Origin: Acidobacteria bacterium SCN 69-37 | GTDB lineage: Bacteria > Acidobacteriota > Vicinamibacteria > Vicinamibacterales > SCN-69-37 | Assembly: GCA_001724025.1 (NCBI GenBank) | Contig: MEDJ01000001.1 | Span: forward strand, 1-64,000 | Length of the DNA: 64,000 nt | Direction of reading: 5' to 3' | Shown here: positions 1-64,000 of the stretch, in pieces | Position numbering within the stretch: the stretch's first letter is position 1 | Layout: the number at the start of each line of letters is the position of its first letter | Notes under the pieces: generated by a model | What the model was told of the DNA's origin: nothing | The model's input: only the letters and a program-made list of their open reading frames with translations | Database searches by the model: none | Made by a program: the position numbers and the translations under genes

Positions 1-373
1 CATCGACCAGGTCCTGCCAGATGGCCATGGCATTCCGGCCGCGCGCCAGCGCGTCGACGACCACCTCGCGGTAGAGCGCGCAGGCGCTCGTCTGCGGGGA
101 TCGGGACGGCCCCGGGTCGGTGGACACCTCGCGTGTGGTGGCCGGATTTGGCGAGGGCGCGTCGGTGGACACCTCCGGCCTGGTGGCCGGGTTTGGCGGC
201 CAGGTGCGCGGACGGCCGCCCCGGGCCCGGACGGGAATCCCGGCCGCCTTCAGGTAGGCGCTGACCGTCTCGCGGCGCACGCCGGTCGCCGCTTCAATCT
301 CGCGCAGCGACCGGCCCAGCGTGCCGAGCGCTCGAATCTGATGCTGCTTCGCTGTGTCCAAGACGTTGCTCAT
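1..373 (-). CDS. istA: IS21 transposase IstA, N-terminal part (runs off window)
   Basis: Translation from the ATG at 373 gives an N-terminal helix-turn-helix (residues about 10-45, with GRSLREIEAATGVRRETVSA) followed by a segment ending CALYREVVVDALARGRNA, which is the usual start of the IstA core. IstA binds the element ends and carries the DDE catalytic domain, which lies beyond the window edge. Residues about 60-90 contain a short tandem duplication (NPAT..EVSTD twice) that is absent from typical IstA. At the DNA level this duplication carries two GTGGCCGG motifs like those at the element end. Only the first 124 residues can be judged. Confidence 0.75.
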   Translation of the reverse strand, partial: MSNVLDTAKQHQIRALGTLGRSLREIEAATGVRRETVSAYLKAAGIPVRARGGRPRTWPPNPATRPEVSTDAPSPNPATTREVSTDPGPSRSPQTSACALYREVVVDALARGRNAMAIWQDLVD

Positions 374-427
374 GTCGGCGTAGGAACCAAAGTCCCTCGC
401 CGAGGTCAACGTCTCGGTCGTCAGCCG

Positions 428-476
428 TGGTGGCCGGTTTTCAGGTGTCGATCAGTGGCCGGATTTGGGTGTTCAC
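428..476 (-). repeat. Terminal transposase-binding repeats of the IS21 element
   Basis: Two same-orientation copies of GTGGCCGG(T/A)TTT occur at 430-441 and 455-467, each followed by a GTGTC/GTGTT run. Two further copies lie inside istA at 138-150 and 183-195. Multiple short repeats at each end are characteristic of IS21 elements, so these are read as IstA binding sites. Confidence 0.5.
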
Positions 477-477
477 C

Positions 478-823
478 GAGGCGATCGGGCCCTCGCCGGC
501 GGCCCTGGACCTCGCTCCATCACCGTCGATCACGGCACCGAATTCATGTCGCGGGCGCTCGAGGACTGGGCGTACAGCTGGATTTCATTCGGCCCGGCAA
601 ACCCGTGGAAAACGCTTTCATCGAGTCGTTCAACGGGCGGCTCCGCGATGAGTGTTTGAACGTCTACCAATTTACATCGATCGCCGATGCCCAAGCGAAG
701 ATCGCAGCTTGGAGAGTCGATTACAATCAGCGCCGTCCGCACGGCTCGCTCGGCCATCTGACGCCGGACGAGTACGCGCGACGACGACCGATCTCACCGA
801 CCGCTGAAGCCGCTTCTCTCTAG
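478..823 (+). pseudogene. IS3-family transposase (OrfB) remnant, frameshifted
   Basis: The C-terminal half of an IS3 DDE integrase is readable in two frames. One frame gives RSITVDHGTEFMSRALEDWAY (shown in part), containing the second catalytic Asp. The other gives GVQLDFIRPGKPVENAFIES with the catalytic Glu, then the RRPHGSLGHLTPDEYA tail. The frames meet near 572-580, where about 13 bases seem missing; an ancestral GCGTACA direct repeat would explain such a deletion. The 5' half is absent, apparently replaced by the IS21 end. It cannot encode an active enzyme. Confidence 0.8.
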
Positions 824-1003
824 CCCAGGCTGTCTCGTTTCGGGACCAACGTCAGGAGGAACTACAACGGTCGAGGGAAGTCGCCCTTTGGCGGCAAGCG
901 GACAGCTGCATCGAACGGCCTGCGGGACGTCGCCCCCGAGCCGGGGTTGGGTTGAACTGAGGGACGCGAGCAGGCGGAGACCAGAGCTCATGTGCTCTTG
1001 TCG

Positions 1004-1723
1004 TCACCGTGGCATCGCCATCGCCATGGCGGCAGTTGAGGCAAGTGCCTCGTCGATCGCCTGACGGAATTCTTCCAGTTCGACTGCGCCGACGATCACC
1101 CGCTGTACGTGAACCTGACCTGACTCAAGGCGACCTATCATAAATGTCGGCGTCGATCGGATTGACAGTCGCTCGCTTAGCGCTACGTCGTTCTGGACCT
1201 TCTGCGCCACGTCGCCAGCCATACAATCTCGATAGTCATCCAAGTTGACGCCCACCATCGCCGCCAATTCATCAATCACATCCGACGTCAGACGGCGACT
1301 GTTCGCGTACAGTTGGTCGTGCAGTTCCCAGAACTGTCCCTGTTCGGCGGCACACTCGGCCGCCTCCGCGGCCCGCGTAGCCATAGGCTGAATGGCCGAC
1401 AGCGGGGTGTGTCGATATGCCACCACGATCTTTCCGGTGGTGACGTACAGGTCTTCGATCGCCTTCAGCGTACCGGTGGCGAAGCGGGCACAAAACGGAC
1501 ACTGGAAGTCAGAAAAGGCCACGATGGCGACCTCCGCCGCTTCACTCCCTTTCGGATGGGCATCGACGATGCTCAAGGACTCTTCGGGCACAGGGACGTC
1601 AGGCCGTGATCGTTCGCCTCGAGCGCCTGGCATCCACCACCAGAAATACACAACAACCAGAAAGACCAGCGCAATCGATACCCCAGTCTCGGCAGCCATC
1701 TGCTTATTGGTAATAGTCGTCAT
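1004..1723 (-). CDS. DsbA-like thiol:disulfide oxidoreductase, membrane anchored
   Basis: A 239-residue protein with one N-terminal membrane segment (about residues 14-31) and a periplasmic thioredoxin fold of the DsbA/Thioredoxin_4 type. The active site CPFC lies at about residue 74 (FSDFQCPFCARF) and the cis-Pro loop STPTFMIG at about 188. Such proteins oxidise, or when coupled to a reductant isomerise, cysteine pairs in exported proteins. It is the last gene of a five-gene minus-strand operon. The preceding gene ends in a four-cysteine tail, a plausible substrate, but that pairing is inference. The C-terminal AMAMAM run is low complexity. Confidence 0.85.
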   Translation of the reverse strand: MTTITNKQMAAETGVSIALVFLVVVYFWWWMPGARGERSRPDVPVPEESLSIVDAHPKGSEAAEVAIVAFSDFQCPFCARFATGTLKAIEDLYVTTGKIVVAYRHTPLSAIQPMATRAAEAAECAAEQGQFWELHDQLYANSRRLTSDVIDELAAMVGVNLDDYRDCMAGDVAQKVQNDVALSERLSIRSTPTFMIGRLESGQVHVQRVIVGAVELEEFRQAIDEALASTAAMAMAMPR

Positions 1724-1756
1724 AGGTTTTCTCCTTCACCTCGGACATCAACAGGT

Positions 1757-2428
1757 CTACGGCAGAATTTGGCAGCCGTCGTACTCACACCACCTCCCCA
1801 TTTGGCACGCCGACATGACGCACGTGCCGTCACCAAGCGAACTATTGAGCGGGTACTCCGACACGCTGCTGGTGAGCATTAGGGTGCGCGCTATATTGGC
1901 GGGCCTGCGACCAATGAGACCATTCGCCGGGGTCCTGATCTCGACGTCCTGACTAACTACGAGCGTACCGTCTGGCGCGACTGGAGCGCTCCAGAGCCTT
2001 CCGGTCGCAAAGCGCACCGACGCGATTCCCAATGTAACAACGGCGCCGGTCGAGTAGGACTGCCACGGGCCGTCACGCCAACGGTCTGGTATGTCCAGTT
2101 GTAGCTCCGCAGTCTGGCCAACATCCAGCGCTATGGGTACGTCAGTGAGATCAATACGTTCGATAGAACTCGGAGTCGAGATGAGAACAACCGGAGTAAC
2201 TATCGATACGGGTTGCTCCGACTGATTCTGAACTTCGATTCGGGGGCGCCACAAGTCGGCGCGAGCCAGTATCCATGAACGGATTGCCACTGGCGACTCC
2301 CGCTGGAGCGGCACGAACTGAAACGCGATTGTCGAATTGTCTTGCGATGCGACCTGCCACTGTCGCATAACGACCGTGGCGGCAAGCGTGACAACAACAA
2401 TCGCAATGGGCCAGAAGACTTTCGTCAT
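1757..2428 (-). CDS. Membrane-anchored protein with four-Cys C-terminal tail, unknown function
   Basis: I do not recognise the family. The 223-residue protein starts at the ATG at 2428, preceded by GGGAG at good spacing. It has one N-terminal membrane helix (about residues 5-21), then a beta-rich Ig-like region, and a C-terminal tail with four cysteines (GDGTCVMSACQMGRWCEYDG). Only 17 bases separate it from the ADOP permease gene upstream, and a DsbA-like gene follows 33 bases later, so oxidation of the tail cysteines by that enzyme is an attractive guess. No enzymatic motif is visible. Confidence 0.7.
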   Translation of the reverse strand: MTKVFWPIAIVVVTLAATVVMRQWQVASQDNSTIAFQFVPLQRESPVAIRSWILARADLWRPRIEVQNQSEQPVSIVTPVVLISTPSSIERIDLTDVPIALDVGQTAELQLDIPDRWRDGPWQSYSTGAVVTLGIASVRFATGRLWSAPVAPDGTLVVSQDVEIRTPANGLIGRRPANIARTLMLTSSVSEYPLNSSLGDGTCVMSACQMGRWCEYDGCQILP

Positions 2429-2445
2429 TGTCGGCTCCCTTTTGG

Positions 2446-4827
2446 CTAGCTCTCGCGTAGAACGGCGCTGGGCGCCACAGCGCCTATCCTGCGCAGTTGG
2501 CCGATAAGGCCGATGAGCGTACACACCGCTACCGTAGCGAGGACCATCGCGATAGTGCCGGGATGCACGATGCTGGCGTCGACAAGCACGGGATTCAGGA
2601 CGCTCGCGAACAATGTACCAACGGCCCATCCGAGTGCGACGCCGATAGCGACGCTACTGAGTAGCCGCCACGACAGGAGCCACTGTAACCTCCAATAGCC
2701 TGATCCCAGTGCAAGGCGAAGAGCCATCTCTTTCTGCGCATGGCCGACGGCTTGCGTCAGAGCGGCATTGAGTCCGAGGCAGACGAGGACAAGCGCCATA
2801 GCCGTCACCACCGAGACGAAGGCTGCTAGCAGGGATTGCGTCCGCGCTTCGCGTGCAATCCAGTCCTCGAGCGAGCTGAAGCCGAAAACGGCGAGGTCAG
2901 GCTCTAGGTCTGAAACCACCCGCTTGAGCTCTGCCTCGGCAGCGCGAGGGCTCGCCCGGGTTCTGAAGTGGACGGCGACGTTCGTCCCTGGCAATGGGAA
3001 TGTCTGCGTGAGCGGGAGGTAGAAGTACGCTCGGGACGCTTGTCTCAATCTCTGATACTTGACGTCCTTCACGATACCGACAACCATCCGAAAATCTGAC
3101 TCGCCGACGAGTCGTACCATGGCTCCGAGCGCCTTCTCGGGCCCTCCCCAGAGCCCGGCCAGTGTCTCGTTGACCACCATGACGCGGCCAGATTCACCGT
3201 CGTCGCGCCTGTCGAAAACGCGCCCCTCCGTTGGCGTGAGCCCGAAGAAGTCGAAATAGTTCTCAGACACCACGTTGTAGCCCACCAGTCCCATGTCGCC
3301 GCTCGGACCATCAAGGATCCGATGCGACCAGCCAGCACCCTGCAGGACCGCCTGACGCGCCAGGGCGAATGCAGTGATCTCCGGCACCGTCTCAAGGCGC
3401 TTAGAGAGGTTATCGATGAATTGGATCGCCCTCCGTCCTTCGTACCCCATCTGCTTGGGCTCGACCATGGCGAACGAAACGCCGACGCCGTCGAATCCAG
3501 TTGGTGTGCCCAAAATCGCGTTACGACTCTGCAAGAGCAATCCGAGGTTTAACAGCAGCGCGACCGCCATCGCCGTCTGAAAAGCAACAACAAAGCGGCT
3601 TGGCCGCGCGAGGCCGCCAATGACGCCGGCGCTCAGCTGTTGAAGCGTGTGCGCTGCGGCGGTCCGGCTCAGCCGAATCGCCGGAACTAGGGCTGCGACC
3701 ATGCCGGCCGTGGGGCCGAGGGCGACGGCCGCGATGAGGACTGGCGCTCTGAGCAGTGTCACTCCGTCCAACATGTCGCTCATACCGTCTGGCAAGCCAT
3801 AGTGAAGAATGAGAAGTAGCATCAGCTGACTAAGAGGGATAGCAATCGCGAGAGCCACTATGCCGAGAGCCGCTCCCCCAAGCAGGACGAGCCATGCGAG
3901 CCGCAGCCGCCCGCATCCTAGGGCCATGCGGATGGCGAACTCGCGTCGCCTACGTAGGTTGTGCGCGAAGGTCAGCCCGGCTACGTTGGCGATGGAGATC
4001 AGCATGACCAGAGCGACACATGAGTGAAGGATCAGCGAGATTACGTCCATCAACGACTGCACCTGGGGCGGAAATCGCGTCAGCCTAGTGAACTCAAGCC
4101 GGTGGTTACCCTGCAGCGCGGTCGATAGCTGTTCCTGCGCCTGCTGTATCGTGACGCTGGGCCGGACCCTGGCAACGACGTCTAACCATCGAATGTCGCG
4201 GTCGCTCATCACCGCCTCGGCGCTCGCGCTGTGCTCGATTGCGGCGAAGTGCACCAAGGGCACCCACACGTCGACTGTCCGCATGTCGATCCCCTTGAAG
4301 GAGCGCGGCACTATTCCAATGACGGTCGTCTGCGTCCCGTTCAGCGTCAGGGTTGTACCGATGGCGATCGATTCGGCCCCCATCCGATCTGCTAGCCGCT
4401 CGCTTACGACGCTCACCGGTGTCTCGCCAGGCCGCTCGCCCTCCCCGAATGGCCGCCCTCGAGCCAGCGCAGAGCCCAGCACTTGGAAATAGTTGTTACT
4501 GGTATACGCAAGCATCACTCGAGTCGCAGACGCGCCGCCTGCGCGCGCGCTACCTTCCGTCACGAACGAGGCCGCCGGTTGAACCAGCGACGTTCCTCGA
4601 ACTAGAAGCTCCTCGTACTCGGGAAACGAAACCAGGCCGTGATCGGTTTCGCGTCCGGGGCCAGACGCCTTCGCGCTGAAGAGAGTTCGGGGATCCTGCA
4701 CGTAGGCCGGCAGCGAGTACGCGAGTTCGTACGCCACGGCCGACACCGCCACACTTATCGAGATACCCAAGCTAAGCGTGGCGACGGCGCGCCAGTCGAT
4801 CCGTAGGTCCCGAGGGAACCCAGTCAT
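2446..4827 (-). CDS. ADOP-type ABC transporter permease (MacB/FtsX family)
   Basis: A 793-residue integral membrane protein with the duplicated architecture of acidobacterial orphan permeases: an N-terminal helix, a MacB-like periplasmic domain, an FtsX core (about residues 265-400), a second periplasmic domain and a second FtsX core near the C-terminus (VGHAQKEMALRLALGSGYWR). No ATPase is encoded nearby, as is usual for ADOP genes. The ATG overlaps the upstream stop in an ATGA tetranucleotide, so translation is probably coupled. It is likely a MacB-type mechanotransmission or lipoprotein/peptide-handling complex component; the cargo is unknown. Confidence 0.85.
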   Translation of the reverse strand: MTGFPRDLRIDWRAVATLSLGISISVAVSAVAYELAYSLPAYVQDPRTLFSAKASGPGRETDHGLVSFPEYEELLVRGTSLVQPAASFVTEGSARAGGASATRVMLAYTSNNYFQVLGSALARGRPFGEGERPGETPVSVVSERLADRMGAESIAIGTTLTLNGTQTTVIGIVPRSFKGIDMRTVDVWVPLVHFAAIEHSASAEAVMSDRDIRWLDVVARVRPSVTIQQAQEQLSTALQGNHRLEFTRLTRFPPQVQSLMDVISLILHSCVALVMLISIANVAGLTFAHNLRRRREFAIRMALGCGRLRLAWLVLLGGAALGIVALAIAIPLSQLMLLLILHYGLPDGMSDMLDGVTLLRAPVLIAAVALGPTAGMVAALVPAIRLSRTAAAHTLQQLSAGVIGGLARPSRFVVAFQTAMAVALLLNLGLLLQSRNAILGTPTGFDGVGVSFAMVEPKQMGYEGRRAIQFIDNLSKRLETVPEITAFALARQAVLQGAGWSHRILDGPSGDMGLVGYNVVSENYFDFFGLTPTEGRVFDRRDDGESGRVMVVNETLAGLWGGPEKALGAMVRLVGESDFRMVVGIVKDVKYQRLRQASRAYFYLPLTQTFPLPGTNVAVHFRTRASPRAAEAELKRVVSDLEPDLAVFGFSSLEDWIAREARTQSLLAAFVSVVTAMALVLVCLGLNAALTQAVGHAQKEMALRLALGSGYWRLQWLLSWRLLSSVAIGVALGWAVGTLFASVLNPVLVDASIVHPGTIAMVLATVAVCTLIGLIGQLRRIGAVAPSAVLRES

Positions 4828-5429
4828 TGTTGCCCGCGGCTGGGCGCAGCCGGCGCGTCAGCTGACCTAGCGACGGAGTTGCCGAGCGGGATGGATTTCG
4901 CTCCGGAAGCTAGCTCGCGCATCTCCACGAGACCGGAGGCACGAACTAGCACCTGCTCGCTATCCACACGTGTTCCAGTTTCGTCGTTGATCAACCTCCG
5001 ATCGACCAGAAGAACCTGCGGTGTCGCCGCGATCCCGCGTAGCCCCTCATAGACGTACTTGAGTAGGCCGATGTTGGCCCAGTTTCGCCCTGTCATCACC
5101 TCATCGAAGTCACCAAACTTCGCCAGATGATTCAGTCCGGCGCTAACAACGTGGTCCTTGGCAATGCCGACTCTCACGAAGCGTCGGCCGACCTCGGCGG
5201 CCGATGTACTGGCACGCGCGCGGATCGCATCTACCACGTCAACGATCTCGTCCGTGTTCGAAAAGTCACACGTCGAGGATCCGATGTAAATCAGCAGCCG
5301 CTCGTCCGCGGTTTCGGCGCCGACGTCGGCGGCAACAACAGACGACGTCTGATTGGCGCGCGAGAATCCGATCGCAGCAGAGACGGCAAAGATCAGCGGT
5401 AGCCACAGCACTCGAAGAAGACGACGCAT
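4824..5429 (-). CDS. Exported thioredoxin-fold-like protein with single Cys
   Basis: A 201-residue protein with an N-terminal signal or anchor segment (RRLLRVLWLPLIFAVSAAIG). The body has a LLIYIGSSTC strand-turn at the place of a thioredoxin active site and an ATPQVLLVDR cis-Pro-like strand. Only one cysteine is present at the STC position, so classical dithiol chemistry is not expected. The ATG at 5429 lies 8 bases after GGAG; an ATG at 5435 overlaps the upstream stop and is the alternative start. Its stop overlaps the ADOP start by 4 bases. A scaffold or thiol-trapping role is inference. Confidence 0.65.
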   Translation of the reverse strand: MRRLLRVLWLPLIFAVSAAIGFSRANQTSSVVAADVGAETADERLLIYIGSSTCDFSNTDEIVDVVDAIRARASTSAAEVGRRFVRVGIAKDHVVSAGLNHLAKFGDFDEVMTGRNWANIGLLKYVYEGLRGIAATPQVLLVDRRLINDETGTRVDSEQVLVRASGLVEMRELASGAKSIPLGNSVARSADAPAAPSRGQQ

Positions 5430-5431
5430 TA

Positions 5432-6514
5432 TCATTTCTCCAGGAGGTGTATCGAGATGGCGCCCGATTCCTGATCGAATGCGATGAGCCTCGGCCAAGC
5501 ACCGCCAACGATCCACGGCAACTCGGTGCCGACATACTCACCGTGTCCCGTGCGCGTGGAAAGCACGATGCTGTGCACTTGGGTCGGTGCAGCAGGCTCT
5601 CTCTGAATGCGCAGGAACTGGAATAGCATCCGAGCGTCGTCAAGTGGCGTGAATCGCCAAGGCAGGTCGAAATTGGCTCCTGCGTTCCTGACCCTGAGCT
5701 GCCCGGTTTCCGTCTTCACCAAAGAAACCGCCGTTGGCGTCAGCCCCTTTACCTCGGTCACCCACTGCAAAGTCCCATCTGGCGTGTAACCATAGACAAA
5801 GGGCAAGGCCATCGATGTCGTCGCGATGAGCGAGTCAGTGTCCCGGCAGCCGACCAGACCCTCTGCGAGCCTTCGTCGGACGAGCCAGAAAGAGTGTTCG
5901 AACGCTTCGCCATACTGCTGGAGTTCCTGACCGTCCTCGAGACGGTACCGCTGTACGGGCTTCTCTGCTCCTCTGAGGACGACCGAGTCGCCGAGAAGAC
6001 ACGCGTCGGTTGCGTCGATAACGCTAGCGGTGCGGACTGGGACGAGCTGCTCGCCGTCGAAGGAGAACACTTTCAGCTTCGACGTTCGGTCCACCACGGC
6101 CCATTGGCTATCGCTCAAGCGTAGGATGGCGGTCGGCGTCCGCACCGCGAAGTCGGGTGAGATCTGCTGAGGCAGGACGGAGCGAACCTCACCGTCGGCT
6201 GTGATTTGAAAGACTTCCGGCGCGGCTGGCTCGACGAAGAAGATCGACTCATCAGGGCCAAACGCAGCGTCTTGCGGCTGCCCGCTGCCGGAAGAGGCGG
6301 AACCGAGGTTGTAGCTCGCGATCTGGCGCAACTGACCGATCGCCGCCGTGTGCGATATCTTCTGTCCCGAACTGACGTCAACCGAGGACGTTACGGCAGC
6401 CTTCGGTCGGTAGTCTGGCCCGTTCAGACGAGTTACCTGGTCGCCTGACGCCCGGTTGCATCCGATCAGGGCGAAGGCAGCAATCACCCATAGGTACCTG
6501 TTTCTAGATGTCAC
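5432..6514 (-). CDS. Lipoprotein with NHL/six-bladed beta-propeller-like repeats
   Basis: A 360-residue protein starting at the GTG at 6514 behind a strong GGGAGGG site. The signal peptide ends in a lipobox (LIGC), predicting a lipid-anchored periplasmic or outer-membrane protein. The body shows repeated GPDESIFFVEP / ILRLSDSQWAVVD / GYTPDGTLQW blade-like units typical of six-bladed propellers. It is the first gene of the operon and lies downstream of a sigma-54 promoter at 6802-6815. Its stop overlaps or abuts the next start. Propellers of this kind usually bind ligands or partners rather than catalyse; the ligand here is unknown. Confidence 0.7.
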   Translation of the reverse strand: MTSRNRYLWVIAAFALIGCNRASGDQVTRLNGPDYRPKAAVTSSVDVSSGQKISHTAAIGQLRQIASYNLGSASSGSGQPQDAAFGPDESIFFVEPAAPEVFQITADGEVRSVLPQQISPDFAVRTPTAILRLSDSQWAVVDRTSKLKVFSFDGEQLVPVRTASVIDATDACLLGDSVVLRGAEKPVQRYRLEDGQELQQYGEAFEHSFWLVRRRLAEGLVGCRDTDSLIATTSMALPFVYGYTPDGTLQWVTEVKGLTPTAVSLVKTETGQLRVRNAGANFDLPWRFTPLDDARMLFQFLRIQREPAAPTQVHSIVLSTRTGHGEYVGTELPWIVGGAWPRLIAFDQESGAISIHLLEK

Positions 6515-6515
6515 A

Positions 6516-6801
6516 ATCCCTCCCAGGACCAAATCAGCTCGTTCACGTCGAAAACTCCGCTTGCGGCCAGGCGTCTGTCAAATGAGCCATCGCGTGCGTG
6601 GCAGGAAGGCGCGCAGGTGCCGACCTCCACAGACCATCACTTCCACATCGACAGCGTCTGTCTGACGTTCACGTGAATTCAGCGACGTATCGCCAAATCC
6701 ATCGTTTGAAACGTCGTCGAGGACGTAGCTGAACGGCCTCGCGGACCTTTCAAACCTGGGGCGTCGGCACTCGGTCGTGTCGTCACTCTGTCTCCGCTTT
6801 C
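6516..6801 (-). other. Long 5' leader of the propeller/ADOP operon, no gene seen
   Basis: About 275 bases separate the predicted sigma-54 start (near 6790) from the lipoprotein GTG. I looked for a small peptide gene here. One open frame (stop near 6578) exists, but it has no supported start codon or ribosome site, so none is called. Confidence 0.4.
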
Positions 6802-6815
6802 GCAAGACACGTGCC
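6802..6815 (-). promoter_or_regulatory. Sigma-54 (RpoN) promoter
   Basis: On the minus strand the sequence reads GGCACGTGTCTTGC, matching the consensus GGCACG-N4-TTGC exactly, with GG and GC separated by the obligatory 10 bases. It points at the lipoprotein operon. The sigma-54 activator gene at 7449-8807 lies just upstream, which supports a functional pair. Confidence 0.75.
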
Positions 6816-6902
6816 CGTTGCCTTTGCTGCCTCGTGGGGCGGGGATGTGGACGTGCCCGTCAGGCGTCCCACCCGTGCGACTGCGCGTCGCGTGCCGGCG
6901 AA

Positions 6903-7240
6903 TCACCGAGGGATCGATCCCGGCCCTGTGGCCTCAACGAAGAGGACGTTCTCTTGGTACCAGGCGAACCGCGCCGTCACGAGTGTCGCCGACGGGCGAC
7001 ACGGTTCAGCTTCTGGTTGAACTCGAGATGAAGGCTCTCGGGACGAGTCGGTATCGCGGAGGCACGCTAGTTTGCGTTGACGTTCGAGCAGCGAGGTTCT
7101 GAGGCATTGGAGGTCGTCGGCGACGAGTGCGGCCACGAGGTCGAGTGGCGCCTGGCCTTCCATCCGCGCCTGCCGGAGCTTGGCTTGGAGCCGGGTCACC
7201 CCATGCCGGAGTGAGGCGAAATTGCCGCACCCGCACGAGC
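6903..7240 (-). pseudogene. IS21 helper ATPase IstB remnant
   Basis: The minus-strand translation includes APLDLVAALVADDLQ, LLERQRKLACLRDTD and then ARFAWYQENVLFVEATGPG, which follow the layout of an IS21 IstB N-terminal region up to its P-loop. The middle segment is scrambled, the P-loop Lys-Ser is lost and the ATPase domain is missing, so it is a dead fragment. It lies between the regulator gene and the sigma-54 promoter, showing that a transposon passed through this intergenic region. Confidence 0.55.
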
Positions 7241-7448
7241 GAATTCGACGAGTAGTAAGGTGACGACGCCTGACGGTCCACTTGTCCTCGCGGCCGTCAA
7301 CATCTCGGCTCCCCCGCGAAGGGCTGGTCTTCAGGTGTTCGTCAATTGTCGCCGTTGGGCCACCGAGGCCGAACTCCATCCGCCGAATGGGTACTGCCGA
7401 CGGACGTGCGTGTGGAGCCCCTTTTTCAGGCTCGCCGACAGATGAGGG

Positions 7449-8807
7449 CTACAGATCCTGGGGGCGAGTCGGTCCAAGCGACGGAGGGTATCCACTCCCT
7501 GCGACTCGCTTTCGTCTCCGCCAGAGCGTGGTTCGGCTGATGCCGAGGGCGCGCGCCGCGAGAGTCTGGTTACCATCGTAGTGTACCAGGGCGTCCCTTA
7601 CGCCATTCACAACCGCATCGCGTTGCGGCCGTTCGGCCTCTTCTCGGACCCGACTGTCAAGGCTCGGAAGATCCTGCGCGTCAATCATGGGTCCCGAGAC
7701 ACCAACGAACGCCTGCTCCATCACGTTCTGCAACTCGCGAATGTTTCCCGGCCATTGATGATTCCCCAGCGCCGCGAGGGCCGCAGCTGACAACCCGGCC
7801 TCGGGGCGACGAAGACGGGCCGCCACTTGGCGCAGGCTGAGACGCGCGAGTTCAGGAATGTCGTCGGGACGGTCCCGGAGAGGCGGCACATTGATGGACA
7901 GGACGCTCAGACGGTAAAACAGGTCGGAGCGAAATCGACCCGACCGCATATCTTCACGAAGATCCCGATTTGTCGCAGCGATAACCCGGACGTCCACGTG
8001 GCGTATAGAGGATTCGCCGATACGTCGGACTTCCCGATTGTCTAGGAAGCGGAGCAGACGCACTTGAAGTGTCGGCGGGATCTCACCAATCTCATCAAGA
8101 AAGAGGACACCTCCAGCCGCCGCTTCAATGACCCCCTTCGAGTCCTCCACTGCTCCCGTGAATGCGCCGCGTCGATGCCCGAAGAGCTCGCTGTCGATGA
8201 GCGACTCCGTCAGTGTCCCGCAGTTGATCGGTAGGAACAGGGCGCGTGCTCGAGAGCTCGCCCGATGAATTCTCCGAGCGGCGCTTTCCTTGCCGGTGCC
8301 GGTTTCGCCTGTGATCAGGACGGGACTGTCGACCGCTGCCACCGCATCCAGCCTCGCGCCGAGTCGCCGGGTGACCGGATCCACCGCAACGAAGCAGTCG
8401 TACGACGACACGCGGGACATTGACTTACTGTGTTCGGCGGTAGTCCGGCCGCGGCCCTCTTCGCCGGCAACACGAACCGCGTCCAAGGTCCTCATCAGAT
8501 GCGCGACGTCGATCGGTGTCGTTAGATAGTCATGCGCTCCGGCCTTGACGACGCGCACAACCTCGGCGGCGTCGGGTTGAGCGCCGACCACGATGAACGG
8601 TGCGCCGAATCGCTTGAGCCGTCCTAGAACATGCTCGGAGAGAGCAGCCTGCGCGTTGACGAGTACCACGTCCGCCCGCCGAGTGGTCAGGGCAATCGCC
8701 CACGAAGTGACATCAACCGGTGTAGCGATGTGTCCCGCCTCGCGAACTGCAGTGATCAAGTTCGAGAGGCCGGCTATGGGAGAACCAACGATTAATACGT
8801 GTGCCAT
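7449..8807 (-). CDS. Sigma-54-dependent transcriptional activator with pseudo-receiver domain
   Basis: A 452-residue NtrC-type activator. Residues 1-110 form a receiver-like domain, but the acidic pair is replaced by Gly-Ser, the phosphoacceptor Asp by Asn (VVLVNAQ) and the conserved Lys by Thr (LTTPID), so classical phosphorylation is excluded. The AAA+ domain has Walker A GETGTGKE (about 170), the sigma-54 contact loop GAFTGA (about 215) and Walker B FLDEIGE (about 240). A Fis-type helix-turn-helix closes the protein (NQTLAARALGISRTTLWRR). No histidine kinase is encoded nearby. It is the last gene of the carrier/glycosyltransferase operon and most likely drives the promoter at 6802-6815. 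Confidence 0.9.
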   Translation of the reverse strand: MAHVLIVGSPIAGLSNLITAVREAGHIATPVDVTSWAIALTTRRADVVLVNAQAALSEHVLGRLKRFGAPFIVVGAQPDAAEVVRVVKAGAHDYLTTPIDVAHLMRTLDAVRVAGEEGRGRTTAEHSKSMSRVSSYDCFVAVDPVTRRLGARLDAVAAVDSPVLITGETGTGKESAARRIHRASSRARALFLPINCGTLTESLIDSELFGHRRGAFTGAVEDSKGVIEAAAGGVLFLDEIGEIPPTLQVRLLRFLDNREVRRIGESSIRHVDVRVIAATNRDLREDMRSGRFRSDLFYRLSVLSINVPPLRDRPDDIPELARLSLRQVAARLRRPEAGLSAAALAALGNHQWPGNIRELQNVMEQAFVGVSGPMIDAQDLPSLDSRVREEAERPQRDAVVNGVRDALVHYDGNQTLAARALGISRTTLWRRRKRVAGSGYPPSLGPTRPQDL

Positions 8808-8852
8808 ATATCCCCGCGTCTTGAACTGGACCGACGGTTCTGCCTCAGACTT

Positions 8853-9701
8853 CTAGTCGCCGAGGGAGGCGAGCGACCCGCCCGAGAGAGTGTCCGCTTG
8901 ACCTGGGCCCACGTATCCGAACCACTGGGCCACTGCCCAGACATCAGGGTCCTGCAACGCTTCCCGATCAACGGCCGCTAGGCGTGGCGTCTGCTCCAGC
9001 CATCCTCGTCTCACCGTCTTCAGAACATCAGGCGACAAGTCGCACGTCGATACATCGACGAACTGCGCCAGTTCCTCGATGAAGGTTGCGGACCGTTCTT
9101 GGATATCCTCGTACCTGACAAGCATTACGCCAGGCTCTCGGTCACGCGCGAACGACGAAGCAACAGAACGCCAGTGGCGAAGGAAGGCCGTCGGTCCTCC
9201 GACCTCGACAAGAAGCCCCTGCGTCTTGCCCTCGACCTCGGTGGCCCGAGCCGATGCCAGACAGCTCGCCGGGTTGCGCACGACGAGAATGCAACGACAC
9301 AGCGGGAACACAGCGCGCAAGAACGCCACCGTCGACCATCCATGCCGCACCTCCTTAAACCCCCAACAGTGCTTCCCCGTCGTCCTAGCGGGAACACCTA
9401 GGTAGCGATCGAGGAACGTCGCTATCGCATCAAGGCACTCCGATGGCTCCGGATTCAGCATCGCTATCCAAGCGCCGGCGTGTCGCACGCCAAACTCATG
9501 TTCCGCCTGTCGGGAGAGGAACCGCATGCCATCTAGAGTGTGCTTGATCTTCTGCAGGTGGTCGCAGATTCCGCGGTTCTCACCCCAAATGTGCACGTCA
9601 GGATGTGAGCACAAGAGTCTCTGGATCAGCGTACTGCCGCAGCGCCAACCCGTGCCGAATATGAAGATCGGTCGCATCGATCGCGGCTCCACGTGTCGCA
9701 T
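8853..9701 (-). CDS. PAPS-dependent sulfotransferase
   Basis: A 282-residue enzyme of the Sulfotransfer family. The 5'-phosphosulfate loop FGTGWRCGSTLIQRL lies at the N-terminus and the 3'-phosphate-binding segment LVVRNPASCLASARA at about residue 135. It would move sulfate from PAPS to a hydroxyl or amine of a small acceptor. It sits 14 bases after the adenylation gene, so the acceptor is probably the product of that pathway. An ATG at 9677 with GGAG in front is an alternative start. Sulfate-activation genes are not in the window. Confidence 0.85.
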   Translation of the reverse strand: MRHVEPRSMRPIFIFGTGWRCGSTLIQRLLCSHPDVHIWGENRGICDHLQKIKHTLDGMRFLSRQAEHEFGVRHAGAWIAMLNPEPSECLDAIATFLDRYLGVPARTTGKHCWGFKEVRHGWSTVAFLRAVFPLCRCILVVRNPASCLASARATEVEGKTQGLLVEVGGPTAFLRHWRSVASSFARDREPGVMLVRYEDIQERSATFIEELAQFVDVSTCDLSPDVLKTVRRGWLEQTPRLAAVDREALQDPDVWAVAQWFGYVGPGQADTLSGGSLASLGD

Positions 9702-9715
9702 TGTGACATTTGCTC

Positions 9716-11275
9716 CTATATGTATCTACCATGTTCAAAACAAGCCAGAGCCCGACGATTCCGCTTGCCATTCGCGGTTGTGGGGAGAGCGCGGACGAGT
9801 CGGTAGTCGGTCGGCCGCATGAACTCCGGGAGTCCGCGCCTAGCGATCGCGGCTAGGGCCAGGAGGATCACGGTCGTTTCCGACGTCGAACGATCAGACG
9901 GCGTCAGCTCCACGTAAGCCACCAGCTCCGTCAAGTTCTGTGCGGCATCCTCCGCAACGACCGTCACCGACACGACGTCTGGATGTGCCTCTAGAGGCTG
10001 TTCAACCTCTCGAGGCTCGATCCTGAAGCCACGGATCTTCAGTTGATCATCCTTCCGACCGCGATAGACGAGTGTTCCGTCGTGACGTCTCACAGCGAGA
10101 TCACCCGAGTCGTAGAATCGTGAGCACCCAGGACGACCGCCACGCCTCGTTACAAAGCGAGCGGCCGTCAGCTCGGGATCGCCCAGATAGCCGCGGGCGA
10201 CGCCGGGACCACCGACGTGCATGCAACCCGTGACGCCAGGCGGGACGGGACAACCGTCATCATCCAACAGCAACACGTCTAGGTCGGCTATGGGTACCCC
10301 GATGATGCTGTCGGTCGAGGTCAATTCGGCCTCACGAACACGGTGGTAAGTCACATGTACTGTCGTTTCTGTGATCCCGTACATGTTGAAGAGTTCCGGC
10401 GACTGGTCGCCGAACGTGTCGATCCACGGTTTGAGCGAGCCGTTTGTGAGCGCTTCGCCGCCGAAGATGATGAGCCGTAGGCCGGATGTGATTCGTCCGC
10501 GGTCAACGCATGCTCGGCTGAACTGCCGAAAGGCGGTCGGAGTGATATTCACAACGGTCACCCTTCGCTGTTCAACGAGCTTGACCAGTTCCAAAGGTGA
10601 CCGGCCGACAGTCGGAGGCACGATCACCAACCGCGCGCCGAACAACAGGGCGCCCCAGATTTCCCAGACGGAGAAGTCAAACCCCGGAGAGTGGAGCATC
10701 GTCCAGACATCGTCGTGGCCGAAGCGATAGAGCGGCGCTGTCTGCTCGAACAACCGAAGCACGCTCCGCTGCTCGACCATTACGCCCTTTGGCGACCCGG
10801 TCGAGCCCGATGTGTAGATGACGTAGGCCAGATCCGTCCCCGTTTGAACCGAGCACGGATTCGCCTGGCTCGAGACAGCTGCGAGTTCGTCCCTTGAGAA
10901 CGAAACGACTTGAACTTGCGATCGATCAAGCGACGGGACGGCCGTACATGTCGCCAGAAGGGACGTCACCCCGCTGTGTCTGATGACAAATCTGACGCGG
11001 TCCATCGGGTAGGCCGGATCGATCGGGACATAGGCGCGCCCAGCCTTGAGAATGGCCAGCATTCCAATAATCAGCTCGATCCCACGTTCGGCGTAGAGCC
11101 CAACGAGTTCCTGCGACGGCGGCAGTATCGTCTCAATGCGGCGTGCCAATATGCCTGACGACCGGCTGAGTTCTCCATAGGTGATGTCCTGATCGCCATA
11201 GTGCACGGCGATGGCCTCTGGCCTGCGTGCGGCGCAGCGTTCGAACGCCTCTGCAAGCGATCTCGCAGCGATCAT
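9716..11275 (-). CDS. Stand-alone NRPS adenylation enzyme, threonine code
   Basis: A 519-residue amino-acid adenylation domain with all core motifs: A3 YTSGSTGSPKG, A4 FDFSVWE, A5 NMYGITETT, A7 YDSGDLAVR, A8 KIRGFRIEPREVE and A10 LPTTANGK. Aligning the pocket by eye to GrsA gives D-F-W-N-I-G-M-V-H-K, which is the established code for L-threonine. No condensation, carrier or thioesterase domain is attached. The start overlaps the stop of the glycosyltransferase gene by 4 bases, so the two are translationally coupled. It would charge the free carrier protein at 12502-12801. Confidence 0.9.
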   Translation of the reverse strand: MIAARSLAEAFERCAARRPEAIAVHYGDQDITYGELSRSSGILARRIETILPPSQELVGLYAERGIELIIGMLAILKAGRAYVPIDPAYPMDRVRFVIRHSGVTSLLATCTAVPSLDRSQVQVVSFSRDELAAVSSQANPCSVQTGTDLAYVIYTSGSTGSPKGVMVEQRSVLRLFEQTAPLYRFGHDDVWTMLHSPGFDFSVWEIWGALLFGARLVIVPPTVGRSPLELVKLVEQRRVTVVNITPTAFRQFSRACVDRGRITSGLRLIIFGGEALTNGSLKPWIDTFGDQSPELFNMYGITETTVHVTYHRVREAELTSTDSIIGVPIADLDVLLLDDDGCPVPPGVTGCMHVGGPGVARGYLGDPELTAARFVTRRGGRPGCSRFYDSGDLAVRRHDGTLVYRGRKDDQLKIRGFRIEPREVEQPLEAHPDVVSVTVVAEDAAQNLTELVAYVELTPSDRSTSETTVILLALAAIARRGLPEFMRPTDYRLVRALPTTANGKRNRRALACFEHGRYI

Positions 11276-12486
11276 GAGCGCACGACCACTTCGATGATGT
11301 CTGCCGCCCGAGTGAGGCCATTCGCCGCCGCAATGTGCGCACGGACGCGGCCGGCTGCCTCCCGATAGCGGCGGTCTGAGAGAAGGGCGTCGACCGCCGC
11401 CGTCAGTCGATCGACTGTCAGCCGACGCAACGGCACGACGCGCCCAACCCTCGCTCGGCGAATTCTGGCCGCCACGCCTGGCTGGTCGTCAGTAATCGGC
11501 ACTGCAACAAGGGGTACACCATGGGTTAATGCTTCCAAGGTAGTATTCAGGCCTGCGTGAGTAATGCAGATAGAGGCTGCCGAGAGAAGCTCGAGTTGAG
11601 GAGCGTACTGAACGACGATCGGCGAACCGGGTAGCGTGGGGAGTTCGTTTGGCTCGAAGAACCCGCCGAGCGAGAGAATCAGCTGAACCGGCAGGACGGA
11701 GCATGCTGCGGCTATCGTATGAAATACTTCGACGGCCCGATTACGAACGGTTCCGAGTGTCGCATACACGATCGGCCGTCCGTCCAGTGCTTCCCACGGG
11801 AACCACACGTGGTGTCGTCCACGACCATCGAGAAACGGGCCGGTGTAGTACAGATGTGGAGGCCGAGGGCGTGGTAGCTCAAGGCACTCTGGGAGTTGGG
11901 CGACGATCGCTCGGGACGAAAAGAAGTCGTTGAGCGAATTGTGAGGCGGCAGGTTCCATGCCGCCCTCTGCCGATTGACCAGCTGAATCACGCCACCAAC
12001 CGCGCGAACGAGCGCGCGATTTGCACCCCGGTTTCTGCGCCGCGCGTGGCGGCCATCGCCACTGCCCCACCCAACCGTATGTGGCGGCGTCGAGTCGTCG
12101 AGGAACACCGGCGGAAAGAAGCTTACGTTCACAAAAGGTAGCCCCAGCCTGTCGGCCACACTCCCGGCAGCCAGGTCACACTGGTCGACGACGAACGCGT
12201 CCACACCAGCGGCCTTTGCCGCAGTCGTCCCTTCATCGAGCACGCATTTCGCCTGATGCAGCATTAGGCCGGGCGTCGCGAACTCCCCCGCGTGAGGTCG
12301 CCAGGGCGCCGCGGTTCCGATAGGAGCCCAGCGGACGCCCGCCGCTTTCAGCATGCCCCTCGCTCGCAGGTCTTGAAAGCAGGTGACCTCGTGACCACGG
12401 GCCATCAGTTCTCGCCCGAGCGCTCCCATGGGATAGAGGTGTCCGCTACCTTGAATACACCACAGTCCGACGTGCATGACGCGCAC
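11272..12486 (-). CDS. GT1-family (UGT/macrolide-type) glycosyltransferase
   Basis: A 404-residue GT-B enzyme. The N-terminal acceptor domain begins MHVGLWCIQGSGHLYPMGAL and the C-terminal donor domain contains VQYAPQLELLSAASICITHA and the sugar-nucleotide motif HAGLNTTLEALTHGVP. Relatives glycosylate small natural products using UDP- or dTDP-sugars. The GTG at 12486 or the ATG at 12477 could be the start. It lies 15 bases after the carrier-protein gene and overlaps the adenylation gene, so its acceptor may be a carrier-bound or released threonine derivative; that is inference. Confidence 0.85.
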   Translation of the reverse strand: MRVMHVGLWCIQGSGHLYPMGALGRELMARGHEVTCFQDLRARGMLKAAGVRWAPIGTAAPWRPHAGEFATPGLMLHQAKCVLDEGTTAAKAAGVDAFVVDQCDLAAGSVADRLGLPFVNVSFFPPVFLDDSTPPHTVGWGSGDGRHARRRNRGANRALVRAVGGVIQLVNRQRAAWNLPPHNSLNDFFSSRAIVAQLPECLELPRPRPPHLYYTGPFLDGRGRHHVWFPWEALDGRPIVYATLGTVRNRAVEVFHTIAAACSVLPVQLILSLGGFFEPNELPTLPGSPIVVQYAPQLELLSAASICITHAGLNTTLEALTHGVPLVAVPITDDQPGVAARIRRARVGRVVPLRRLTVDRLTAAVDALLSDRRYREAAGRVRAHIAAANGLTRAADIIEVVVRS

Positions 12487-12501
12487 CTGGGCCCCAGAGA
12501 T

Positions 12502-12801
12502 CTACCGTGTCGTGCGCACTTCGCCGGTCGCACGCTCGTCGATGAGCTTAGCCAGCACGGCCACGGTGCCGTCGTCCATGAAGAACAGATCCAGCGGAAC
12601 ATCGACGTTGAATGCCGCTTTGATCATGTTCACGCAGCGCGTTGCAGTCAGCGAGTTGCCGCCGATATCGATGAAGACGTCGTCCACGTTGACCGGTTCC
12701 TGCAGCCAGAGAATCTTCTTCCACATCTCAGCCACCGCCCGTTCAGTGGCAGTCGGCGTCAAGCCATGAGTCGCTTTGCCGGTGAGAGCTGCGTTTGTCA
12801 T
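12502..12801 (-). CDS. Free-standing peptidyl/acyl carrier protein
   Basis: A 99-residue four-helix carrier protein with the phosphopantetheine site DIGGNSLTATR. The ATG at 12801 follows GGAGG at proper spacing; an upstream in-frame Met lacks a site. It is the first gene of the operon (carrier, glycosyltransferase, adenylation, sulfotransferase, regulator). The neighbouring threonine-type adenylation enzyme is the obvious loading partner. No phosphopantetheinyl transferase is encoded in the window. Confidence 0.85.
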   Translation of the reverse strand: MTNAALTGKATHGLTPTATERAVAEMWKKILWLQEPVNVDDVFIDIGGNSLTATRCVNMIKAAFNVDVPLDLFFMDDGTVAVLAKLIDERATGEVRTTR

Positions 12802-13184
12802 GTCGTCCCTCCACGAATCGTCGATATTAAACACTATATTTTAGTGATATCGCTGTTATACAAGCTGAACAGCACAAGGCTACGGCGGGCGTCGCCCGCG
12901 GTCAAGGGTTTGCGCAGCAACAACTGATGTACGTTGCGGCCGTGCCCTCGCGAGTCTCGTTCTCTCGAGGTCTTCCCAAGAGGTTGCGGCGCAACTCCGC
13001 GCTCGGTTGCCGAAGGTCGATCGCCCGGAACAGACCACACGACAACGTTAGGAAATCGTGACCATGGCGCGGCGCCCCCCTTACTGGTTCTTGGACCATT
13101 TCCGCCCCTTTTCAGTAGAACTCATCTCATAAATCCCGAGTGTGCGAGTGAAACGTTGCGACGATCGCCGGCGTACGCGGCGAC
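12802..13184 (-). promoter_or_regulatory. Probable promoter region of the carrier-protein operon
   Basis: This gap holds no gene. Its left part (12822-12866) is markedly AT-rich for this genome and includes the dyad CACTA-N5-TAGTG at 12832-12846. On the minus strand, TTGTAT and AT-rich -10-like runs are present but spacing is ambiguous. No sigma-54 motif is visible here. The right end is presumably the flank of the IS5 remnant. Confidence 0.35.
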
Positions 13185-13664
13185 ATGGACTTGACCGACG
13201 CCCAGTGGGCGGTGCTGGCGCCCCTCTTGCCGAAGCCGCGTGTGCGACGCGACCGGCGCGGCCGACCGTGGCGCGATCCGCGCGACGTGCTGAACGGCAT
13301 CCTGTGGATTCTTCGCACCGGTGCCCCGTGGCACGACCTGCCCGATCGGTATCCCTCGTATCAGACGTGTCATCGTCGGTTTCAAGCGTGGCGCCGCAGC
13401 GGCGTCTACGATCGGATCCTCGAAGCCCTCGCGGCCGATCTCCGCGACCGCGGCAAGCTCGATCTCTCCGAAGGGTTCATCGACGCCAGCTTCAGCTCGG
13501 CGAAAAAAGGGGGGATCGCGTGGGCCCCACCAAGCGGGGCAAAGGCTGCAAAATCATGGCAATTTGCGACGGCCATGGTCTTCCTCTCGCCGTCCACCTG
13601 GCCAGCGCTTCGCCGGGTGAAGTCACGCTCGTAACCGAGACCCTGGAAGCTCGCTTTCTGGACC
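13185..13664 (+). pseudogene. IS5-family (IS427-like) transposase, truncated
   Basis: The first open frame has the IS5 N-terminus ([39 protein letters not shown]) and reaches [11 protein letters not shown]. The continuation [18 protein letters not shown] is in the -1 frame, reached at the A6G6 run at 13502-13513, as in IS427 elements that use programmed frameshifting. Homology stops shortly after [16 protein letters not shown]. The catalytic C-terminal half is gone and another gene fragment follows directly. Confidence 0.8.
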
Positions 13665-14002
13665 GCTTCACGTGGTTCGGGACGGGATTGGTCTTGACGC
13701 GCGAGGCCAACGACGGACGGGGGCCGGCCGACTACAAAGTCTCGTCTGGCGCCAGGGACCATTCTTTGGTCGAGATGAAGCTGGGTAGCAATCCCTCGCT
13801 CGAGCGGAACCTCAAGAACCAGACTGGCATCTACGAGCGCGCAAGCGACGCGACACAGTCGGTCAAGATCATCATCTGCTTTTCTGTAAGGGACCAGCGC
13901 CGGGTAACGGAGATCTTGAAGCGGCTCAAGCTGGAAGGTGACTCGAGTATCGTCGTGGTGGACGCCCGCATCGACAACAAGCCCAGCGGATCGAAGGCTT
14001 AG
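13660..14002 (+). pseudogene. C-terminal fragment of a PD-(D/E)XK-like nuclease domain protein
   Basis: Directly after the IS5 break the frame continues with [19 protein letters not shown], then [20 protein letters not shown] and a beta-strand IIICFSV. The GPADYK...LVEMKL spacing with a following Leu/Gln-rich helix resembles the core of PD-(D/E)XK nucleases (D, then E-x-K). The N-terminal part of the gene is missing, presumably lost through the IS insertion and a later deletion. Family assignment is by motif only. Confidence 0.5.
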
Positions 14003-14015
14003 CGAAGCCCGGCCA

Positions 14016-14263
14016 CCGCCCACGCGCCGAGCAGACGATCGCGATTGAAGCGAGCAGTGGGAACGTCTTCGAAGAGCTGGGATTGCCGCAGGCCGGCGAG
14101 CGCCTGGCGAAGGCCGAACTCGCGCGGGAAGCTGGCACGCTTCGGCCAGGAGCGTCTCGAACGGTTCCTGAACGCGTTGGACATGGATGTACAGATTCGC
14201 GTGCGGCCGCGGGCGGCCGGGAAGAAGCAGGCGGACGTCACCGTGGAGTCCGTCGCGGGCTAA
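14016..14263 (+). pseudogene. Decayed copy of a HigA/XRE antitoxin gene
   Basis: The DNA is nearly identical to the intact antitoxin gene at 45498-45857 over both of its ends. Here the first codons and about 98 internal bases are missing. The deletion joins two GCGGG runs and removes the helix-turn-helix, causing a frameshift. The end (LDMDVQIRVRPRAAGKKQAD) is preserved. No toxin partner remains. Confidence 0.85.
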
Positions 14264-14373
14264 CATCAGTTCCCACGTCGGTCGTGGCCCGTGATGGTCG
14301 GCGATGGCGGTCTTATGCTGCTCTTATGCGATCTACGAATCGGTTGTTTTCAGGCGTAATTCGCGCGAAACGG

Positions 14374-14424
<51 letters not shown>

Positions 14425-14431
14425 AAGATGT

Positions 14432-14476
14432 GGCCCCCCATTGACCGTCACGGTCGGTGGAGGGCCGTTTTGTTTT
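14432..14476 (+). terminator. Intrinsic terminator of tRNA-Pro
   Basis: A 16-bp stem (one C/A mismatch, two G-T pairs) with a TCA loop spans 14432-14466 and is followed by GTTTTGTTTT. It lies 7 bases after the CCA end of the tRNA fragment, as expected for the original chromosomal terminator of that tRNA gene. Confidence 0.8.
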
Positions 14477-14708
14477 CCGGCGGCGTTTGAGCCGCGGTGA
14501 CGACTTGAGTGCCGCCCGGGCACCTGCACCAGAGGTTGTCGATGATGCTGCCGTGGGGCGCGTTACCATTGCCGGGCACCCGTCGGACGACCTGGCGCCG
14601 GGGGACGTTCAACAGCATCCTGAGACAGGCTGGATTGAAGAGGTAGAGGACAACATGACCGTGCCGGTCTCCACGCCATTCGCCGAAGACGCGGTCGTGC
14701 CCGCGTAG

Positions 14709-15170
14709 GTGCCGGGGGCTACGTTGCGAATCGACGAGTCGAGCTCTCGAAGCCCCAGCGACCGTATCGCGACTCGCGCCGATGCCGCGCGGCCCCTTCG
14801 CATTGCGCTCATTTCGCCGAAAGGGCCGCTGTACCGTCACCGCGGCGGGATCTGGAAGAAGTCCCTCCGCTACCAGCCGCTCACGCTGACCACCCTCGCC
14901 GCGCTCATTCCGAATGAATTGCCGCACGAAGTCGTCCTCTATGACGAAGGCATCGAGGATGTGCCTGTCGACCTGCAGGCGGATCTGGTTGGCATCACGG
15001 TCATCACCGGAACGGCGCCGCGCGCCTATGAACTCTCGGACGGTTACCGCCGGCGAGGCATGGTCGTCGTGATGGGTGGCCCCCATGTGACGCTCGTGCC
15101 AGACGACGCGCAGCCTCACGCCGACGCGATCGTCGTGGGCTACGCCGACGCGGCCAGCGGATCGTGACGC
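14709..15170 (+). pseudogene. B12-binding radical SAM protein, N-terminal fragment
   Basis: The frame encodes a cobalamin-binding Rossmann domain as found at the N-terminus of B12-binding radical SAM enzymes (LRIALISPKGP, LTLTTLAALIP, DEGIEDVPVDLQADLVGI, MGGPHVTLVPDDA). It stops right after HADAIVVGYAD, before any CxxxCxxC cluster motif, so the radical SAM domain is missing. The next frame begins a different protein fragment at the same spot. Confidence 0.7.
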
Positions 15171-15835
15171 CACGTCATCAGGTTAAGGACGTCAAGGCGG
15201 TGCGGTCGTCGGTGATCTTCGCCGATCCGGTCAGCCTGAACGTCGTTGCTCGAACGGGCGTGGAGCTGACCGACGGAACACCCGCGTATCTGTCGACCAG
15301 ACTGCGAATCGCAGGCAGTGGACGAATCACTGATGTCGAGATCAGCGCGGATCGATCGCCCCAGGTCGTGTCTGAGTACGTCTGGAACCTCGGAGCCGAC
15401 CTCGCATCCGTCCTGCCGGCCGACCAGCGGATAACCCGTCTCGAGCTCGAAGCACTGGGACGTCGCTACTTTCAGAGTCTGTCGACACACGTGGCGGTGC
15501 AGGCGGACTTCGATCCGCGATGCGACCGGTTTCACAGCGGGCAGCAAATCACCAATGCCGGCAACAACACGGTGGAGGCCGGTGCCACGCGTACCTGCGC
15601 CAGCTCTCTCGAAGGCACTCCACCCTGGGGGCCCGCCACCGAACACCGGTTTCCCGTCATCGATCCTGAACGGGGCATCGTGTTCGGTGTAGCACTCCTG
15701 CACTATCTGTCCGGGACCACACCGCGTCAGATGTACGTGTCTGAAGTCTTCAAAGTCGTGGGTGGGCGGATCGTCCACATCGACAACATTGGCCTGATGA
15801 TGGAGGGCGTCGAGACGATGGGCTTCGTGCGCTGA
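15164..15835 (+). pseudogene. C-terminal part of an uncharacterised (DUF8021-like) protein
   Basis: The 223-residue frame appears to start mid-domain (VIFADPVSLNVVARTGVELT) and continues into a segment with AVQADFDPRCDRFHSGQQIT and HRFPVIDPERGIVFGVALLH. This resembles the paired NTF2-like arrangement of DUF8021 proteins, which normally have a leading signal peptide and first half-domain that are absent here. It overlaps the preceding fragment by 4-7 bases, so the junction is probably a deletion. The family name is tentative. Confidence 0.45.
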
Positions 15836-15886
15836 GGTGCAACGCTCCGCTCGCGGGCGGCGTCCAGTTGCATGCGTCCCTGACCC

Positions 15887-16390
15887 ATGACACCACCGTC
15901 CCTGATACAGCGACTCTGGCGGGGCACGTCAGCGTCGTTTCGCCGGGCAAGGGGCATCGACGGCCCTGTTGGTGAGTTCATCAACGCGGTCTTTCGGGGG
16001 AACCCGCCGACGTGGACCCCGGAAATCCTTTCGATGCTCGATGCCTATCGGGCGGAGCTATCCGAAGAGATCTCAGGCAGTGTGCGCGCGATCCGTCGTT
16101 GGAGCCTCGCCATTATCCTGGGCGTGGCGTTCCTGGCTATTGCCGGCAACGTCTTGCCGGCCTGGATAGCCAATGTCGCAAGAGGAGGACTTCTGGGCGC
16201 GGCCTTCGGGTTGCTCGGCACGTCGAACGGAGTCTTCCAAACCTGGTCTCGTCGCCGGCAGGTGGACGTATGCCTCGAGAACGCGCGCTGGGTCCTGAAT
16301 CGCGCAACGCCGGCGGGACCGGGGCGTAACGTCGCGCCGGTCGGCATCCGCAGCAGCGCAACAGGCGCTGTCGCCGAGGAGGAGCAATGA
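15887..16390 (+). CDS. Small membrane protein of unknown function
   Basis: A 167-residue frame with two hydrophobic segments (WSLAIILGVAFLAIAGNVL and a Gly/Leu-rich GGLLGAAFGLLG region) flanked by basic, Arg-rich ends. The N-terminal part has a short amphipathic stretch (PEILSMLDAYRAELSEEI). I do not recognise a family. It lies among gene fragments, so whether it is intact is uncertain; the ATG has no convincing ribosome site. Confidence 0.4.
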   Translation: MTPPSLIQRLWRGTSASFRRARGIDGPVGEFINAVFRGNPPTWTPEILSMLDAYRAELSEEISGSVRAIRRWSLAIILGVAFLAIAGNVLPAWIANVARGGLLGAAFGLLGTSNGVFQTWSRRRQVDVCLENARWVLNRATPAGPGRNVAPVGIRSSATGAVAEEEQ

Positions 16391-16408
16391 GTCGATACGC
16401 CGACGGCG

Positions 16409-16840
16409 ATGACCACGCTGGATGAGCGGCTTGCGCTGTCATTGCATGAAGAGCGGTTTCGCGCAGTTCTGGCGTCCGTGTTCGGCGTTGCAGCGCTCGT
16501 GCTGGCGGCGGTTGGTCTCTACAGCCTGACGGCCCGCCAGGTCTTTGAGCGTCGGCAGGAAATCGGAATACGCGCCGCTCTAGGGGCGCGGCCGCGACAC
16601 GTGCGCGCGCTCATGTTGCGCGATGGGCTCATCGCCCTGGGTATGGGGCTGGCGATCGGTATGCCGGCCGCCTATGCGGCCGCCCACTCGGCGCGCGCGC
16701 TCCTTTTCGGCGTGGCGCCGACCGATCCTCACTTGATCCTCACCGCGGTCGGAGTCCTGGCCCTGACCGCGCTGCTTGCGTCACTCATCCCGGCGAATCG
16801 GGCGAGCCGTATCGATCCGAGTGTCGCGCTCCGGGAGTAG
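16409..16840 (+). pseudogene. ADOP permease, C-terminal FtsX domain fragment
   Basis: The 143 residues match the last FtsX domain of ADOP permeases: VLASVFGVAALVLAAVGLYS, then QEIGIRAALGARPRHVRAL, ALLFGVAPTDPHL and the terminal ANRASRIDPSVALRE. A full ADOP protein is about 800 residues, so roughly the first 650 are missing. The remnant is not the same sequence as the permease at 2446-4827. Confidence 0.85.
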
Positions 16841-17000
16841 TGCACACAGAGCTCGTGCAGGTCTTCAGGCCTTCTCGGAGAATCTCGCATCCAGGCGGAA
16901 TCCTTCGCTGTCGGACACCGAGCGCGGGCTCACCGTGCCCTGCATGCGCGCTTGGTCGTCCCGGCTCGGATCTTGCCTCTATTGCGAAATAGAGGTGCCT

Positions 17001-18098
17001 ATGGACCGCGCGGAGTTTTCATGGACGGGCCCGATCGTTGTCGGCGTGTCGCTGGCGTTGGTTGCCACGGCGGCTGCGGCGCAGCAGTCGGCGACTCGGG
17101 GACGGGAGATCTACGAGACTATTTGCATCAGTTGCCACGGTCCCGACGGGAAGGGTGGCGTCAACCTCGAACTGGAGAAGGTGCAGGCGCCGCCGGATTT
17201 CACCGACTGCGCCTTCGCCAACCGCGAACCGGATCGGGGCTTCCTTGCGGTGGCGCACGACGGCGGGCCCGCGCGGGGCTTCTCGCCCCTGATGCCGCCA
17301 TGGGGTGGCGCGTTTTCCGAGGCGGATCTGCAGCTGGCGGTGACCCACATTCGCAGCTTCTGCACGGACCAGAACTGGGCACGTGGTGAGTTGAACCTGC
17401 CTCTCGCTCTCGTGACCGGTAAGGCCTTTCCTGAAGACGAGGCGGTCATGCGGGTGACATCCCAGTCCGGCAATGTCACCACGAAGTTCGTCTACGAGCG
17501 GCGGTTCGGGGCCTTGAACCAGTGGGAGGTCGCGGTGCCGATCTCGTCGGTCGACCAGGCCGCCGGCAGGTCGACAGGCGTCGGAGACATCGCGCTCGGC
17601 TACAAGCGTGTGCTGTCGCACAGTCTCGATCGTGGCAACATCTTCAGCGCATCGGCGGAAGTGAAGCTGCCGAGCGGGCGCGAGAGCAAGGGCCTCGGTG
17701 ACGGCTTTGCCGTGTTCGAGCCGTTCGTGACCTTCGGGCAGATCCTGCCCCGTGACGGTTTCATCCAGACGCAGGTCGGGTTCGGCTTTCCGCTGAAGGA
17801 CGGCCACGACGCCGAAGCGTTCTGGCGGGCGGCCGTGGGCAAGAGCTTCACGCAGGGACGGTTCGGGCGCTATTGGTCCCCGATGGTGGAGATATTGGGG
17901 GCGCGCACGCTCGGCAGCGGGAGCGGCGTCGACTGGGACGTCGTGCCGGGCATGCAGGTGACGCTCAATGCGCGACAGCACGTCCGGCTCGCCGGCGGCG
18001 TCAGGCTGCCGGTGACCGACGCCGACGTCAGGCGGAAGAGCGTACTCGTCTACCTGCTCTGGGACTGGTACGAAGGCGGGTTCTTCCAGGGGTGGTGA
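17001..18098 (+). CDS. Cytochrome c fused to an outer-membrane beta-barrel-like domain
   Basis: A 365-residue protein starting at the ATG at 17001 behind GAGGTG. A signal peptide is followed by a class I cytochrome c domain (CISCH at about residues 40-44, axial Met probably in SPLMPPWGG). From about residue 150 to the end, alternating strands with aromatic girdles (YERRFGALNQWEVAVPIS, IALGYKRVL, FIQTQVGFGFPL) resemble the MetA-type transporter beta-barrel family. Haem attached to a barrel suggests electron transfer at or across the outer membrane; that role is inference. It overlaps the next start by one base. Confidence 0.7.
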   Translation: MDRAEFSWTGPIVVGVSLALVATAAAAQQSATRGREIYETICISCHGPDGKGGVNLELEKVQAPPDFTDCAFANREPDRGFLAVAHDGGPARGFSPLMPPWGGAFSEADLQLAVTHIRSFCTDQNWARGELNLPLALVTGKAFPEDEAVMRVTSQSGNVTTKFVYERRFGALNQWEVAVPISSVDQAAGRSTGVGDIALGYKRVLSHSLDRGNIFSASAEVKLPSGRESKGLGDGFAVFEPFVTFGQILPRDGFIQTQVGFGFPLKDGHDAEAFWRAAVGKSFTQGRFGRYWSPMVEILGARTLGSGSGVDWDVVPGMQVTLNARQHVRLAGGVRLPVTDADVRRKSVLVYLLWDWYEGGFFQGW

Positions 18099-18796
18099 TG
18101 CGTCCGCATCGTCATCCGGAGGCACACCTCGTTTCGCGGATCGGATGGTTGCGCGCCGCGGTGCTCGGCGCCAATGACGGCATCGTGTCGACAGCCAGTC
18201 TGATTGTCGGCGTGGCTGCGGCCGCCGCGTCCACGTCGGACGTGCTGGTGGCGGGCGTGGCGGGCCTTGTCGCGGGCGCGATGTCGATGGCGGCTGGCGA
18301 GTACGTCTCGGTCAGCTCGCAGGCCGACACGGAGCGGGCGGACCTCGCACGCGAGCGCGCGGAACTCGCGACGCAGCCCGACCTTGAACGGGAGGAACTC
18401 GCGCGTATCTACATGGATCGAGGTGTGTCGGTCGATCTGGCGCGACAGGTGGCTGACGAGCTCATGGCGCACGACGCGCTTGGGGCACATGCGCGCGACG
18501 AGTTGGGCATCTCGGAGGTGACGACGGCGCGTCCGATTCAGGCCGCACTGACTTCGGCCGCTACCTTCGCAACCGGGGCGGCGTTGCCCCTGGCGATGGT
18601 CGTGGCGGTGCCGCGATCGGCACTCGTCCTTGCGGTCTCGATGGCCTCTCTCGTGTGCCTTGCCGCGCTCGGGGCGGTCGGGGCCCGGGCAGGCGGAGCC
18701 AACGTCACGAAAGCAACGCTGCGGGTGACATTGTGGGGTGCGGTAGCGATGGCCGTCACGGCCGGCATTGGTGCGGTCTTCGGGGTTGTGGCCTGA
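18098..18796 (+). CDS. VIT1/CCC1-family Fe2+/Mn2+ transporter
   Basis: A 232-residue VIT family protein. The hallmark first helix GWLRAAVLGANDGIVSTASL is followed by GAMSMAAGEYVSVSSQADTE (Met- and Glu-rich metal site), a cytoplasmic helical metal-binding domain, and three C-terminal helices. The ATG at 18098 overlaps the stop of the cytochrome-barrel gene (TGATG), so the two are co-translated. It would move divalent iron or manganese; the link to a haem barrel hints at metal handling but is not proven. Confidence 0.9.
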   Translation: MRPHRHPEAHLVSRIGWLRAAVLGANDGIVSTASLIVGVAAAAASTSDVLVAGVAGLVAGAMSMAAGEYVSVSSQADTERADLARERAELATQPDLEREELARIYMDRGVSVDLARQVADELMAHDALGAHARDELGISEVTTARPIQAALTSAATFATGAALPLAMVVAVPRSALVLAVSMASLVCLAALGAVGARAGGANVTKATLRVTLWGAVAMAVTAGIGAVFGVVA

Positions 18797-18968
18797 GCAC
18801 GACAGGGCGTGGCAGGCCGACGGTCGACGCGATGCGGATTTGTTCGCAGTCCGGCGGGGGAATTGCCCGCCGCCGCAACGACGGGTGCCTGCATCGCCGA
18901 TAATCTGCCTGAAACCCGACGGCGGGTGACGGGCACGACCCTTGCTCATGTGGCGGCATGAGGTGCCC

Positions 18969-19502
18969 ATGCTGCTCTTCAGCGATCGCAGTCTCCTCAC
19001 GATGATGCACGGCCTGGTGCTGAGCGGAGGCGCCATGATGGCCATGGCCGCCGCCGTGTTCGCGCTGTACGCAATGGCATGGCCCGAGGGGACGCCGGTG
19101 CCGGCGCGGCAGGGGCGGTTGTTCGCCGGGCTTTCGGTCACAATTGCCGTGCTCCTCTGGTTGTCCGTACTGGGTGGCACCTACTTCGTATTTCCTCTCT
19201 ACCGCGCCACGCCACCCGAGGGCGTGGCGTCGTTGGCTGCCTATCCACGCTCGTTGCTCTTGTCGAACCCGAACACGAGCTGGCTGCATGCCTTCGCCAT
19301 GGAGGTCAAGGAACACGTGCCCTGGGTGGCGGCCATGCTGGCGACGGCCATGGCCTTCGTGTCCACCCGCTATCGCACCACTCTGTTGGCGAATCGCTCG
19401 CTTCGCGGCATGGCGACCACGCTGACGCTCATCGCGTTCGCATTGGTGTCGGTCGTGGCGCTGCTCGGCGTCTTCGTCAACAAGATCGCCCCGCTCGAGT
19501 AG
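18969..19502 (+). CDS. Four-helix membrane protein, unknown
   Basis: A 177-residue protein beginning at the ATG at 18969 (GAGG 5 bases upstream). Four hydrophobic helices are visible (about residues 10-30, 48-68, 105-125, 145-168). His residues at SWLHAFAMEVKEHVPW face the third helix, reminiscent of small haem-oxidase-associated membrane proteins, but no family is recognised. It is followed 9 bases later by another small membrane protein, so they probably form an operon. Confidence 0.6.
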   Translation: MLLFSDRSLLTMMHGLVLSGGAMMAMAAAVFALYAMAWPEGTPVPARQGRLFAGLSVTIAVLLWLSVLGGTYFVFPLYRATPPEGVASLAAYPRSLLLSNPNTSWLHAFAMEVKEHVPWVAAMLATAMAFVSTRYRTTLLANRSLRGMATTLTLIAFALVSVVALLGVFVNKIAPLE

Positions 19503-19511
19503 GAGGCTGAT

Positions 19512-19850
19512 GTGGCTGTCGAAAAGCACGCAATGGCATCGGGCGCGGCGGCCAATGGCGCAGCCATGGCTGCCGTGCTGGGCGCGGGGATCGGGTCGTT
19601 TGCGATGGGAGCGTTCGTGCTGGCGAGTGAGGCGGGCATCTACGCGGCTCCGTCCCTGTACGGGCCGGCTGGTGGCCTCTCCGGTCGGTCGACGTTTGCG
19701 GTGCTGGTCTGGCTGGTCGCGTGGGCTGTCCTGCACGCGCGGTGGCGCGGGCGCGAACTGGCGACCGGCCGCGTGTTCGGCGCGACCCTCGTCCTGATCG
19801 CGGCTGCGGCAGTGGCCCTGTTCCCGCCCGTGTGGGAACTCCTGGCGTGA
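19512..19850 (+). CDS. Small three-helix membrane protein, unknown
   Basis: A 112-residue protein read from the GTG at 19512, which has GGAGG at proper distance. Three hydrophobic segments are visible (AAMAAVLGAGIGSFAMGAFV, STFAVLVWLVAWAVL, FGATLVLIAAAAVALF). It has no recognised motif and is probably co-transcribed with the upstream four-helix protein. Confidence 0.6.
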   Translation: MAVEKHAMASGAAANGAAMAAVLGAGIGSFAMGAFVLASEAGIYAAPSLYGPAGGLSGRSTFAVLVWLVAWAVLHARWRGRELATGRVFGATLVLIAAAAVALFPPVWELLA

Positions 19851-19886
19851 CACCACGCGCATTCCGCAGCGCCGGCTCGCAGGCAG

Positions 19887-22052
19887 ATGATGCGGCAACC
19901 TTCGCTGGACGCGATCTTCCGCCCACGTAGCGTTGCCGTCATCGGCGCGACCGAGAGGGCGGGGAGCGTGGGCCGCACCGTGCTCCGTAATCTCGTCAGC
20001 CATCCATTCGGCGGGGTCGTCTTCCCCGTGCACCCGACACGCGAGACCGTGCTGGGGATTCCCGCCTATCGCGACATTCCCTCTGTACCGGGTCCGGTCG
20101 ATCTGGCCGTGATCGTCACGCGTGCGCCGACCGTGCCGGACATCATCGAGCAGTGTGTCGAAGCCGGTGTGAAGGGTGCCATCATCATCTCGGCCGGCTT
20201 CAGGGAAACCGGCCACCGCGGAGCCGCACTCGAGCGCGCGATCCTCGAGCGCGCGCGCGGCGCCGGCATGCGCATCATCGGGCCCAACTGTCTCGGTGTG
20301 ATGAGCCCGACGGGCGGGTTGAACGCAACGTTCGCCAAGGGCATGGCCCTGCCGGGCAGCGTCGGGTTCATCAGCCAGAGCGGGGCCCTGTGTACCGCGA
20401 TTCTCGACTGGAGTTCTCGCGAACACGTGGGCTTCAGCGCGTTCGTCTCGGTCGGATCGATGCTCGATGTCGATTGGGGTGATCTGATCTACTACCTCGG
20501 CGACGATCCCCACACCCGCAGCATCGTGATGTACATGGAAAGCATCGGCAATGCCCGGTCGTTCCTGTCGGCCGCCCGTGAAGTGTCGCTCACCAAACCC
20601 ATCATCGTGATCAAGACGGGACGCAGCGAGGCGGCCGCCCGGGCTGCTGCGTCGCACACCGGATCGCTCGCCGGCCGTGACGATGTGCTCGATGCCGCGT
20701 TCCGACGCTGCGGCGTGCTGCGGGTCGATCACCTCTCGCATCTGTTCGCGATGGCCGAGGTGCTGGCCAAACAACCTCGCCCGTCAGGCCCGCGCCTGAC
20801 CATCCTCACGAATGCGGGCGGGCCGGGCGTGCTGGCCACCGACATGCTCGTTGCCAACGACGGAGAGTTGGCCGAACTGTCCGAAGGCAGCCTGTCCGCC
20901 CTGGATCGGGTGTTGCCCCGGCACTGGAGCCATGGCAATCCCATCGACATCATCGGCGACGCCGGTCCCGACCGTTACGCGGAAGCCACCCGCATCGCGC
21001 TGGACGACAGCAACACGGACGGGTTGCTCGTCATCCTCACGCCACAGGACATGACGAACCCCACACGAACGGCCGAACGGATCGTTGACGTCGTGGGGGA
21101 ATCCCCGAAGCCGGTGCTGGCCTGCTGGATGGGAGGCGCGGATATCCAGGCTGGGACCGATGTGCTCAATCGCGCCAACATTCCCACGTTCGACTATCCG
21201 GATACGGCTGCAAGCGTCTTTAATTACATGTGGCGCTATGCCGACAACCTGCGTGGAATCGACGCGACGCCGTCGCGTCCCGTCGACGCCGGAGACGTCA
21301 CGCGCCAGCGGACCGCCGCTACGGTCATCGACGCCTTGCGCCCTATGGGGCGCACGCTTCTGACGGAATTCGAGTCCAAACAGGTTCTCGCTGCCTATGG
21401 CATCCCGACGGTGGCCACCGTCCTCGCCCGCACGGTGGATGAAGCCGTCGCGCGGGCCGGCGCAATCGGCTACCCCGTTGCGATCAAGCTCAACTCCGAG
21501 ACCGTCACGCACAAGTCGGACGTTCAGGGCGTGCACCTCGCCCTGGAGAGCGAGACGGCAGTCCGGCACGCGTGGAGCGTCATCGAAGCGGCCGTCGGCG
21601 AGCGCGTGGGACCTGGTCATTTCCAGGGTGTGACCGTGCAGCCCATGGAACAACTGGACGGTTATGAGCTGATCGTCGGCTGCAGCCAGGACGCGCAGTT
21701 CGGTCCAGTGCTGCTGTTCGGCACGGGCGGCACGCTCGTGGAGGTGTTCCGCGACCGTGCCCTGGGTCTGCCGCCACTCAACACCAGGCTGGCGAGGCGC
21801 ATGATGGACCAGACTCGGATCATCGAGGCGCTGAAGGGCGTGCGTGGCCGCAGGCGTGTGGACCTCGACGCGCTGGAGCAGCTTCTGGTGCGCTTCAGCG
21901 ATCTCGTCGTGGACGTGCCACGCATCAGGGACGTCGACATCAACCCGCTGCTGGCATCGCCCGACCGTCTGCTGGCGCTCGATGCCCGCATCATCCTGCA
22001 CGACTGGTCTGTGGCCGACGCGGATCTGCCGCGTCCGTCGGTTACGTCCTGA
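19887..22052 (+). CDS. ADP-forming acyl-CoA synthetase (acetate-CoA ligase type)
   Basis: A 721-residue fused alpha-beta enzyme. Order: CoA-binding Rossmann domain ([19 protein letters not shown]), succinyl-CoA-synthetase-like domains with the catalytic His in SHTGSLAG (about residue 257), and an ATP-grasp domain at the C-terminus ([20 protein letters not shown]). It interconverts acyl-CoA, ADP and Pi with free acid, CoA and ATP. The length leaves no room for the GNAT domain found in Pat acetyltransferases, so an energy-conserving ligase is favoured. Substrate range is unknown. Its end overlaps the opposing stress-protein gene by 11 bases. Confidence 0.9.
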
Positions 22053-22923
22053 TCGTCAGCACAGGACAGGTCGCGTGGCGTACGACCTGGTTGGTCGTCG
22101 AACCGAGCAGGAGTGTGCTCGCGCGACGGCCATGTGCGCCCATCACGATCAGGTCGGCCTTCTCGCCGGCGGCGGCAAGGACAACCTGCTCGTGCGGTCT
22201 GCCGATTGCGGTCATTTCGCGGCAGTCGCACCACTCGCGGACGTCGGCAGGGGCGAGGGCGCGCAGCCGCACGAGGATTGCCGCGCGGTGCTCCTGGCGG
22301 ATCTCCCGCGTCGCACGATCGTCGTGGACGAGCCGGTCCTCGTCCCAGTCGAACACATGCAGCAGGGTAAGCCGCTTGCCCGATTCCTCGGCGAGAAGCA
22401 ACGCGTACTCGAGGGCCCTCAATGACGCGGGCGAGAAGTCGATGGCGCAGAGAATCGACTGGAACGGTGTGGATACGGTCGGCACGTCCGGCGCCGCGGG
22501 CGGGATCGTCAGTACCGGGCAGGTGACCGTGCGGAGGATCTTCTCAGTGACCGATCCCAGCAGGAATCGCTCGAATCCCCCCTGTCCGTGTGTGCCCATC
22601 ACGATGAGATCCGCATGGAGCTCTCGCGCCTCCTGCCGGATGGCGCGAACGACGGGGCCATGGCCGATTTTCGTGTGTACGACGGCGTCCGCTGGCGCTT
22701 TCGCGTCGACGAACCGCTGCAGGTCATCGGCAAAGGCCTCGAGTTGCTTCGGGGACAGCACGGGCTGGGACGTCGCCGACACCGGCGGGACGTTGACCCA
22801 GATGACCTCGAAGGCCGTGACGGCCGCACGGTACCAGCCGGCGAGCATCAGGGCGTAGTCGAGTGCGCGAGCCGACGTTTCGGAGCGATCCACCGGACAC
22901 AGAATCTGTCGAATCCCAACCAT
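22042..22923 (-). CDS. Tandem universal stress protein
   Basis: A 293-residue protein with two Usp domains. Each has the ATP-binding signature: [20 protein letters not shown] in the first and [19 protein letters not shown] in the second, the form that binds ATP. The domains start with ILCPVDRSE and ILCAIDFS. The ATG at 22923 is preceded by AGGAGA. It stands between acyl-CoA synthetase and PEP synthase genes, a context common for energy-stress regulons. Confidence 0.9.
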
Positions 22924-23193
22924 GATGTCGCGTCTCCTGTAGGGGGCTGGCATAAGCACCGAGCGTACGCGTGTGTTGCACGCACGAACCCTGCCGTCGT
23001 CGTGACGGTGCAACTGCGCGCCTTCGTCGGCGTCTGCTGCGCCATTTCCTGAGGGCGGAGCGAACTATTCCGCACTCGGCCCCGCGCGGATGTCCGGGGT
23101 GCCATCGAGGAGCGGGCGGCGCCATGTCGCGACGTTGGCAAGAGGGTTGCTCTCGACGGGCGGCGACTGACTCCACGAAAGGCGAGCCGAGCG

Positions 23194-25641
23194 ATGACGA
23201 CGTGGATCCGGTGGTTCGACGATGTGGGGATGGACGACGTGGCGAGCGTGGGCGGAAAGAACGCGTCGCTCGGCGAAATGCGGCGTGCCTTGACGCCCCT
23301 GGGTGTCCGCACCCCCGACGGGTTCGCCACGACGGCCGACGCCTATCGGGCCTTCCTCCGCGAAGCCGGGCTCGAGTCGACGATCGCCGACAGCCTCCGG
23401 CATCTCGACGTTGACAGGATCGATGCCCTTCAGGCAGCCGGGGCGCGCATCCGCGCTGCCATCATGGCTGCCGCCCTGCCGGAGCCGGTCGTGCACGCAG
23501 TATCGGACGCCTACCGACGACTGGAAGCCGAGTACGGCGCGAACTGTGATGTCGCCGCACGCAGCAGCGCAACGGCGGAGGACCTGCCCGATGCCAGCTT
23601 TGCCGGCCAACAGGAGACGTATCTCAATATTCACGGGATCGCGATGCTCCTCGATGCCGTCAAGCGGTGCATCGCCTCCCTGTTCACGGATCGGGCCATC
23701 GTCTATCGGACGCATCGAGGGTTCGACCACTCGCAGGTGGCCCTGTCTGTCGGTGTCCAGAAGATGGTCCGGTCCGATCTCGCGTCTGCCGGCGTGATCT
23801 TCACGATCGACACGGAGAGCGGCTTCTCGAACGCGGTTCTCGTGACTGGTGCATACGGTCTCGGTGAAAGCGTGGTGCAGGGGACCGTCAATCCAGACGA
23901 GTTCTACGTCTTCAAGCCGACGCTCGCCGGGGGCTTTCGCCCGATTCTCCAGAAGCGGCTGGGCACCAAGGAGTTCAAGCTCACCTACGAAGAGGGCGGC
24001 ACCCGACAGACGCGCACGGTTCCGGTGGCTCCCGAGGACCGGGCTCGGTTCGTTCTGTCCGACGACGACATTCTCACGCTGGCGCGCTGGGCGGTACTTG
24101 TCGAGGAGCACTATTCCCGGGTGCACGGGACGTGGACCCCGATGGACATCGAGTGGGCGAAGGACGGGCGGAGCGGCGAGTTGTTCCTCGTGCAGGCGCG
24201 CCCCGAGACGGTGCACGCCCGGCGCAATCCGCTCGCCCTCGAGCGCCTCCACCTCGAGGCCCGCAGCGACGTGCTGGCGCGGGGACGCAGCGTGGGCGAG
24301 CGAATCGGCCAGGGCCGGGTGCGCGTCATCCGATCGACAGAGGATCTCGAGCAGCTGCAACCGGGCGAAGTGCTGGTGACCGAGATGACCGACCCGGACT
24401 GGGAGCCGGTGATGAAGCGTGCCGCGGCGGTGGTGACCGATCGCGGCGGCCGGACGTGCCATGCGGCCATCGTGAGCCGGGAGCTGGGAATCCCGGCCAT
24501 TGTCGGGACGCTGACGGCGACACGTGTACTCGCCACGGGCGACGAGGTCACCGTGTCGTGCGCCGAGGGCGAGGAGGGGAGGGTCTATCGCGGCTGGTTG
24601 CCTGTGCGTACAGAGCGGATCAATCTGGCCGACATCGCGCGCCCGCAGACCCGGATGTTGCTGAACGTGGCCAATCCGGCGGAAGCGTTCTCGCTATCGC
24701 TGCTGCCGAACGACGGTGTCGGGCTGGCGCGCCTCGAGTTCATCATCAGCACCCACGTCCGCGTGCATCCGATGGCGCTCGTGCACCCGGATCGCGTGGC
24801 CGACGAACGGGACCGCAGGGAGATCGAGCGCCTGACGCGGGGGTATACCGACAAGGGGCAGTATTTCGTCGATCGACTCGCCGAGGGCGTCGGCATGATC
24901 GCGGCGGCCTTCTGGCCGAACGAGGTGATTGTCCGTTTGTCCGACTTCAAGACGAACGAGTACGCCGGCCTGGTCGGGGGCACCGCTTTCGAGCCGCAGG
25001 AAGAGAATCCCATGCTGGGCTTCCGCGGCGCGTCACGCTGCTACGATGAGCGGTATCGTGACGGCTTTGCCCTCGAGTGCCGCGCCATGCGCCAGGTGCG
25101 CGACGTGATGGGACTCGAGAACGTCATCCTGATGGTGCCCTTCTGCCGGACGGTCGACGAAGGGCGCCGCGTGATCGCCGAGATGGCGGCCAACGGGCTC
25201 GTCCAGGGCGAACGCGGGCTGCAGATCTACGTGATGTGCGAGATCCCGAGCAATGTCATCCTCGCGCACGAGTTCGCGGCGGTCTTCGATGGCTTCTCGA
25301 TCGGCAGCAACGATCTGACGCAGCTCGTGCTGGGTGTCGATCGCGACTCGGCGCTCGTGGCACACCTCTTCGACGAGCGCAACGAAGCGGTGACGCGGAC
25401 GATCGCCCAGGTCATCGGCGCAGCGCACGCGGCCGGGCGGAAGATCGGGATCTGTGGACAGGCACCGAGCGACTATCCCGAGTTCGCCGAGTTTCTCGTG
25501 AGATCGGGCATCGACAGTCTGTCGCTGAATCCCGACTCGCAGATCAGGACGATGCTGCTGGTGGGGGATCTCGAGAGGAAGCTGGGCAAGTTCCCGCGGC
25601 AGGCTACGCCTTCGGTTCGCGAAGGCTCAGCAGATAGGTGA
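23194..25641 (+). CDS. ppsA: Phosphoenolpyruvate synthase
   Basis: An 815-residue pyruvate, water dikinase: ATP + pyruvate + water to PEP + AMP + Pi. Domain order is canonical: N-terminal ATP-binding domain (VGGKNASLGEM, ARSSATAEDLPDASFAGQQE), central phosphohistidine domain (GGRTCHAAIVSRELG, His near 421), and C-terminal PEP-binding barrel with the catalytic Cys in GICGQAPSDYPEF (about 753). Length fits the family. The last 38 bases overlap the opposing cytochrome c gene. It would provide gluconeogenic PEP. Confidence 0.95.
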   Translation: MTTWIRWFDDVGMDDVASVGGKNASLGEMRRALTPLGVRTPDGFATTADAYRAFLREAGLESTIADSLRHLDVDRIDALQAAGARIRAAIMAAALPEPVVHAVSDAYRRLEAEYGANCDVAARSSATAEDLPDASFAGQQETYLNIHGIAMLLDAVKRCIASLFTDRAIVYRTHRGFDHSQVALSVGVQKMVRSDLASAGVIFTIDTESGFSNAVLVTGAYGLGESVVQGTVNPDEFYVFKPTLAGGFRPILQKRLGTKEFKLTYEEGGTRQTRTVPVAPEDRARFVLSDDDILTLARWAVLVEEHYSRVHGTWTPMDIEWAKDGRSGELFLVQARPETVHARRNPLALERLHLEARSDVLARGRSVGERIGQGRVRVIRSTEDLEQLQPGEVLVTEMTDPDWEPVMKRAAAVVTDRGGRTCHAAIVSRELGIPAIVGTLTATRVLATGDEVTVSCAEGEEGRVYRGWLPVRTERINLADIARPQTRMLLNVANPAEAFSLSLLPNDGVGLARLEFIISTHVRVHPMALVHPDRVADERDRREIERLTRGYTDKGQYFVDRLAEGVGMIAAAFWPNEVIVRLSDFKTNEYAGLVGGTAFEPQEENPMLGFRGASRCYDERYRDGFALECRAMRQVRDVMGLENVILMVPFCRTVDEGRRVIAEMAANGLVQGERGLQIYVMCEIPSNVILAHEFAAVFDGFSIGSNDLTQLVLGVDRDSALVAHLFDERNEAVTRTIAQVIGAAHAAGRKIGICGQAPSDYPEFAEFLVRSGIDSLSLNPDSQIRTMLLVGDLERKLGKFPRQATPSVREGSADR

Positions 25642-25987
25642 CGAGCCCGTCGAGATCTTCAGGAGTCAACTCGTAGGCACGCTTGCGCACCCGCGGGTTC
25701 ATCTTCTGTGGCGCGACGATCCACGTCTCGATCGCCTCGCGCGACAGCCGGCTGCCGACACCGTCGAGCGGGTAGCGCCGGTTGCCGACGTTCCCGATGG
25801 CATGGCACGTACTGCAGCGCTCGGCGGCGAACACCTTCATGCCGCGCTCAATCTTCGCCGGATCCAGCGCTGTGGACTCCTGTTGCAGCGCCGGGGCGCT
25901 GTTGAGCGACCACGCGAATGTCGCACAGGCCACGACGATGACGACGGCCGTGGCCAGGGCAAGCAGTTGTGCGAGAGTTCGTCTCAT
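25604..25987 (-). CDS. Small exported cytochrome c
   Basis: A 127-residue monohaem cytochrome with an N-terminal signal or anchor (LAQLLALATAVVIVVACATF), the haem site CSTCH at about residues 58-62 and an axial Met probably in VAPQKMNPRV. It starts 14 bases after the flavoprotein gene ends, so it probably carries electrons to or from that protein in the periplasm. Its 3' end runs 38 bases into ppsA on the other strand. Confidence 0.9.
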   Translation of the reverse strand: MRRTLAQLLALATAVVIVVACATFAWSLNSAPALQQESTALDPAKIERGMKVFAAERCSTCHAIGNVGNRRYPLDGVGSRLSREAIETWIVAPQKMNPRVRKRAYELTPEDLDGLVTYLLSLREPKA

Positions 25988-26001
25988 GCGCGTCCTCCCC
26001 G

Positions 26002-27324
26002 TCAGACCAGATTGAACAGCTCGGAGTGGATTCGGCCGAGCGGTACTCCGAGGGCGCGCAGCGCGCGCTCGCTCGCCTGGATCATGGGCTGGGGGCCGCA
26101 TACGAGGTAGATGCGATCGGAGGGGATCGGCTCCGGCAGATGGCGCGCCAGCAGGTTCGACCGGATGCGACCGGTCTCGCCCGTCCACCCCTCGGGCGGC
26201 TCCTCGAGCACGAAGACGAGTCTCAGATCGAGCGTCTCCGCCATGGCTTCCAGTTCTTCGCGGAACGTGAGTCGTTCCCACGTCCGGTAGGCATAGAACA
26301 GGATGTGCGACCGCCGATCCCCGCGGGCCACGAGCGTCCGAAGCATGCTCATGATCGGGGCGATGCCGATGCCGCCGGCCAGGAACACGTAGCCCTCGGC
26401 CGGCAGCCGGTCGATCGAGAACGCGCCATACGGGGCATCGACCCAGGCGGTCGCGCCGCGCTCGAGATTGCCCACCGTCCGCGTGAAGTCTCCGAGTTCC
26501 TTGATCGTGAACTCCACGCGGCCGGCCGGCAAGCCTGGAGCACTGGCGATGGAGAACGGGTGTTCCTTCATGGCGAACGGTCCGTGGCCAATCGTGAGCC
26601 ACGCGAACTGTCCCGGCTGAAAGGTGAAACCGGAGTGGCCGTCGGGCTCTACCGCCACGGTCCAGGCATCGCCGCGTTCGGCGCGCACATCGGTCACGCG
26701 GAACGGGTGCCGCTTGAGCGTCCAGGGCTTGACCACGCGGACATGAACCAGGACTGCCAGCCACGACAGGGTGATGACCGTCCACAGATGCCGCTTCCAG
26801 GGATCGGCCAGATAGAACCGGATGCTGTGGACGTGCCAGAGCGCCAGCAGCACGGCTCCGGCCGCGAGCGCGCTGTGCATCACGCGCCAGGCGTCGTAGC
26901 TGAGGCGCAGCTTCGCCCGCCAGGTCGAGGAGACGACGATGGTTGTCAGGGCGACGATCGAGAGGACGCCGGCCGTCATGAACCCGGGGGCCGTGAGTGG
27001 GTCGAGATAGATGATGAGCGACGGGTCGTTCACGAACAGGACAACGGGATGGGCGACGACGATCAGGAAGCCAGCTACGGCAGCGTAGCGGTGGAAGTAG
27101 TAGATGATGTCGATGCCGAACGGCGCGGTGGCGCGCTTGAAGCGCGCCGTCAGAAGGAACTGCACGCCCATCATGGTCAGGCCAGCGAAGCCCAGGGCGA
27201 TCGACAGGTCCCACCAGAAGCCCCCGGGCGGCGGCGGCTCGCCCAGGAACAGCACGGCGATCGGCGCGAGGACGAGACCGAGGTAGATCGCGATCCAGAA
27301 CAGTCCCGAGGCCAGGCGTGACAT
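26002..27324 (-). CDS. Ferric-reductase-like membrane flavoprotein (FRD + FNR domains)
   Basis: A 440-residue protein. The N-terminal half is a ferric-reductase-type membrane domain with paired haem His residues (IIYYFHRYAAVAGF, VVAHPVVLF, RVMHSALAA, LWHVHSIRF). The C-terminal half is a ferredoxin-NADP reductase module: FAD site HPFSIASAP, nucleotide site GGIGIAPIMSML and the terminal CGPQPM. It should pass electrons from NAD(P)H across the membrane; with the adjacent cytochrome c it may reduce a periplasmic acceptor. Confidence 0.88.
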   Translation of the reverse strand: MSRLASGLFWIAIYLGLVLAPIAVLFLGEPPPPGGFWWDLSIALGFAGLTMMGVQFLLTARFKRATAPFGIDIIYYFHRYAAVAGFLIVVAHPVVLFVNDPSLIIYLDPLTAPGFMTAGVLSIVALTTIVVSSTWRAKLRLSYDAWRVMHSALAAGAVLLALWHVHSIRFYLADPWKRHLWTVITLSWLAVLVHVRVVKPWTLKRHPFRVTDVRAERGDAWTVAVEPDGHSGFTFQPGQFAWLTIGHGPFAMKEHPFSIASAPGLPAGRVEFTIKELGDFTRTVGNLERGATAWVDAPYGAFSIDRLPAEGYVFLAGGIGIAPIMSMLRTLVARGDRRSHILFYAYRTWERLTFREELEAMAETLDLRLVFVLEEPPEGWTGETGRIRSNLLARHLPEPIPSDRIYLVCGPQPMIQASERALRALGVPLGRIHSELFNLV

Positions 27325-27392
27325 CGCAGCGTCAGTTTACACGGCCGACGCGGCCGCCAGAGCCGCGGCGGCACGGACCATGAGGGCCGCCG

Positions 27393-27995
27393 CTACCGTG
27401 GCGTGAGCGAGATGGTGAGGCCGGTGACCGGCGTCTCACCGTTCAGGAAACGCGCGCACGCCTGCCAGTTGTTGACCTCGTTGATCACTTTCAGGACGAG
27501 GACGTTCTGTCCCGCTACGAGCACGACCGGGATCCGGTTCTCGTCCCTGCTCAACACCCGGGCCTCCTCGTGACTCATGACCTCGATGCCGTTGAGCCAT
27601 GCCTTGCCCTGGTCATTGGTCCCGAGCGCGAGCGTCACGTTCATCGGTGCATCGACGTGCACGTAGGTCACCGCGTAGCCGATGGCGTGTTCACCATTCT
27701 CGCGGTCGAAGGATTCGCGGAAATCGATGAAGTAGCCCTTCGTCTGGTGCGGCCTCCAGGGCATGGGTTCGCCGCCGACAAGCACCGTGGCATCTGGTCG
27801 CGGCTTGACGCCCGCCTCGCCATCGAGTGCGTCGTAGTGCATTTCGTCGGCGCCGGATTCGCCGAGCATCCGGATTGGCGCGAGGACGAGCCAGTTCCGG
27901 ATGAACCCCTCGGCGTCCGGGGTGAAGCTGTCCTGCGCGATCGCGGGCGCCACAGTTGCCGCCAGGATGGCGACGACGAGAAGCGGTGTTCTCAT
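27393..27995 (-). CDS. Exported protein of the WLVL-PI family (paralogue of 37478-38230)
   Basis: A 200-residue secreted protein: signal peptide ending at AIAQ, then FIRNWLVLAPIR and a beta-rich domain with TLALGTNDQGKAWLNGIEVM, VLVAGQNVLVLKVINE and the end CARFLNGETPVTGLT. The WLNG, GxN(V/L)xLxxKV pattern resembles galactose-binding (CBM-like) jelly rolls attached to glycosidases. The protein at 37478-38230 has the same layout. GGAGG precedes the ATG, and the ATG overlaps the upstream BASS gene stop. A ligand-binding function is inferred. Confidence 0.6.
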   Translation of the reverse strand: MRTPLLVVAILAATVAPAIAQDSFTPDAEGFIRNWLVLAPIRMLGESGADEMHYDALDGEAGVKPRPDATVLVGGEPMPWRPHQTKGYFIDFRESFDRENGEHAIGYAVTYVHVDAPMNVTLALGTNDQGKAWLNGIEVMSHEEARVLSRDENRIPVVLVAGQNVLVLKVINEVNNWQACARFLNGETPVTGLTISLTPR

Positions 27996-29029
27996 GGCAT
28001 TTCCTCCGGAAGTGGGGCGAGTTGCCGTGACGCGGCGACATCCTGCGCCGGACGTCCGCGCCACCACGAGGCGAGAATCGCGCCCGACACGTTCATGACC
28101 GTTGCGAAGACGGTGGCCGCAAGCGCCGCCGGTGCACTCTGCAGGACGGTGATGGCCAGTCCGGCCGCCATGCCGGCGTTCTGCATGCCGACCTCGATCG
28201 ACACCGTGCGTGCATCGGCCTCGGGCAGTCCCGCCCCGCGTGCGCCCCAATAGCCGAGGAGGTACCCGCCCGTGTTGTGCAGGATCACGAGCACCACGAT
28301 AGCGGCCGCGGCTTCGAGCAGCTGGTCGCGCGCCGCGGCGGTGAGGATCGCGAGCACCAGGCAGATCGCGCCCATCGACACGACCGGCAGCAGGCGATCG
28401 CGCCACTTCGCGTAGCGCTGCAGTACGTAGTTGGCGATGAAGCCGGCCACGATGGGGAGGATGATGAGCTGGACGATCGACCACATCATCGCGCCGGCGT
28501 CGATCTCGATGTAGGTGCCGGCGAGCAGCGTCATCGCGAGCGGCGTCAGGAACGGCGAGAGCATCGTGGAAATCGACGTCAGCGTGACCGACAGCGCGAC
28601 GTTGCCGCCGGCCAGATACGTGATGACGTTCGAGGCCACGCCTCCGGGCGACGCACCGATGAGGATGATGCCGGCTGCCATGGGACCCGAGAATCCGAAC
28701 GCCATGGCGAGCAGGGCCGCGAGCGACGGCATGATGACGAACTGCAGGCCGGTACCGACCAGCGCGGCTTTCGGCATCTGCGCGACACGGGCGAAGTCGC
28801 GCAGGCTGAGCGTCGTGCCCATCCCGAACATGATGATCTGGATCAGCAGGGGCACGAGGCTCGGCGCGGGGCGCCCGGCCCACTGCCGGAACGCCTGCGG
28901 CCAGACCATGGCCGCCGAAACGAACGCGAGGACCCAGAACGCGAAGGCGAACGCGGAGAAGCGACGTGACCGGCCCGCGAGAATCGCGAGGCCGGTCGTC
29001 AGCGCGACAGCGACGATGCCGACGGTCAC
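27992..29029 (-). CDS. Bile acid:sodium symporter (BASS/SBF) family transporter
   Basis: A 345-residue membrane protein with about ten helices and the SBF signatures: IIMFGMGTTLSLRDFARV, LIGASPGGVASNVITYLAGG and GMQNAGMAAGLA. Relatives import organic acids or steroids with sodium. The GTG start overlaps the PQQ-dehydrogenase stop (GTGA) and its own stop overlaps the next ATG, so the three genes form a tight operon. It may import the substrate or a product of that dehydrogenase. Confidence 0.88.
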   Translation of the reverse strand: MTVGIVAVALTTGLAILAGRSRRFSAFAFAFWVLAFVSAAMVWPQAFRQWAGRPAPSLVPLLIQIIMFGMGTTLSLRDFARVAQMPKAALVGTGLQFVIMPSLAALLAMAFGFSGPMAAGIILIGASPGGVASNVITYLAGGNVALSVTLTSISTMLSPFLTPLAMTLLAGTYIEIDAGAMMWSIVQLIILPIVAGFIANYVLQRYAKWRDRLLPVVSMGAICLVLAILTAAARDQLLEAAAAIVVLVILHNTGGYLLGYWGARGAGLPEADARTVSIEVGMQNAGMAAGLAITVLQSAPAALAATVFATVMNVSGAILASWWRGRPAQDVAASRQLAPLPEEMP

Positions 29030-31137
29030 TCTCCGGCCCCCTGCGGGAGCGCGAAGGCAACATAGACGCCACCGGTCGGCTGCACCCGGCGACCCCCGGC
29101 GGCAATCAGGACGAACTGGCGGCCGTTCTGCTCGTAGGTGATCGGCGTCGCGGTGCCGGCAAACGGCAGCGTCGTCTCCCACAGCAGGGCGCCGGTGTCC
29201 TTGTCGAAGGCGCGGAACTTCTTGTCGAACAGCGTCGCGCCAATGAACAGCAATCCACCGGCGGTCACGACGGGTCCGCCGTAGCTTTCGCTGCCGGTGT
29301 CCTTCATCCCCTGTGCGACCAGCTCGGGATACTCGCCAAACGGCACCTTCCACGAGTACTCGCCTGTGCGCGTGTCGATGGCGTTGAGCGTGCCCCACGG
29401 CATGGCCGTTGCCGGATAACCTTCCGGGTCGACGAACCGGTTATAGCCGGTGAAACGATAGGGCCCGACCTGCGGCGGTGGACCTCCGCGGCGCCCGCCG
29501 CCCGCGCTGGTCACCGCGCCGGCGGTGATGTACTGCAACAGACTCGCAATCGCGGGCTGGCCGAGGTGGCCGAAGCCGTCCATCTGGCCCGCACCTTCGC
29601 GGATGACGGCATTGATCTCTTCGAGGCTGCGCCGGCCGGTGACGCCGACGAGCGACGGCATGTTCGGCGGGTCGCCCTCCAGCTTCTCCCCGTGGCACTC
29701 GGCGCAGTGGGTCCGGTAGAGTTCGCGGCCGTTCGTGTCGGGCGCCGGCGCGTTCTCAACGAGGCTCGTGAACTCCGGCATGTTGCTCACGTTGACGAAG
29801 AAGCGGCCGGTCTCGGGATCGAACGCGCCGCCGCCCCATTCGACGCCACCGTCCATCCCCGGCGAGATCAGGGTGTTCTGGCCGACGGCGAGTGGCGTGA
29901 ACTCGCCGGTGCGCATCGTGCGCAGCGTCTCGACGGCCCAGCGGTTGGCCTCGGGCGTGCGCCGCGTCAGCATCGCCTCGGTCGTCGTCTGGGGCACGAG
30001 CGGCTCGGGCAGCACGGGAATCGGCTGGGTATCGGCTGCGCGTTCGCCCGGGACTTCCGATTGCGGGAACGAGCGGTACTCGATGGGGAAAAGCGGTTCA
30101 CCGGTGACGCGGTTGAACACGAACACCGTACCCTGCTTGGTGGTCTGCACGACGCCCGGCACGTCCTGGCCGTTGCGTCGCACGGTGATGAGCGTCGGCG
30201 GCGACGTGTGGTCCTTGTCCCAGATGTCGTGGCGCACGGTCTGGAAGTGCCAGATCCGCTCACCCGTGGCGGCGTTGATCGCGATGAGGCTGTTGGCGAA
30301 CAGGTTGTCGCCAAGCCGGTCGCCGCCATAGAAGTCGAACGCGGCCGATCCGGTGGGCGCATAGACGATGCCGCGTTCGGCATCGAGCACCAGGCCGGCC
30401 CAGGCGTTGGCCGAGCCGGAATTGGCCCGCGCATCGGCCGGCCAGGTGTCGGCGCCGAAGTCCCCGGGCGCGGGAATCGTGCGGAACGTCCAGCGGATCT
30501 GCCCCGTGCGCACGTCGTAGGCGCGAATGTCGCCGGGGGCCGCCGGCAGACGCTCGGCCGTCGCGCTGCCGATGATGATCAGGTCGCGATAGACGACGCC
30601 GGGACTCGACATGGTGACGTTCAGGGGATTGGCGTCGCGGCCGAGGCCGAGCCGCATGTCGATGCGACCGCCATCGCCGAAGTCCTTCATCACCTCGCCG
30701 GTCTTCGCGTCGAGCGCGTAGAGGAACGTCGAGACGGACGCGAAGACCCGGGCCTCGGTGCCGTTCGACCAGTACGTCACGCCGCGGTTGGGCCCGCGGG
30801 AGGTGAGACCCGAGTCGAACTTCCAGACGAGCGCGCCAGTGGCGGCGTCGAGGGCAATCACGCGGTGACCGGGCGTGTTGGCGTACACGAGACCATCGAC
30901 CATCAATGGCTGAGTCTGCAGGCCGCCCGTTTCGCCGGTGTCGTAGGTCCAGGCCACTTCGAGATTGCGGACGTTCGAGCGGTTGATCTGGGTGAGCGTC
31001 GAGTGCCGCGTACCTTGGTGGCCGCCGTATTCGCGCCAGTCGTGTGGTGGCTGCTGGGCGGCCGATCGCAGGGCGATGGCGGAACTGAAGCAGACCAGGG
31101 CAATCACGGCAGATGTCAGGACGATCCGTCTGGTCAT
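29026..31137 (-). CDS. PQQ-dependent dehydrogenase with inserted cytochrome c domain
   Basis: A 703-residue exported quinohaemoprotein. Propeller repeats begin at HDWREYGGHQGTRHSTL, with NVRNLEVAWTYDTGE, IALDAATGALVWKFD and AINAATGERIWHFQ motifs. A haem c domain is inserted at about residues 475-550 (HCAECHGEKLEG), and the propeller resumes with DTRTGEYSWKVPFGEY. The fold resembles membrane glucose dehydrogenase-type enzymes; the substrate is probably an alcohol or aldose. A linker near residue 545 reads GGGRRGGPPPQ. It stands first in the operon and is divergent from the cupin gene. Confidence 0.9.
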   Translation of the reverse strand: MTRRIVLTSAVIALVCFSSAIALRSAAQQPPHDWREYGGHQGTRHSTLTQINRSNVRNLEVAWTYDTGETGGLQTQPLMVDGLVYANTPGHRVIALDAATGALVWKFDSGLTSRGPNRGVTYWSNGTEARVFASVSTFLYALDAKTGEVMKDFGDGGRIDMRLGLGRDANPLNVTMSSPGVVYRDLIIIGSATAERLPAAPGDIRAYDVRTGQIRWTFRTIPAPGDFGADTWPADARANSGSANAWAGLVLDAERGIVYAPTGSAAFDFYGGDRLGDNLFANSLIAINAATGERIWHFQTVRHDIWDKDHTSPPTLITVRRNGQDVPGVVQTTKQGTVFVFNRVTGEPLFPIEYRSFPQSEVPGERAADTQPIPVLPEPLVPQTTTEAMLTRRTPEANRWAVETLRTMRTGEFTPLAVGQNTLISPGMDGGVEWGGGAFDPETGRFFVNVSNMPEFTSLVENAPAPDTNGRELYRTHCAECHGEKLEGDPPNMPSLVGVTGRRSLEEINAVIREGAGQMDGFGHLGQPAIASLLQYITAGAVTSAGGGRRGGPPPQVGPYRFTGYNRFVDPEGYPATAMPWGTLNAIDTRTGEYSWKVPFGEYPELVAQGMKDTGSESYGGPVVTAGGLLFIGATLFDKKFRAFDKDTGALLWETTLPFAGTATPITYEQNGRQFVLIAAGGRRVQPTGGVYVAFALPQGAGE

Positions 31138-31323
31138 GGCAGGGACTCGATGGATGCGGACGGCCGCGTCGTGTCGACGGCGAGCGGCGTTGACGGTGCC
31201 GTTGCCGGTCGACGCGTTCTCGCTATACGCTGTCGCACACTCAGAGCATCTCGGACCGGCGCGACGTCGTGTCGCGCGCCCGCAGGTGGAACCGGTTCGG
31301 CGCACACGGTGGAGGCAGCTTAC

Positions 31324-32268
31324 ATGAGACGACACGCTCTTGCGATCCTGAAAATGACCCCGGCGGCGCTGGCGCTGGCCGTGGCCGTTGCGCCGGGACG
31401 CCCGTTCGCGCAGCAGACGCCGCTGGCCTCGCGCATCGTGGCGACCGATTCGTCGGCGTATCGGCCGCTCGTGGCCGTGCACGCGGGCGCCGGCAACATG
31501 GCATTTGCCGGCCTGCTCAGTCGCGGTGCGATTGGACCCCATTTCAACTTCCTGCACCGCGGCGAGATCCCGGCCGGCAGCAGCATCGGCCACCACTTCC
31601 ACAACACCGTGGAGGAGATGTTCGTCATCCTCAACGGTGAGGCCCAGTTCACCATCAACGGACGAACCTCGCGCATCCAGGGCCCTGCCGCGGTGGTGTG
31701 CCGGATGGGTGAGTCGCACGCCATCCTCAATTCGGGGACCGAGACGCTGCAGTGGATGAACTTCCAGGCCGCCAGTGTGGCCGGCGTCAGCGACAACTTC
31801 GATCTCGGCGACGACCGGGTCGGCGCCGCCCTCGACGCCATTCCCACGTTCATGAGCGTGCAGCTCGACCGCGCGCTCATTCGTCCGGCTGGCGCGCGCG
31901 GCCGACGCGGTGCGCCGCCACCGACGCCGGCGTCGACCGGGACGATGTCGCGGCGGCTGTTCGCACCGACAGTATTCCGCTCGGCCTGGGCCTACGTCGA
32001 TCACGTCCTCGTCGCACCCGGCGCCACCAGTCCGGAAGTGGCCCATGAATCGGTCGGCGAGGCCTACTACGTGCTGGCCGGCAGCGGCACGGTGAAAGTG
32101 GGCGCCGAGACGGCCCCGGTTGCCCGGTGGAACGCGATCCCGGTCTCGCTCGGCGAGACCAGTTCGTTCACCAATACCGGGACGGAGCCACTCGAGCTGC
32201 TCGTCGTGGCCGTGGCCCGCGACATGGAGACGAAGACCGCGGTGATGCGTGGGGCGGTGCGGCCGTGA
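31324..32268 (+). CDS. Exported bicupin protein
   Basis: A 314-residue secreted protein with two cupin barrels. The first has the metal motif IGHHFHNTVEEMFVILNGE, the second the weaker HESVGEAYYVLAGSGTV. An RG/P-rich linker (ARGRRGAPPPTP) joins them at about residue 200. GGAGG precedes the ATG. The first barrel retains a likely metal site (H, H, E). Divergent from the PQQ dehydrogenase and followed by an ABM-like protein and a lactonase, it may isomerise or cleave an oxidation product; that is inference. Confidence 0.8.
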   Translation: MRRHALAILKMTPAALALAVAVAPGRPFAQQTPLASRIVATDSSAYRPLVAVHAGAGNMAFAGLLSRGAIGPHFNFLHRGEIPAGSSIGHHFHNTVEEMFVILNGEAQFTINGRTSRIQGPAAVVCRMGESHAILNSGTETLQWMNFQAASVAGVSDNFDLGDDRVGAALDAIPTFMSVQLDRALIRPAGARGRRGAPPPTPASTGTMSRRLFAPTVFRSAWAYVDHVLVAPGATSPEVAHESVGEAYYVLAGSGTVKVGAETAPVARWNAIPVSLGETSSFTNTGTEPLELLVVAVARDMETKTAVMRGAVRP

Positions 32269-32305
32269 GGCAGCAGCCCGTCATGGGAAAAGGAGAGGGA
32301 ACACG

Positions 32306-32716
32306 ATGAATCGCAGAGGCATTCTCAAGTCGATGGTTGCGGGCGTTGCCGCGGCAGCGGGTGTCGTCGGTCTGGCACCGGCCGCGCGAGCGAAGACCCG
32401 GCACGTGCGCGTGTACGTCGAGATGGACGTCGACCCGGCGCAGGAGCGCGAGATGCTCGATCTCTTCCACAATCAGTTCGTTCCCGAAGCCGTGAAACAC
32501 GACGGCTACATCCGCGTGAAGCTGCTCAAGCGCCGCACGGTGCTGCAGGGCGAAGCGCCGCCCGCCACCAACTACCGCTTCGAACTCGAGTACGAGAACG
32601 AGGACCTGCGGAAGCAGTGGGCCGCCTCGCCCGGTCACCAGCGTGTGTGGCCGCAGATCGAGAAGTTCATCAAGACCCAGGGCACTTATCCCGTCGTCCT
32701 GTTCGACGAGGCGTGA
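32306..32716 (+). CDS. Tat-exported ABM-like (dimeric alpha/beta barrel) protein
   Basis: A 136-residue protein beginning MNRRGILKSMVAGVAAAAG, a twin-arginine-type signal. The rest (HVRVYVEMDVDPAQEREML, HDGYIRVKLLKRR, NYRFELEYENEDLRKQW) has the strand-helix layout of antibiotic-biosynthesis-monooxygenase-like barrels. GGAGAGG lies upstream. It sits between the cupin and lactonase genes on one transcript. Catalysis cannot be judged from sequence. Confidence 0.65.
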   Translation: MNRRGILKSMVAGVAAAAGVVGLAPAARAKTRHVRVYVEMDVDPAQEREMLDLFHNQFVPEAVKHDGYIRVKLLKRRTVLQGEAPPATNYRFELEYENEDLRKQWAASPGHQRVWPQIEKFIKTQGTYPVVLFDEA

Positions 32717-32730
32717 CGGGGGAGCTTGCG

Positions 32731-33756
32731 ATGCCTGTTCGCCGAGTACTGACACTGTCTCTCATGCTTGCCGTGGCCGGCGGATGCAGCCCGGCCGATG
32801 CGCCACCACCCGCCGATACCGCGCCGGTCGCGACGCCGGCCGGAGTTGGCAGCATCCTGCGGCTCGACCCCGCTTTCGATGCGCTCGTGCCGGGTGATAC
32901 CGCGGTCGAGAAGGTCGCGGGCGGATTCCAGTTCACCGAGGGGCCGCTCTGGCGTCCCGTGGAGAACCGCCTCTGGTTCAGCGACGTGGTCGGCAACGTC
33001 CTGCGTGCCGTGGCGCCCACCGGCGAGGTCGAGGTCCTGTTGGAGAACGCCGGCGGCGACTCCACGGCCCCTGCCGGTTCGTACATCGGCCCGAACGGCC
33101 TGCTCGGCGAGCCGGCCGGGACGGTGCTGATGGCGCAGCACTTCAACCGGCAGATCGTGCGCATCGACGCCGACCGCCGCACCACCACCGTCGTGGACAG
33201 GTTCGAAGGGAAGCGACTGAACAGTCCGAACGATCTGGTGTTCGGTCCGGACGGCGCGCTCTACTTCACCGATCCGCCGTACGGCCTGGTGGGGCAGGAT
33301 GACGATCCGGCGAAGGAACTCGACTTCAACGGCGTGTTTCGCTTCGCCGACGCCCAGCTGACCGCGCTCGTGCGCGATCTCGGCCGGCCCAACGGCATCG
33401 CGTTCTCGCCGGATGGCCGGACGATGTACGTGTCGAACACGGAGGCCACACGCAAGGTGATCATGGCCTACGACGTGACGGCGGACGGTGGCGTTGCCAA
33501 CGGCCGCGTGTTCGTCGACGGCACGGCCGACACGTCCCCCGGCATGCCGGACGGTCTCAAGGTCGACACGCAGGGCAACGTCTACGCGACGATGCCCGGC
33601 GGTGTGTGGGTGGTCGCGCCTGATGGCCGGCACCTGGGAACCATCACGGCACCGGAAGTTGCCGCGAACGTCGGCTGGGGCGACGACGGCCACACGCTCT
33701 ACATCACGGCGGAAACCGGCGTGTACCGCGTGAGGCTGACGGCAGCCGGCTACTGA
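32731..33756 (+). CDS. SMP-30/gluconolactonase-family lipoprotein
   Basis: A 341-residue lipoprotein (lipobox VAGGC) with a six-bladed SMP-30 propeller. Metal-site motifs are visible: FTEGPLW (Glu), NSPNDLVFGPDGALYFTDPP (Asn) and GMPDGLKVD (Asp). Relatives hydrolyse sugar lactones. The natural partner is the PQQ dehydrogenase encoded 1.6 kb away, whose aldose oxidation would give a lactone; this link is inference. Confidence 0.88.
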   Translation: MPVRRVLTLSLMLAVAGGCSPADAPPPADTAPVATPAGVGSILRLDPAFDALVPGDTAVEKVAGGFQFTEGPLWRPVENRLWFSDVVGNVLRAVAPTGEVEVLLENAGGDSTAPAGSYIGPNGLLGEPAGTVLMAQHFNRQIVRIDADRRTTTVVDRFEGKRLNSPNDLVFGPDGALYFTDPPYGLVGQDDDPAKELDFNGVFRFADAQLTALVRDLGRPNGIAFSPDGRTMYVSNTEATRKVIMAYDVTADGGVANGRVFVDGTADTSPGMPDGLKVDTQGNVYATMPGGVWVVAPDGRHLGTITAPEVAANVGWGDDGHTLYITAETGVYRVRLTAAGY

Positions 33757-33765
33757 CGGTGCGCA

Positions 33766-34950
33766 CTACCTGAACAGCAGAGGCGAGAGGTCGCGCAGAT
33801 ACCGGCGCCACACGCGCCAGTGATGCGCGCCCTCCGTCTCCAGGTAGGTGTGCTCGATACCGGCCTTTTCGAGGTTCTGGTGCAGGGCGCTGGCGCCGGC
33901 CAGCGCCGTGTCCTCCTTGCCGCACGCGATCCACAGCAGGTCGATCGCCTCGTTCGTCTTCGCCCTGTCGGCGCCCAGCCGGGCGATGAGCTCGGTGTCG
34001 GCCGGGCTGTTCAGTCCCGCACTCATGACGCCAATCCGGCTGAACGTGTCGAGGTTCTTCAGCCCGAAGCGGCCGGACTGTCCGCCGCCCATCGAGAAGC
34101 CGACGATGGCGCGATGCGTGCGATCCGCCATCGTCCGATACTTCGCGTCGATCATCGGAATGATGTCTTCGAGCAGGTCGCGTTCGTAGAGGCCCGCGTC
34201 GCCGCGCGCCTGTCCGGAGCCCTCGGGCGCAATGCCCGTGCTGTCGCCGTTGATGTGCGCGCCGCCATAACCGAGGGGCATCACGACGAGGAACGGCTCG
34301 ATGGCATTCTGGGCAAGCAGATTGTCGAGAATCTCGTTGGCGCGGCCGTAGCGGTGCCAGGAGTGGTGGTCGTTGGCGAAGCCGTGCAGCAGATACAGCA
34401 CGGGATACCGGCGCGTGGGCGCCTCGTCATAACCGGGGGGCACATAAACCGTCAGCTCGCGCGTCACATCGTTCGACCTGGAGCGGTAGACCAGCGTGCG
34501 CAGTTCGCCGTGCGGCACATCCTGCACGTCGTAGAACGCCGGCGTGTCGCCCGGCACGGTGACGAGGCTCGTCGTCGTGGTCGTGACGTACCCGATCTTG
34601 ACCTGCGGATTGCTCGGATCGGTCAGGCGCACGCCGTCGACGATGAAGAAATAGACGTACATCTCGGGATCGAGCGGGCCGATGGTTGCGGTCCAGGTGC
34701 CGTCGGCGGCCCGCCGCATGGGCGCGTCGGTTCCGAAATCGCCAGAGACCGTCACCGTCCTGGCCTCGGGTGCCTGCAGTCGGAACGTCACGCGGCGATC
34801 GGCGCCGACCTCGGGTGACACGAGGCCCGGTCCGCCGCCGCGGCGTCCCATGCCGGGTTCCTGGGCTCGTGCGCTTCCGGTCATGGGCGACGCCATCACG
34901 ATGGCCGCCACCGCGCTGGCTGTCAGGACTGCACGGACGATTCGTCTCAT
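33766..34950 (-). CDS. Exported esterase (Fes/feruloyl-esterase-like) with N-terminal E-set domain
   Basis: A 394-residue secreted hydrolase. After the signal peptide and a short GMGRRGGGPG stretch comes an Ig-like/CBM48 domain (VTFRLQAPEARTVTVSGDF), then an esterase-D alpha/beta fold: YPVLYLLHGFANDHHSW, nucleophile GFSMGGGQSGRFG and catalytic His in EGAHHW. Such enzymes remove ferulate or acetate from hemicellulose. The ATG at 34950 has GGAG 8 bases upstream. It follows the GH95 gene on the same strand. Confidence 0.88.
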   Translation of the reverse strand: MRRIVRAVLTASAVAAIVMASPMTGSARAQEPGMGRRGGGPGLVSPEVGADRRVTFRLQAPEARTVTVSGDFGTDAPMRRAADGTWTATIGPLDPEMYVYFFIVDGVRLTDPSNPQVKIGYVTTTTTSLVTVPGDTPAFYDVQDVPHGELRTLVYRSRSNDVTRELTVYVPPGYDEAPTRRYPVLYLLHGFANDHHSWHRYGRANEILDNLLAQNAIEPFLVVMPLGYGGAHINGDSTGIAPEGSGQARGDAGLYERDLLEDIIPMIDAKYRTMADRTHRAIVGFSMGGGQSGRFGLKNLDTFSRIGVMSAGLNSPADTELIARLGADRAKTNEAIDLLWIACGKEDTALAGASALHQNLEKAGIEHTYLETEGAHHWRVWRRYLRDLSPLLFR

Positions 34951-34993
34951 GTTCGGCTCTCCATTCTGGGTGGTCGAAAGGACGCGACGGGTG

Positions 34994-37453
34994 TCACCGG
35001 ACGGCGTCGAGCCCGTCGCCCGCAAAGACGATCAGCGCTCCCGGCGTGGTGGTTTCCATGGTCCGCAGCGTCTCGCCACGCCGCAGGCGCAGCGCGCTGC
35101 CGCGAAGTGAGCGGACGGTCACGCGATCGATCGCGCCGTCCTTCCACGACAGGTCGACCTCGAACCCGCCCCGTGCCCGGATGCCCGTGATTCGGCCACT
35201 GGGCCAGGCCGTCGGCAGCGCCGGCAGCAGGCGAATCTCCCCGTCGTCGTTCTGCAGCAGCATCTCGACCATGCCCGCGGCACCGCCGAAGTTGCCGTCG
35301 ATCTGGAAGGGCGGATGTGCGTCGAACAGGTTGGGATAGGTTCGCTCGGGACCGAGCAGGAACGTCAGGATGTCGTAGGCCCGCTCGCCATCGCCGAGGC
35401 GCGCCCAGAGATTGATGCGCCAGGCGGTGGCCCAGCCGGTGCCGATGTCGCCGCGGATCTCGAGCGACCGGCGTGCGGCGGCGGCAAGCGCCGGCGTGCG
35501 ACGGATGTCGATATCGCGGCCGGGAAACAGGCCGTACAGGTGCGAGACGTGCCGATGGTTCATCTCGGGCGCCTGCATGTCCCAGTCCTCGAGCCACTCC
35601 TGAAGCTGCCCGGTGCCGCCGATCTGATCGGGTGCGAGGCGCGCGCGTGTTGCCATCCACTGCGTGCGAAGATCCGCATCGACACCGAGCTCTTCGGCCG
35701 CCTGCGTGGCACTGGCGAACAGGTCGCGCAGGATCTGCTGGTCCATCGCCGGCCCCGGCGCGAGCGACGTCCCGAACGGGTGTTGATTCTCCGGTGAGAG
35801 CGACGGCGAGGTGACCAGCCAGCCGTGGGTGGGCTCTTCGACGAGCGTGTCGAGGAAGAATTCGGCGGCGCCCTTCAACAGCGGATAGATCGTCTGCAGG
35901 TACGTGCGGTCGCCGTTGTACTCGTAGCGTTCGTAGAGCACCTGGGCGAGCCATGCGCCGCCGGTCGGCCACATGCCCCACTGGGGACCGTCGATCGGGG
36001 CCGTGGCGCGCCAGAGATCCGTGTTGTGGTGGGCCATCCATCCACGCGCGCCATACATCGACTTCGCCGTCCGGGCGCCAGTAATCGCCAGGTCCTGCAC
36101 GAGCGCGGTCAGCGGGTCCATCAACTCTTCGAGGTTGGTCGAGAGCGCCGGCCAGTAGTTCATCTCGGTGTTGATGTTGATGGTGTACTTGCTGCCCCAC
36201 GGCGGCGAGAGGCTGTCGTTCCAGATGCCCTGCAGGTTGGCCGGCTGCGTGCCGGGGCGCGAACTGGAAATGAGCAGATACCGCGCGTACTGGAAGTAGA
36301 GCGACGCAAGCGCGGGATCGTTGCCCGTGGCGTAGCCGGTCACGCGCTGGTCGGTCGGCGTCGCGATAGCGGCCGGCGACGTGCCGACGTCGAACGTGAC
36401 GCGATCGAACAGCGCGCGATAGTCGCGGACGTGCGCCTCGTGCAGGGCGGCGAACGACTTCGCGGCTGCGCGATTCAACGCCGCGCTCACCTTCGCTGCC
36501 GGGTCCGCCGAGACATCTGCGAAGTTCCGATAACTCGTCGCGGCCGAGATGAGCAACGTCGCGGCGTCCGCGTCGCGGACAACGATGGTGTCTCCCGTCA
36601 TGGTCCGTGTGCCGCCGGTCGGGAGCACGCGCACCCGGGCTTCGAACTGAAGCGCGCCCGTCATCGGCTGGCCGTCGGCCGTCGCGCCGTTGCCGTCGCC
36701 ATTCCTGCCGCGCATCACGAGGTCGCCATCGGCCGTGGCTTCCATCGTTGCGCGCTGCGGGGAGGTGAGGCGCGATTCGAACGAGATGGCACCCGGCCGA
36801 TCGGCCGTCAGACGGACGACGATGACATCGTCGGGCGCGCTGGCGAACACTTCGCGGGTGAACGACACGCCGCCGGCCGTGTAGGACACGCGCGCGGTCG
36901 CCGTTGCGAGATCGAGGTCGCGGCGATAGTTGCTGACGGCGGTCGTGCCCGGAAAGGCGAGCCAGAGGTCGCCGAGCACCTGATACGGCATCTGCGCGAG
37001 CGGCTTGGCCATCACCTTGTCGCCCGTCAGTTGCGCAGCTTCCTTGTACTGGCCGGCCGCCAGCAGGCGCCGCACTTCGGGCAGCGCGTCCTTTGCTTCG
37101 GGATTGACCGGATCGTACGGCCGTCCCGCCCAGAGCGTGTCCTCGTTCAGTTGCAGGCGTTCGTTGACGACGCCACCGAAGACCATGGCGCCCAGCCGTC
37201 CGTTGCCCACCGGAAGTGCGCGGACCCATTCCGCGCTCGCGCCTCGCCCGCTCGGCCGCGGCACGAGTGGACGGTCGGCGGCCGGCTCGCGGTACCACAG
37301 GCTCAGCGGCGACGACGGAGGCGGCGCCTCACCGGTGAACTGGACCACAGCGGGCGGCGCGGCGGCTGGAGGTGCTTGCGCGTCGACGACGATGACTGCG
37401 CCGGCCATCGCCAGCGTTCCAAGGGCGGTAACGAAGAGCCCGGTCAGACGCAT
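34994..37453 (-). CDS. Glycoside hydrolase family 95 (alpha-L-fucosidase type)
   Basis: An 819-residue exported GH95 enzyme. The N-terminal domain carries ALPVGNGRLGAMVFGG and RLQLNEDTLWAG. The catalytic (alpha/alpha)6 barrel has the paired Asn in NINTEMNYWPA (about 428), Glu in TSPSLSPEN (about 551) and Asp in QIDGNFGGAAGM (about 718), the residues used for inverting hydrolysis. Likely substrates are fucosylated or L-galactosylated plant polysaccharides. It is transcribed between the WLVL-family gene and the esterase gene. Confidence 0.92.
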   Translation of the reverse strand: MRLTGLFVTALGTLAMAGAVIVVDAQAPPAAAPPAVVQFTGEAPPPSSPLSLWYREPAADRPLVPRPSGRGASAEWVRALPVGNGRLGAMVFGGVVNERLQLNEDTLWAGRPYDPVNPEAKDALPEVRRLLAAGQYKEAAQLTGDKVMAKPLAQMPYQVLGDLWLAFPGTTAVSNYRRDLDLATATARVSYTAGGVSFTREVFASAPDDVIVVRLTADRPGAISFESRLTSPQRATMEATADGDLVMRGRNGDGNGATADGQPMTGALQFEARVRVLPTGGTRTMTGDTIVVRDADAATLLISAATSYRNFADVSADPAAKVSAALNRAAAKSFAALHEAHVRDYRALFDRVTFDVGTSPAAIATPTDQRVTGYATGNDPALASLYFQYARYLLISSSRPGTQPANLQGIWNDSLSPPWGSKYTININTEMNYWPALSTNLEELMDPLTALVQDLAITGARTAKSMYGARGWMAHHNTDLWRATAPIDGPQWGMWPTGGAWLAQVLYERYEYNGDRTYLQTIYPLLKGAAEFFLDTLVEEPTHGWLVTSPSLSPENQHPFGTSLAPGPAMDQQILRDLFASATQAAEELGVDADLRTQWMATRARLAPDQIGGTGQLQEWLEDWDMQAPEMNHRHVSHLYGLFPGRDIDIRRTPALAAAARRSLEIRGDIGTGWATAWRINLWARLGDGERAYDILTFLLGPERTYPNLFDAHPPFQIDGNFGGAAGMVEMLLQNDDGEIRLLPALPTAWPSGRITGIRARGGFEVDLSWKDGAIDRVTVRSLRGSALRLRRGETLRTMETTTPGALIVFAGDGLDAVR

Positions 37454-37477
37454 CGTGCGGACCTCCAGGTGTGTGTG

Positions 37478-38230
37478 TCAGTTCCCGCCAGTCGGCAGCG
37501 AGACCGTCAGCGCCGTGATGGGCCGGTCGTCGGCATCGAGCAGCCGCGCGCAGAAATCCGTGGCGCCGCCGGCGTTGATGACGGCGGCGCGGATCACGTT
37601 CGGGCCCGCCTTGAGCGTCAGGCGGTTCGACACCCCGTCATCGATCACCGCCTGTCGGTCGTTGAACAGCGTGATCACTTCCTCGCCGTTGACCCACCAC
37701 ACCGATGCGGCGTTCGAACCGATGGCCAGCCGGACGTCGGTCATCTCGCGCGGCACGTCGACAACCGTCACCGCCCAGAAGAGCACGTTGGACGTGGGCT
37801 TATTGAGCGCGTAGGCGAAGTGATAGAGATTCACGTTGTAGAGCGACGTGTCGACGGCGTGCCAGGCGAGGCGATCGTCGCCAACGGTGACGACGTCGCC
37901 GTGGCGGGGAATGGTCGTCAGTTGATCGGGGAAGTGCGTCGTCCTCACGAGTGCTCGGATCGCACTGTCGCTCAACTGCCCATTGGTACGGATGGGTTCG
38001 AGCACGAGCCAGCGTTGGAGGAACCCGTCGGCGTCCGGCGCCTTCGTCGGCGTCGCAGGTTGCGCGAGTGTGGCCGCGGGCGGGCGCGGTCTGGTGCCCT
38101 GCGCAGCGGCCGGTGAAGCCACACCCGGACCCGGCGTCATCTGGGCGGCGGTGGGGGAAGCAGCAGCCATGCTGCCGGCGAACAGGGCCAGGACGAGTCC
38201 GGGCGCGAATGGTCGACGACTGGTGGTCAT
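37478..38230 (-). CDS. Exported protein of the WLVL-PI family (paralogue of 27393-27995)
   Basis: A 250-residue secreted protein with an Ala/Pro-rich region after the signal peptide, then FLQRWLVLEPIRTNGQ and a beta domain with DVRLAIGSNAASVWWVNGEE, LTLKAGPNVIRAAVINAGG and CARLLDADDRPITALTVS. The C-terminal domain matches the protein at 27393-27995 in motif order. It is encoded between GH43 and GH95 enzymes, supporting a role in binding or handling sugars. No catalytic residues stand out. Confidence 0.6.
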   Translation of the reverse strand: MTTSRRPFAPGLVLALFAGSMAAASPTAAQMTPGPGVASPAAAQGTRPRPPAATLAQPATPTKAPDADGFLQRWLVLEPIRTNGQLSDSAIRALVRTTHFPDQLTTIPRHGDVVTVGDDRLAWHAVDTSLYNVNLYHFAYALNKPTSNVLFWAVTVVDVPREMTDVRLAIGSNAASVWWVNGEEVITLFNDRQAVIDDGVSNRLTLKAGPNVIRAAVINAGGATDFCARLLDADDRPITALTVSLPTGGN

Positions 38231-38258
38231 GAGTGTCCTTGGAAAATGCCGCATCGCG

Positions 38259-39848
38259 TCAGGGCCGCTTGAACAGCCAGCGTTCGCGATCGCCGTCGGG
38301 ACGGAAGCGGGCGAGTGTGGGCTTGCTGCTTCCGACAGCCGAGAGCGCCATTGGCGCGCCGCCGTCGGGCATGGCTTTCGGCATGACGCGATACGAGCCA
38401 TCGGTCAGCTGATCGATCCGCCACAGTTGCTCGGGCGCGCCGGTGAATGCTGCCACGGCCTGCACTTCCCCAGCCGCGGTTGCGGCCAATGCGCGATCGG
38501 TGCCGGCGATGGTGATCTTGAAGAAGGGCGAACCCGGATATCCGCCTGCGTCGGCCACGGGCGTCACCTGCCACTTCTGCTGCGCCTGCGTCATGTAGGG
38601 CGACAGGCGCACGTCGACGTCGCCCACCGTCCACCGGGTCGACACCTGGTCGGCGGTCTGCGCGGGAATGGGTGCGGGCGGCGGCGGTGGTGTCGCGGGG
38701 ACAGGCGGCGCAGGGGCGGCGCCACCTCGCCCCGGGCCTGCGCCCCGCCCGCCAGGACCCGCGCCGCGGCCGCCGGGACCGGGGCCGAACCCGCCGCGCG
38801 CGCCTCGTCCGCGGGACCCACCCACGGGCATGCCTTCGACGGCAAGCTCGAGCGCGGTGCCCGTGCGCGCCGATTCAATCTGATAGATCCCTTCGGCGAA
38901 GTTCTCACCGGCCACCGGCCAGCCGTCGCGCCAGAGCAATGGACGGATGTCGAGCACGCTGACGCCGCCTCGATCGAGATCCGCTTCGTAGTGCAGCGAG
39001 AACTTCTGGACGCCATCGCCGACCTCGAGCAGGCCGAAGTGGCCCGGTCCGATGAATCGTCCATGTGCGCCAAGGAACAACTTCCCGCCACCTTGCAGCA
39101 TGTCGACGCCCATGTTGTCGAGGAACGGCCCTGTCACCGTACGCGACCGTCCCATGCGGATGTTGTAGGTGGAACTGGCGCCGGCGCAGCAGGACCCGTG
39201 CGTGACGAGCAGGTAGTACCAGCCGTCGCGGCTGATCATCGTTGCGGCTTCGGAGTTGATGGCGACGTTGACCTGTTCGCGATCGGGATACAGCCTCTGG
39301 CCCGTCTTCGGGTCGAGTTCGACCTGACGGATGTAGCCGAAGTACGACCCGTACACGAGCCACATCCGACCGTCGGCCGAATCGCGGAACACACCGGGAT
39401 CGATCGCGTTGCTGTCCTCGACGCCATCGGACCAGACGACCGGCCCGCCGTCTTCCCAGCCGTAGTCGGGTGAAGACGGATCGAGCGTTCGACCGATGAG
39501 CAGGCCGATGGCCGCCCTGGGCTGCGCCGCGGGCGCCGAATAGTAGAGGAAGTAGCGGTCGCCGGACTTGACGATGTCGGGCGCCCAGGTGTTCCGGCCT
39601 CCGCGCGTGAGCACACTCTCGGTCGGCAGGCCGCCGGTGACGCCCTCGGCCACACTTCCCAGACGACGCCAGGTCCAGCCGTCGTCGGAGGTGAGGATGG
39701 GGATGCCACCGCCGGTGCCGAACGTGTAGTAGCGGCCGTTCTCGACGATGATCGTCGACGGATCGTGGATGGCCGGCTGGCCGTCGAGTGCCAGCAGAGG
39801 AGCGACGAGCAGCATCGTCGCCGCGATCAGCGGTGTGCGTTGTCTCAT
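38259..39848 (-). CDS. Glycoside hydrolase family 43 (arabinanase type) with lectin-like C-terminus
   Basis: A 529-residue secreted enzyme. The five-bladed GH43 propeller shows the three acidic residues in AIHDPSTI (base), SNAIDPGVF (pKa modulator) and INSEAATM (acid), plus NTWAPDIVKSGDRYFLYYS. A Gly/Pro/Arg-rich linker occupies about residues 340-405. The C-terminus (QLWRIDQLTDGSYRV, DRERWLFKRP) resembles a ricin-type trefoil. Predicted to cut alpha-1,5-arabinan. A palindromic operator lies 33 bases upstream. Confidence 0.9.
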   Translation of the reverse strand: MRQRTPLIAATMLLVAPLLALDGQPAIHDPSTIIVENGRYYTFGTGGGIPILTSDDGWTWRRLGSVAEGVTGGLPTESVLTRGGRNTWAPDIVKSGDRYFLYYSAPAAQPRAAIGLLIGRTLDPSSPDYGWEDGGPVVWSDGVEDSNAIDPGVFRDSADGRMWLVYGSYFGYIRQVELDPKTGQRLYPDREQVNVAINSEAATMISRDGWYYLLVTHGSCCAGASSTYNIRMGRSRTVTGPFLDNMGVDMLQGGGKLFLGAHGRFIGPGHFGLLEVGDGVQKFSLHYEADLDRGGVSVLDIRPLLWRDGWPVAGENFAEGIYQIESARTGTALELAVEGMPVGGSRGRGARGGFGPGPGGRGAGPGGRGAGPGRGGAAPAPPVPATPPPPPAPIPAQTADQVSTRWTVGDVDVRLSPYMTQAQQKWQVTPVADAGGYPGSPFFKITIAGTDRALAATAAGEVQAVAAFTGAPEQLWRIDQLTDGSYRVMPKAMPDGGAPMALSAVGSSKPTLARFRPDGDRERWLFKRP

Positions 39849-39880
39849 GGGTCGTGTTAGTCTCCGGGGAACCATAATAC

Positions 39881-39892
39881 GGAACCGGTTCC
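39881..39892. promoter_or_regulatory. LacI-family-type operator palindrome
   Basis: The perfect 12-bp palindrome GGAACCGGTTCC lies between the divergent GH43 (start 39848, minus) and enolase-superfamily (start 39946, plus) genes. A central CG within AACCGGTT is typical of LacI-family operators controlling sugar catabolism. No LacI gene is in the window. Confidence 0.55.
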
Positions 39893-39945
39893 GCGCGCAC
39901 GCCTTTCGGGCGTCGGGCCGTGACTGGTCCGCGAAGGGGACCTCG

Positions 39946-41364
39946 ATGAGCCTGGATCGACGACAGTTCGGCAGATCACTCGCGCTGGCGGCAGGCGCGC
40001 TGGCCACGCCCTCGTGGATGTCCCGGTTGCTGGCCTCGCCAGCCAGCCCGGCGGCGGCGCTGGTCCGTGCGGCTGCGCGGCTGCCGGTCAACCCCGTGAC
40101 GAAGATCCGCGTGTTCTATCCGCCCAACTACAACGCCAACGGGCCCCAGGCCTTTCCACAGAGCAACATGGTTGTGCTGGTCGATACGCAGGAAGGCATC
40201 ACGGGCGTCGGGCAGGGCGGCTCGCCCGATACCGTGCGCAACATGGCGCGCAGCGTCATCGGCAAGAACGCCTTCGATACCGAATACATCTGGCAACACG
40301 GCTTCATGGACGGGTTCTACTCGCCCGGCAAGGAGCGTCTGCACGCGCTCGGTGCGATCGACCTCGCGCTGTGGGACATCAAGGGCAAGGCGCTCAACGT
40401 GCCGCTCTATCAGTTGTTCGGCGGGAAGGCGCGTGAGCACCTCGAACTGTACGCCACGCTGGGCGTGCCGCCCGGGATGATTCCGCCGGCCGAGCTCGCG
40501 GCCATGAGCCTGGCCGAGCGAGCGCGGGCGACGATGGAGGCGGGCTACCGCGTCTATCGCGTGGATGGCGCGATTCGACCGACGCCGGCCGGAGGTCCTG
40601 CGGCGCCGGCCACGCGCCGGGGTGGACCCGGTGCGGGACCGGGCCGCGGCGGTCCGGCGGGCGTACCCGCCGGACGGCGAGGGGGCAGTTGGGGAACGTT
40701 CAACTCGCGCGCCCGCATCCCCGAGATCATCGAGGCGGTGTCGCAGATCCGCGAGGGTGTCGGCCGTGACGGCGACTGGATGATCGACCTGCACCAGAGC
40801 TTCGACTTCCATGAAGCCGTGGAACTGTGCCGGCTGATGGAGCCGATTCGACCGTACTGCGTGGAGGACCCGCTGCGCGAGGAGCAGTTCCGTACGCAGA
40901 TTCCGAAGCTCCGGCTGCTCACGTCGGTGCCGCTGGCGCCGGGCGAGGAATGGGGCACCCGCGCGGATTTCAGTCCGCTTGTGGAACAACGGGATATCGA
41001 CTTCGCGCGCGCCTCGCTGCCGAACGTGGGCGGCATCACCGAGATGCTGAAGATCATGGCGCTCTGCGACAACCACAAGGTCGGCATCGTGCCGCACTTC
41101 ACCGGGCCCATCGCGACGGCGGGACACATGCACACGATGATGGCGTTCCCGGGTCAGGTGTTGATGGAGTTCAACCAGCACGAGCGCCCCGTCCCGTACA
41201 TGCCGGAGTTCCTCGAGTGCCGCAATGGCAAGGTGTGGCCCAACGAGCGGCCGGGCCTGGGCGTTTCGGTGGACGAGGCGCAATTGACGTTCATCGAAGA
41301 GATGACCGAAGCCGCGCCGGGGCCGACGTATCTGCGCCCGGACGGGTCGCCCACGCATTGGTAG
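39946..41364 (+). CDS. Tat-exported enolase-superfamily (mandelate racemase/dehydratase-like) enzyme
   Basis: A 472-residue protein with a twin-arginine signal (DRRQFGRSLALAAGALA). The capping domain and barrel contain LHALGAIDLALWDIKGKAL; metal ligands are Asp in MIDLHQ, Glu in CVEDPLRE and Glu in APGEEWG. A His general base is likely in IVPHF. The usual K-x-K pair is replaced by RVYRVD. An Arg/Gly/Pro insert (about residues 205-248) interrupts the barrel. This pattern fits sugar-acid dehydratases more than racemases. Export of such an enzyme is uncommon. Confidence 0.85.
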   Translation: MSLDRRQFGRSLALAAGALATPSWMSRLLASPASPAAALVRAAARLPVNPVTKIRVFYPPNYNANGPQAFPQSNMVVLVDTQEGITGVGQGGSPDTVRNMARSVIGKNAFDTEYIWQHGFMDGFYSPGKERLHALGAIDLALWDIKGKALNVPLYQLFGGKAREHLELYATLGVPPGMIPPAELAAMSLAERARATMEAGYRVYRVDGAIRPTPAGGPAAPATRRGGPGAGPGRGGPAGVPAGRRGGSWGTFNSRARIPEIIEAVSQIREGVGRDGDWMIDLHQSFDFHEAVELCRLMEPIRPYCVEDPLREEQFRTQIPKLRLLTSVPLAPGEEWGTRADFSPLVEQRDIDFARASLPNVGGITEMLKIMALCDNHKVGIVPHFTGPIATAGHMHTMMAFPGQVLMEFNQHERPVPYMPEFLECRNGKVWPNERPGLGVSVDEAQLTFIEEMTEAAPGPTYLRPDGSPTHW

Positions 41365-41378
41365 AAGGGGACGAGACG

Positions 41379-42461
41379 ATGCAGGCCCAGATGATTCGAG
41401 GTCGTATCACCGCAACGCTGCTCGGCGTCACATTGGTCGCCACCGGCACGGCATATGGGCAGGCAAAGACCAATGCCCCGGAACGGGTGGCCGGCGCGCC
41501 GTCCGCAACCGTCGAGCGCATCAAGATCCAAGGCGCCGCGCTCGAAGGCAACCTCGAGGGCAACGCCGCCGAGCGCGACGTGCTGGTGTTGCTGCCGCCG
41601 AGTTACGCGCGCGACACCACCCGGCGGTATCCCGTCGTGTATGCCCTGCACGGCTATTCCATCGGCGCCGAGCAATGGGCACAGGAAATCCACGTGCCGC
41701 AGACGGTCGAAGGGGCTTTCGCCAAGGGCGCCCGCGAGATGATCGTCGTGCTGCCCGATTCGAAGACCGTGCACAACGGCTCCATGTACTCGGCGTCGGT
41801 CACCACCGGCAACTTCGAAGCCTACATCGCACGTGACGTCGTGGCGTACGTCGACGCGCACTACCGGACGATCCCGGCGCGCGAAAGCCGTGGGCTCGTC
41901 GGACATTCGATGGGCGGGTACGGCGCGAGCCGCATCGGCATGAAGCACGCCGATGTGTTCGGCAGCCTCTACATCATGAGCCCCTGCTGCATGAGCCCGC
42001 GCGGCGCCGGGCCGTCCAATCCGGCGAGCGAAGCTGCCCTGGCCGCGGCGACCACGCGCGAGGAGATGGCGAAGTTGCCCTTCGGCCTGCGGACGCAGTT
42101 GGCCGTGGCATCGGCCTGGTCGCCCAACCCGGAGAAAGCGCCGCTCTACGCCGATCTGCCGTACGGCGACATGCGCGACAACGTGCTGGCCCGCTGGGCC
42201 GCCAACGCCCCGCTGGCGTTCATCGACCAGCACATCCAGGATCTGCGTCGGTATCGCGCCATCGCGATAGACGTCGGCGACCAGGATGGCCTGAAGAACG
42301 ACGCGGCCCGACTGCACGCGATCCTCGACAGCTGGAACATCCCGAATACGTTCGAGGTGTATCCCGGTACGCACACGAGCCACGTGGCGTTCCGGTTCCA
42401 GGATCACGTCCTGCCGTTCTTCAGCCGGACGTTGTCATTCGAGGTGGCGTCGGGTCGGTGA
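41379..42461 (+). CDS. Exported esterase of the esterase-D/Fes family
   Basis: A 360-residue secreted alpha/beta hydrolase: YPVVYALHGYSIGAEQW (oxyanion side), nucleophile elbow GHSMGGYGASRIG, and His in YPGTHTSHVAF. It follows the enolase-type gene by 14 bases and is presumably co-transcribed, adding a second deacylating enzyme to the locus. Its end overlaps the opposing GNAT gene by 41 bases. Confidence 0.88.
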   Translation: MQAQMIRGRITATLLGVTLVATGTAYGQAKTNAPERVAGAPSATVERIKIQGAALEGNLEGNAAERDVLVLLPPSYARDTTRRYPVVYALHGYSIGAEQWAQEIHVPQTVEGAFAKGAREMIVVLPDSKTVHNGSMYSASVTTGNFEAYIARDVVAYVDAHYRTIPARESRGLVGHSMGGYGASRIGMKHADVFGSLYIMSPCCMSPRGAGPSNPASEAALAAATTREEMAKLPFGLRTQLAVASAWSPNPEKAPLYADLPYGDMRDNVLARWAANAPLAFIDQHIQDLRRYRAIAIDVGDQDGLKNDAARLHAILDSWNIPNTFEVYPGTHTSHVAFRFQDHVLPFFSRTLSFEVASGR

Positions 42462-42954
42462 CGCCTCCGCGCGTCGCGCGGAGCTCCCACTGGTTCACCG
42501 CGCCATCCTCGGGGTCGATCAACTCGCCCACGCAGGTGAACCCGCACGCCACGAGCACCCGTTCCGACGCGGCATTGTCGCGGCGCGTGTGGGCTCGCAC
42601 GCACACCGCGCCACCGGGGCCCAGGGCGAAGTCGCTGAGTGCGCGTGCCGCTTCGCGCGCGTAGCCACGCCGCTGGTGAGCGGGCGCCACGCCATAGGCG
42701 ATCTCGATAATTCCGTCCGCGTCCGGCGGGCCCTTGTACCCGCAGCTGCCGACCTCGATTCCCGTCGATCGTTCCACGAGACGGAAGCCGTGCGACCAGG
42801 GGGCGGGCGCCGGCAATGCGCGGAGGCGTGCGAGCCACGCCGGCGAGACCTCCGCCTGGTCGGCGGGCGGCATGGCGGCAATGCGGGCGAGCACGGCCTC
42901 GGTGGACTCGAGCACCAGGTCGAGCCGGTCGGTTCGCAGGAACGGCAGATTCAT
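42421..42954 (-). CDS. GNAT-family acetyltransferase (RimJ/RimL-like)
   Basis: A 177-residue protein starting LPFLRTDRLDLVL, the usual opening of Acetyltransf_3 proteins, with the acetyl-CoA loop APAHQRRGYAREAARAL and the HTRRDNAASERVLVACGF segment. The substrate could be a protein N-terminus or a small amine. The gene runs toward the esterase gene and overlaps it at the 3' end. Confidence 0.88.
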   Translation of the reverse strand: MNLPFLRTDRLDLVLESTEAVLARIAAMPPADQAEVSPAWLARLRALPAPAPWSHGFRLVERSTGIEVGSCGYKGPPDADGIIEIAYGVAPAHQRRGYAREAARALSDFALGPGGAVCVRAHTRRDNAASERVLVACGFTCVGELIDPEDGAVNQWELRATRGGVTDPTPPRMTTSG

Positions 42955-42991
42955 CTGGTGCCCGCATCGTATGCCAGTACGGTGGCGTCGC

Positions 42992-43372
42992 TCATCCGAT
43001 GCGTGGATGGGCGCTGACGGACCTGGCGCCGGACGCCATTGCGAGACCGACGACGATCAGCAGCACGCCTCCGACCGCGAGGAACACCCAATCGTAGAGG
43101 GGAACGTGCACGGGGAGGTCCCGTACGTGGTGGAGTTCGAGAAGGTGATGATTGATGACCCCCTCCGCCAGGTTGAACACGCCCCAGCCAAGAATCATCT
43201 GGCCAATGAGGACGGACATGCGGCCTGGCGCCTCACCCCGGCGCGCCTCTGACCACAGCATCAGAACGCCGATGATGGTCAGCACGAGTGTGGCCGCGTG
43301 AAACCATCCATCCCATTGCATGTTCCGCGACATGGCATCCATGGTGTGCGGCAGCAGGATGGCCGAGCCCAT
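42992..43372 (-). CDS. DUF2243 membrane protein, probably N-terminally truncated
   Basis: The 126-residue frame carries three helices of the DUF2243 family (DGWFHAATLVLTIIGVLMLW, MILGWGVFNLAEGVINHHLL, YDWVFLAVGGVLLIVVGLAM). Family members normally begin with an additional Gly-rich helix and QWHH motif, which is missing. The sequence upstream belongs to a DUF72 fragment, so the 5' end has probably been lost. Confidence 0.65.
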   Translation of the reverse strand: MGSAILLPHTMDAMSRNMQWDGWFHAATLVLTIIGVLMLWSEARRGEAPGRMSVLIGQMILGWGVFNLAEGVINHHLLELHHVRDLPVHVPLYDWVFLAVGGVLLIVVGLAMASGARSVSAHPRIG

Positions 43373-43419
43373 GTTGTGACTATCCGCACGGTCCCTCCAA
43401 ATGCCGAGGAGCTGATGTT

Positions 43420-43824
43420 TCAAGGTGGTGCGGGCCGAGAGCTGCCAACGCGCACCAACTCCTGCAACTCCCCAGCATCCTCGATGGCGGCGCCCGAGGC
43501 GGTGTTGTCGAAGATGCACCAGCGTTCGGGGGCCGTGCTCACTTCGAGGATGCGCGCCAGCGGTTCGACGCGCTCGGCACCATATGGCGACCAGTAGGTT
43601 CTCGGCGAGCCGTGCAGCCGGTAGTACGCAAGCCCCTCCCACGCGTAAGGCGCATCACCGCCGGGAGCCATCGGGGGATCGGCGGCGACGCGCGCCACCT
43701 GGTAGCCACTCAGCAGGCGGGCGACGGCCTCGGTGAACCAGCTCGGATGGCGCGGTTCGCACGCAATCGGGCCGGTGTGACGCGACCGGAAGTGCGAGAA
43801 GAATCCGCGCGCCGCACGCATGTC
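43420..43824 (-). pseudogene. DUF72 protein, C-terminal fragment
   Basis: About 133 residues match the second half of DUF72 (YecE-like) proteins: CEPRHPSWFTEAVARLL, VAADPPMAPG, YYRLHGSPRTYWSPY and WCIFDNTASGAA. Full proteins are about 250-300 residues. The upstream half is missing and a plus-strand terminator hairpin begins right at the break. Confidence 0.75.
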
Positions 43825-43829
43825 GAACG

Positions 43830-43867
43830 CAGTTGACCGTCACGGTCGGCTGAGGGCTTTTTTTCTT
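43830..43867 (+). terminator. Orphan intrinsic terminator
   Basis: CAGTTGACCG and CGGTCGGCTG form a 10-bp stem around a TCA loop (43830-43852), followed by AGGGC and seven T. Its core (TTGACCGTCACGGTCGG) is identical to that of the tRNA-Pro terminator at 14432-14476. No plus-strand gene precedes it; the broken DUF72 gene abuts it instead. Confidence 0.7.
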
Positions 43868-43974
43868 GATGGCGATCCGAGCCGGGCCGCCCCAACACCG
43901 AGTGGCCGACCCGGCTGAACCGCGATGGGCGGTCGTGGAGGGCTATATCCCGCGCCGGTTCTTATGCTGTTCTT

Positions 43975-44136
43975 ATGCTCGACATCTCTGCCGACGGGCT
44001 GATGGCAGAGCGTAGGGGCCGGTCAGGAGGGGAGACGCTGAAAAAGCAGGGGACCGTTGTGGCCGCAGAGGCGTGGTTGGAGGCGCTCATCCACGAGTTG
44101 CCGACCTTTCACGCGCAGGTCGAGAAGTGTGAGTGA
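43975..44136 (+). CDS. Small ORF, unknown (53 residues)
   Basis: ATG at 43975 opens a 53-codon frame ending AEAWLEALIHELPTFHAQVE, an amphipathic helix. No ribosome site is visible and the start overlaps a TTATGC repeat shared with 14310-14330. It could be a chance frame or a decayed gene. The surrounding 43.87-44.26 kb otherwise shows nothing recognisable. Confidence 0.2.
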   Translation: MLDISADGLMAERRGRSGGETLKKQGTVVAAEAWLEALIHELPTFHAQVEKCE

Positions 44137-44264
44137 TCCGATCGCGTGGTGTCGGTGCGATCTCATCCGTAGGTCGTGTTGCAGCGTACGTGGCACCGGT
44201 ATCTAATGGCCCGGACGAGGGTTGATGTCGGGGGAGGTCTCGACGCACCGCGCAGGAGGCAAGG

Positions 44265-44939
44265 ATGGTGAGGACGTCGGCCCCGCTGCTGTCTGTCATG
44301 GTGGCGATTCTGCTGATTCTCGGCAAGGTGCCGCGCAAATCAAAGCCGCGCAGTCTATCTCTCGCTATATGTCTTATCGCTATTCTGATGGCTTCTGGCT
44401 GCGACAGCCGACCGCCTTCGAGTCCGACTGGTGCGTTGGAACCGGGTGCGCCGACCGCCGCGAATCTCCAGCTACGTGCGGGCGTGTATCTGTTTGCGTT
44501 ATATGGGCACAATGCCGTCCTCGACAGGACGAACGGGGCCTCCGTTCCGGGTTGTCCCGGCGTCGACCTGCGCTCGGTCGGGACATTGATAGAGATGGAA
44601 TGGACGGGCACGACGTGGCGGGGGCGCCCCACGACGCCTGCGGGCGGGTCGTTCGAGATGACGATCGAGCCGGGCCCACGATTCCAGGACGGGCCTGCCT
44701 ATGGCCCGGGAGTGGCCGGGTCGCTCGATGGGATGGCGGTCAACACACACAACGTACTTTTGGAACCGCCCGGCGCGACGCACGTCACGATGGCTGGCGC
44801 CCGCCTGGTCGGCGATCTGATGTATAGCGGCAGCGCGGCGACTGGGCAGATCTTGGGCGACGTCGTGTTCGGCACCGCTGAGGGCGAGACCTTTCCGTGT
44901 AACAGCGGCACCGTCAACTGGCAACTCTTCGCCCGATAG
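44265..44939 (+). CDS. Lipoprotein of unknown function
   Basis: A 224-residue protein from the ATG at 44265, which has AGGAGG at ideal spacing. The N-terminus has two hydrophobic stretches, the second ending in the lipobox MASGC at about residue 46, unusually far in; a GTG at 44328 would give a conventional signal. The mature part starts with a Ser/Pro/Thr-rich linker and continues as a beta-rich domain with two cysteines (GCPGVDL, FPCNSGTV) that could pair. No family recognised. Confidence 0.6.
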   Translation: MVRTSAPLLSVMVAILLILGKVPRKSKPRSLSLAICLIAILMASGCDSRPPSSPTGALEPGAPTAANLQLRAGVYLFALYGHNAVLDRTNGASVPGCPGVDLRSVGTLIEMEWTGTTWRGRPTTPAGGSFEMTIEPGPRFQDGPAYGPGVAGSLDGMAVNTHNVLLEPPGATHVTMAGARLVGDLMYSGSAATGQILGDVVFGTAEGETFPCNSGTVNWQLFAR

Positions 44940-45108
44940 CGGCCCGCCTTGAAGGCATTTTCTCGGCCCGACGGCTCTTGCTGTTGGGTTGCCTCCATGG
45001 CCTGACGCCGGTACCGGCGTGCAAGTGTCATGGGAGTGGCGATGAGACCGAGCGGCCGCGATAGGCAAGTCAATTGAAGGGACATAGCACAACTGCTATC
45101 ATCTAGGC

Positions 45109-45498
45109 GTGCCGGCGAAGACCGCACCGTCCAGGAAGCCGCTCAAGTGGGTGGGGAGCAGTCGGAAGAACGTGGCCGCTCTCCCAGAAGACGTACAGGA
45201 CGTGTTCGGTTCCGCCCTACTCGACGTGCAGTACGGTGACACGCCAGACGGCGCTCGGCCATTCGGCGAGGGCCTCCCACATGAGATTTGGAAAATCGTC
45301 GAGGACTTCGATGGCGACACCTATCGAGCCGTGTACACGGCGGCGTTCCCCGAGGTCGTGTATGTGCTGGATGCGTTCATGAAGAAGTCGAAGACGGGCA
45401 TCAAGACCCCGCAGGCTGACAAGGATCGCGTGCTCGCGCGATTCAAGGCGGCGCAGCAGGACTATCTCACCCATCATCGACGCAGGGGAGGGCAGTGA
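45109..45498 (+). CDS. HigB/RelE-superfamily toxin (Gp49-like)
   Basis: A 129-residue protein from the GTG at 45109. After KPLKWVGSSRKNVAALP it has the RelE-like core PFGEGLPHEIWKIVEDFDGDTYRAVY and VVYVLDAFMKKSKTGIKTP, as in phage-derived HigB-type mRNA interferases. Its stop overlaps the start of the antitoxin gene, the usual toxin-first order of hig modules. Confidence 0.85.
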   Translation: MPAKTAPSRKPLKWVGSSRKNVAALPEDVQDVFGSALLDVQYGDTPDGARPFGEGLPHEIWKIVEDFDGDTYRAVYTAAFPEVVYVLDAFMKKSKTGIKTPQADKDRVLARFKAAQQDYLTHHRRRGGQ

Positions 45499-45857
45499 TG
45501 GCCAAGACGACACGGGCACGCGCCGAGCAGACGATCGCGATTGAAGCGAGCAGCGGGAACGTCTTTGAAGACCTGGGTTTGCCGCAGGCCGGCGAGCGCC
45601 TGGCGAAGGCTGAACTCGCGCGGGGTATTCGCCACATTATCGAAGGCAAGCGGTGGACGCAGCGTCGCGCCGCGGAAGTGCTGGCCATTGCGCCGCCGGA
45701 CGTGTCCGATTTGATGCGGGGGAAGCTGGCGCGCTTCAGCCAGGAGCGTCTGGAACGCTTCCTGAACGCGCTGGACATGGATGTGCAGATTCGCGTGCGG
45801 CCGCGGGCGGCCGGGAAAAAGCAGGCGGATGTCACCGTGGAGTTCGTCTCCGTGTAA
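45498..45857 (+). CDS. HigA-type XRE antitoxin
   Basis: A 119-residue helix-turn-helix protein from the ATG at 45498 (GGGAGGG upstream). The motif RWTQRRAAEVLAIAPPDVSD is the XRE DNA-binding helix pair, followed by LARFSQERLERFLNALDMD. It should neutralise the upstream toxin and repress the operon. A decayed near-identical copy lacking the helix-turn-helix is at 14016-14263. Confidence 0.88.
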   Translation: MAKTTRARAEQTIAIEASSGNVFEDLGLPQAGERLAKAELARGIRHIIEGKRWTQRRAAEVLAIAPPDVSDLMRGKLARFSQERLERFLNALDMDVQIRVRPRAAGKKQADVTVEFVSV

Positions 45858-45992
45858 GGGCTGTTCCGGCCTTGGCCATGACCCGCGATGTTATGCTGCT
45901 CGATCGGTAGAGGGCCTTTGCGTTTTCGCAGACGCTCGAGCAACTGGCAGGCGAAGGATTGTCTTTTTGCGTCCGGCTCCAGATGGGGGGCA

Positions 45993-46199
45993 ATGATTGC
46001 CGTAGCAAGAAGCGTCGGTGTGGCTCTCTTTATCTTCACTCTCGGGTGCGGTCGCCAGCCGACGGCGCCGAGCGCTCCTGTTCCCGAGTTTCCCCCCGCC
46101 CCCAATTGGCGTTCCAACTCATCAGATGAATCGCCCCGGGAATCTGAGCGGGCTCGGAGCGTGACTCAGGCCGCTGTCGCTGTGGCCTGCGCATGGTAG
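45993..46199 (+). CDS. Short lipoprotein, probably truncated
   Basis: A 68-residue frame with signal peptide and lipobox (FIFTLGCGRQ) followed by a Pro-rich linker typical of lipoprotein tethers in this window. It ends soon after with no domain. It is most likely the 5' remnant of a longer lipoprotein gene. A GGGG run precedes the ATG. Confidence 0.4.
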   Translation: MIAVARSVGVALFIFTLGCGRQPTAPSAPVPEFPPAPNWRSNSSDESPRESERARSVTQAAVAVACAW

Positions 46200-46302
46200 T
46201 TCGCTTTGTACTCCGCCAGTGGCAAGTCGTCCAGGGGCTCAAGCAGATTGAAGTCCGCGCCTCACGTCGCACCTGGGCCACACGCCAGGCAGGGCAGTTG
46301 AA

Positions 46303-46654
46303 CTAGACCGCGGGCGGTCCGATCGACAAGATGAGTAGGGACACGCTGGCAGACTGGACCAGTTGCTCGACCCGATGCCGCTCACTCCGTAACAGGACTT
46401 CAATCTCGCGGGTGCCGGCGTTGCCAACGTCGAGCCAGATCACCTTCGGGGGTGCGCCTTCGAGAAAACTACGCTCGCGGAAGTCCGTGTCCTTGGACAC
46501 GACGGCGAAGCCGCTTGCCTTCGCGCAATCCCAGATCTCTGCGTCCGCCCTCTGGCGCAGCCCGACGTCGCGGACATGGAGAGAGTCGGGATACTCGGCA
46601 CGCAGCCGCTCGACCAGCGCCGGACTGAGATTCGCGTCAGAAGAGCAGCTTCAC
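46303..46654 (-). pseudogene. DUF5615 PIN-like toxin, single-base frameshift
   Basis: From a GTG at 46654 the gene reads KLLF, then an extra base shifts the frame. The remainder (DANLSPALVERLRAEYPDS, SKDTDFRERSFLEGAPPKV, WLDVGNAGTREIE) is an intact DUF5615 protein of the PIN-like fold, including the catalytic Asp residues. The shift at about 46640 is either a true mutation or a sequencing error. The GTG overlaps the DUF433 stop (GTGA). Confidence 0.8.
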
Positions 46655-46896
46655 GCCACCGAATTCGCGAGACGACGCTCACGGGCAGCGGCGAACGAGA
46701 GGGCGGCACGAATGTCCTGCCGCTCGAGGTCAGGAAAATCGCGCAGGATCTCGTCCTCGCTCATGCCGCCGGCAAGATACTCGAGGACATCGTAGACGGT
46801 GATCCGCGTGCCCCTGATGCAGGGCTTGCCGCTGCGAACGGACGGATTCACGGTGACCCGCTGCTGCCATCCCACGGTGGAATTGTAACCCTTCAC
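46651..46896 (-). CDS. DUF433 antitoxin-like protein
   Basis: An 81-residue protein with the DUF433 signature RVTVNPSVRSGKPCIRGTRI and YDVLEYLAGGMSEDEILRDF, a winged-helix-like fold regularly paired with DUF5615 PIN-like proteins. It precedes and overlaps that partner, forming a toxin-antitoxin-type module. Confidence 0.85.
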   Translation of the reverse strand: MKGYNSTVGWQQRVTVNPSVRSGKPCIRGTRITVYDVLEYLAGGMSEDEILRDFPDLERQDIRAALSFAAARERRLANSVA

Positions 46897-47064
46897 ACAC
46901 CGCGTCGCCCTTCGTTTCCGTCAAGCGACGCCGGAGCGGCGGGCGAGTCGTGGTCGTGGTCGTCAGACCCTGAATCCGGCGCGACTCATGTGCCAGGCCG
47001 AGAGACCCTAGTTGGCTCTTGCAGTCATACACGTATGGGCCGGGCGCCGAACTAGAATGGTCGC

Positions 47065-47877
47065 GTGATCGACGCATTCACCTCGTGGCCGGCGATCTGG
47101 CAGGCGCTCGCGGCGGCGACCTTCACCTGGGGCCTGACGGCCCTTGGCGCGGGCGTCGTCTTCTTCTTCAAGGAAGTCAGCCGGAAAGCCCTCGACGGCG
47201 CGCTCGGCTTCACCGCCGGCGTGATGATCGCGGCCAGCTTCTGGTCGCTCCTCAATCCGGCCATCGCGCTGTCCGAGGAGATGGGCATGGTGAAGTGGCT
47301 GCCGCCGCTCATCGGGTTCCTGGCCGGCGCGTTCTCCATGCGGCTCATCGACTACGTGCTGCCGCACATCCACCTGTTCGGCAGGATGTCCGACGCCGAG
47401 GGGATGAAGACCTCGTGGCGACGCACCACGTTGATGGTCCTCGCCATCACGCTGCACAACATTCCGGAGGGACTGGCGATTGGCGTGGCCTTCGGCGCCG
47501 TGGCCGCCGGATACGAGTCGGCGACGCTTGCCGGCGCCGTGGCGCTCGCCATCGGTATCGGCATCCAGAACTGTCCGGAAGGGACGGCCGTGTCCGTTCC
47601 GCTGCGGCGCGAAGGCCTGTCACGCGGCAAGGCATGGTGGTACGGCCAGATGTCGGCCGTGGTCGAGCCCTTCGCGGCCGTGGCGGGCGCGCTCGCGGTC
47701 ACGATCATGCAGCCGGTCCTGCCGTATGCGCTGGCCTTTGCCGCCGGCGCGATGATCTTCGTCACCGTCGAAGAGGTCATTCCGGAATCGCAGTCGGGTG
47801 GCCACGCCGACATCGCGACACTCGGGGCGATCGTCGGGTTCGCCGTGATGATGACGCTCGACGTCGCACTCGGATAA
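47065..47877 (+). CDS. ZIP-family divalent metal transporter
   Basis: A 270-residue membrane protein read from the GTG at 47065. The metal-site helices are clear: ITLHNIPEGLAIGVAFG and the GIGIQNCPEGTAVSVPL pair, plus EEVIPESQSGGHAD. The architecture is that of GufA/ZupT-like ZIP importers (zinc, iron or manganese). It is monocistronic, preceded by the decayed TA region. Confidence 0.92.
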   Translation: MIDAFTSWPAIWQALAAATFTWGLTALGAGVVFFFKEVSRKALDGALGFTAGVMIAASFWSLLNPAIALSEEMGMVKWLPPLIGFLAGAFSMRLIDYVLPHIHLFGRMSDAEGMKTSWRRTTLMVLAITLHNIPEGLAIGVAFGAVAAGYESATLAGAVALAIGIGIQNCPEGTAVSVPLRREGLSRGKAWWYGQMSAVVEPFAAVAGALAVTIMQPVLPYALAFAAGAMIFVTVEEVIPESQSGGHADIATLGAIVGFAVMMTLDVALG

Positions 47878-47947
47878 CCGGGCGGACGCTTGCGGCTGGT
47901 CGCAGGAGCGGACTCGAACTGACGGGAGCGGCGCCGCGGGACGCGTG

Positions 47948-48087
47948 TCACCCCCACGTCGTCGTGCGTTCGTGCAGGGTCGTGAATGCGATACGCCACC
48001 GCGCGGGATATCGCTGCACGTTCAGCGCGGGATCGATCGGCAGCAGCCAGCCCGCGCCGCCACCGGGAGCCGAAGCAGTGCCGAGGC
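47948..48087 (-). repeat. 140-bp duplicate of the regulator 3' end
   Basis: This stretch is about 90 percent identical to 49242-49383, the final codons of the winged-helix regulator gene (LHERTTTWG end). Both copies point the same way, so they form direct repeats 1,294 bp apart that bracket the VapBC-like pair. Confidence 0.85.
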
Positions 48088-48177
48088 ACGGTGAAGCGCT
48101 CGGCGTCCTCTGATCTGCCGAGGGGCCGTCAATTCGAAGGATGGCTGATCGATACCTCGCTGTGGGCCGTTGTCCGC

Positions 48178-48555
48178 TCAGACAATGACGACCTGCAGGC
48201 GCGGATCGAGCCGCCGCAAGTCGTCTGGATCGCTGGTCAGCACGGCCTGTCCGGCCCGCTGCGCGCACACGACCACGTGGGCGTCGACGATGTCGCTCGT
48301 GTCGCGCGCGGCGAGGAGCAAGCCGGTTGCGGTCGCGTCGGGACCATCCAGCGCGACGAGGTCGGTGCCGGCTTGCCGGATGAGCCGTGCGACGCGAGCC
48401 TGCCGTGCCGGTTGTCGAACGACCTGGGCCAAGGCGGTGGCGGGAACGGTGAGCCGTGCACCACGCTGGGCGGCTCGGGCGACGAGCGCCAGCACGCGCC
48501 GGTCGCCGCGATCGAGGGCGATCAGGCCCCCGGCGTCGAAGGTGAGTCCACTCAC
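48178..48555 (-). CDS. PIN-domain (VapC-like) toxin
   Basis: A 125-residue PIN protein: first Asp in LTFDAGGLIALD, Glu position replaced by a loop AALAQVVRQ-like segment, then DTSDIVDAHVVVCA and TSDPDDLRRLD with the later acidic residues. The GTG at 48555 overlaps the antitoxin stop (GTGA). PIN toxins are Mg-dependent RNases. Confidence 0.85.
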   Translation of the reverse strand: MSGLTFDAGGLIALDRGDRRVLALVARAAQRGARLTVPATALAQVVRQPARQARVARLIRQAGTDLVALDGPDATATGLLLAARDTSDIVDAHVVVCAQRAGQAVLTSDPDDLRRLDPRLQVVIV

Positions 48556-48827
48556 GCGACGTTCCGGCGGGACGTGCGCCGTGCACGCCGGGGCTTCACA
48601 CCGAGCACGCCATCGGCCCACGCGCGTTCCTCGGCGGTCAACGGTCCCCCTGTGTCGCGCAAGGCTTCGTCGAGCATCTCCCGCCATCCGGCCGCGTCGT
48701 GCAGGGCCACCCGCACGGCATGAGTCACGAATCCCGACACACTCGACGCCTGCCCGGCGGCAACGAGACGCCGGACTTCGTCGAGTTGGTCGTTGTCCAG
48801 CGTGATGGTCACCTTGCTTGTTGCCAT
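48552..48827 (-). CDS. VapB-like ribbon-helix-helix antitoxin
   Basis: A 91-residue protein starting ATSKVTITLDNDQLDEVRRL, a ribbon-helix-helix strand and helix, followed by VSGFVTHAVRVAL. The C-terminal half would bind the PIN toxin. An ATG 12 bases upstream (48839) is an alternative start. Three ATACC repeats lie over the start region. Confidence 0.85.
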   Translation of the reverse strand: MATSKVTITLDNDQLDEVRRLVAAGQASSVSGFVTHAVRVALHDAAGWREMLDEALRDTGGPLTAEERAWADGVLGVKPRRARRTSRRNVA

Positions 48828-48842
48828 ACCGAATACCATACC
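48826..48842. promoter_or_regulatory. ATACC repeats at the VapB start, possible operator
   Basis: ATACC occurs at 48826-48830, 48833-48837 and 48838-48842. Short direct repeats at the start of RHH antitoxin genes commonly serve as autoregulatory operators; this is inferred. Confidence 0.3.
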
Positions 48843-48892
48843 CCGCCCGAGCGATGCCCGCAACGTTCCGGCATACACAATCACCAGTGCCC

Positions 48893-49117
48893 GAGGGGGC
48901 AGACAGGCATCTTTCCGGGATCAGCCTTGTCGTGCTGGCGGCCGTTGCGGTTGGGCAGAGTGGATCGCAGTCGCTGGCCGAACCTGGCGCATTGCGAAAC
49001 GACCGATGCGAATGCCGCGGCGAGCCGGCTACGGCCGTCGTCCAGCCCGGCGAGGTGTGGATCGGCACGCACGAGCGCGACGTGATTGTCGTGCTCGGTA
49101 ATGGCGCCGAGGTCTGA
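48893..49117 (+). pseudogene. Fragment resembling the start of an RTX calcium-binding protein
   Basis: The plus frame has a signal-like hydrophobic stretch (GISLVVLAAVAVG) and then CRGEPATAVVQPGEVWIGTH with ERDVIVVLGNGAEV, which recalls the cysteine-loop and first GGxG-type unit of RTX-like proteins, ending at a stop. Only about 70 residues remain. The assignment is weak. Confidence 0.3.
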
Positions 49118-49142
49118 ACCAATTTCGGCGACGATCCGGTCT

Positions 49143-49224
49143 GCGTCCACGGTCGACAACGTTCGAGAAGATCGACGCGTTCGCCGCCGGCCGGCGCAGC
49201 GGGAATGAGCTGACGGCTCCGTAG
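49143..49224 (+). pseudogene. C-terminal relic of a D-2-hydroxyacid dehydrogenase gene
   Basis: The frame ends IDAFAAGRRSGNELTAP-stop, almost the same as the last residues (IEAFAAGRRSGNELTPA) of the intact dehydrogenase gene at 57102-58106. The upstream bases match too, but with a one-base frameshift. The rest of the gene is absent. Confidence 0.8.
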
Positions 49225-49242
49225 GGCGTACCTCGTACGGCG

Positions 49243-50697
49243 TCACCCCCACGTCGTCGTGCGTTCGTGCAGGGTGGTCAGCGCGGTACGCCACCGCGCG
49301 GGATCTCGCTGCACATTCAGCGACGGATCGATCGGCAGCAGCCAGCCTGCGCCGCCACCGGGAGCCGAAGCCAGTGCCGAGGCGACGAGCCCGGCCGCCT
49401 CGTCCGGGCGGCCAGATCGTTCGAGCAGCAGCGCCCGCGCCATCGCGTCGTCGACCGGCATCGCGCCGCCGTCGCTCTCGGTATCAGCGGAGGGGCCACC
49501 GGCCGTGCCGGCCCGAAGCACACGCAGTGTGGCATGCGCCATCGGATGACGCGGCACGCGTGTCAGCGCTTCCTGCAGCGCGGAGCAGGCAGCGGTCGGA
49601 TCGCCGCGCCGCTCGTGCAGGGCGGCCGCGGCGTACCACGCCGCCGCGCAGCATTCGCGCGAGAACAGGTGGTGCAGCGGTTCGAGTTCCCGTTCGCGAT
49701 CGAAGTGCGTCAGGGCCTCCTCGTCCGCACCGCGCGCAAGACAGAGCAGTCCCTTCAGCCAGTGAATCGCCGCGCCCGAGAAGCCTGACGGTCCCGCGCT
49801 CGCCATGGCCTCGAGCGCCGGATCGAGTTCGCGCTCGGCGAGATCGAGCTCGTTGCGGGCGACGTGCACGGTGGCGATCAGCCAGTGTGCAACCGCGAGG
49901 CCGCGCCGTAACTGCAGCGTCCGTCGCGCCGCGCGCAGTCGCTGTTCGCCCCAGCTGCACCACGCGAGTCGCAGATGATGCGCCCAGTGATCGGGTTCGA
50001 GCCGGATGGCCTCGACGACGGCGCCGATGGCGCGTCGACGATCGCCCGTCGCATCCACGACGAAGCCGTAGGTCGCCCACGCTTCGGCCAGCGCCGGCGC
50101 CAGGCGGCGCGCTTCGAGCGCGTGACGGACCGATGCGCGCAGCGCATGTTCATCCGGCGCGTCGGCAGAGCGCGTGCCGTGAAAGCGGAGGATGTACGCG
50201 TTGGCGAGGCCCACGTGCGCCAGGGCGTTGTCCGGCGCGGTCTCCACGACGCGGGCAAACAGCGTCACGGCCGCGTCGACGCGTTCGGTCACCAGTGTCT
50301 CGAGCATCGTCCGCCCATCGAGCAGCGCGAGGTGTGGCGCCATCAGGGCGTCGAGCTCCGCGTCGCTCAGGCCCTGCTCGTCGCGCGCGACGGAGATGAC
50401 GAAGCGGTAGCCGAGGCGCGGGACCGTGGCGATGTAGCGTTCCGGATCGGACGGGTCGAGGGTCGCGCGCAGGCGCGAGATGGCCTGCGCCAGGCTGTTG
50501 TCGCTCACCGCGTGATGCGGCCAGCCGATCGCGATCAGTTCGTCTTTCGCCAGCAGCTCGCCGGGACGCGAGACCAGGGCTTCGAGCAGGTTGAAGAGGC
50601 GGGGCTGCAGGGGGATCGCGGTCTCGTCGCGCAGCAGAAACCGTCCCCGCGGGTCGAGCCGGAACGGGCCGAACCGGAAACCGCTGCCTGACGGCAT
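49243..50697 (-). CDS. Winged-helix (OmpR/CadC-type) transcriptional regulator with TPR repeats
   Basis: A 484-residue protein. Residues 1-100 are a Trans_reg_C winged helix (FRFGPFRLDPRGRFLL, LLEALVSRPGELLAKDELI, DNSLAQAISRLRATL, YIATVPRLGYRFV). The rest is a helical TPR array (HVGLANAYILRFHG, EAWATYGFVVDATGD). There is no receiver or membrane helix. The ATG at 50697 is preferred because the alternative at 50733 lies inside a strong hairpin. Such proteins sense through protein contacts; the target genes are unknown. Its 3' end is duplicated at 47948-48087. Confidence 0.85.
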   Translation of the reverse strand: MPSGSGFRFGPFRLDPRGRFLLRDETAIPLQPRLFNLLEALVSRPGELLAKDELIAIGWPHHAVSDNSLAQAISRLRATLDPSDPERYIATVPRLGYRFVISVARDEQGLSDAELDALMAPHLALLDGRTMLETLVTERVDAAVTLFARVVETAPDNALAHVGLANAYILRFHGTRSADAPDEHALRASVRHALEARRLAPALAEAWATYGFVVDATGDRRRAIGAVVEAIRLEPDHWAHHLRLAWCSWGEQRLRAARRTLQLRRGLAVAHWLIATVHVARNELDLAERELDPALEAMASAGPSGFSGAAIHWLKGLLCLARGADEEALTHFDRERELEPLHHLFSRECCAAAWYAAAALHERRGDPTAACSALQEALTRVPRHPMAHATLRVLRAGTAGGPSADTESDGGAMPVDDAMARALLLERSGRPDEAAGLVASALASAPGGGAGWLLPIDPSLNVQRDPARWRTALTTLHERTTTWG

Positions 50698-50721
50698 GCG
50701 GCATTCTACGGGCAGAAGAGC

Positions 50722-50751
50722 GGGGCGGGACATGAAAAAGTGTCCCGCCCC
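50722..50751. repeat. 11-bp perfect hairpin
   Basis: GGGGCGGGACA and its complement TGTCCCGCCCC flank an 8-base A-rich loop. It lies between the helical-protein gene stop (50780) and the regulator start. No T-tract follows on either strand, so it may be a transcript-stabilising or weak termination hairpin. Confidence 0.6.
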
Positions 50752-50779
50752 TGTTGGGTCACCATCGGTGGCGTCCGAC

Positions 50780-51553
50780 TTACGACGCCTTGTCCAGCAC
50801 CTCCTTCAGTTCGACCGGCGGGCTGCCGGCCACCTCGGATGACGCCTCGCCCGGCACGTCGTCCACCGTCGCCACCTCGATCGGGGCCGGCACCGACGCC
50901 ACGACCGGCGTCGTCACGGTTTTCGAGGAAGGTGACTGGCCTTCCATGTGCCGGGCCCCGCGCCACTCGGCCAGTCGCACGCCGTCGCCGCGAAGCGTGT
51001 TCGCGACGGCGACGTCGAGGTCGCGAATCGCGTCGAAGCCCAGAGCCAGGGCGCCTTCGAGTCCTGCCTGCGCTTTCACTCGCGATCGGCGGCTGTCCTG
51101 CTGGACGTTGATGGCCTGCTCCAGGTCGCCGACCAGCTCGCGGAGCTCCGTGAGGAACGTCGGCGGCATGCCGAGTCTCACGAAGCGGTCCACTCGCTGC
51201 GCAGCTTCCTCCATGAACAGCCGCGCCGAGGCCAGCACGACCGTGGCCGAGTGCCGGCGTGGCATCCGGAAAGGATGCGTGCCGGGCCCGGCCTTGTCGA
51301 TCCGCCGCCCCGTGGCGGCGATCGCCTTCATGGCCTCGACGACCGCCCGCCGCGTGGTCGTGCGGACGCGCTGGGCATCCGCACGAGCCTTCGTGCGTCG
51401 AGTGAGGTACTCCTCGAACGCCGACACGGCTTCGGCCACCCTGGTGAACGCCCGTCCACCTTCTGAGAACTCCGGAAACACGTCACGGTTGACCATCCCG
51501 AAGTTTCGTACCCGAACGAACATTTCGTACTTCAGTCGTTGTGCTTTTTGCAT
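50780..51553 (-). CDS. All-helical protein of unknown function beside repeat arrays
   Basis: A 257-residue protein from the ATG at 51553 (GGAG upstream). It begins MQKAQRLKYEMFVRVRNFG, then NRDVFPEFSEGGRAFTRVAE. Three or four long amphipathic helices follow, rich in Arg, Glu and Ala, ending in a disordered Ser/Val/Pro tail after about residue 200. It has no cysteines, signal peptide or membrane segment, so it is cytoplasmic and probably a helical bundle. I do not recognise a family. Its 5' end faces the two repeat arrays at 51655-52274, suggesting it could bind them; that is conjecture. Confidence 0.65.
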   Translation of the reverse strand: MQKAQRLKYEMFVRVRNFGMVNRDVFPEFSEGGRAFTRVAEAVSAFEEYLTRRTKARADAQRVRTTTRRAVVEAMKAIAATGRRIDKAGPGTHPFRMPRRHSATVVLASARLFMEEAAQRVDRFVRLGMPPTFLTELRELVGDLEQAINVQQDSRRSRVKAQAGLEGALALGFDAIRDLDVAVANTLRGDGVRLAEWRGARHMEGQSPSSKTVTTPVVASVPAPIEVATVDDVPGEASSEVAGSPPVELKEVLDKAS

Positions 51554-51654
51554 CGTTGCCCGCTCCTTTGCGGGTGCGGGCATCGTCGCGCGGGCGGATG
51601 GGCGAAGTCGTGAACAAACCCTGAACGAACGCTGAAAAGACGTTCACATCCGGG

Positions 51655-51940
51655 TTGACGACGCGGCGGATCGACGTCGACGGGTCTTCTATCCGACTGC
51701 GGCACCTCGTCTGCGTCACTGCGTTCGGGCGCGTGTGTCGGTGTCGCGGATCGCGTGCAGGACGTGCCGGGGCGCGTGTCCTGATTCGACGAGTCGTGTG
51801 CCTCACTCGACGACGCTTCTGCGTCGGATCAACCGGTCGTCTGCATCACGTCGACGCCCCGCGTGCATCACGTTGACGAGGCGCGTGAGTCACTCCGACG
51901 ACCCGCGTGACCGACCTGACGACGATCCGGCACGGCAACG
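51655..51940 (+). repeat. Array A: about 13 degenerate 21-22 bp tandem repeats
   Basis: Units begin at 51655, 51677, 51699, 51721, 51743, 51765, 51787, 51808, 51830, 51851, 51873, 51895 and 51917. The clearest read TCGACG-x-x-GCGTG-x-x-TCAC; GACG near the start and GTG-xx-TCAC at the end recur. Unit length is 21-22 bp, so the series is not coding. It is divergent in sequence but strictly periodic. Confidence 0.75.
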
Positions 51941-51981
51941 TGTTGATGGCAACGGACATGCCCAACGGGTCGCCGATCGTC

Positions 51982-52274
51982 GTCAGGAAGGTCACGCGAC
52001 CTGTTCAGGTGATGCCGCGCAGGCGTCGGAGTGAGACACGCGCCCGGTCACAGTGGATCACGCGATCTGGAGACCCGATGCGCGCGATCCGTCAGGTGAT
52101 GCCGGTGATCTGTTGCCGCGAGTCTGGCGACCTGGAAGGTGATGTCGGCGACCCGTTCTGGCTGCACTGGTGAACCGTTGATGCAATGCAGGTGACATGT
52201 CCAGGTGAGACACGCGCGCCGGCGGGGAAGTCGGGTGAGCCGTTGGGGGAGTCGGATGACTTGTTGCAGTCATC
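51982..52274 (-). repeat. Array B: about 13 degenerate 21-22 bp repeats, opposite orientation
   Basis: Units begin at 51982, 52003, 52025, 52047, 52069, 52091, 52112, 52134, 52155, 52177, 52199, 52221 and 52242. Most start GT(C/T) or GGA and carry GGTGA and CACGCG or GGCGA-like blocks, which are the reverse complement of array A motifs. The two arrays meet tail to tail around 51941-51981. Confidence 0.75.
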
Positions 52275-52526
52275 GCCGCGGGCTCCGCGACCGGCGCGAT
52301 CCTGTGCCGTCGCGGAGGCTCGAGGAGAACGACGGTTCTCTGTCTCTTTGCTGCCGCAACACGCCTCCGGCCTCTCGTCCCTCACGCTGACACCTCCCGC
52401 CAGAGTTTGACGGCCGTCAACATTCGCCTTGCGCAGGCGCTGTAGCCTCGGCGCACCGTCGGTCACGGCCCACGAATCCGCGTGCGGCTGTCCAGGGCGG
52501 TTCAGCAGGAGGTCGAGGCGGGCACG
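52275..52526. other. Leader of the oxidase operon, no gene recognised
   Basis: No repeat unit or gene is visible here. TTGACGGCCGTCAA at 52407-52420 is a perfect 14-bp palindrome, a possible regulator site or promoter element for the oxidase operon that starts at 52527. Confidence 0.4.
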
Positions 52527-53540
52527 ATGCGAAAGCACATCTGGGCGATTACCGCGCTGGGCATACTGTGCGCACCGTGGGGCCGCGTCTCGGCAGACGT
52601 CGAGGCCGGACGGGCCGCCTTCCAGGCGAAGTGCATGGCGTGCCACTCCGTCGAGGTCAACGGTCCGGTCATGCTCGGCCCGAACCTGGTCGGAGTCACC
52701 GAACGCCGCGACGAGGCGTGGCTCATCCGCTGGATCATGGAACCGGATCGGATGCTCGCCGAGCAGGATCCCATCGCCGTCGCGCTCCTGAACCAGTTCA
52801 ACCAGATCCCGATGCCCCCCCTCGGCGTGTCGGAGACCGAGGCCCGCGATCTGCTGGACTACCTCGCCGACGTCAGCGCACAGGCCTCGGCGACACCGGC
52901 AGCCGCACCGGCTGCGGCGATCCCCCGGCCGACAGGCCTGGCCATCCTCACCGCCGGACTGGGACGGACCCAACTGGCCGGCCTCGTGATCTTCCTCGGC
53001 CTGTCGATGGCCGTGGTCGTGGCCTTCTGGCAGGTGGCCCGGAGCACCAGGCAACCGGTCCCGACCATCGACATGAAGGCGGCCTACAGGCTGCGCCGCA
53101 AGTTCTTCATCGGCACCTCCGTGCTCGTGCTCGGCACGCTGGCCGCCACCCTGCCGCGCACGCCGTACCCCGACGATCTCGAGACGCCCGATGAACTGGT
53201 CTACGTCACGGCCAGGCAATTCGGCTTTCTCTACAGCTCGGAACCGATCACGACCGACGCCGACATCGGGCAGGTGCCTGTGACGAACACCCTCGAAGTG
53301 CCCGTGGGCGCCCTCGTCGAATTCCGCGTGACGAGCCTCGACGTCACGCACAACTTCGCGCTCTACGATCCGGACCACGTCATCGTCGCCCAGACCCAGG
53401 CGATGCCCGGCTATGTGAATCGCCTGCGCGTGCGGCTGGCCGCCCCCGGCGTCTTCCGGGTCCTCTGCCTCGAATACTGCGGACTGGCGCATCACGCGAT
53501 GCAATCGACGCTGACGGCGCGTCGACTGACGGACGAATAG
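52527..53540 (+). CDS. Haem-copper oxidase subunit II with N-terminal cytochrome c domain
   Basis: A 337-residue exported protein. After the signal peptide comes a cytochrome c domain (CMACH at about 36-40, Met in IPMPPLG), then one membrane helix (about 150-175), then a cupredoxin with a complete CuA site: His in SLDVTHNFAL and CLEYCGLAHHAM (Cys, Glu, Cys, His, Met). In ordinary caa3 enzymes the haem domain is C-terminal, so the order is reversed here. It would pass electrons from haem c through CuA to subunit I. GAGG lies 8 bases before the ATG. Confidence 0.88.
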   Translation: MRKHIWAITALGILCAPWGRVSADVEAGRAAFQAKCMACHSVEVNGPVMLGPNLVGVTERRDEAWLIRWIMEPDRMLAEQDPIAVALLNQFNQIPMPPLGVSETEARDLLDYLADVSAQASATPAAAPAAAIPRPTGLAILTAGLGRTQLAGLVIFLGLSMAVVVAFWQVARSTRQPVPTIDMKAAYRLRRKFFIGTSVLVLGTLAATLPRTPYPDDLETPDELVYVTARQFGFLYSSEPITTDADIGQVPVTNTLEVPVGALVEFRVTSLDVTHNFALYDPDHVIVAQTQAMPGYVNRLRVRLAAPGVFRVLCLEYCGLAHHAMQSTLTARRLTDE

Positions 53541-53549
53541 CGGGGACCC

Positions 53550-54968
53550 ATGGAACTGAGCCCGAAACACACCCTGCACTGGATTGGCGTCACGTTCATC
53601 CTGTTCCCGCTGCTGCTGCTGGCGGGGATGTTCATGCGCGCCATCCAGGCGAACACCCTGGCCTCGACGCAGTCGTGGTTCTATCCGATGATGACGCTGC
53701 ACGGCGTCGGCATGGCCGGTCTGTGGTGGGTCGCCTCCATGGCCTGTGCGTCCCGCGTGCTGACACGGTACACGAAGCCCAGCGCCGCGGTCTCGACCTT
53801 CGCGCTGATCGGGACGATTCTCGGCGTGCTGCTCCTGCTGGCCAGCGTCCTGTTCGGCCGCTTTGCCGCCGGCTGGTATTTCCTCTACCCGCTGCCGTTC
53901 TCGGTCGGCTGGCCGGCCTGGGCCACGCTGACCTTCTTCGTGTCACTCACCGTGCTCGGTGTGACATGGCTCGTCTGGACGCTCGATCTGCTGCGCGCGA
54001 TCGCACGCAAGTACACCATCAGCCAGGCGCTCGGCTGGCACTACATCCGCGGCGTCGAAGGGCCCGACGTCCCACCGGCCATCCTGATCGTGACCACCAG
54101 CCTGATTGCCGCGGTCGCGTGCCTGCTCGCGGGCGTGGCCGTGCTGCTGCTGTTCTATTACGAGATGCTCACCGGCACGCGCAACGACGCGCTGCTGATG
54201 AAGAACCTGACGTTCCTGTTCGGACACCTGCTGGTCAACCTGAGCCTGTACCTGGCCGTGGCCGTGGTCTACGACACGTTCCCGCACTACACGGGCCGCC
54301 CATGGCACACCAACAGGGTGGTCGCGATTTCGTGGAACGCGGTCCTGGCCATCGTCCTGCTGGCGTACTTCCACCACCTGTACATGGACTTCGTGCAGCC
54401 GACCTCGCTCCAGTACGTCGGACAGATTGCGTCCTACATGAGTTCCATTCCCGCGGCCGTCGTCACGGTCTTCGGGGCGGTGACGATCGTCTACCGCGCG
54501 CCGGTGCGCTGGAGCCTGGGCTTCACGCTGCTGTTCTTCGGCCTGATGGGGTGGGGCATCGGCGGACTCGGGGCCGTGATCGATTCCACCATCGCGCTCA
54601 ACTCGAAGTTCCACAACACCCTGTGGGTGCCCGCCCACTTCCACTCCTACATGATCGAGGGATTGGTGCTGATGGTGCTGGGCTACTTCTACCACTACTG
54701 CCAGGAGCGCGCGCGGATGCCGGAAAGCCTCCCGTTCCAGAAGACCATCGTCACGCTGATGCTGGTGGGCGGATACGGGTTCCTGCTGATGTTCTACCTG
54801 GCCGGCGCGCAGTCGGTGCCGCGGCGCTACGCCATCTATCCCGCGGAACTGTCGCACGGCGCGATCTACGCGGGCATCGCCGTGGTGTTCGCCGCGGTCT
54901 TCCTGCTCGGGCTCCTCTTCTACATCTACGAGACCGGCCGGAACTGGGTGAGAGCCTATGGGGCGTGA
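53550..54968 (+). CDS. B-type haem-copper oxidase subunit I-like protein, active-site Tyr replaced
   Basis: A 472-residue protein with about 12 helices. Haem and CuB histidines are present: LHGVGM (about 50), FGHLLVN (CuB His about 225), YFHHLYMDF (two CuB His about 273) and HNTLWVPAHFHSYM (about 355-367). The position four residues after the CuB His, occupied by the cross-linked Tyr in O2 reductases (HPEVY), is Asn here (HLLVN). Such replacements are known from NO-reducing relatives, so the terminal acceptor is uncertain. It is encoded with CuA subunit II and SCO. Confidence 0.88.
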   Translation: MELSPKHTLHWIGVTFILFPLLLLAGMFMRAIQANTLASTQSWFYPMMTLHGVGMAGLWWVASMACASRVLTRYTKPSAAVSTFALIGTILGVLLLLASVLFGRFAAGWYFLYPLPFSVGWPAWATLTFFVSLTVLGVTWLVWTLDLLRAIARKYTISQALGWHYIRGVEGPDVPPAILIVTTSLIAAVACLLAGVAVLLLFYYEMLTGTRNDALLMKNLTFLFGHLLVNLSLYLAVAVVYDTFPHYTGRPWHTNRVVAISWNAVLAIVLLAYFHHLYMDFVQPTSLQYVGQIASYMSSIPAAVVTVFGAVTIVYRAPVRWSLGFTLLFFGLMGWGIGGLGAVIDSTIALNSKFHNTLWVPAHFHSYMIEGLVLMVLGYFYHYCQERARMPESLPFQKTIVTLMLVGGYGFLLMFYLAGAQSVPRRYAIYPAELSHGAIYAGIAVVFAAVFLLGLLFYIYETGRNWVRAYGA

Positions 54969-55776
54969 CCGCCGGCGCACCGGCGCGCGCCTGGCGTGGA
55001 CAGGCGTGACACTGCTGTCAATCCTCGCGATCGCGTGGCCGGCGTCGGTGTCGGCCTCGCGCGGGGACGAGCCTGTCGATCTGCTGCGCGAGGAATCGAG
55101 ACATCTCTACGGTCCGGTTCCCGACATCGACGTTCAGCTGATCGATGGCCGACACGTCCGTCTCGCCGACCTGTGGCGCGACACGCCGCTCCTGGTCACC
55201 CTCTTCTACAGCCACTGCGCGGGCACGTGCACGCCCTTCCTGCGGTCGCTGCACACGGCCGTGGGCCAGAACGGGGGACTCGGCAGCGAGTACCGCGTGC
55301 TGAGCCTGAGCTTCGATCCCCACGACACCCTCGAGAATGCCAGGGCAACGGCCGCGGCCGTGGGCGTCGAGCCCGGCGACGCGTGGCTGTTCGGCACCGG
55401 CACGCCGGCCGACGTCGCACGCCTCGCCGAGGCCGTCGGCTTCTGGTACGAGCCGGTCCAGGCCACCAACCAGTTCGATCACCCGTCGCTCGTCGCGGCC
55501 GTCCGCGACGGCTCTGTGGTCCGCGTACTGCTCGGCACGACGGTCAATGCCTCGCGCCTCAAATCCGCCCTGTTCGAATTGAAGGGCGTCTACGTCCCCC
55601 TGTACAGCCGCCCGGGCGAAAACGTACTGTTCCGCTGCCTGCAGATCGACGCGCTGACCCAGGAGGTCCGCTTCGACTGGGGGATGCTCCTGCTCGTCGT
55701 GCCCGGTCTGCTGGCCCTGGCCATCGGCGGCACCATCTTCCGGACGACGGGTCGGCCGACGTCACGCGAAGCCTGA
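54958..55776 (+). CDS. SCO1/SenC-family CuA assembly protein
   Basis: A 272-residue membrane-anchored thioredoxin-fold protein: copper site HCAGTCTPF (CxxxC at about 87) and His in NQFDHPSLV (about 173). A C-terminal hydrophobic segment (MLLLVVPGLLALAIGGTIF) gives a second anchor. It inserts copper into the CuA centre of subunit II. The ATG overlaps the subunit I stop by 11 bases, so the three form one operon. Confidence 0.92.
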   Translation: MGRDRRRTGARLAWTGVTLLSILAIAWPASVSASRGDEPVDLLREESRHLYGPVPDIDVQLIDGRHVRLADLWRDTPLLVTLFYSHCAGTCTPFLRSLHTAVGQNGGLGSEYRVLSLSFDPHDTLENARATAAAVGVEPGDAWLFGTGTPADVARLAEAVGFWYEPVQATNQFDHPSLVAAVRDGSVVRVLLGTTVNASRLKSALFELKGVYVPLYSRPGENVLFRCLQIDALTQEVRFDWGMLLLVVPGLLALAIGGTIFRTTGRPTSREA

Positions 55777-55807
55777 CGTCGCGATCTGCGGCAGAATAGG
55801 CACCGCC

Positions 55808-57079
55808 ATGAAACTCGAAACCCTCGCCGTCCACGGCGGCTACCGTCCCGATCCGACCACCAGGGCCGTGGCCGTCCCGATCTACCAGACCACGTCCTAC
55901 GCCTTCGACAACACGCAGCACGGCGCGGACCTGTTCGACCTCAAGGTGCCGGGCAACATCTACACCCGCATCATGAACCCGACGCAGGACGTGCTGGAGA
56001 AGCGCGTGGCTGCGCTCGAGGGCGGCGTGGCCGGCCTGGCCCTGGCCTCGGGCATGGCGGCCATCACCTGCGCCATCCAGACCCTGGCCGAGGCGGGGGA
56101 CAACATCGTGTCGGCGGGGACGCTCTACGGCGGCACCTACAACCTGTTCGCGCACACGCTGCCGCAGTACGGCATCGACGTGCGTTTTGCCGACGGGCGC
56201 GATCCCGACAGTTTCGCCCGCCTGATCGATGGCCGCACGCGGGCGCTGTTCTGCGAATCGGTCGGCAATCCGCTCGGCAACGTCATCGACTTCGAACCGC
56301 TGGCCGAGGTGGCGCATCGTCACGGCGTGCCGCTGATCGTGGACAACACCGTGCCGTCGCCCTATCTCTGCCGTCCGTTCGAGTACGGCGCGGACATCGT
56401 CGTGCACGCGTTGACCAAGTACCTGGGCGGCCACGGCAACGCGATCGGCGGTCTCATCGTCGATTCGGGTCGATTCCCGTGGGCCGAGCACGCCGATCGC
56501 TTCAGGCGCCTGAACGAACCGGATCCGTCGTATCACGGTGTGGTCTACACCGAGGCGCTCGGCCCGGCGGCCTACATCGGCCGCGCCCGCGTCGTCCCGC
56601 TGCGGAACATGGGGGCGGCCATCAGCCCGTTCAATGCCTTCCTGATCCTGCAGGGCATCGAGACGCTCGCCCTGCGCATGGATCGAACGTGCGACAACGC
56701 GCTGCGGATCGCCACGTTCCTGCAGTCGCACCCGAAGGTGCGCTGGGTGAACTACGCCGGGCTGCCAGGCCATCGGGATCACGCGCTGGTGCAGCGGTAC
56801 ATGGGCGGTCGCGCGTCCGGCATCCTGACCTTCGGCGTGACTGGCGGCCGCGACGCCGGGGCGCGGTTCCAGGACGCGCTCGAACTCATCACGCGCCTGG
56901 TGAACATCGGCGATTGCAAGACGCTGGCGTGCCACCCGGCCTCCACCACGCACAGGCAGTTGTCGCCGGAGGAGATGAGCCGGGCTGGCGTGTCGGACGA
57001 CATGATTCGCCTGTCGGTCGGGATCGAGCACATCGACGATCTCACAGCCGATCTCGACAAGGCGCTGCAGGCCGCGTGA
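55808..57079 (+). CDS. metY: O-acetylhomoserine sulfhydrylase
   Basis: A 423-residue PLP enzyme of the Cys/Met metabolism family. The opening METLAVHGGYRPDP-like segment, YTRIMNPTQDVLEKRVAALE and the lysine in VHALTKYLGGHG (about 205) are typical of MetY. SGMAAI and CHPASTTHRQL complete the pocket. It makes homocysteine from O-acetylhomoserine and sulfide. Only 31 bases separate it from the SCO gene, leaving no room for a SAM riboswitch. Confidence 0.92.
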   Translation: MKLETLAVHGGYRPDPTTRAVAVPIYQTTSYAFDNTQHGADLFDLKVPGNIYTRIMNPTQDVLEKRVAALEGGVAGLALASGMAAITCAIQTLAEAGDNIVSAGTLYGGTYNLFAHTLPQYGIDVRFADGRDPDSFARLIDGRTRALFCESVGNPLGNVIDFEPLAEVAHRHGVPLIVDNTVPSPYLCRPFEYGADIVVHALTKYLGGHGNAIGGLIVDSGRFPWAEHADRFRRLNEPDPSYHGVVYTEALGPAAYIGRARVVPLRNMGAAISPFNAFLILQGIETLALRMDRTCDNALRIATFLQSHPKVRWVNYAGLPGHRDHALVQRYMGGRASGILTFGVTGGRDAGARFQDALELITRLVNIGDCKTLACHPASTTHRQLSPEEMSRAGVSDDMIRLSVGIEHIDDLTADLDKALQAA

Positions 57080-57101
57080 GCGCGCGGGGTAACATGCCGG
57101 A

Positions 57102-58106
57102 GTGCGCATCGCGTTCTTCAGTGCCCGGCCCTTCGATCGTGACGTGTTCCTGGCGACCCACGCGTCGCGCGGGATGGACCGTCACGATCTGCACTTCTTC
57201 GACACGCGCCTGACCGAGGCGACCGCCGCCCTCGCAGCCGGCTGCGAGGGCGTCTGCGTCTTCGTCAACGACCAGGTCGGCGCCGGCGTGCTGACCGCGC
57301 TGGCCGCCGGCGGGACGCGGCTGATCGCGCTGCGCTCGGCCGGCTTCAATCACGTCGATCTCGAGGCGGCGGTCGGACTCGGCCTGACCGTCTCGCGCGT
57401 GCCGGCCTACTCGCCGTACGCCGTGGCCGAGCACACGCTCGCGCTGATCCTCACGTTGAACAGGAAGACGCACAAGGCCTACGCCCGCGTGCGCGAGGGC
57501 AATTTCTCGCTCGACGGGCTGACAGGCTTCGACCTGCACGGCACGACGGCCGGCGTCGTCGGCACGGGCACCATCGGCCGGTGCGTGATCCGCGCCCTGA
57601 TCGGGTTCGGGTGTCACGTCGTCTGCCACGATCTCGAACCGCATCCCGACGCGCGCGCGCTGGGCGCCCGCTACGTCGCCCTGGATGAACTGTTCGCCTC
57701 GTCGGCGATCGTGACGCTGCACGTTCCGCTCACGCCCGATACCCGCCACATGATCGACGCGGCCGCCATCGCGCAGATGCCGCGCGGCGTCATGATCATC
57801 AACACCGGCCGGGGCGCGCTCATCGATACGCGCGCGGCCATCGACGGGCTCAAGCGCGGACACATCGGCTATCTCGGCCTGGACGTCTACGAGGAAGAGG
57901 AAGGCCTGTTCTTCGACGACCACTCGGCCAGCGTCATCCAGGACGACGTGTTCGCGCGGCTGCTCACGTTCCCGAACGTGCTCGTCACCGGGCACCAGGC
58001 GTTCCTCACGCGTGACGCGCTGCAGGGCATTGCGTCGACCACGTTCGACAACATCGAGGCGTTCGCCGCCGGCCGGCGCAGCGGCAACGAGTTGACGCCG
58101 GCGTAG
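57102..58106 (+). CDS. D-2-hydroxyacid dehydrogenase (D-lactate dehydrogenase type)
   Basis: A 334-residue NAD-dependent enzyme from the GTG at 57102. Signatures: LRSAGFNHVDLEAA (substrate Arg), VVGTGTIGRCVIRALIG (NAD fold), NTGRGALIDTRAA (Arg/Glu region) and the catalytic His in TGHQAFLT (about 298). It reduces a 2-oxo acid such as pyruvate. The gene follows metY by 22 bases. A relic of a close homologue is at 49143-49224. Confidence 0.9.
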   Translation: MRIAFFSARPFDRDVFLATHASRGMDRHDLHFFDTRLTEATAALAAGCEGVCVFVNDQVGAGVLTALAAGGTRLIALRSAGFNHVDLEAAVGLGLTVSRVPAYSPYAVAEHTLALILTLNRKTHKAYARVREGNFSLDGLTGFDLHGTTAGVVGTGTIGRCVIRALIGFGCHVVCHDLEPHPDARALGARYVALDELFASSAIVTLHVPLTPDTRHMIDAAAIAQMPRGVMIINTGRGALIDTRAAIDGLKRGHIGYLGLDVYEEEEGLFFDDHSASVIQDDVFARLLTFPNVLVTGHQAFLTRDALQGIASTTFDNIEAFAAGRRSGNELTPA

Positions 58107-58114
58107 GCGGAGAT

Positions 58115-59275
58115 TCACGGCATCGTCCGTCCGACACCTGCCGGCTCCGGTGAACGGGCCGTCGCTGTGGCCCCTGCCGCTGTCCGATCGGCCCACCACT
58201 GGCGGATCAGTGCGTTGGCCGGCAGTTCGATCTGCCGCCACACGATCATCGACAGGCCCACGACCATGGCGATGTAGGCGAATCCCGCCGCCACCGGGGG
58301 CAGTGCTGCACGCAGGTCCGACCGTTCGTACCACCAGAGGACCGGTACGTGCAGGATGTAGATGGCGTATGCAGCGCCGCCGCCGCGGATCATCAGCGGC
58401 GATGACAGCCATCGCCACAGCCTTCCACCGCCGCACGCCAGGCCGAAGACGAGCACGGCGCTCGCCAGCCGGATTCCGGCGTCGAAGACGAGAAAGCTCC
58501 CGAGCGCGTCTCGCACGAGCAGGAGCATCACCCCCGCGACCAGCGCCGGGCCGTACAGCCAGGGGCCGAGTCTGGTGAGTGGCGCGTTCGCGGCACGCAC
58601 GCGATCGTACAGGCGCCCGGCCACCGCGCCGATCAGGAAATCGCCGAAGTAGAGCAGCGGCTTCGCGATGGGCGGTTCCAGCAGCAGGCGCAGCGCGACG
58701 GGCGCCGCAAACGCGATTCCCGCGGAGATGGCCAGGCGCGGCCACGTCGGCCGCCGCACCAGTTGCACGACCAGCGGAAACAGCGCGTAGAAGAACACCT
58801 CGCACGACAGCGACCACGCCGGCGTGTTCCAGTTGACGGCTGGCGGCCGCCAGCCCTGGAGGAGCAGGACGTGATTGAGCAGCAACCCGAGTTGATCGGC
58901 GGCTGATCCGGCTCGGCCGCTGCGCAGTTCGGCGCTGATGATGGGCGCGACGATGAGCAGACTGAACAGGTAGACGGGGTACACGCGCGCGAATCGGGCC
59001 ACGCCGTAGCGGGTGAGGGCCGCGCGAGTCCAGGACGTCGCATGGTAGCGCCGCGTGAGCACGAAGCCGGAGATGGCGAAGAAGACGGTCAGCGCCACCC
59101 ACGCGGTGTCCATCAGGGTGAACGCGGTCGGGCTCGCCGCTGTCAGCGGCCCGAACATGCGGCCGGGCCCACTGAGATGATGGATCACGACCCACAAGGC
59201 CAGGGGAAATCGGATGCCGGTGAGTGCGGGCATCAGATCGACTGACGGTGATCTGTCGGACGCCGCGGCGCGCAT
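58115..59275 (-). CDS. Acyltransferase 3 (OafA/YrhL) membrane protein
   Basis: A 386-residue protein with about ten helices. PALTGIRFPLALWVVIHHLSG carries the Arg and His-His typical of the family near the N-terminus; the others follow in FFAISGFVLTRRYHATSW and FARVYPVYLFSLLI. These enzymes O-acetylate surface glycans or lipids using acetyl-CoA. It stands alone, convergent with the dehydrogenase. Confidence 0.9.
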   Translation of the reverse strand: MRAAASDRSPSVDLMPALTGIRFPLALWVVIHHLSGPGRMFGPLTAASPTAFTLMDTAWVALTVFFAISGFVLTRRYHATSWTRAALTRYGVARFARVYPVYLFSLLIVAPIISAELRSGRAGSAADQLGLLLNHVLLLQGWRPPAVNWNTPAWSLSCEVFFYALFPLVVQLVRRPTWPRLAISAGIAFAAPVALRLLLEPPIAKPLLYFGDFLIGAVAGRLYDRVRAANAPLTRLGPWLYGPALVAGVMLLLVRDALGSFLVFDAGIRLASAVLVFGLACGGGRLWRWLSSPLMIRGGGAAYAIYILHVPVLWWYERSDLRAALPPVAAGFAYIAMVVGLSMIVWRQIELPANALIRQWWADRTAAGATATARSPEPAGVGRTMP

Positions 59276-59355
59276 CAGGAGGCCATGTTAGCAAGATGGC
59301 TTCGGCCCGCGCGCCTGAGGCGGTCTCCAACGGGAGCCTGGCGGTGTGGCCAGAG

Positions 59356-59655
59356 TCAGACGTCTGGGCCGCGTTCGCGACGAGCACTCCAGAGCGCGCG
59401 AACGATCACGGTATCGTCGTCGAACGTGTAATACAGATGACAAGCAAGTTTTCGAAGATAGAGCCGCCGCACCTCGGACCCGGTTGCGTACGAATAGGGC
59501 GTTCCGATACCTGGAAGCACGCGAAGCAACGCAACTGCGCTTTCGATCTCCGTCGCGAAGACGTCGCAATAGTCGCGATTCTCGAACCACCACGTTCGCT
59601 CGCGCGCGAGATGCTGGTCGGCCGTCGCAGTGAATTGAACGCGACATTCCTTCAA
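59356..59655 (-). CDS. ParE/RelE-superfamily toxin
   Basis: A 99-residue protein with the ParE-like helix RTWWFENRDYCDVFATEIES and the terminal strands RRLYLRKLACHLYYTFDDDT and VIVRALWSARRERG. The ATG overlaps the antitoxin stop by 4 bases. Members inhibit gyrase or cleave mRNA; which one applies cannot be told. Confidence 0.85.
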   Translation of the reverse strand: MKECRVQFTATADQHLARERTWWFENRDYCDVFATEIESAVALLRVLPGIGTPYSYATGSEVRRLYLRKLACHLYYTFDDDTVIVRALWSARRERGPDV

Positions 59656-59876
59656 TGCGACCGAAGCCTCGCAAAGACGTCCTGCGCATCGAGCAGTCGG
59701 CCGGCGGCAACGTCGTCCTCGGATTGGGCCAGGGCGTTGTGGAGTGCGGCGCGGTCCGCATCGTCGAGCCAGTCGCCGGGATCCAGCGGCAGCAATTCGA
59801 CTTCCGTGCCATCCGGCAGGTCTGTCGGTTCATCCACCACGAGCCGGCCGGATTGCACGCGGGCCTTGATCGTCAT
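59652..59876 (-). CDS. Antitoxin of the ParE-type module
   Basis: A 74-residue acidic protein beginning MTIKARVQSGRLVVDEPTDL, the AbrB/SpoVT-like strand opening seen in many antitoxins, with LPDGTEVELLPLDPGDWLDD and a C-terminal toxin-binding helix. It precedes and overlaps the toxin gene. Confidence 0.75.
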   Translation of the reverse strand: MTIKARVQSGRLVVDEPTDLPDGTEVELLPLDPGDWLDDADRAALHNALAQSEDDVAAGRLLDAQDVFARLRSH

Positions 59877-59952
59877 GGCCGCAGCCTAACACCCGCCATG
59901 TCGGCCAGCAAGCGCCCGAAAGACCGCGAATATCGATGGGGGGGGGCGGAGG

Positions 59953-60156
59953 AAGGATGATTTCCGCCGTGAAACTCCAGGTCGCTGCTGCGATCGCGAC
60001 GTGCTCGACTACGCGGCCCCGTTCGGGCCGGTCGGCCGGCTCGTCGAACGTGCGTACCTCCATTCGTACCCTACAGCGTTCCTGTCAATCCGCGCGAACG
60101 CGCTGAAGCAGCTCGCTGAGACCGGGCAATGGAAGACGTTACCAGGTTTCGGTTGA
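59953..60156 (+). pseudogene. SRPBCC (polyketide-cyclase-like) C-terminal fragment
   Basis: The plus frame reads DVLDYAAPFGPVGRLVERAY then SIRANALKQLAETGQW before a stop. This is the usual end of ligand-binding SRPBCC proteins. The N-terminal 100 or so residues are missing and there is no start codon. The rest of 59877-60199 holds nothing else recognisable. Confidence 0.6.
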
Positions 60157-60199
60157 GCGGAAGGGCATCGCGATCGTCGCAACGGCTCTCCGCGGCCCT

Positions 60200-61537
<1,338 letters not shown>

Positions 61538-61684
61538 TCACTCCGAACTGAGGATGATAGCAGGCTGGGAGGCGGCAGGCGGGGAGGAGGCCGGAAGGCG
61601 GGGGGAAGGCTACGAGGCGACAAGGCCACGAGGCTACGGGAGGACCGTCGGAGCCCCGGGGCTTCAGCCCCGGGGGAATCGTGA

Positions 61685-63499
61685 CTATCTGATCGTCAGC
61701 CCGCCGCTGATCCAGCGGCCGGGCATCGGGACGCCGGCAATCTCGCGATACTCGACATCGAACAGGTTCGATCCGTCGACAAACACATCGATGCGGCCGA
61801 AGGCCCGGCTGAGACGGCCGCCGACGAGCGCGTAGTGCTGGCCGTCGCGCCGGAGCCGGTGATCGACGTTGATCGCCAGCCGGATGCCCGCCGCGATGGG
61901 GGCCGCAATCGACAGGCCCGTCTGGTGCCGCGCGTACTCGAGCACGTAGCGCGATTCCGTCGTCAGGGCCGGCGCGTCGACGCGCAGCCCGGCGTACGCC
62001 ACGCGCACCAGCGCCCGCGCCCATCGACGGCTGAGGCTGGCTTCGATGCCTGCGGCCGTGACGTCGCGCACGTTCGTCGCCTGGAACCGCCCGGCGGGGG
62101 AGGCGCGGACGAAATCGATGACGTCCTCGTCCCACCGCCGGAACACCGATGTCGAGGCCGTCCAGGCGCCGCGCGTCCAGTCGAGCCCGCCGTCGATCGT
62201 CCAGCCGTGCTCGGGACGCAGGTCGGCATTCCCGAGAGTGTTCGGGTCGTCGTAGAACCTGTCGGTGAACGTGGGCACGCGGAAGGCGTGGCCGGCCGAA
62301 GCCCGCGCGCGCAGCGTGGGGGCCAGGCTCGTGACGACCGAGGCCGTCGGACTGAGCGCGTGGCCGAACGACGAATACGCGTCGATCCGCAGGCCGGCCT
62401 GCAGCGTCGTGCGCGTGGCCATCACCGCCTGCACCTCCGCGAACGCCGCGGCCCGCGTGTCCGCGTGCCTGCCGAGGTTGGAAGATCGCACGCGATCGCT
62501 TCCGGCCGAGGCCCCGACAGCGAACACCGCCGCGTGCAGGACGCGCCGGGCCTCGATCGATCCATCGACGGCCATCGTGCGATGGCGATTCTCCGAGACG
62601 CCGGGGCGGTTGATGTCCCACTGGAAGTGATCGCGGTGATGACGCGCCACCACCTGCGTCACCGTCGTCCAGGCCGACAGCGCGCGCTGGTAGCGGCCGG
62701 CCGCGATCGTCTGCTCGGTCCACTCCTTCGACGGGGAATTGCCGTAGAACCCGTTCGCCCCGAACGCGCGCCGCTGGTGTCGGACGTCCAGCGTCAGGCC
62801 ACGGACGACGTCGCCGCGGATGGCCGCACCGCCCTGGGCCCAGTCGCGATCGACCATGAATCCGTCGCTGCGATTCGCCCAGCCGGCCACGGTCCAGCCG
62901 TCGGGCAGCGCGCCGCCGGCCGCAGACGCCTGCGCATCGACCAGGCCGTGCTGGCCAACGGCCACCGTGGCGAGCGCGTGCGGATCCCGCCGCGTGATGA
63001 CGTTGATCGTGCCGCCGAGCGCGTCGGCCCCGTGCACCGCCGATCCCGCACCGGCCACGATCTCCACGCGATCGATGGCCACGGCCGGCAGCGGGATCTC
63101 ACCGTTGTGGTGGCCGCTCTGGCTGTTGTTGAGCCGCATGCCGTCGGCCAGCACCAGGTGCTGATTGAAGGTGGCGCCCCGGATCGAAAAGTCGGTCTGC
63201 ACGTCGCGCGGGCCGCGCGCCCGCGCATCGACGCCTGGGACGAGTCGCAGCGCCTCGACAATCGACCGCAGGCCCAGTTGATCGACGTCGGCCCACGTCA
63301 CCGTGGCCACGGACTTCGCGACGGATGCCGACGCCACCGGGGCGACGGTGGCCGTGACGAACACGTCCTGCCGCACGCGCGGCGCGTCGTCCTGTGAGGC
63401 CGGCGCGGCCTGGGCGAGGACGTGGCGCGGACCGGCCAGGATGCAGGCGAGGGAGAAGAACGCCGCGGCGATCGGCGCGCGGGCACGCAGGGCGGACAT
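61685..63499 (-). CDS. TonB-dependent receptor (BtuB-like)
   Basis: A 604-residue outer-membrane receptor: signal peptide, short N-terminal region with the TonB-box-like QDVFVTATVA, plug domain (VDQLGLRSIVEALRLVPGVD, SIRGATFNQHLVLADGMRL, VEIVAGAGSAVHGADALGGT) and a 22-strand barrel ending SGGLTIR with a terminal aromatic pattern. The compact size and plug are like BtuB/vitamin receptors, but no cobalamin riboswitch precedes it, so the ligand is open. Confidence 0.9.
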   Translation of the reverse strand: MSALRARAPIAAAFFSLACILAGPRHVLAQAAPASQDDAPRVRQDVFVTATVAPVASASVAKSVATVTWADVDQLGLRSIVEALRLVPGVDARARGPRDVQTDFSIRGATFNQHLVLADGMRLNNSQSGHHNGEIPLPAVAIDRVEIVAGAGSAVHGADALGGTINVITRRDPHALATVAVGQHGLVDAQASAAGGALPDGWTVAGWANRSDGFMVDRDWAQGGAAIRGDVVRGLTLDVRHQRRAFGANGFYGNSPSKEWTEQTIAAGRYQRALSAWTTVTQVVARHHRDHFQWDINRPGVSENRHRTMAVDGSIEARRVLHAAVFAVGASAGSDRVRSSNLGRHADTRAAAFAEVQAVMATRTTLQAGLRIDAYSSFGHALSPTASVVTSLAPTLRARASAGHAFRVPTFTDRFYDDPNTLGNADLRPEHGWTIDGGLDWTRGAWTASTSVFRRWDEDVIDFVRASPAGRFQATNVRDVTAAGIEASLSRRWARALVRVAYAGLRVDAPALTTESRYVLEYARHQTGLSIAAPIAAGIRLAINVDHRLRRDGQHYALVGGRLSRAFGRIDVFVDGSNLFDVEYREIAGVPMPGRWISGGLTIR

Positions 63500-63831
63500 C
63501 AGCCGGTCACTGTAACAGACGACACGGGCCTCTGGCCGCGACGGTGAGGCTGCTGAAACAGCCAGCACCCTCGAGTTCGACGCCAGAAGCCAGACGCCAG
63601 ACGTGAGGAACCTGGCCCGATTCGTCAACTTCTGGCTGCTGGCGTCGACCTTCTGGCTTGGGAGCCTGCGTTCTCCAGCAGGCTCCTGCCGCTGAGCCCT
63701 CAGCGCTCGCGCTGCGCGAACTTCAGGCTTTGAAGGCGTGGGGCCCCACCCCCACGCCGCTGGCCGGCACTGTCGCCGAGCCCTCAGCGCTCGCGCTACG
63801 CGCTCGGCTTCGGGCTGTCTATACTGTGAGG
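63500..63831. repeat. Intergenic region with several hairpins and a 20-bp direct repeat
   Basis: No gene is visible. It contains hairpins at 63661-63686 (9-bp stem) and about 63735-63758, and a 20-bp direct repeat at 63694-63713 and 63778-63797, the second part of a GCCGAGC...GCTCGGC stem. CCAGAAG/CTTCTGG motifs occur in both orientations at about 63575-63660. It separates divergent receptor and acylphosphatase genes. Confidence 0.55.
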
Positions 63832-64000
63832 ATGCTCGAGGCGCGTCGATACGTCATCCGGGGTGACGTGCAGGGTGTAGGCTTCCGGTGGTTCACCGAG
63901 CAGGCCGCGCGCGTCGAGGGACTGCACGGGTGGGTCGCCAATCGTCCCGACGGCGCGGTCGAGGTGGCCGCCGAGGGAGACCGCGAGGCGCTGCGGCGCT
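63832..64000 (+). CDS. acyP: Acylphosphatase, N-terminal part (runs off window)
   Basis: The first 56 residues show the acylphosphatase signatures: [19 protein letters not shown] (phosphate loop with catalytic Arg) and [20 protein letters not shown] (catalytic Asn). The enzyme hydrolyses carboxyl phosphates such as acyl phosphates. Usual length is about 90 residues, so about 35 are missing at the edge. Confidence 0.92.

Follow-up and report, generated by a model that had tools for sequence, protein, structure and literature searches.

In the window (the whole stretch of 64,000 nucleotides analysed here) a gene for a helical protein is preceded by two opposed arrays of short degenerate repeats, and arrays with a step of two helical turns lie immediately upstream of most of its homologues. 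The simplest reading is that the array reader is specified by its own locus, where the helical protein is the only conserved gene, because motif and period follow the protein, loci of the same genome differ and no other gene recurs beside them. We put at about even the chance that the helical protein (or a locus-specific partner) reads its own phased DNA array in an autoregulatory, centromere-like complex. What the analysis shows is the association itself, the fixed period and the constraint on the core of the repeat; motif and period also vary together with the protein, and the main clade has a promoter in the interval that separates the array from the gene. Direct DNA binding, cooperativity and autoregulation by the helical protein are what we infer. 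The initial annotation, which had suggested a centromere-like, silencing or chromosome-organising system, is thus partly supported.

Features of the helical-protein locus, in window coordinates
Feature	Position	Strand	Basis or remark
Helical-protein gene	50780..51553	-	ORF list; homologues align from start 51553
Inverted repeat GCCCGC...GCGGGC around likely ribosome-binding site AAAGGAG	51558..51581	-	Sequence reading
Three TTCA(G) boxes in 11-bp steps (TTCAG-N6-TTCAG-N6-TTCA)	51611..51636	-	Between array and gene
Array A, gene-proximal half, 22-bp period, unit tCACtcCGACGa..CGCGTG	51655..51940	+	Autocorrelation, unit profile
Centre, switch of unit orientation	51941..51981	.	Inverted-repeat pair
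Array B, gene-distal half, Array A unit reversed, 21-22 bp steps	51982..52274	-	Lags 22/43/65, unit profile

Both halves of the array lie between the helical-protein gene and a divergent cytochrome-oxidase-type gene (52482-53540, plus strand). By autocorrelation, the region 51640-51960 has a lag-22 self-match of 0.428 against an expected 0.273 (z 5.9), while 51960-52290 gives peaks at lags of 22, 43 and 65 bp (z 3.6, 3.3 and 4.4). The maximum was attained by none of 500 dinucleotide shuffles in either half, and the strongest 19-25 bp signal of the entire 64-kb window is at 51.6-51.7 kb. The repeat arrays at 51655-52274 are therefore real, and the reservation that their autocorrelation might not exceed that of shuffled controls falls away outright. 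Their proposed opposed orientation is also borne out: the unit profile finds the same unit inverted between the halves, and complementary pairs join them (for example, 51904-51927 with 51975-51998, 92% complementary with 47 nt between the arms). The estimate of about 13 units per half holds as length divided by period, but only 7 and 3 units in the two halves lie within one mismatch of the 7-mer core in a chain search.

Three explanations had been set aside in advance, correctly. CRISPR requires near-identical repeats with unique spacers and nearby cas genes; these units are degenerate, 20-22 bp long and spacerless, with no recurrent neighbouring gene. Tandem repeats within a coding region were rejected because the period is not divisible by three at 13 loci (20 and 22 bp). 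Nor are the arrays IS ends.

The longest ORF starts at 51583 (267 amino acids). The protein probably begins at 51553, in agreement with its homologues, and would then have 257 residues. It has a helical core of about 200 residues and a disordered Pro-rich tail, ending in an L-x-K-A-S motif that has a similar counterpart in near relatives. An AlphaFold2 model is all-helical (pLDDT 79) with residues 207-257 disordered. As described initially, the protein is unrecognised: no Pfam or NCBIfam family scores above its cut-off, and a fold search against PDB and BFVD gives no significant match. No DNA-binding domain was found in Pfam, NCBIfam or PDB. Isolated weak matches are a partial one to PADLOC PDC-M53A (E 3e-4, one protein) and one to Pfam Chlamy_scaf (E 3e-4, one of 16 family members). 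Many members have a slightly acidic core (median charge -1.7) and the core of the window protein is strongly basic (+11). In a mapping of specificity regions, blocks 85-104 and 181-200 were weakly favoured, which is not significant after correction for the 17 blocks.

The family is patchy. The window's genome has a second copy of the gene, at a contig edge, and one related genome has six, of which one is truncated. A profile search found the family in 15 of 396 sampled Acidobacteriota genomes. In the Pyrinomonadaceae, the family of genome G342, 37 of 119 genomes have homologues; a genome may hold as many as 13 copies, and many copies are truncated. The assignment to Pyrinomonadaceae follows from L080 and L067 being one sequence, of which L067 bears that family name. 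The loci are on contigs of up to 1.2 Mb that look chromosomal. A viral, plasmid or phage origin was rejected, no relatives being found in the collections searched (viral_contigs, plasmids and phages). A conserved partner gene was likewise rejected: no neighbouring gene recurs across the family within about 1.5 kb of the loci.

An array was called where a period of 20-22 bp, or its double, reached p<=0.01 against dinucleotide shuffles. Such arrays are present in the immediate upstream region of 70 of 87 testable homologous loci, compared with 3 of 88 regions downstream of the gene and 4 of 83 regions far upstream (L067 and L080 are one sequence entered twice among the loci counted). With gene fragments left out, our own count is of about 67 array-bearing loci among 77 full-length homologues whose upstream DNA is readable. 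The expectation that homologues would be accompanied by arrays is thus upheld for these copies, but about 13% have no detectable array (for example, G403a, G379, G118a, L135, L128, L039 and L042, as well as L068 and L069, two groundwater MAG loci). Opposed halves are not general. They are found in the window, in its relative C20 and in several loci of the PQLLE family (see below), whereas most Pyrinomonadaceae arrays are unidirectional. One locus, L137 (G342:C6), has a second strong array with a 42-bp period (z 13.8) located 800-1500 bp upstream of the gene.

Reuse of an array elsewhere in the genome was rejected for L071 and L112, whose arrays have no further copy in their own genomes and are therefore cis elements. 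The window's genome holds one solo relative, C20 (L030:8313-8931, G000:C20), which is 68% identical to the window array over 626 bp and similarly opposed. Immediately downstream of it is a PASTA-like gene (named by eye), and neither a helical-protein gene nor a relic of one lies in its vicinity. Either C20 is a remnant without its gene, or it serves the window's helical protein as a second target.

The step between units is strict. The exact period is 21 bp at 56 loci, 20 bp at nine and 22 bp at four, corresponding to two turns of B-DNA as had been supposed from the window alone. On the protein tree, loci of equal period group together (7 changes, compared with 12.5 when shuffled; 0 of 200 shuffles), and the period tracks this tree rather than the host genome, single genomes holding loci of differing period. 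The core motif differs locus by locus. Within an array a 6-8 bp core is near-invariant (TGCTACC in L071, GGTCAGA in G342d) while the rest of the unit varies, and the motif is therefore under constraint; a weaker second block is often found about 10 bp from the core. Motif similarity increases with protein identity (Mantel p<0.0005). The covariation persists both among pairs with unalignable upstream DNA and once GC is corrected for (r 0.147, p<0.0005).

We propose a cis unit of two parts, the helical-protein gene and an upstream array of locus-specific cores placed exactly two helical turns apart. The helical protein would recognise the core of its own array; an unseen locus-specific partner is less likely. 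Many copies of the protein would bind cooperatively on one face of the DNA, one copy or dimer for every two turns, and where the arrays are opposed binding would spread outward from the palindromic centre. As the complex would form at, next to or around the promoter, it would most likely control expression of the gene itself. It may also form a compact centromere-like or bridging nucleoprotein structure.

The strongest points against this own-array reading are the lack of a DNA-binding domain or fold match, the slightly acidic cores of many members, the array-less copies and the fact that co-inheritance of array and gene with slow drift of the motif could alone give a weak covariation of motif with protein. 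Others are the turnover of the arrays, which can differ greatly between proteins of 78-81% identity, the solo C20 array and the possibly transcribed arrays of the PQLLE family and some other loci.

The main rival, which we consider unlikely, is that the array acts as transcribed RNA and that its repeats or hairpin bind or neutralise the cognate protein, as in type III toxin-antitoxin systems. ToxIN has RNA repeats of about 36 nt, with a promoter before and a terminator after the repeats, and a beta-barrel toxin. In both, a lone protein gene has tandem repeats ahead of it and pairing is locus-specific; the window family differs in its DNA-phased 20-22 bp units, its all-helical protein and, in the main clade, a promoter after the array. 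Judged by the protein, a type III system was rejected: the model is all-helical, with no match to a toxin family or fold and no ToxN-like toxin.

The position of promoters bears directly on this rival. In the largest clade the interval between array and gene contains a sigma-70-like promoter, with 26 sense matches there compared with 5 antisense ones and a density of 2.09 per kb (0.07 in genes). Ahead of the array sense promoters are not enriched (0.52 against 0.74 antisense per kb). The main-clade array is therefore probably outside the mRNA, that is, upstream DNA and not leader RNA. In PQLLE-family loci and some others the promoter is apparently upstream of the array (L071 has a perfect TTGACA-N17-TATAAT ahead of it), so the array could be transcribed there. 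A promoter upstream of the repeats, the type III trait, is thus possible in PQLLE-family loci such as L071 and is not found in the main clade. The array thus has no constant place with respect to the promoter, which fits an operator or a centromere-like array better than RNA.

On both strands the window region reaches a better fold than its shuffles (z -5.1 and -4.4). In L075 and L078 the array is separated from the gene by a GC stem with T's after it, resembling a terminator, and the centre of L072 is closed by UUCG; all of this favours RNA. Against it, the fold of L071 and L072 is no weaker once the units have been permuted, and elsewhere permutation has marginal effects, and thus the opposed arms match little beyond the core. 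Moreover, folding of most G003 arrays is not clearly better than that of shuffles, and z is as low as -3.5 in one coding control. A long RNA hairpin of the opposed halves was rejected on these grounds. The fixed 20-22 bp step is also unexpected for RNA repeats, and Rfam gives no real match.

It is distinctly unlikely that a host factor reads the array, or that this is simply a phased element (curvature, supercoiling, RNA polymerase) to which the helical protein is unrelated. Promoters are indeed no more than a few hundred bp away from the arrays, whose predicted curvature is slightly above that of column-permuted arrays (mean z 0.69, 16% above 2). The effect is small, however, and absent in several arrays, and intrinsic curvature was rejected as the explanation. 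The association is specific to the helical-protein family, and loci of the same genome differ in motif and period. Low-identity paralogues of one genome share motifs no more than do loci of different genomes (p 0.07), which makes a common host reader unlikely, and a host-wide reader was rejected.

Least probable of the readings considered is that no specific reader exists and the arrays are satellite DNA of fast turnover, maintained by slippage and unequal exchange and perhaps part of a selfish multicopy element: patchy distribution, the many copies and pseudogenes per genome, rapid sequence turnover and a duplication in G003 agree with it, whereas non-uniform conservation inside the units, the period locked at exactly 20, 21 or 22, the constant position upstream of the gene and a motif kept where the DNA is no longer alignable do not. 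The duplication (L031:5402-6377 and L036:9457-10541; G003:C19) covers an array and the first half of its gene at 88% identity, the second copy being truncated. Array and gene start therefore move or duplicate as a unit.

If the helical protein does read its own array, the closest systems in working would, by analogy, be the single-protein or motor-independent partition modules, R388 StbA and pSK1 Par; by the features tested the family is a member of neither. The pSK1 Par protein combines a helix-turn-helix with a coiled-coil, and its site is upstream of the gene. This single gene is cited in PMC11500499 as a whole partition system. It is likewise a one-gene system but is plasmid-borne, and no sequence relation to the helical protein was found. 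StbA of R388 is a DNA-binding protein encoded beside a direct-repeat array (stbDRs) around its own promoter, and can act without its motor protein (PMC3098194). The likeness is in the gene with an adjoining repeat array near the promoter and in motor independence. The stbDRs differ in that they are 9-bp repeats spaced by 2 nt (an 11-bp step), are plasmid-borne and belong to a three-gene operon; StbA is unrelated to the helical protein by any search made.

The plasmid centromeres parC, tubC and type Ib sites are repeat arrays upstream of an operon, bound by a cognate small protein that represses it (PMC5016525). They resemble the present loci in position only, as a repeat array beside the promoter of a candidate binder. 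They need an NTPase gene, whereas here there is no recurrent neighbour and there are up to 13 loci per genome. No ParA, ParM or TubZ-type NTPase partner is recurrent within about 1.5 kb of the loci, and the helical protein has no relation in Pfam, NCBIfam or PDB to a centromere-binding protein with a known DNA-binding domain. The TAACTGA heptamers of Beggiatoaceae (PMC4679880) are different from these arrays, and no description of such protein-array loci was found in the papers searched.

NCBIfam NF052641 (PQLLE_fam) is perhaps a remote relative of the helical family, judging from profile comparison. The two profiles align collinearly but weakly (hhalign probability 57%, P 1e-4), and L067 matches the PQLLE_fam model with E 4e-4. 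The window protein gives no match to this model, whose curated cut-off is 80 bits, and only one of 16 members of the helical family matches at all, with 20 bits. The PQLLE_fam members found in this analysis are preceded by 21-bp arrays, and several of these are perfectly opposed: in L071, GCTACC is repeated every 21 bp, followed by TTGCTACCGTGGTAGCAA and then by GGTAGC every 21 bp. The two families are alike in layout and in having a helical protein of similar size, with an array of 21 bp against 22 bp in the window. PQLLE_fam differs in being separated from the helical family by a very long branch. No array is reported for it in the papers searched.

We consider it plausible, at somewhat less than an even chance, that these loci form an undescribed phylum-wide single-gene class, in which a new all-helical fold acts on a private phased array, diversifies rapidly and can be present as a dozen mutually orthogonal copies per genome, making a motorless centromere-like, silencing or self-recognising element. 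Should own-array recognition prove right, the fold would be new among those that recognise specific sequences, and the many natural protein-array pairs, orthogonal to one another, would offer ready material for work on how DNA specificity co-evolves and for building orthogonal DNA tags. A candidate function would follow for this widespread family, which has no name, and for its possible relatives, PQLLE_fam among them. The strict step of 20, 21 or 22 bp set by each locus is a sharp geometric prediction.

Several smaller features lie around the genes. Most loci other than the window's have a hairpin right ahead of the start codon that differs from the window's inverted repeat. In Pyrinomonadaceae loci (for example, L118, L080 and L116) it is GGAAGGA...TCCTTCC, immediately before the ribosome-binding site, and other loci have other stem sequences; translational control by these leader hairpins is possible. 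Within the window's locus pattern search recognised no sigma-70-type promoter; there are instead the three TTCAG boxes, a possible promoter or regulator site. As an exact match the triple box is unique in the whole genome, and similar triplets occupy the same place in G003a-e. Directly downstream of the helical-protein gene is a winged-helix and TPR regulator gene (49243-50733), and related ORFs are downstream in G003c and G003e. This regulator might bind the TTCAG boxes. The sequence ...NVQR.PARWR.A.TTLHERTTTWG is repeated near 48.0 and 49.3 kb, which suggests duplicated 3' ends of a regulator gene. At 48178-48884 there is a PIN-domain-like toxin with a VapB-like antitoxin gene (assigned by eye).

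Follow-up and report, generated by a model that had tools for sequence, protein, structure and literature searches.

A norS-norY-senC operon in an acidobacterial genome predicted to encode an sNOR-type nitric oxide reductase

The residue found at the position of the cross-linked tyrosine differs among the enzymes of the haem-copper superfamily: oxygen reductases have Tyr, cNOR and qNOR Glu, sNOR and CuANOR Asn, eNOR Gln and gNOR Asp (PMC8756737, Table A4). Here we analyse a stretch of 64,000 nucleotides from Acidobacteria bacterium SCN 69-37 (the window) in which an oxidase-like subunit I carries Asn at this position and is encoded between a CuA-bearing subunit II and an SCO-type copper chaperone. 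What does such an enzyme reduce? A sequence-only reading of the locus had suggested either a NO reductase of the B-derived groups or a novel reductase. NO reductase is the best-supported part of that suggestion; novelty is not supported, as publications on the family go back at least to 2007 (Stein et al., cited in PMC8756737 and PMC3475470). The gene is a further member of sNOR, a known kind of enzyme rather than a new one, in an acidobacterial genome. From the sequence relationships, norS-norY-senC most likely encode an sNOR, which within the haem-copper superfamily would be a NO reductase dependent on cytochrome c.

The features of the locus are as follows.

52191..55793, + strand: whole norS-norY-senC unit, 94 % identical in nucleotides to a unit in a genome from another family of the order
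52527..53540, + strand: norS-like subunit II with a cytochrome c domain at the N-terminus and a CuA cupredoxin domain (CLEYCGLAHHAM), both from Pfam matches, and two membrane helices read by eye
52599..52874, + strand: cytochrome c part of subunit II, with CMACH; PF00034 spans residues 40-131 of the ORF starting at 52482
53253..53504, + strand: CuA domain of subunit II, PF00116, residues 258-341 of the ORF starting at 52482
53550..54968, + strand: norY-like subunit I, the haem-copper catalytic subunit, from PF00115, a tree clade with support 100/98 and an AF2 model
54225..54239, + strand: codons of the diagnostic motif HLLVN, from the CuB ligand His226 to Asn230, numbered from the ATG at 53550
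54372..54377, + strand: CuB ligands His275-His276, present in 79/80 and 80/80 relatives (80 of 251)
54958..55776, + strand: senC/SCO1-type copper chaperone with CxxxC, PF02630 (E 8.8e-7, 29.4 bits, cut-off 22.8)

The norS-norY-senC order with its CuA subunit is complete in the window. The subunit I gene is an intact reading frame of 472 amino acids and matches the COX1 profile PF00115 with E 1.4e-43 (149.8 bits, cut-off 34.8). Its AF2 model (pLDDT 88.5) has 12 long helices and aligns with A-type oxidases with Z up to 38.4 over 449 residues, so the modelled fold is an ordinary one. Subunit II matches COX2 (E 2.9e-9) and Cytochrom_C (E 2.5e-8), both above cut-off; its two membrane helices were read by eye, and the GTG at 52482 is an alternative start. 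The senC/SCO1 gene overlaps norY by 11 bases. Beyond it lie a Cys/Met-metabolism enzyme and a hydroxyacid dehydrogenase, and a winged-helix/TPR regulator stands further upstream of norS; among the genes flanking the three in the window, none points to NO. To the left of the operon, the intergenic sequence 51735-52200 seemingly contains degenerate short repeats (GCGTGCATCACG, CAGGTGATG-like words), as judged by eye.

The active site of subunit I retains all six haem and CuB histidines (His51, His226, His275-276, His363 and His365), as the first reading had stated. Its GHLLVN aligns with GHPEVY of human cytochrome c oxidase (5z62), which puts Asn230, four residues after the CuB ligand His226, on the cross-linked Tyr; the alignment to the Paracoccus enzyme 3ehb places it likewise. 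In a multiple alignment of subunit I with 47 other haem-copper subunits from this and other genomes, A-type proteins read GHPEVY or SHPAVY, C-type GHNAVA, Gln-type GHSSQQ and the window protein GHLLVN. An A- or B-type oxygen reductase is rejected, as the Tyr four after the CuB His is missing and Asn230 stands there. On the suggested B-family origin, profile searches favoured neither side, with a best aa3 match of E 4e-25, a best ba3-type match of E 4e-23 and overlapping ranges; A-type enzymes come first in the fold comparison, with no ba3 entries among the best 50 matches listed. An eNOR is rejected as well: its Gln is Asn230 here, and the Gln-type proteins form a group of their own.

A C-type-like enzyme might draw its Tyr from another helix, and the sequence-only reading had named this as the observation that would overturn it. 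The C-type protein of the same genome (L003) has a Tyr six residues before the CuB His pair, which we take to be the cross-linked Tyr of C-type enzymes. It aligns with Val269 of the window protein. This column holds V in 55, I in 22 and F, L and A in one each of the 80 counted relatives (of 251), and never Tyr, so a C-type-like oxygen reductase with a Tyr supplied from the helix of the CuB His pair is rejected too.

How far is Asn230 shared? Scanning named genomes yielded 251 relatives, and the counts per relative cover the 80 of them that were kept; several of the 80 lie on the same contigs as loci from the window's class. By record titles they come from Acidobacteria, Burkholderiales, Gammaproteobacteria, Polyangiaceae, Bdellovibrionota, Bacteroidetes, Planctomycetota, Ca. 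Methylomirabilis and others. Within the class itself, a close homologue occurs in 13 of 193 genomes, the source genome included (E 5.9e-116 or better), the remaining class matches listed having E 3.2e-45 or weaker. Asn230 is present in 79 of the 80 relatives and in all 43 rows of the sNOR set of our tree. By these sequence comparisons it is neither a chance substitution nor a sequencing error, because both samples carry it. The ligand positions are equally constant (His226 in 79, His275 in 79, His276 in 80), and Tyr234, Tyr241, Tyr367 and Asp280 are each found in 80/80.

The one relative without Asn230 (L123, 6001-7392, on the contig of L018 in G056) has Tyr there. Two of its CuB ligands are gone too (His226 to Gln, His275 to Asn), and no SCO gene lies nearby; the CuA ligands of its subunit II are intact. 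Another locus (L039, 10142-12680, G141:C42) encodes, some 4.5 kb away from the sNOR, a second subunit I that is 33 % identical, reads HTLVN (Asn) and is accompanied by a separate cytochrome c-CuA subunit II. This protein may represent another Asn-type NOR group; the same contig also bears a gene read as qNOR-like.

The partner genes mostly accompany subunit I. A CuA subunit II lies directly upstream in 77/80 relatives, the three misses having less than 100 bases of upstream sequence, and an SCO gene lies downstream in 76/80. The pattern C.E.C[GA]..H..M is found in 76 of the 77 relatives with subunit II, and the exception, L113, looks frameshifted. In 24 of these 77 a tblastn match reaches the cytochrome c part of subunit II. 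In the available flanking sequence, NO-related queries matched at only 7/80 loci, and for L107, one of the seven, cbb3 is the better explanation; A-type oxidase matches occur at 4/80. The gene neighbourhood is weak evidence for NO metabolism.

We placed the protein in a haem-copper tree, as had been proposed, using 68 rows and IQ-TREE. The tree was built without B-type, bNOR or nNOR sequences and without a reference sNOR identified by accession. The sNOR set consists of 43 chosen rows: the window protein, five loci from its class, 35 of the 80 named loci and two homologues from ammonia oxidisers. This set is one side of a branch with support 100/98, apart from 15 A-type, three C-type and three Gln-type proteins, the last forming their own group with support 100/100. 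Four long rows, which carry our own presumed labels ('gNOR', 'qNORorNOD', 'cNOR' and 'N_second'), were left out of the group counts.

The link to named sNORs runs through the company that the window protein keeps on this branch (100/98), namely homologues from two genomes bearing ammonia monooxygenase (AMO) and from one Ca. Methylomirabilis genome. Among the 399 genomes of the order of a Burkholderiales relative, 12 match ammonia monooxygenase, and two of these 12 also match the window protein strongly (E 6e-87 and 9e-80, 38 %). Both homologues have a CuA subunit before them and an SCO gene after them; they are, however, only 37-38 % identical to the window protein and sit on the first branch of the sNOR set, a distance that counts against the sNOR reading. 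The best match in the Ca. Methylomirabilis genome is 48 % identical and has Asn; an sNOR is described for Ca. Methylomirabilis (PMC6094997). A norSY-senC-orf1 NOR cluster is described as frequent in ammonia oxidisers (PMC4940428).

The CuA subunit and SCO gene, against which the NO reductase had at first been weighed ('despite having CuA and SCO'), turn out to speak the other way. They are expected here, because sNOR and CuANOR/bNOR both carry a CuA subunit and SenC/SCO; the qCuANOR of Bacillus azotoformans was purified as a NO reductase and is described with Asn, a CuA subunit and a linked SenC (PMC3475470).

The gene layout, the ligands, the Asn, the family placement by tree and the denitrification genes are read from the sequences; what the enzyme reduces, how electrons reach it and what Asn230 does we infer as follows. 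Electrons would come from a c-type cytochrome of the periplasm or from the cytochrome c domain fused to subunit II, enter at CuA and pass through the low-spin haem to the haem/CuB pair. There, two NO would combine with two electrons and two protons to give N2O and water. Without the His-Tyr cofactor, the site would lack the extra electron and proton used by oxygen reductases to split O2 in one step; Asn230 would retain a polar side chain at the Tyr position. SenC/SCO would insert copper into CuA, CuB or both.

The alternative that survives best, although we regard it as unlikely, is that sNOR is mainly a high-affinity O2 reductase that works without a cross-linked Tyr and takes the electron from Tyr234 or another residue. 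For the sNOR of N. europaea such a role has been argued to be possible from transcription under O2 limitation, in a paper that also mentions that NO reduction in Nitrococcus mobilis has indirect support (PMC6967387), and three tyrosines (Tyr234, Tyr241 and Tyr367) are invariant in the 80 relatives. However, Asn replaces the Tyr in 79 of these 80, and Tyr234 lies eight residues from His226 on one helix, a geometry that would make a His-Tyr bond implausible in the model. The genome, moreover, already has two A-type oxidases and one C-type oxidase, and the related Asn-bearing CuANOR is described as a NO reductase (PMC3475470). The narrower proposition that O2 reduction is the main reaction of sNOR with Tyr234 as the candidate donor is less probable again; if true, it would be an exception to the requirement for the His-Tyr cofactor in haem-copper oxygen reductases. 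Cytochrome c-dependent NO reduction by sNOR remains our preferred reading.

The enzyme could also be a Bacillus-type CuANOR (bNOR, type I) rather than an sNOR, and the window does have the Asn, CuA and SenC of that type. We think this very improbable: in type I, subunit I is described as longer (1683-1707 bp, 13 helices) and subunit II as having one helix, with a small peptide in addition (PMC3475470), against 472 amino acids, a 12-helix model and two helices here, and bNOR is said to occur in Bacillota only (PMC11388526). Hardly credible is a decaying or inactive oxygen reductase that lost its Tyr, a loss that should cripple an oxidase and that the relative without two CuB histidines might seem to illustrate, given that Asn, the ligands and the two neighbouring partners are conserved in different phyla and the frames are intact.

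The main survey of these NO reductases is reportedly that of Murali et al. 2024 (PNAS). In PMC11388526, cNOR, qNOR, bNOR and eNOR are listed as biochemically characterised, and sNOR, gNOR and nNOR as proposed. Neither a report of a purified sNOR nor a demonstration of its activity was found in the literature consulted, and for sNOR together with Acidobacteriota that literature yielded one paper, PMC8906906, whose sNOR passages concern methane oxidisers; we make no claim of priority.

The rest of the genome supplies a context for NO reduction. It encodes a copper NirK fused to a cytochrome c (344.6 bits, cut-off 296.3) and a TAT-type NosZ (951.5 bits, cut-off 625), and no cd1-type NirS. Its six COX1 matches are two A-type proteins, one C-type, the sNOR, a Gln-type eNOR-like protein and one weak match below cut-off. 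The eNOR-like subunit I (L004, G000:C25:14742-16079) reads GHSSQQ and lies about 8 kb from nirK on one contig; no further haem-copper NO-reductase candidate was found in the genome beyond it and the sNOR. NirK and NosZ stand one step before and one step after NO reduction: NirK would make NO and NosZ would use N2O, which would leave the step between them to the two NOR candidates. One gene (L006), which we had provisionally labelled NnrS, gave no family match and is excluded from the evidence for NO.

How the operon reached this genome is suggested by its relatives. In the tree, the nearest rows to the window protein are Bdellovibrionota, Turneriella and Polyangiaceae records rather than members of its own class, and since they lie outside that class, the sequences point to transfer of sNOR between lineages. 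On a shorter time scale, window positions 52191-55793 are matched by positions 8587-12164 of locus L037 (G190:C69), at 94 % over 3.6 kb, and the rest of that 29-kb contig has no other match to the window. This pattern points to a recent transfer of norS-norY-senC as a unit, as judged from the nucleotide match; the contig may instead have been wrongly binned. The contig bearing the G190 sNOR also carries an eNOR-like protein 84 % identical to L004. A search for an empty site among 14 genomes of the family gave no clean one; in a single genome the operon's downstream neighbour could be recognised, but none of the other neighbours. A scan of a viral collection found nothing.

Members of the sNOR family tend to carry the annotation cytochrome c oxidase, as stated for KEGG (PMC11388526), so the role of the family in N2O formation is easily missed. 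Here, an acidobacterial genome with an sNOR also has NirK, NosZ and a second, Gln-type NOR candidate. The cytochrome c-fused subgroup and the operon shared at 94 % would be good systems for deciding between NO and O2.

Compared with known systems, the window operon is closest to sNOR, with which it shares the order subunit II, subunit I, SCO, the CuA site, Asn for Tyr, all the histidines and the clade. It differs in the cytochrome c domain on subunit II, seen in 24/77 relatives and lacking in the two ammonia-oxidiser proteins and the one Ca. Methylomirabilis protein scanned, and in having no orf1 after senC, whereas the published cluster includes orf1. The qCuANOR/bNOR of Bacillus azotoformans has Asn, CuA and a linked SenC in common with it and is set apart, by its description, by a longer subunit I, a one-helix subunit II and a small extra peptide. 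The description of CuANOR type II, in contrast, matches the window: Asn, SenC, a shorter subunit I of 12 helices and a subunit II whose N-terminal part has two helices (PMC3475470). The eNOR enzymes have the same haem-copper subunit I and CuA subunit II without a cross-linked Tyr and differ by their Gln. A-type cytochrome c oxidases share the fold, the ligands, CuA and SCO, but they have the Tyr and are about 15-25 % identical to the window protein.
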